A stretch of 10,300 nt of DNA from Bryobacterales bacterium (GTDB lineage: Bacteria > Acidobacteriota > Terriglobia > Bryobacterales > Bryobacteraceae). The stretch lies in NCBI GenBank assembly GCA_003164075.1, contig PLRZ01000590.1, positions 10,841-21,140 on the forward strand. The letters are read 5' to 3'. Below the pieces are notes generated by a model. The model did not search any database and had not been told where the DNA came from. It worked only from the letters and a program-made list of their open reading frames with translations. Within the stretch, counting starts at the first letter, position 1. Each line of letters begins with the position of its first letter. A program made the translations under genes and the position numbers. Below, piece by piece: positions 1 to 10,300 of this stretch.

Positions 1-1071
1 CATAATGTGGATCTCTGGCGGCAATCCGCGCCGGTGGGCGATTTCGGCTCGGGCTCGCCCACGTGGGCCAACTGGGCCATGAGCGGACCGTGGTTCTGCG
101 CCCACCTGTGGGAACACTACGCTTTCAGCGGCGACACCGCGTTTCTGCGGACCAAGGCCTGGCCGCCGATGAAAGGCGCGGCGGAATTCTGCCTGGATTG
201 GCTGGTGGAAGACAAGGCCGGCCGCCTTACCACCTGCCCCTCGGAATCCACCGAGAACGATTTCACCACGCCGGACGGCCACACTGCGCAAACCAGCGAC
301 GGCTGCACCATGGACATGGCGCTCATCTCCGAGCTTTTCTCAAATTGCGAAGAAGCGGCGCGAATCCTCGGGGTCGACGGCGAATTTGCGGCCAAACTGA
401 AAGCCGCGCGGGCGCGATTGATCCCGTTTCAGATCGGCAAGTTCGGCCAACTTCAGGAATGGTCCAAAGACTTCGTGGAGCATACGCCCGGGCAGCGGCA
501 CATGTCGCATATGTACCCGCTCTATCCGGGCAGCGCCATCACGCCGCGCCGCACGCCCGAACTGGCGAAGGCCGCGCGCATCTCGCTCGAGCGGCGGCTG
601 GCGGCGGGCGGCGCGTACACCGGTTGGAGCCGCGCCTGGGCCATCAACTTCTGGGCCCGCCTGCTGGACGGCGACAAGGCGTGGGAATCGGTATCCATGC
701 TCATGCAGCACAGCACCGGGCCGAATCTCTTCGACACGCATCCTTCCGGCAACTCGTGGGTCTTCCAGATCGATGGCAATTTCGGCGCCACGGCGGGCAT
801 CGCGGAGATGCTGCTGCAGAGTCACGATGGCGCCATTCACTTCCTGCCCGCGCTGCCCACGGCGTGGCCCAGCGGCAGCGTGAAAGGCCTGCGGGCGCGC
901 GGCGGTGTCACCGTGGATCTGGCTTGGGCAGGTGGAAAGGCTACCGGTGCGCAGCTCACGTGCAGCCTGGGGGGCCATCCGGAGTTGCGTCCGCCGAAGG
1001 GTCAACAGATCGCCGGCGTCGCCGATGTAGGTCGGGCCAGAGGCCGCGTCTATCGCGTGAGCTTCAAATAG
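1..1071 (+). CDS. GH95 alpha-L-fucosidase, C-terminal part (5' end outside window)
   Basis: The enzyme hydrolyses terminal alpha-1,2-linked (sometimes 1,3/1,4) L-fucose from glycans such as xyloglucan or host-type oligosaccharides, by inversion. The frame is open from base 1, beginning H-N-V-D-L-W, the GH95 motif usually read HNTDLW, so the GTG at 7 is not the true start. Counting from that GTG codon, the visible GH95 marks are CPSESTEN (77-84; the Glu at 83 corresponds to the family general acid), [11 protein letters not shown] (165-175), [19 protein letters not shown] (205-223), and QIDGNFG (254-260; Asp256 matches the family's catalytic Asp). A C-terminal beta domain follows from about 288 ([16 protein letters not shown]). 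About 356 residues are visible; GH95 proteins usually have about 750-800, so the N-terminal beta domain and the start of the (alpha/alpha)6 barrel lie upstream. Any signal peptide is also outside. The stop TAG overlaps the 3' end of the opposing maf gene by 22 bp. Family assignment is firm; the linkage specificity is not visible. Confidence 0.93.
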
Positions 1072-1601
1072 TGCCGGTAGACCAGCGCGACTGGTAAGCC
1101 CACCACGTTGAAGTAGCAGCCTTCGATCCGGGGAATGAACTTCGACGCCGCCCCCTGCACGGCATATGCGCCGGCCTTATCCATGGGCTCCCCGGAGGAC
1201 ACGTAGTGGTCGATATCCCGCGCGCTCATGGGCGCAAACCAGACTTCGGTGACGGCGTGATCGCGAATCCGCCGCTCCCCGCGCTGGAGGCAAATCCCGG
1301 TCATCACCTGGTGGCTGCGCCCGGAAAGCATGGCCAGCATGCGGCGCGCGTCGGCGGCGTCGGCAGGCTTGCCGAGCATCTCGTGGTCCACCACCACGGT
1401 GGTGTCGGCGCCGAGCACGATTTCGTCCGCGGCCGCCGCCACGGCGCGCGCTTTGGCCTCCGCCAGGCGCTCGACATACTCCTCGGGCCTCTCTCCCGCC
1501 AGCGGCGTTTCGTCCACGGGGGCAACACGGACGATGAAGGGGATGCCGGCCTGGCGTAGGATTTCGGCGCGGCGCGGGGACTGCGAAGCGAGTACGAGCA
1601 T
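1050..1601 (-). CDS. maf: Maf/YhdE-type nucleoside triphosphate pyrophosphatase
   Basis: Maf proteins are house-cleaning enzymes that cut dTTP, UTP or modified pyrimidine NTPs to the monophosphate and pyrophosphate, keeping wrong nucleotides out of DNA and RNA; some affect septation when overexpressed. The protein has 183 residues, normal for the family. It opens with [12 protein letters not shown] (4-15), the substrate phosphate-binding signature, followed by [10 protein letters not shown] (62-71) with the catalytic Asp66, [14 protein letters not shown] (76-89), [11 protein letters not shown] (93-103) and [10 protein letters not shown] (141-150). The last motif is typical of the dTTP/UTP-specific YhdE group rather than the YceF group. 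The ATG at 1601 is chosen because the family starts directly with the LASxSPRR strand. A purine-rich AAAGGA lies only 2 bp before it, an unusually short spacing. The 3' end runs 22 bp into the fucosidase gene on the other strand. A 48-bp spacer separates its start from the divergent ppk2. Confidence 0.95.
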
Positions 1602-1635
1602 CGTCCTTTACGATGCCATACTCCGTCCGAGGTTG

Positions 1636-1641
1636 TAGAAT
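1636..1641 (+). promoter_or_regulatory. Possible -10 box (TAGAAT) for ppk2 in the maf/ppk2 divergent spacer
   Basis: TAGAAT ends 8 bp before the ppk2 ATG, in the 48-bp spacer that must also hold the maf promoter. If used, the transcript would be almost leaderless. No convincing -35 hexamer is visible 16-18 bp upstream, and a weak AGGG 4 bp before the ATG is the only Shine-Dalgarno-like sequence. Low confidence. Confidence 0.25.
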
Positions 1642-1649
1642 AGGGCCGG

Positions 1650-2459
1650 ATGAAACATTTCGCGCAGGAACTCATCGTGGCGCCCGGATCGAAGATCAAA
1701 CTGGCAAAGTTCGATCCTGCCGACACGCTCGGCGTGGACAAGACGGCTGCGGCCGGCCAACTTACCACCAATCTCGAGCGGCTCTCGGCACTGCAATATA
1801 TGTTGTACGCCGAAGGGCGGCGCTCTCTGCTGGTGGTGCTACAGGGCATCGATGCCGGCGGCAAGGACGGCACCATCAAGCACGTCATGAGCGGGCTCAA
1901 TCCGCAGGGCGTGGACGTGACGTCGTTCAAGGTCCCGGAGGGCGCGGAAAAGCGCCACGACTATCTCTGGCGCGTCCACAACGCGGTGCCCGAATGGGGC
2001 AAGATCGGCATTTTCAACCGCTCCCACTATGAGGACGTGCTGGTGGTGCGGGTGCACGGCCTGGTGCCCAAACCGGTCTGGTCGGCGCGCTACGATCAGA
2101 TCAACGATTTCGAGCGTATGCTGGCCGCGAGCGGCGTGCGGATCGTAAAGTTCCTGCTGTATATCGGCAAAGAGGAGCAGGCCAAACGATTCCGCGAACG
2201 AATCGACGACAAGAGCAAGAACTGGAAATTCTCGCCGGCGGACCTGCAGGAGCGCAAATACTGGGACGAGTATACCGACGCCTACCAGGCCATGCTGCGG
2301 AAATGCAGCACGGAGCACGCGCCGTGGTACCTGATTCCGGCCAACCGCAAATGGTTCCGGGACCTCGCCGTGTCGCAGATTCTGTGCGAGACGCTGGAGA
2401 GCATGGACCTGAAATTTCCCAAGCCCGCGGCGGATCTCTCGGACATCAAGCTCGAATAA
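1650..2459 (+). CDS. ppk2: PPK2 family polyphosphate kinase, class III type
   Basis: The enzyme transfers phosphate from polyphosphate to nucleotides. Class III PPK2s can take AMP through ADP to ATP and also act on other nucleotides. The protein has 269 residues, matching the one-domain class III enzymes. Visible are the Walker A loop GIDAGGKDGT (66-75), SGLNPQGVDVTSF (81-93) and HDYLWRVHNAVP (103-114). The Walker B region IGIFNRSHYEDVLVVRVHGL (119-138) follows. RFRERIDDKSKNWKFSPAD, an Arg/Lys-rich lid segment, lies at about 180-198, and APWYLIPANRKWFRD near the C-terminus. These blocks agree closely with my memory of the Meiothermus class III enzyme. The ATG at 1650 fits the family's short N-terminal extension before the FDP..T motif. 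The gene stands alone, divergent from maf. No terminator is evident after the stop; the downstream 220 bp are repeat-rich. Class assignment is from motif resemblance only. Confidence 0.94.
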   Translation: MKHFAQELIVAPGSKIKLAKFDPADTLGVDKTAAAGQLTTNLERLSALQYMLYAEGRRSLLVVLQGIDAGGKDGTIKHVMSGLNPQGVDVTSFKVPEGAEKRHDYLWRVHNAVPEWGKIGIFNRSHYEDVLVVRVHGLVPKPVWSARYDQINDFERMLAASGVRIVKFLLYIGKEEQAKRFRERIDDKSKNWKFSPADLQERKYWDEYTDAYQAMLRKCSTEHAPWYLIPANRKWFRDLAVSQILCETLESMDLKFPKPAADLSDIKLE

Positions 2460-2501
2460 CGCTCCCTAACGCCGCCCTGCCGGAAAAGAGGAAACACAAG
2501 A

Positions 2502-2533
2502 TTCACCACGGAGGCACAGAGACACGGAGAAAA
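2502..2533 (+). repeat. CACGGAG/CACAGAG tandem motif, copy 1
   Basis: Three heptamer-like units (CACGGAG, CACAGAG, CACGGAG) follow one another at an 8-9 bp step and end in GAAAA, just after ppk2. The same type of unit recurs at 2585-2622 in the same orientation. This CACGGAG/CACAGAG motif is, from memory, a widespread intergenic repeat in environmental bacteria; read on the minus strand it yields spurious ORFs rich in Leu-Cys. No function is known to me. Confidence 0.6.
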
Positions 2534-2541
2534 GCCAAAGA

Positions 2542-2560
2542 AATGTCGTTAGGTGACATT
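2542..2560. repeat. Small inverted repeat between the two CACAGAG motifs
   Basis: AATGTC at 2542-2547 and GACATT at 2555-2560 are perfect reverse complements, and a G-T wobble adds a seventh pair around a TTAGG loop. It sits between two same-direction repeat blocks. There is no T-tract, so it is not an evident intrinsic terminator. Confidence 0.4.
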
Positions 2561-2584
2561 GCGGTCGCGTGCTTGTCGTGGTGA

Positions 2585-2622
2585 TTTTGAGGTCACAGAG
2601 GGGACAGAGATCACAGAGAAAA
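2585..2622 (+). repeat. CACAGAG tandem motif, copy 2
   Basis: Units CACAGAG, GACAGAG and CACAGAG are spaced 9-10 bp apart, preceded by TTTTGAGGT and followed by AAAA. It lies about 50 bp after copy 1 and in the same orientation, so together with the hairpin at 2542-2560 it forms a compact repeat-hairpin-repeat block. Confidence 0.6.
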
Positions 2623-2680
2623 CGTGAAGAACGGGCACACTGCCGCTTACCGAGCCGCGACCGCAAGGGAGCGGACAGCC

Positions 2681-3304
2681 CTACTCGTAACGGAGCGCCA
2701 CCATGGGATCTACGTGCGCCGCGCGACGCGCCGGCAGATAGGCCGCCAGTAGCGCCACAGCCATCATCGGCACGGCGCCCGTCACCGGCAGACCGGTAAT
2801 CAGGCTCGCGGCGAAATGCCTGCCCCAGAGAGCCAGAGGCACTCCCATCGCCAGACCCGCGCCGGCCATCCCCAGCGCGTCCACCAGCACCATCAGAACT
2901 CCTGATGTCGTGGAATTTGCAGTGAGCCCGCAGGTGGGGCAGGCGGTGCTCGCCTTCGCTCGATCCTATTCGAGCAGCGGGCCTAATTCAGCGCGGGCGG
3001 GCAGGCGGCACCGCCTGCCCCACCTGCCAACCTCTCGCCATCGAAAGCAATGGCTCAGCCCATTTTCCCCGCCAGGCAGAAATTGCGGGGCGATATTAGG
3101 AGTTCTGACCAGGCGAGCCACATCGCCGCGCGTCGCCCTCAGCGCCATGCGAATGCCGATTTCGTTGGTCCGTAGCGTCACCGTGTACGCCAGCAGCCCG
3201 TAGAGTCCGATCGCCGGCGATCCCAACGCGCCGAACAGCGTGGAGAGCGTCTCTACCGGCACGCCTTTCAGTACGGCGCCCGCCGTCAGTCGCACCTCGC
3301 GCGA
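2681..3304 (-). pseudogene. C-terminal remnant of an ABC transporter permease (ADOP/MacB-FtsX type), split by a MITE
   Basis: Reading leftward on the minus strand, the upstream piece contains [10 protein letters not shown], then [23 protein letters not shown] and TRGDVARLV. This is the conserved transmembrane and cytoplasmic stretch near the end of ADOP permeases. The coding is then interrupted by the element at 2893-3108. It resumes at 2892 with VDALGMAGAGLAMGVPLAL and AVALLAAYLPARRA, and ends HVDPMVALRYE, the classic family terminus, with stop TAG at 2681-2683. Removing the element plus one CCA copy (219 bp, 73 codons) rejoins GDVARLVLVDALGMAGAG exactly in the family pattern. Within the element the same frame meets a TAG at 2966-2968, so the product would be cut. 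Only about 130 of roughly 800 expected residues remain, and homology fades left of about codon 15 of the fragment, next to the esterase 3' end. The segment before AIGLYG also looks a few residues short. It was therefore probably a dead fragment by deletion as well as by insertion; the order of events is not visible. Confidence 0.85.
2893..3108. mobile_element. 216-bp MITE-like element, copy 1 (18-bp TIRs, 3-bp TSD)
   Basis: The left end 2893-2910 (TCAGAACTCCTGATGTCG) and the reverse complement of the right end 3091-3108 agree at 16 of 18 positions. Flanking CCA occurs at 2890-2892 and 3109-3111, as expected for a 3-bp target duplication; a 4-bp ACCA reading is equally possible if the last A is host DNA. 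The inside is palindromic: GGTGGGGCAGGCGGTG (2933-2948) pairs perfectly with 3009-3024. A local hairpin of 10 bp (2999-3008 with 3011-3020) adds a REPIN-like shape, and GCTCGA/TCGAGC (2957-2962 with 2969-2974) forms a small stem at the centre. CCCCGC/GCGGGG (3067-3072 with 3085-3090) stems the right arm. No transposase is encoded, so it would need one in trans. A second copy of the left 133 bp is at 7128. Confidence 0.85.
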
Positions 3305-3311
3305 GCAAGCG

Positions 3312-4592
3312 TTATTTGCGGGTGAACTCTTCGTTAGGCTGGAACGCGCCCCCGTGCAAGAGGATATCGAGCACTTCCTTGGAGCGAGAAACGAACGCGC
3401 CCTGTTTTTGCGGCGTCCGATTATTGTGGTCCGACTCGATCATGGGCACCGCTTCCTTGGGCCCCGGAATTTGATTGAGGGCGGTCCAAATTCCAGCCGG
3501 CGGAGAGGTGGTGTCGATGAAGCCCATGGCGGCGAGCACCGGCGCTTTGATCCGCGAGGCAAAATTGACGACATCGAAATAGGGAGCCGTGGCCATCACT
3601 CGGGGATCGTTGGAGGGCCAGTTCGGGTAGCCCGTCTGGCGGCCGTGGAGCTCGCCGTTCATATCCGCGCCGGAGGGTTCGTTCACGATCACGGCGGATA
3701 CCTGGGGACGCAGGCCCGCGGTGACCAGGCTCTGTTGTCCGCCCATGCTGGTGCCCATGAGGACCAGGGTCTTGCCGTCCCAATCGGGGCGGCTGCAGAT
3801 GTAATCCACGGCGCGCGCGTCGCGGAGATACATATAGAGGAAATACGACGTCTCCCGGTTGAGGTTCCCTATCGCCTGGTAGCTGGGGCTGACGCTGGCA
3901 GCCTGGTCGGGCGGCATGTCGTGCGAGTCCACGTCGAAAGCGAGCCAGCCTTCGGCGGCGCGGTCGGTGACGGTATTGGGCTGCAGGGCATACACGCCGG
4001 CGTACTGGTAAACGATCAGCGCGGGAAACTTGCCCAGCTTGATCGGCTTGGCGAGATAGCCATGAACGCGCGAGCCCACGCCATCGAGCTGGACCGTGGA
4101 TAACTCCACGCCAGCCTGGGGAGTTGCCACCGGGTTCATGACGGCGCTGATGGGGGTGACGCTGAGGTATTGCAGTTTATTGAACCAGAAGGCGTCGAAA
4201 TCGGCGGGACGCGGCACGGACGGCTTCAACTGTGTAGGAGCAATTGCCGCGCCAAGGTGGACGGCGGAAGCCGGCGGGGCGCCTTCCGCGCGTACCGTCA
4301 CGTAGAGCATGGCCGGCTCTTCGAGCGTGGTTTCAATGGTGGCGCTGCCGGAGGCGAGATCGAGCGTGCCCGTCTTGATCGAGTCGAAGTTATTCTTCTT
4401 GATGTCGTAGGTGTACTTCGCGGCGGGTGCGGCGGCGGCCTGCGGCAGCGATACCGTCCAGCCGGCTTTCTCCCCCAGGCGGTAAATGCCGGTGCGGTTG
4501 AACGGTACGAAGTTCAACTGCTGGGCCTCTGCCAGGGATGCGAAGAGGAGCAGCGCTAAGCCAGCGGCGGATAAACGCAAATGGCGGTTCAT
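3312..4592 (-). CDS. Secreted acetyl esterase, CE7 family (acetyl xylan esterase/cephalosporin C deacetylase type)
   Basis: This alpha/beta hydrolase is predicted to remove acetyl groups from xylan, xylo-oligosaccharides or similar small acetylated substrates. The 426-residue protein starts with a signal peptide: basic MNRHLR, a hydrophobic core at about 9-20, and a likely cut after AEA (21-23). An extra all-beta-looking N-terminal region (about 27-120) precedes the CE7 domain, which begins at [11 protein letters not shown] (127-137). The predicted catalytic residues are Ser282 in MGTSMGGQQ, Asp360 in GFIDTTSPP, and His389 in ESDHNNR, in the usual order and spacing. CE7 enzymes normally show GxSQGG, so Met in place of Gln next to the nucleophile is unusual, since that Gln is family-conserved and close to the oxyanion hole. 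The start ATG at 4592 is chosen because it gives the signal peptide. No strong Shine-Dalgarno is visible. The gene appears monocistronic; the permease remnant follows directly. Substrate is inferred from the family only. Confidence 0.85.
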
Positions 4593-4882
4593 GTAAGCTT
4601 CACGAATAGGATATCAGCCCTTGCGTGGCGTCGAGCGGGTTTGGGAAGGACCGGCCCCTCGCGTACTCCCGACCGGTTGTCGTCAAGCTGGCTGGGAAAT
4701 TCCGACACCGCTGAACCGAAGGGCCACCCAGAGCGCTTGCCCGGTTAAGGACCGACAAACGCGCTAGGTTCCCGAAGAAGGACGGCCCGGAGTCCGCCGG
4801 CAAAAGCACTCGCGTGAAGTCACGTCAATCTGGAGCTTTATATTTTCCCGCGCGCCACCGCGCCCGTCTTCGGGTGTGTGGG
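4593..4882. other. 290-bp gap without recognised gene
   Basis: This gap separates the start of the esterase from the end of the antitoxin and should hold the esterase promoter at its left edge. A short inverted repeat CGTGA/TCACG (4813-4817 and 4820-4824) is visible. The open frame 4600-4809 on the minus strand has no recognisable domain, and I do not consider it a gene. Confidence 0.5.
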
Positions 4883-5107
4883 CTAGAGCCGGTCTTCCGG
4901 GGCCGGTTCGGCGGCAGGAACCTTGTCCAAGGCGGCTAGGAAACGTTCGCGACTGCCGAGTTCGGCCATTCGCTCAACGCGGCTCCAGCCGGAAAGCTGG
5001 TCGGCCAAGGCCGCCGCCACGATCCGCTCCACCGAAACCTGCTGCTGCGCCGCCAATTCGGCAATCTGGCGGTATACCGTGTCGGGTACTGTCACGTTGA
5101 ACGTCAT
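4883..5107 (-). CDS. Ribbon-helix-helix-like antitoxin of a PIN toxin-antitoxin pair
   Basis: A 74-residue protein that would bind and silence the PIN toxin encoded upstream and, by its N-terminal part, bind the operator. The N-terminus MTFNVTVPDTVYRQIAELAA has the beta-strand-then-helix pattern of ribbon-helix-helix antitoxins (strand about 2-8, helix A about 9-20, helix B about 25-38 starting VSVERIVAAAL). The C-terminal half (about 40-74) is charged, Ala/Pro/Glu-rich and probably disordered until bound to toxin. The ATG overlaps the ancestral toxin stop as ATGA (5104-5107). A GGAG at 5115-5118, 7 nt before the ATG, gives it its own Shine-Dalgarno, so it can be made although the toxin now ends early. 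The frame appears intact. Exact family is not certain because such proteins are short and divergent. Confidence 0.75.
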   Translation of the reverse strand: MTFNVTVPDTVYRQIAELAAQQQVSVERIVAAALADQLSGWSRVERMAELGSRERFLAALDKVPAAEPAPEDRL

Positions 5108-5526
5108 CGTACTTCTCCCATTGTCGCAAGGAATTCGCGAGGTGAGATCACTCGAACGCCGAAGCGCTCCGCACCCGCAAAATCTCAGGTGTTGAAGGTA
5201 ATTATGAAATCTGCCCGGCTTTCGACGGCCAGTTCCAGAACAAAATCATCCTTTGGATCGGGCAGGAATGGTCGCCAAAGAAAGAAGATCGGGCGCAGAT
5301 TCGCGTTGGCGCATAGAAAGTGCACTACGCTATCAATATCGCTGCCGCTCAGATCTCCGCCTGTGCAGACGCGCTTGAGTGTCTGCTCATACTCGAAAAC
5401 CAAGGGCACGGAGAGGTTGATGCGCCATCGATGATCGCCCACCAACCGCAGCAGGCGGTGAGACGCTCCACGATTGGAGAGCAGCGCGGCGGCAACCACG
5501 TTGGTGTCGATCACTACCTGGTACAT
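5104..5526 (-). pseudogene. PIN-domain toxin (COG1569/TIGR00305 type) with an in-frame TGA
   Basis: PIN toxins are Mg-dependent ribonucleases. The frame from ATG at 5526 reads MYQVVIDTNVVAAALLSNRG (first acidic residue Asp7), then LVFEYEQTL (Glu at about 45), FLPDPKDDFVLELAVESRAD and FIITFNT. A TGA follows at 5185-5187. Continuing the same frame gives DFAGAERFGVRVISPREF and ends in TGA at 5104-5106. Family members end with TFNxRDF...FGI.V.TPxEFL and have about 140 residues, so the TGA stands exactly where Arg is expected, and CGA to TGA is one transition. The whole frame is 141 codons including that TGA; the shortened product would have 113 residues and lack the last beta strand and the Asp of RDF. 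The 4-bp ATGA overlap with the antitoxin start supports the longer ancestral gene. The toxin-first order is less usual. Alternatives are a sequencing error or stop readthrough; a still-active 113-residue form cannot be excluded. Confidence 0.8.
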
Positions 5527-5763
5527 GGGCTATTACCAGAATAAGAGGAAGGGCACTGCGAGCGAGGATCACTCCCGTAAAGACCCTTTCCGGAAACGAT
5601 AACGATTGCTCCTCACAAACGCTATGACTCCCGTAACTCATGGAGGGTTTCAATCCGACGATGGAGCGCCATTCACGCTTACGACCATCACAAGGAATCC
5701 GGGGATACGGGTCTCTGAAGTTAACGCTCATTGGGGTCCGCCCCACCAATTCCCTTCCCCGCG
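5527..5763. other. 237-bp gap upstream of the PIN gene
   Basis: No gene is recognised. The decamer ACTCCCGTAA occurs twice (5571-5580 and 5627-5636). The region must carry the promoter of the PIN/antitoxin pair on the minus strand, but no clear -35/-10 pair stands out. Confidence 0.4.
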
Positions 5764-6294
5764 TCACGCGCCCGCGAGCTCATCCTGGGAGCTAAGAACG
5801 TCCGGAGCCGACTTCGCCATGCGGATCATGGTCCAGATATTGATGGCCGCGTTGGCTACCTCCAACACCGTCCCGCCGATGGATCCGGTGATGATGTTAT
5901 TGGCCAGCCACAGCAGCGTACTGGACAGCAGTACCACCCGGAACGGAATACCTTGCATCGTGAAAATGGCGACCGTCGCAATGCAGGAGCCGATTACTGG
6001 CAGCCAGCCCGCCGCGCTTTGGGCGAACGCCACGCCCAGACCGACGTTGGCGGCGATCATCGCGGCGCCCAGCCACCAGGACCGGTAGCGCAACGCCAGG
6101 AACGATCGCAATGACGATACCAGCGAACTGGCGCAGGCCGGAAGATGCCCTAACAGAACGAAATGCAGTGCGTAAACCAGGCTCTGGGAGGCGTTGTAAA
6201 ACTTCAACCGTTGATCGCTTTTCTGGAGAAAAGCCGTGATGCCAAGAGCCAGCGCGATGTAGCCGACGACTTGCGCCGGAGAGAATAGTTGCAT
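5764..6294 (-). CDS. YgjV-family inner membrane protein
   Basis: A 176-residue, very hydrophobic protein with about five or six membrane helices (roughly 5-22, 36-60, 74-92, 96-114, 118-136 and 140-158). The pattern VVGYIALALGITAFLQKSDQRL near the start, YALHFVLLG (41-49) and the SSLRSFLA stretch after a Ser-rich loop are what I recall of the YgjV family (about 180 residues in E. coli), whose function is unknown. The C-terminal tail from about 161 is polar. The ATG at 6294 gives a protein that starts just before the first helix, as in relatives. A perfect 11-bp palindrome GGTTC-C-GAACC (6303-6313) lies 8 bp upstream and could be an operator, but that is speculation. It stands alone, reading away from the higBA locus. 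No transport substrate can be deduced. Confidence 0.75.
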   Translation of the reverse strand: MQLFSPAQVVGYIALALGITAFLQKSDQRLKFYNASQSLVYALHFVLLGHLPACASSLVSSLRSFLALRYRSWWLGAAMIAANVGLGVAFAQSAAGWLPVIGSCIATVAIFTMQGIPFRVVLLSSTLLWLANNIITGSIGGTVLEVANAAINIWTMIRMAKSAPDVLSSQDELAGA

Positions 6295-6418
6295 TTTGGG
6301 ATGGTTCCGAACCGGACGGGGTTCAAGAGAAGTACTACTCTCAGTCTATCATTCACCCGCGCCGGCGTAAGCGGGGTGCTTAGGCGCTTTAGGGCATGGA
6401 TGCCAGATTGCGCGTGGG

Positions 6419-6455
6419 GCAGCCGTTCTTGGCTGCATGCCGCCTCTCAGGCGGC
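6419..6455. repeat. Pair of adjacent perfect hairpins (REP-like)
   Basis: GCAGCC (6419-6424) pairs with GGCTGC (6431-6436) around GTTCTT. Two bases on, GCCGCCT (6439-6445) pairs with AGGCGGC (6449-6455) around CTC. The first hairpin with its GTGG prefix recurs at 10276-10295, so this is an interspersed repeat rather than a one-off. No T-tract follows, which argues against an ordinary terminator. It lies in the 265-bp gap before higB. Confidence 0.6.
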
Positions 6456-6501
6456 GTTCGGCGGGGTGGGAAGACTCGCATCGAAAGCGCGGCTGAAAGC
6501 C

Positions 6502-6543
6502 CCAGTTCCGTAGGCCAATTGGAGCAAGCCGCCTTGGAACTGG
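6502..6543. repeat. 8-bp inverted repeat at the truncated 5' side of higB
   Basis: CCAGTTCC (6502-6509) and GGAACTGG (6536-6543) are perfect reverse complements separated by 26 bp, with the palindrome CCAATTGG in between. It ends 16 bp before the ATG of the shortened higB frame and may belong to the same repeat block as the hairpins at 6419-6455. Confidence 0.45.
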
Positions 6544-6559
6544 CTCCCTTGAGGAAAAC

Positions 6560-6736
6560 ATGCGATATAGATTCGGACATAGCCCGGGAGGTTCATTGCC
6601 TGAATCTTACCGACTGCACGAACTCAAAGGGAATCAGGCGGGTGTCTGGGCTGTCGTTGCGGACAAGAACTGGCGGGTTACCTTCCGCTTTGAAGGCGGC
6701 AACGCACACGATGTCGGTTTCGTTGATTATCATTAG
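6560..6736 (+). pseudogene. higB: HigB-type (RelE-like) toxin, 5'-truncated
   Basis: HigB cleaves mRNA on the ribosome. The 58-codon frame ends with the HigB core: YRLHELKGN, then VWAVVADKNWRVTFRFEGG and DVGFVDYH, with the typical final His directly before TAG. Family members have about 90 residues; here the N-terminal 30-35 residues (the first helices) are missing. Upstream in this frame there is a TGA at 6494, and no other frame shows a HigB N-terminus. Homology seems to begin near 6595; the DNA before it is palindromic repeat, which suggests that the 5' part was lost or replaced. The higA Shine-Dalgarno overlaps its stop, and higA starts 10 bp later, the normal toxin-antitoxin order for higBA. 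A working short toxin is not excluded but looks unlikely. Confidence 0.75.
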
Positions 6737-6746
6737 GGAGAATCCA

Positions 6747-7031
6747 ATGAGAATGAAGAACCCGCCCCATCCGGGCCGTATTGTTCGGGACGAATGTCTA
6801 GAGGCGCTGGGCCTCTCGGTGACGGCAGGCGCACGCATCCTCGGGGTGACGCGCCAGGCGCTTAATAATCTGGTGAATCAAAAGGCGGGCATTTCTCCCG
6901 AAATGGCGGTGCGGCTCACCAAAGCCTTCGGCAGCACTGCCGAAACCTGGCTCCGGATGCAGGTCACGTACGACCTCGCGCAGGTAGCCGAATCCGAAAT
7001 CGACGTGAAGCCGTACCGTAAAGCATCCTGA
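6747..7031 (+). CDS. higA: HigA-family XRE antitoxin
   Basis: The 94-residue antitoxin would neutralise HigB and repress its own operon through a helix-turn-helix. The opening NPPHPGRIVRDECLEALGLS (5-24) is the HigA signature, followed by the XRE helix-turn-helix VTAGARILGVTRQALNNLVN (25-44). Then comes AGISPEMAVRLTKAFGSTAETWLRMQ (47-72), with the conserved WLRMQ and the dimer helix, and YDLAQ. The ATG at 6747 is chosen over any upstream start in the longer open frame. It has an AGGGAG Shine-Dalgarno at 6735-6740 with 6 bp spacing, it gives the standard family N-terminus, and the frame upstream of it is repeat DNA plus higB in another frame. The gene appears intact although its toxin partner is truncated. 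Product and family are firm. Confidence 0.93.
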   Translation: MRMKNPPHPGRIVRDECLEALGLSVTAGARILGVTRQALNNLVNQKAGISPEMAVRLTKAFGSTAETWLRMQVTYDLAQVAESEIDVKPYRKAS

Positions 7032-7127
7032 TCGGTTCCGAAGCACGCCGGAGCATCAAATGTTGGGCGACTGGACACGGCAGCACACCGAAGGGAAGAA
7101 AAGGTCCAAGGGAAAGAAACCGTAGGT

Positions 7128-7260
7128 TCAGAACTCCTGATGTCGTGGAATCTGCAGTGAGCCCGAAGGTGGGGCAGGCGGTGCTCGCCTGCCCTCTATC
7201 CTATTCGAGCAGCGGGCCTAATTCAGCGCGGGCAGGCAGGCGGCACCGCCTGCCCCACCT
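7128..7260. mobile_element. MITE-like element, copy 2, right end missing or diverged
   Basis: These 133 bp match 2893-3025 with 6 differences counted by eye (about 95% identity), starting with the same TCAGAACTCCTGATGTCG terminus. The long stem is kept (7168-7183 with 7244-7259). This copy also has a perfect 9-bp local hairpin GGGCAGGCG/CGCCTGCCC around GTGCT (7172-7194), which copy 1 has partly lost. After 7260 only a faint resemblance to copy 1 persists for about 20 bp, and no right terminal repeat (AGGAGTTCTGA) is found before the kinase gene. It lies between the convergent ends of higA and the kinase gene, in a 352-bp gap with no other recognised feature. Confidence 0.8.
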
Positions 7261-7383
7261 TCGAAGCTCCCGCCATGGAGTGGAGCCAAAAGCCCTCCAC
7301 CGGCAACCGCCCAAATCGCTCGTTGCAGTCAGTGCCTACATGGACCGCGCCTCCACGCGGCGCCCCGCCTGAATGCCGAGAGC

Positions 7384-10104
7384 TTACTTCCCCATTGCGG
7401 CGAATTCCGGCGTCTTGCGCAACTCCGCCAGATCCGCGTCGTTCTGCACTTCGCCGATGGAATAGCCGTGCTCCAGCGCGTTCTTGAGGCTCTTGAGGGC
7501 GTCGCTGTTCTGCCGTGCCAGCGCGTAGATCACCGCCTCGCGATACATCAGATCGTTGTCGTCGGGCTCGATCTTGCGGGCCTGCTGGATATAGTCGAGA
7601 GCCCGCCCGGTTTCTCCAGTCTTGGCGTAACAAGTCGCCAGATAACCTTTGGCAAAAGCATCCTGCGGGTTCACTTCGAGAGCTTGATTGGCGACTTTGA
7701 TGGCGTCGGCATAAGCCGCGGGCGCCTTGTCCTTCTGGCTCGACCCGCGATAGGCATCCCCCAGATTGGTGCGAAAGAATGGGCTGTTGGGACTCAACTC
7801 CACGGCCTTGGCGAAATGTTTCAGCGATTCGTCGCGGTGGCCCGAAAAGAAGAGCGCCACGCCGAGCTGCGAATAGAAATCGGCTTTGTTGGGCTGCAGC
7901 GCGATGGCCTTTTCCACCGACGAAATGCATTCCTGAAACTGTCCCAGGCGATACTCGATAGCGCCCAGGTTAGCCCACCCCGCGGGATTATCGGGCGCCA
8001 GTTCCGTGACGCGGCGGCAGGCTTTGAGCGACGCCTGATTGTCTCCCAGGTTAAACGTGGCCACGCCCAGTTGCGCGAAATTCTTCCAGTAGTAGGGGTT
8101 GATCTCGGTGGCCCTTGTGAGCGCCTGGATGGCCTCGGCGCGTTTGCCGGCTTTCAGGTAAGCCATGCCCAAACGGCGGTAGCCTTCGTCGGAGTTGGGT
8201 GCCTGTTCGAGCGCCAACTGCAACTCTCCGATGGCCAGATTGGTTTTGCCGGTGATGGTGTAAATGGTGCCCAGGGAGAAATGGACCTCGGGCAGATTGG
8301 TGTTCAGCGAGTCGGCCTGCTGCGCGGCATTCAGCGCTTCGGCGGTCCACTTTTGATCTTTGGTGGCGTCATACATAGCCAGGCTGGCGTCCGCCAACCC
8401 GGTGTAGGCCAGGGCGAATCGCGGATCGCTGGCCACGGCCTGCTGAAAATCGTCGCGCGCGACGGCCAGGTTGGCCTGGTCCTGCCTGGCGCGCACCAGG
8501 TTGCGTCCCTTGAGGTACAGATCGTAGGCGGCGCGGTCGGCGGTCGGCGCCAGGTTGGTGCGCGCCAGTTCGGCGGCGGTCTCGCGGATGGTCAAGCCGG
8601 CCACCAACTTCTTGAAGACGTTGTCCTCCAGCGTGAGCAGATCTTCCCGCGCGCCGGGGAAATCCTGGTGCAAGCGGCTGCCGGGATGCTTGCCGAATTC
8701 GTCCAGCGTGACCGTGATGGAAATCTTGCCGGCCGATCCCAGCACGTTGAGACTCACCAGGTAATCGACCCCCAGCGCTTCGGCGATCTGTCGCGCGTCG
8801 GGCTTGCGCATGGCGGCCTTTACCGATTCGCCATAGGAGACATACACGTCGTCGATGCCGGCGAGCTTGGCGGTGAGCGCGTCCACCACGCCATCGGCCG
8901 CGTATTGCAGAGACGGATCGGCCACTTTCGGCGGCAGCACCGCCAGGTAATAGTGCGGCTTGACCACGGCCGGTCCCAGAATCGCGCGCCGCGCCGCCGG
9001 GATGGCGAACAGCAACGCCGCCAGCAACACCACTGCCGCGGCCGCCAGTCCCCACCGGTTCCGGCGCTCCGGCGGGGCGGGCTTCCGCTCGCGGCCATCC
9101 AGATCGTCGAGGATTTCGCGGGCGCTCTGGTAGCGGCGGGCCGGATCTTTCACCAGGCATTTCAGAATGATCTCGGCGAGATAGTCGGGTATCCCCGGAT
9201 GGACCGATCGCGGATCCTGAGGCGGCTCGGTGACCCGCTGGTACATAAGCTGCATGGCCGTGTCCCCGCGAAACGGCCGCTTTCCGGTGAACATTTCGTA
9301 GACGATCAGGCCCAGCGAATAAATGTCGCTGGCCTGGGTCACCTCGCCGGCCTCCACCTGCTCGGGCGACATATAACGCGGAGTTCCCAGGATTTGGCCG
9401 GTGCGCGTCATGGTGGTGGCGGCCGCGTCGAGCGACTTGGCCAGTCCGAAATCCGTGACGTAGACGTTGTCGGACTGGTCGATCAGGATATTCTGCGGTT
9501 TGAGATCGCGATGAACTACGCCCTCGTGATGGGCGGCCTCCAGCGCGGCGCATAATTGGCGCGTGAAGTTCAGGGCGCGGTCGAAAGCCAGCGGGCCTTG
9601 CCGGCGCATGAGGCTGGCAAGGTCGGGGCCATCGACGAAAGCCATGGTGATGAACTTGACGCCGTTCCAATCGCCCATGTCGTGGATGCGCAGAATGTTC
9701 TTGTGGGAGATTTTGCTGGCCAGCAGCAACTCCTGCTTGAAGCGCTGCATGGTCTGGAGATCGTCGGCCAGGCCGGTGCGCACCAGTTTGAGCGCCACCA
9801 GGCGGTCGAGTTCGTTGTCGTAAGCCTTATAGACCGATCCCATGCCGCCCTGGCCCAGCAGCCCTTCAATGCGGTATCGGACGCCGAAAATCGTTCCCGG
9901 CGAAAGTCGGCCCTCCGGCGAAGCGGCTTTGAGATCGACCGATCCTAGAGGGTCGGTGAGATTGACGGCCGGCGCCGATTCGTTAATGGGGAGCCCGTCT
10001 AACGCGACAGTCCGCGCATCGTCGGGGAACTGCAACGCGCACCCGCATTGGCCGCAAAAACGTACGGTGTCCGGGTTGGCGGCGCTGCATTTGGAGCACA
10101 CCAT
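7384..10104 (-). CDS. Membrane Ser/Thr protein kinase with zinc ribbon, TolB/FlgO-like domain and TPR repeats
   Basis: A 906-residue Hanks-type kinase signalling from the membrane. An N-terminal zinc ribbon comes first (Cys3, Cys6, Cys17, Cys20). The kinase domain spans about 77-335: glycine loop GQGGMGSVYKA (84-94), ATP-anchoring Lys106, catalytic HRDLKPQN (198-205), DFG (218-220), an activation loop rich in Thr (230-241), SPEQ (246-249) and DIYSLG (260-265). Both the RD signature and DFG are intact, so it should be active. One membrane helix is at about 351-370. Beyond it, YYLAVLPPKVADPSLQYAAD and the stretch to about 470 resemble the TolB N-terminal/FlgO-like domain seen in such kinases. 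From about 525 to 880 there are roughly eight TPR-like repeats (for example LALAYTGLADASLAMY-like units and PNSDEGYRRLGMAYLKAGKR). The C-terminal half should lie outside the inner membrane if the kinase is cytoplasmic. The ATG at 10104 is chosen because the first zinc-ribbon Cys follows directly. The gene is monocistronic. Targets and ligand are not visible. Confidence 0.93.
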   Translation of the reverse strand: MVCSKCSAANPDTVRFCGQCGCALQFPDDARTVALDGLPINESAPAVNLTDPLGSVDLKAASPEGRLSPGTIFGVRYRIEGLLGQGGMGSVYKAYDNELDRLVALKLVRTGLADDLQTMQRFKQELLLASKISHKNILRIHDMGDWNGVKFITMAFVDGPDLASLMRRQGPLAFDRALNFTRQLCAALEAAHHEGVVHRDLKPQNILIDQSDNVYVTDFGLAKSLDAAATTMTRTGQILGTPRYMSPEQVEAGEVTQASDIYSLGLIVYEMFTGKRPFRGDTAMQLMYQRVTEPPQDPRSVHPGIPDYLAEIILKCLVKDPARRYQSAREILDDLDGRERKPAPPERRNRWGLAAAAVVLLAALLFAIPAARRAILGPAVVKPHYYLAVLPPKVADPSLQYAADGVVDALTAKLAGIDDVYVSYGESVKAAMRKPDARQIAEALGVDYLVSLNVLGSAGKISITVTLDEFGKHPGSRLHQDFPGAREDLLTLEDNVFKKLVAGLTIRETAAELARTNLAPTADRAAYDLYLKGRNLVRARQDQANLAVARDDFQQAVASDPRFALAYTGLADASLAMYDATKDQKWTAEALNAAQQADSLNTNLPEVHFSLGTIYTITGKTNLAIGELQLALEQAPNSDEGYRRLGMAYLKAGKRAEAIQALTRATEINPYYWKNFAQLGVATFNLGDNQASLKACRRVTELAPDNPAGWANLGAIEYRLGQFQECISSVEKAIALQPNKADFYSQLGVALFFSGHRDESLKHFAKAVELSPNSPFFRTNLGDAYRGSSQKDKAPAAYADAIKVANQALEVNPQDAFAKGYLATCYAKTGETGRALDYIQQARKIEPDDNDLMYREAVIYALARQNSDALKSLKNALEHGYSIGEVQNDADLAELRKTPEFAAMGK

Positions 10105-10118
10105 TGCACGTATGGTTC

Positions 10119-10147
10119 ATTATATGCGGCTTGGCGCAAGCTTTCAG
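10119..10147 (-). promoter_or_regulatory. Sigma70-like promoter of the kinase gene
   Basis: On the minus strand a perfect -10 box TATAAT (10124-10119) follows CTGAAA (10147-10142, four of six matches to TTGACA) at the ideal 17-bp spacing. Transcription would start near 10112, leaving a leader of about 8 nt. No Shine-Dalgarno is seen before the ATG at 10104, so initiation on a nearly leaderless message is implied. Confidence 0.55.
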
Positions 10148-10275
10148 CACGCCTCGCACGTCTGCACGCTGTCTAAGAAAGCGCGCAAGAATAACTTCGC
10201 AGCGAAGCATCGTGGCGCAGGCTCTCAGTCCAAGGTCACTTACTTTCGCAGAGACGGAATTCTGCATCATTCGTG

Positions 10276-10300
10276 TGGCAGCCAATCATGGCTGCAGCCG
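10276..10300. repeat. REP-like palindrome at window edge
   Basis: GCAGCC (10278-10283) pairs with GGCTGC (10290-10295) around AATCAT, preceded by CGTGTG and followed by AGCCG. It resembles the hairpin at 6419-6436 with its CGTGGG prefix and following CCG, and is probably the beginning of another copy that continues beyond the window. Confidence 0.5.

Follow-up and report, generated by a model that had tools for sequence, protein, structure and literature searches.

The closest relatives of the element described here are insertion sequences of about 2.3 to 2.4 kb that have the same ends and encode a transposase of the Pfam family Transposase_29 (PF21804) and a helix-turn-helix (HTH) protein. 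A structure model of this transposase has a fold like that of Tn5-type DDE transposases (IS4 family). Duplications of the form ANT, which are preferred by elements with these ends, resemble those of one IS5 subgroup. The DNA analyzed (hereafter, the window) is a stretch of 10.3 kb, probably acidobacterial, and it contains a 216-bp element that is very probably a nonautonomous miniature element (MITE), derived from a Transposase_29 insertion sequence and moved in trans.

The element and its insertion site

The element occupies positions 2893-3108 and is assigned to the minus strand, because an end of the downstream type lies at 2893 and one of the upstream type at 3108 (see below). It is bounded by 18-nucleotide terminal inverted repeats, TCAGAACTCCTGATGTCG at 2893-2910 on the plus strand and its counterpart at 3091-3108 on the minus strand, which match at 16 of 18 positions (89% complementary). 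Beyond these repeats, the two ends are unlike each other. The trinucleotide CCA flanks the element at 2890-2892 and again at 3109-3111, as left and right copies of a target-site duplication. No open reading frame of 60 or more amino acids lies wholly within the element, which has neither a transposase gene nor an HTH gene.

The element interrupts an FtsX/MacB-type permease gene that lacks its 5' part; the remaining 3' fragment comprises roughly 132 codons on the minus strand. The C-terminal part of the fragment is at 2681-2889 and the portion upstream of the insertion is at 3112-3295; an AXE1-type hydrolase gene on the same strand, with its stop at 3312, abuts the fragment on its upstream side. 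The sole stop codon in the permease frame ahead of the gene's own stop is inside the element, and excision in silico of 219 bp (the element and one CCA) leaves a single frame that reads ...GDVARLVLVDALGMAGAG... across the junction. The rejoined 132-residue fragment aligns to solved MacB permeases, which are without the inserted segment, with no gap at the junction (5gko_A, E = 2e-7; 5lil_A, E = 3.8e-7). Its match to PF02687 is weak (E = 4e-4) and under the Pfam cut-off. A sequence-only reading of the window had already proposed a MITE-like element with these inverted ends, CCA flanks, an empty site that can be reconstructed by deletion, and a frame broken only by the stop within the element, and all of this is borne out. 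It had also spoken of a permease gene; the permease frame is real, but a whole gene is not present.

A second copy, which that reading missed, is located at 7128-7279 on the minus strand, and is 93% identical to the element over the first 152 nucleotides. Both copies start at the same TCAG base and their left flanks are unrelated, so the left boundary is fixed independently; on that side, the homology does not run past the proposed end. In the other direction, the homology ends 7 nucleotides before the box of the right end is reached; a scan of about 700 bp around and beyond this point gives no right repeat (best, 11 of 18 bases). The second copy has thus lost its right end, and retains one downstream-type end and the middle block. 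The window therefore holds two copies of the element, only one of which is complete.

The second copy is flanked by an HTH_3 (HigA-like) gene and by a gene of 906 amino acids that by eye resembles a kinase-TPR protein. The HTH_3 domain (E = 4.1e-8) ends a longer frame at 6396-7031 on the plus strand that, from its sequence, looks like a HigA-type antitoxin gene. Also in the window are a PIN_3 toxin-like open reading frame at 5185-5526 on the minus strand (E = 1.7e-18) and, adjoining it, a small ribbon-helix-helix-like frame at 4883-5107 on the same strand with a sub-threshold match, which likely form a toxin-antitoxin pair.

The middle block contains a perfect 20-bp inverted repeat at 2930-3027 (2930-2949 and 3008-3027), with a 58-nucleotide spacer, and a perfect inverted repeat of 20 to 21 bp is common to both copies. 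The predicted folding of each copy is more stable than that of all 200 of its shuffled versions (z = -8.16 for the whole element and -5.52 for the second copy). One stem pair carries a double change between the copies, which in two sequences is only a hint. Rfam yielded a sub-threshold match only (21.7 bits versus 98), and nothing convincing was found for the middle block among 154 loci compared. The hairpin could have a role of its own.

Terminal repeats in other genomes

Exact matches to the 18-nucleotide end are present in 31 stretches of the genome contigs searched. Most (24) are in five metagenome-assembled genomes (MAGs) labeled Deltaproteobacteria, 'Proteobacteria', or Desulfurivibrio, and two are in Acidobacteriota MAGs (one Blastocatellia and one gp5 Acidobacteria). 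Five stretches, which have no partner end and no common continuation, were taken as chance occurrences. Seven genomes were searched whole and have 11 to 28 matches each at up to two mismatches, compared with none or one for the reversed pattern.

Ends were paired over all loci then available by assigning one best partner to each left end, at lengths of 60 to 3000, with at most five summed mismatches and at most two in one of the ends; ends that lay within 8 bases of the edge of their locus were dropped. Several of the 35 resulting pairs look spurious. Identical 3-bp flanks are found in 18 pairs (window included), where about 0.5 would be expected, whereas 2-bp identity occurs in one pair and identity of 4 bp or more in none. 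The duplications begin with A in 14 of 18 cases and end with T in 14; the preceding base is A in 17 and the following base T in 16. The target preference is thus a palindromic YA-ANT-TR. The target in the window, ca|CCA|gg, fits this pattern in its left half only, which counts against the derivation of the element from Transposase_29. An 81-bp element at L011:1485-1565 also has two such ends facing each other, and its flanks, GAT and AAT, are not a duplication.

Of 151 genomes in the class to which the gp5 genome belongs, 7 have the end pattern without mismatch. One contig from this class (L076:699-3045) contains a perfect pair of ends 2347 bp apart, which enclose a gene for an HTH protein and a frame of 620 residues with a match to Transposase_29 (E = 1.2e-169). 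PF21804 is the only transposase family that Pfam reports for this protein. Precomputed annotation assigns some PF21804 proteins (for example, P0271, P0273, and P0274) to PF01609 (DDE_Tnp_1) as well, which agrees with the Tn5-like structure model. A protein search returned at least 7905 relatives, and those listed are mostly unnamed or labeled as hypothetical proteins or transposases. The sequence-only reading knew of no named family with these ends, and this has a partial answer in the Transposase_29 insertion sequences.

The repeat adjoins PF21804 genes. Within 150 bp downstream of the C-terminal end of the gene, it is found in 27 of 33 cases at up to two mismatches and in 31 of 33 at up to four, compared with 0 and 2, respectively, of 217 control windows; it is also found upstream of six of eight N-terminal gene ends. 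Because the set of 13 genomes that bear the repeat was picked by that repeat, the phylum-sample loci alone give a fairer count: 11 of 17 at up to two mismatches and 15 of 17 at up to four. With few candidates scored per genome, PF21804 matches were detected in 6 of the 13 repeat-bearing genomes and, with the central genome, G006, counted, in 10 of the 396 Acidobacteriota sampled. In the phylum of G004, with that genome counted, 2 of 247 genomes have a match, one of them above the cut-off. The lack of a match in 7 of the 13 counts against the derivation of the element from Transposase_29, and draft assemblies may break at such repeats. Many contigs of G004 and G007 begin with a Transposase_29 C-terminus (for example, L101, L103, L104, and L106-L111), as expected of multi-copy elements, at which assemblies break.

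Four complete insertion sequences are available. Those in L129 (2335 bp, CTT/CTT) and L138 (2440 bp, ACT/ACT) have 3-bp duplications, as the sequence-only reading suggested should be sought, and those in L076 and L130 have none. In a fifth, L139 (2791 bp, ACT/ACT), the ends are less well matched and the PF21804 gene is split in two. The transposase at L129:1280-3133 on the minus strand, from a genome of the Acidobacteriota sample, aligns over 91% of its length with P0001 from a Nitrospiraceae MAG at 97% identity; either the gene crossed between phyla recently or a contig was misbinned. Among 72,556 plasmid records, nothing matches the L129 protein.

Two types of ends

When the insertion sequences are oriented by their transposase genes, their upstream and downstream ends differ. 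A typical downstream end comprises the repeat, a GAATTT-like box at position 21, and TGAGCC at 31. In a typical upstream end, the repeat is followed by 23 nucleotides, a GAAAA box at 42, and TGAGCC or TGAACC at 52. The TGA is at 52 in five of six upstream ends; in the 26 downstream ends, it is at 31 in 8 and at 31 or 32 in 19 (11 of 17 distinct sequences). Both inner boxes are missing from the distant member L138, which counts against the Transposase_29 reading of the element.

Both arrangements are present in the window element. Its left end (2893-2928, plus strand) has GAATTT at 21 (2913-2918) and TGAGCC at 31 (2923-2928). Its right end (3052-3108, minus strand) has 23 nucleotides after the repeat, then GAAAAT at 42 (3062-3067) and TGAGCC at 52 (3052-3057). 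End alignments were built from five of six upstream and 7 of 26 downstream insertion-sequence ends, plus five and six short-element ends, respectively. In the resulting chosen sets, G42, A44, A45, and T52-G53-A54 are invariant among 11 upstream-type ends, and G32 and A33 among 15 downstream-type ends.

Score matrices that excluded the window and the first 18 nucleotides were derived from five ends of each type picked by eye (five of six upstream and 5 of 26 downstream). With these, the right end ranks first of 20508 window positions and outscores each of 96920 positions elsewhere; none of 20000 shuffles scores as well. The left end ranks 22nd of 20540 and is equaled by 32 of 20000 shuffles. 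Swapped assignments score -52 and -44. When the matrices use every upstream end (six) and every distinct downstream end (17), the right end still ranks first and the left end falls to 235th of 20540, so its match is only moderate; swapped assignments then score -48 and -23. By sequence, the right end is clearly of the upstream type, and there is moderate support beyond the repeat for the left end as a downstream type. From these scores, the preferred interpretation of the element is a hairpin block enclosed by the two ends of a Transposase_29 insertion sequence that lies on the minus strand.

Nine short Acidobacteriota elements were scored in the same way. An upstream-type end scores above zero in six, four of which also have a downstream-type end above zero opposite; the remaining three (L039, L040, and L007) are above zero only as the downstream type. 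Four elements of the Deltaproteobacteria type are below zero throughout.

Origin of the element and comparison with known systems

Because the element has no gene of its own and has both insertion-sequence ends, it was most likely moved by a borrowed enzyme. A DDE transposase acting in trans, together with the HTH protein or domain encoded by its insertion sequence, would recognize the two different ends, each composed of a terminal repeat of about 17 bp and an inner GAA.../TGAGCC box, which is 21 bp deeper at the upstream end. Binding of the inner boxes would be followed, by a presumed cut-and-paste route, by joining of the element over a 3-bp stagger (CCA) into the FtsX/MacB permease fragment.

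The element might instead be a one-off remnant, left when a Transposase_29 insertion sequence lost its middle and kept both ends, and thus dead on arrival rather than propagating. Near-identical copies are absent from 396 Acidobacteriota genomes (two candidates scored per genome), which counts against a MITE and suits such a remnant, and also from 15 and 10 genomes of two orders. However, two copies with the same middle block are at different sites in the window, and the complete copy has its own target duplication, which suggests movement in the short form and makes a dead remnant unlikely. A miniature of some other insertion-sequence family whose terminal bases are alike by chance, such as an IS5-type family, would fit the preference for ANT duplications and a left-end box match that is only moderate when all downstream ends are used. 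This origin is very improbable, in that the inner boxes of the right end have the spacing of Transposase_29 upstream ends, and the repeat adjoins PF21804 genes and is absent from control windows at up to two mismatches. A regulatory or REP-like hairpin repeat that does not transpose would fit the strong hairpin of both copies and is hardly credible given the 3-bp duplications, the empty site, the match to insertion-sequence ends, and an Rfam score far under its threshold.

A MITE derived from a Transposase_29 insertion sequence is thus the preferred reading, and it links a seemingly orphan miniature element with a specific family of enzymes. The element itself is ordinary in kind, and the novelty is its link to a transposase family that has no paper in the literature searched (including PMC3174227), and that ISfinder may already name. 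The ends, box spacings, duplication length, and target preference can now be used to annotate such elements and to test the transposase, and a simple transposition assay becomes possible; nothing established is overturned. More tentatively, Transposase_29 may represent a large insertion-sequence family undescribed in that literature. It would be characterized by a Tn5-like transposase, terminal repeats common to Acidobacteriota and Deltaproteobacteria-type genomes, and two ends of unlike structure, with an offset of about 21 bp (two helical turns) between the positions of their inner boxes. The family would also prefer YA-ANT-TR targets and be accompanied by numerous miniature elements in which both ends are retained, and the window element would be one of these.

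Compared with Tn5-type enzymes, the Transposase_29 transposase is larger, has an N-terminal HTH part, and shares only about 12% identity over the part aligned with its structure model. The modeled fold is like that of IS4/Tn5 transposases, yet no curated insertion-sequence model is among the four NCBIfam matches (E up to 1) of the L076 protein. The Transposase_29 insertion sequences at L129:1253-3587, L076:699-3045, and L130:1465-3814 have the terminal repeat and inner-box spacings of the window element, and the first of these has a 3-bp duplication like it; in contrast to the window element, they are 2.3 to 2.4 kb and encode both the transposase and the HTH protein. The short Acidobacteriota relatives at L047:1501-1814, L079:1028-1381, L087:3180-3317, and L089:3293-3636 are 138 to 354 bp long, each with one upstream-type and one downstream-type end, and all except L079 have 3-bp duplications, but none of them matches the middle block of the window element at E ≤ 0.1. 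MITEAba12, a MITE of another bacterial insertion sequence, is likewise short, nonautonomous, and derived from an insertion sequence, a likeness to the window element in kind.
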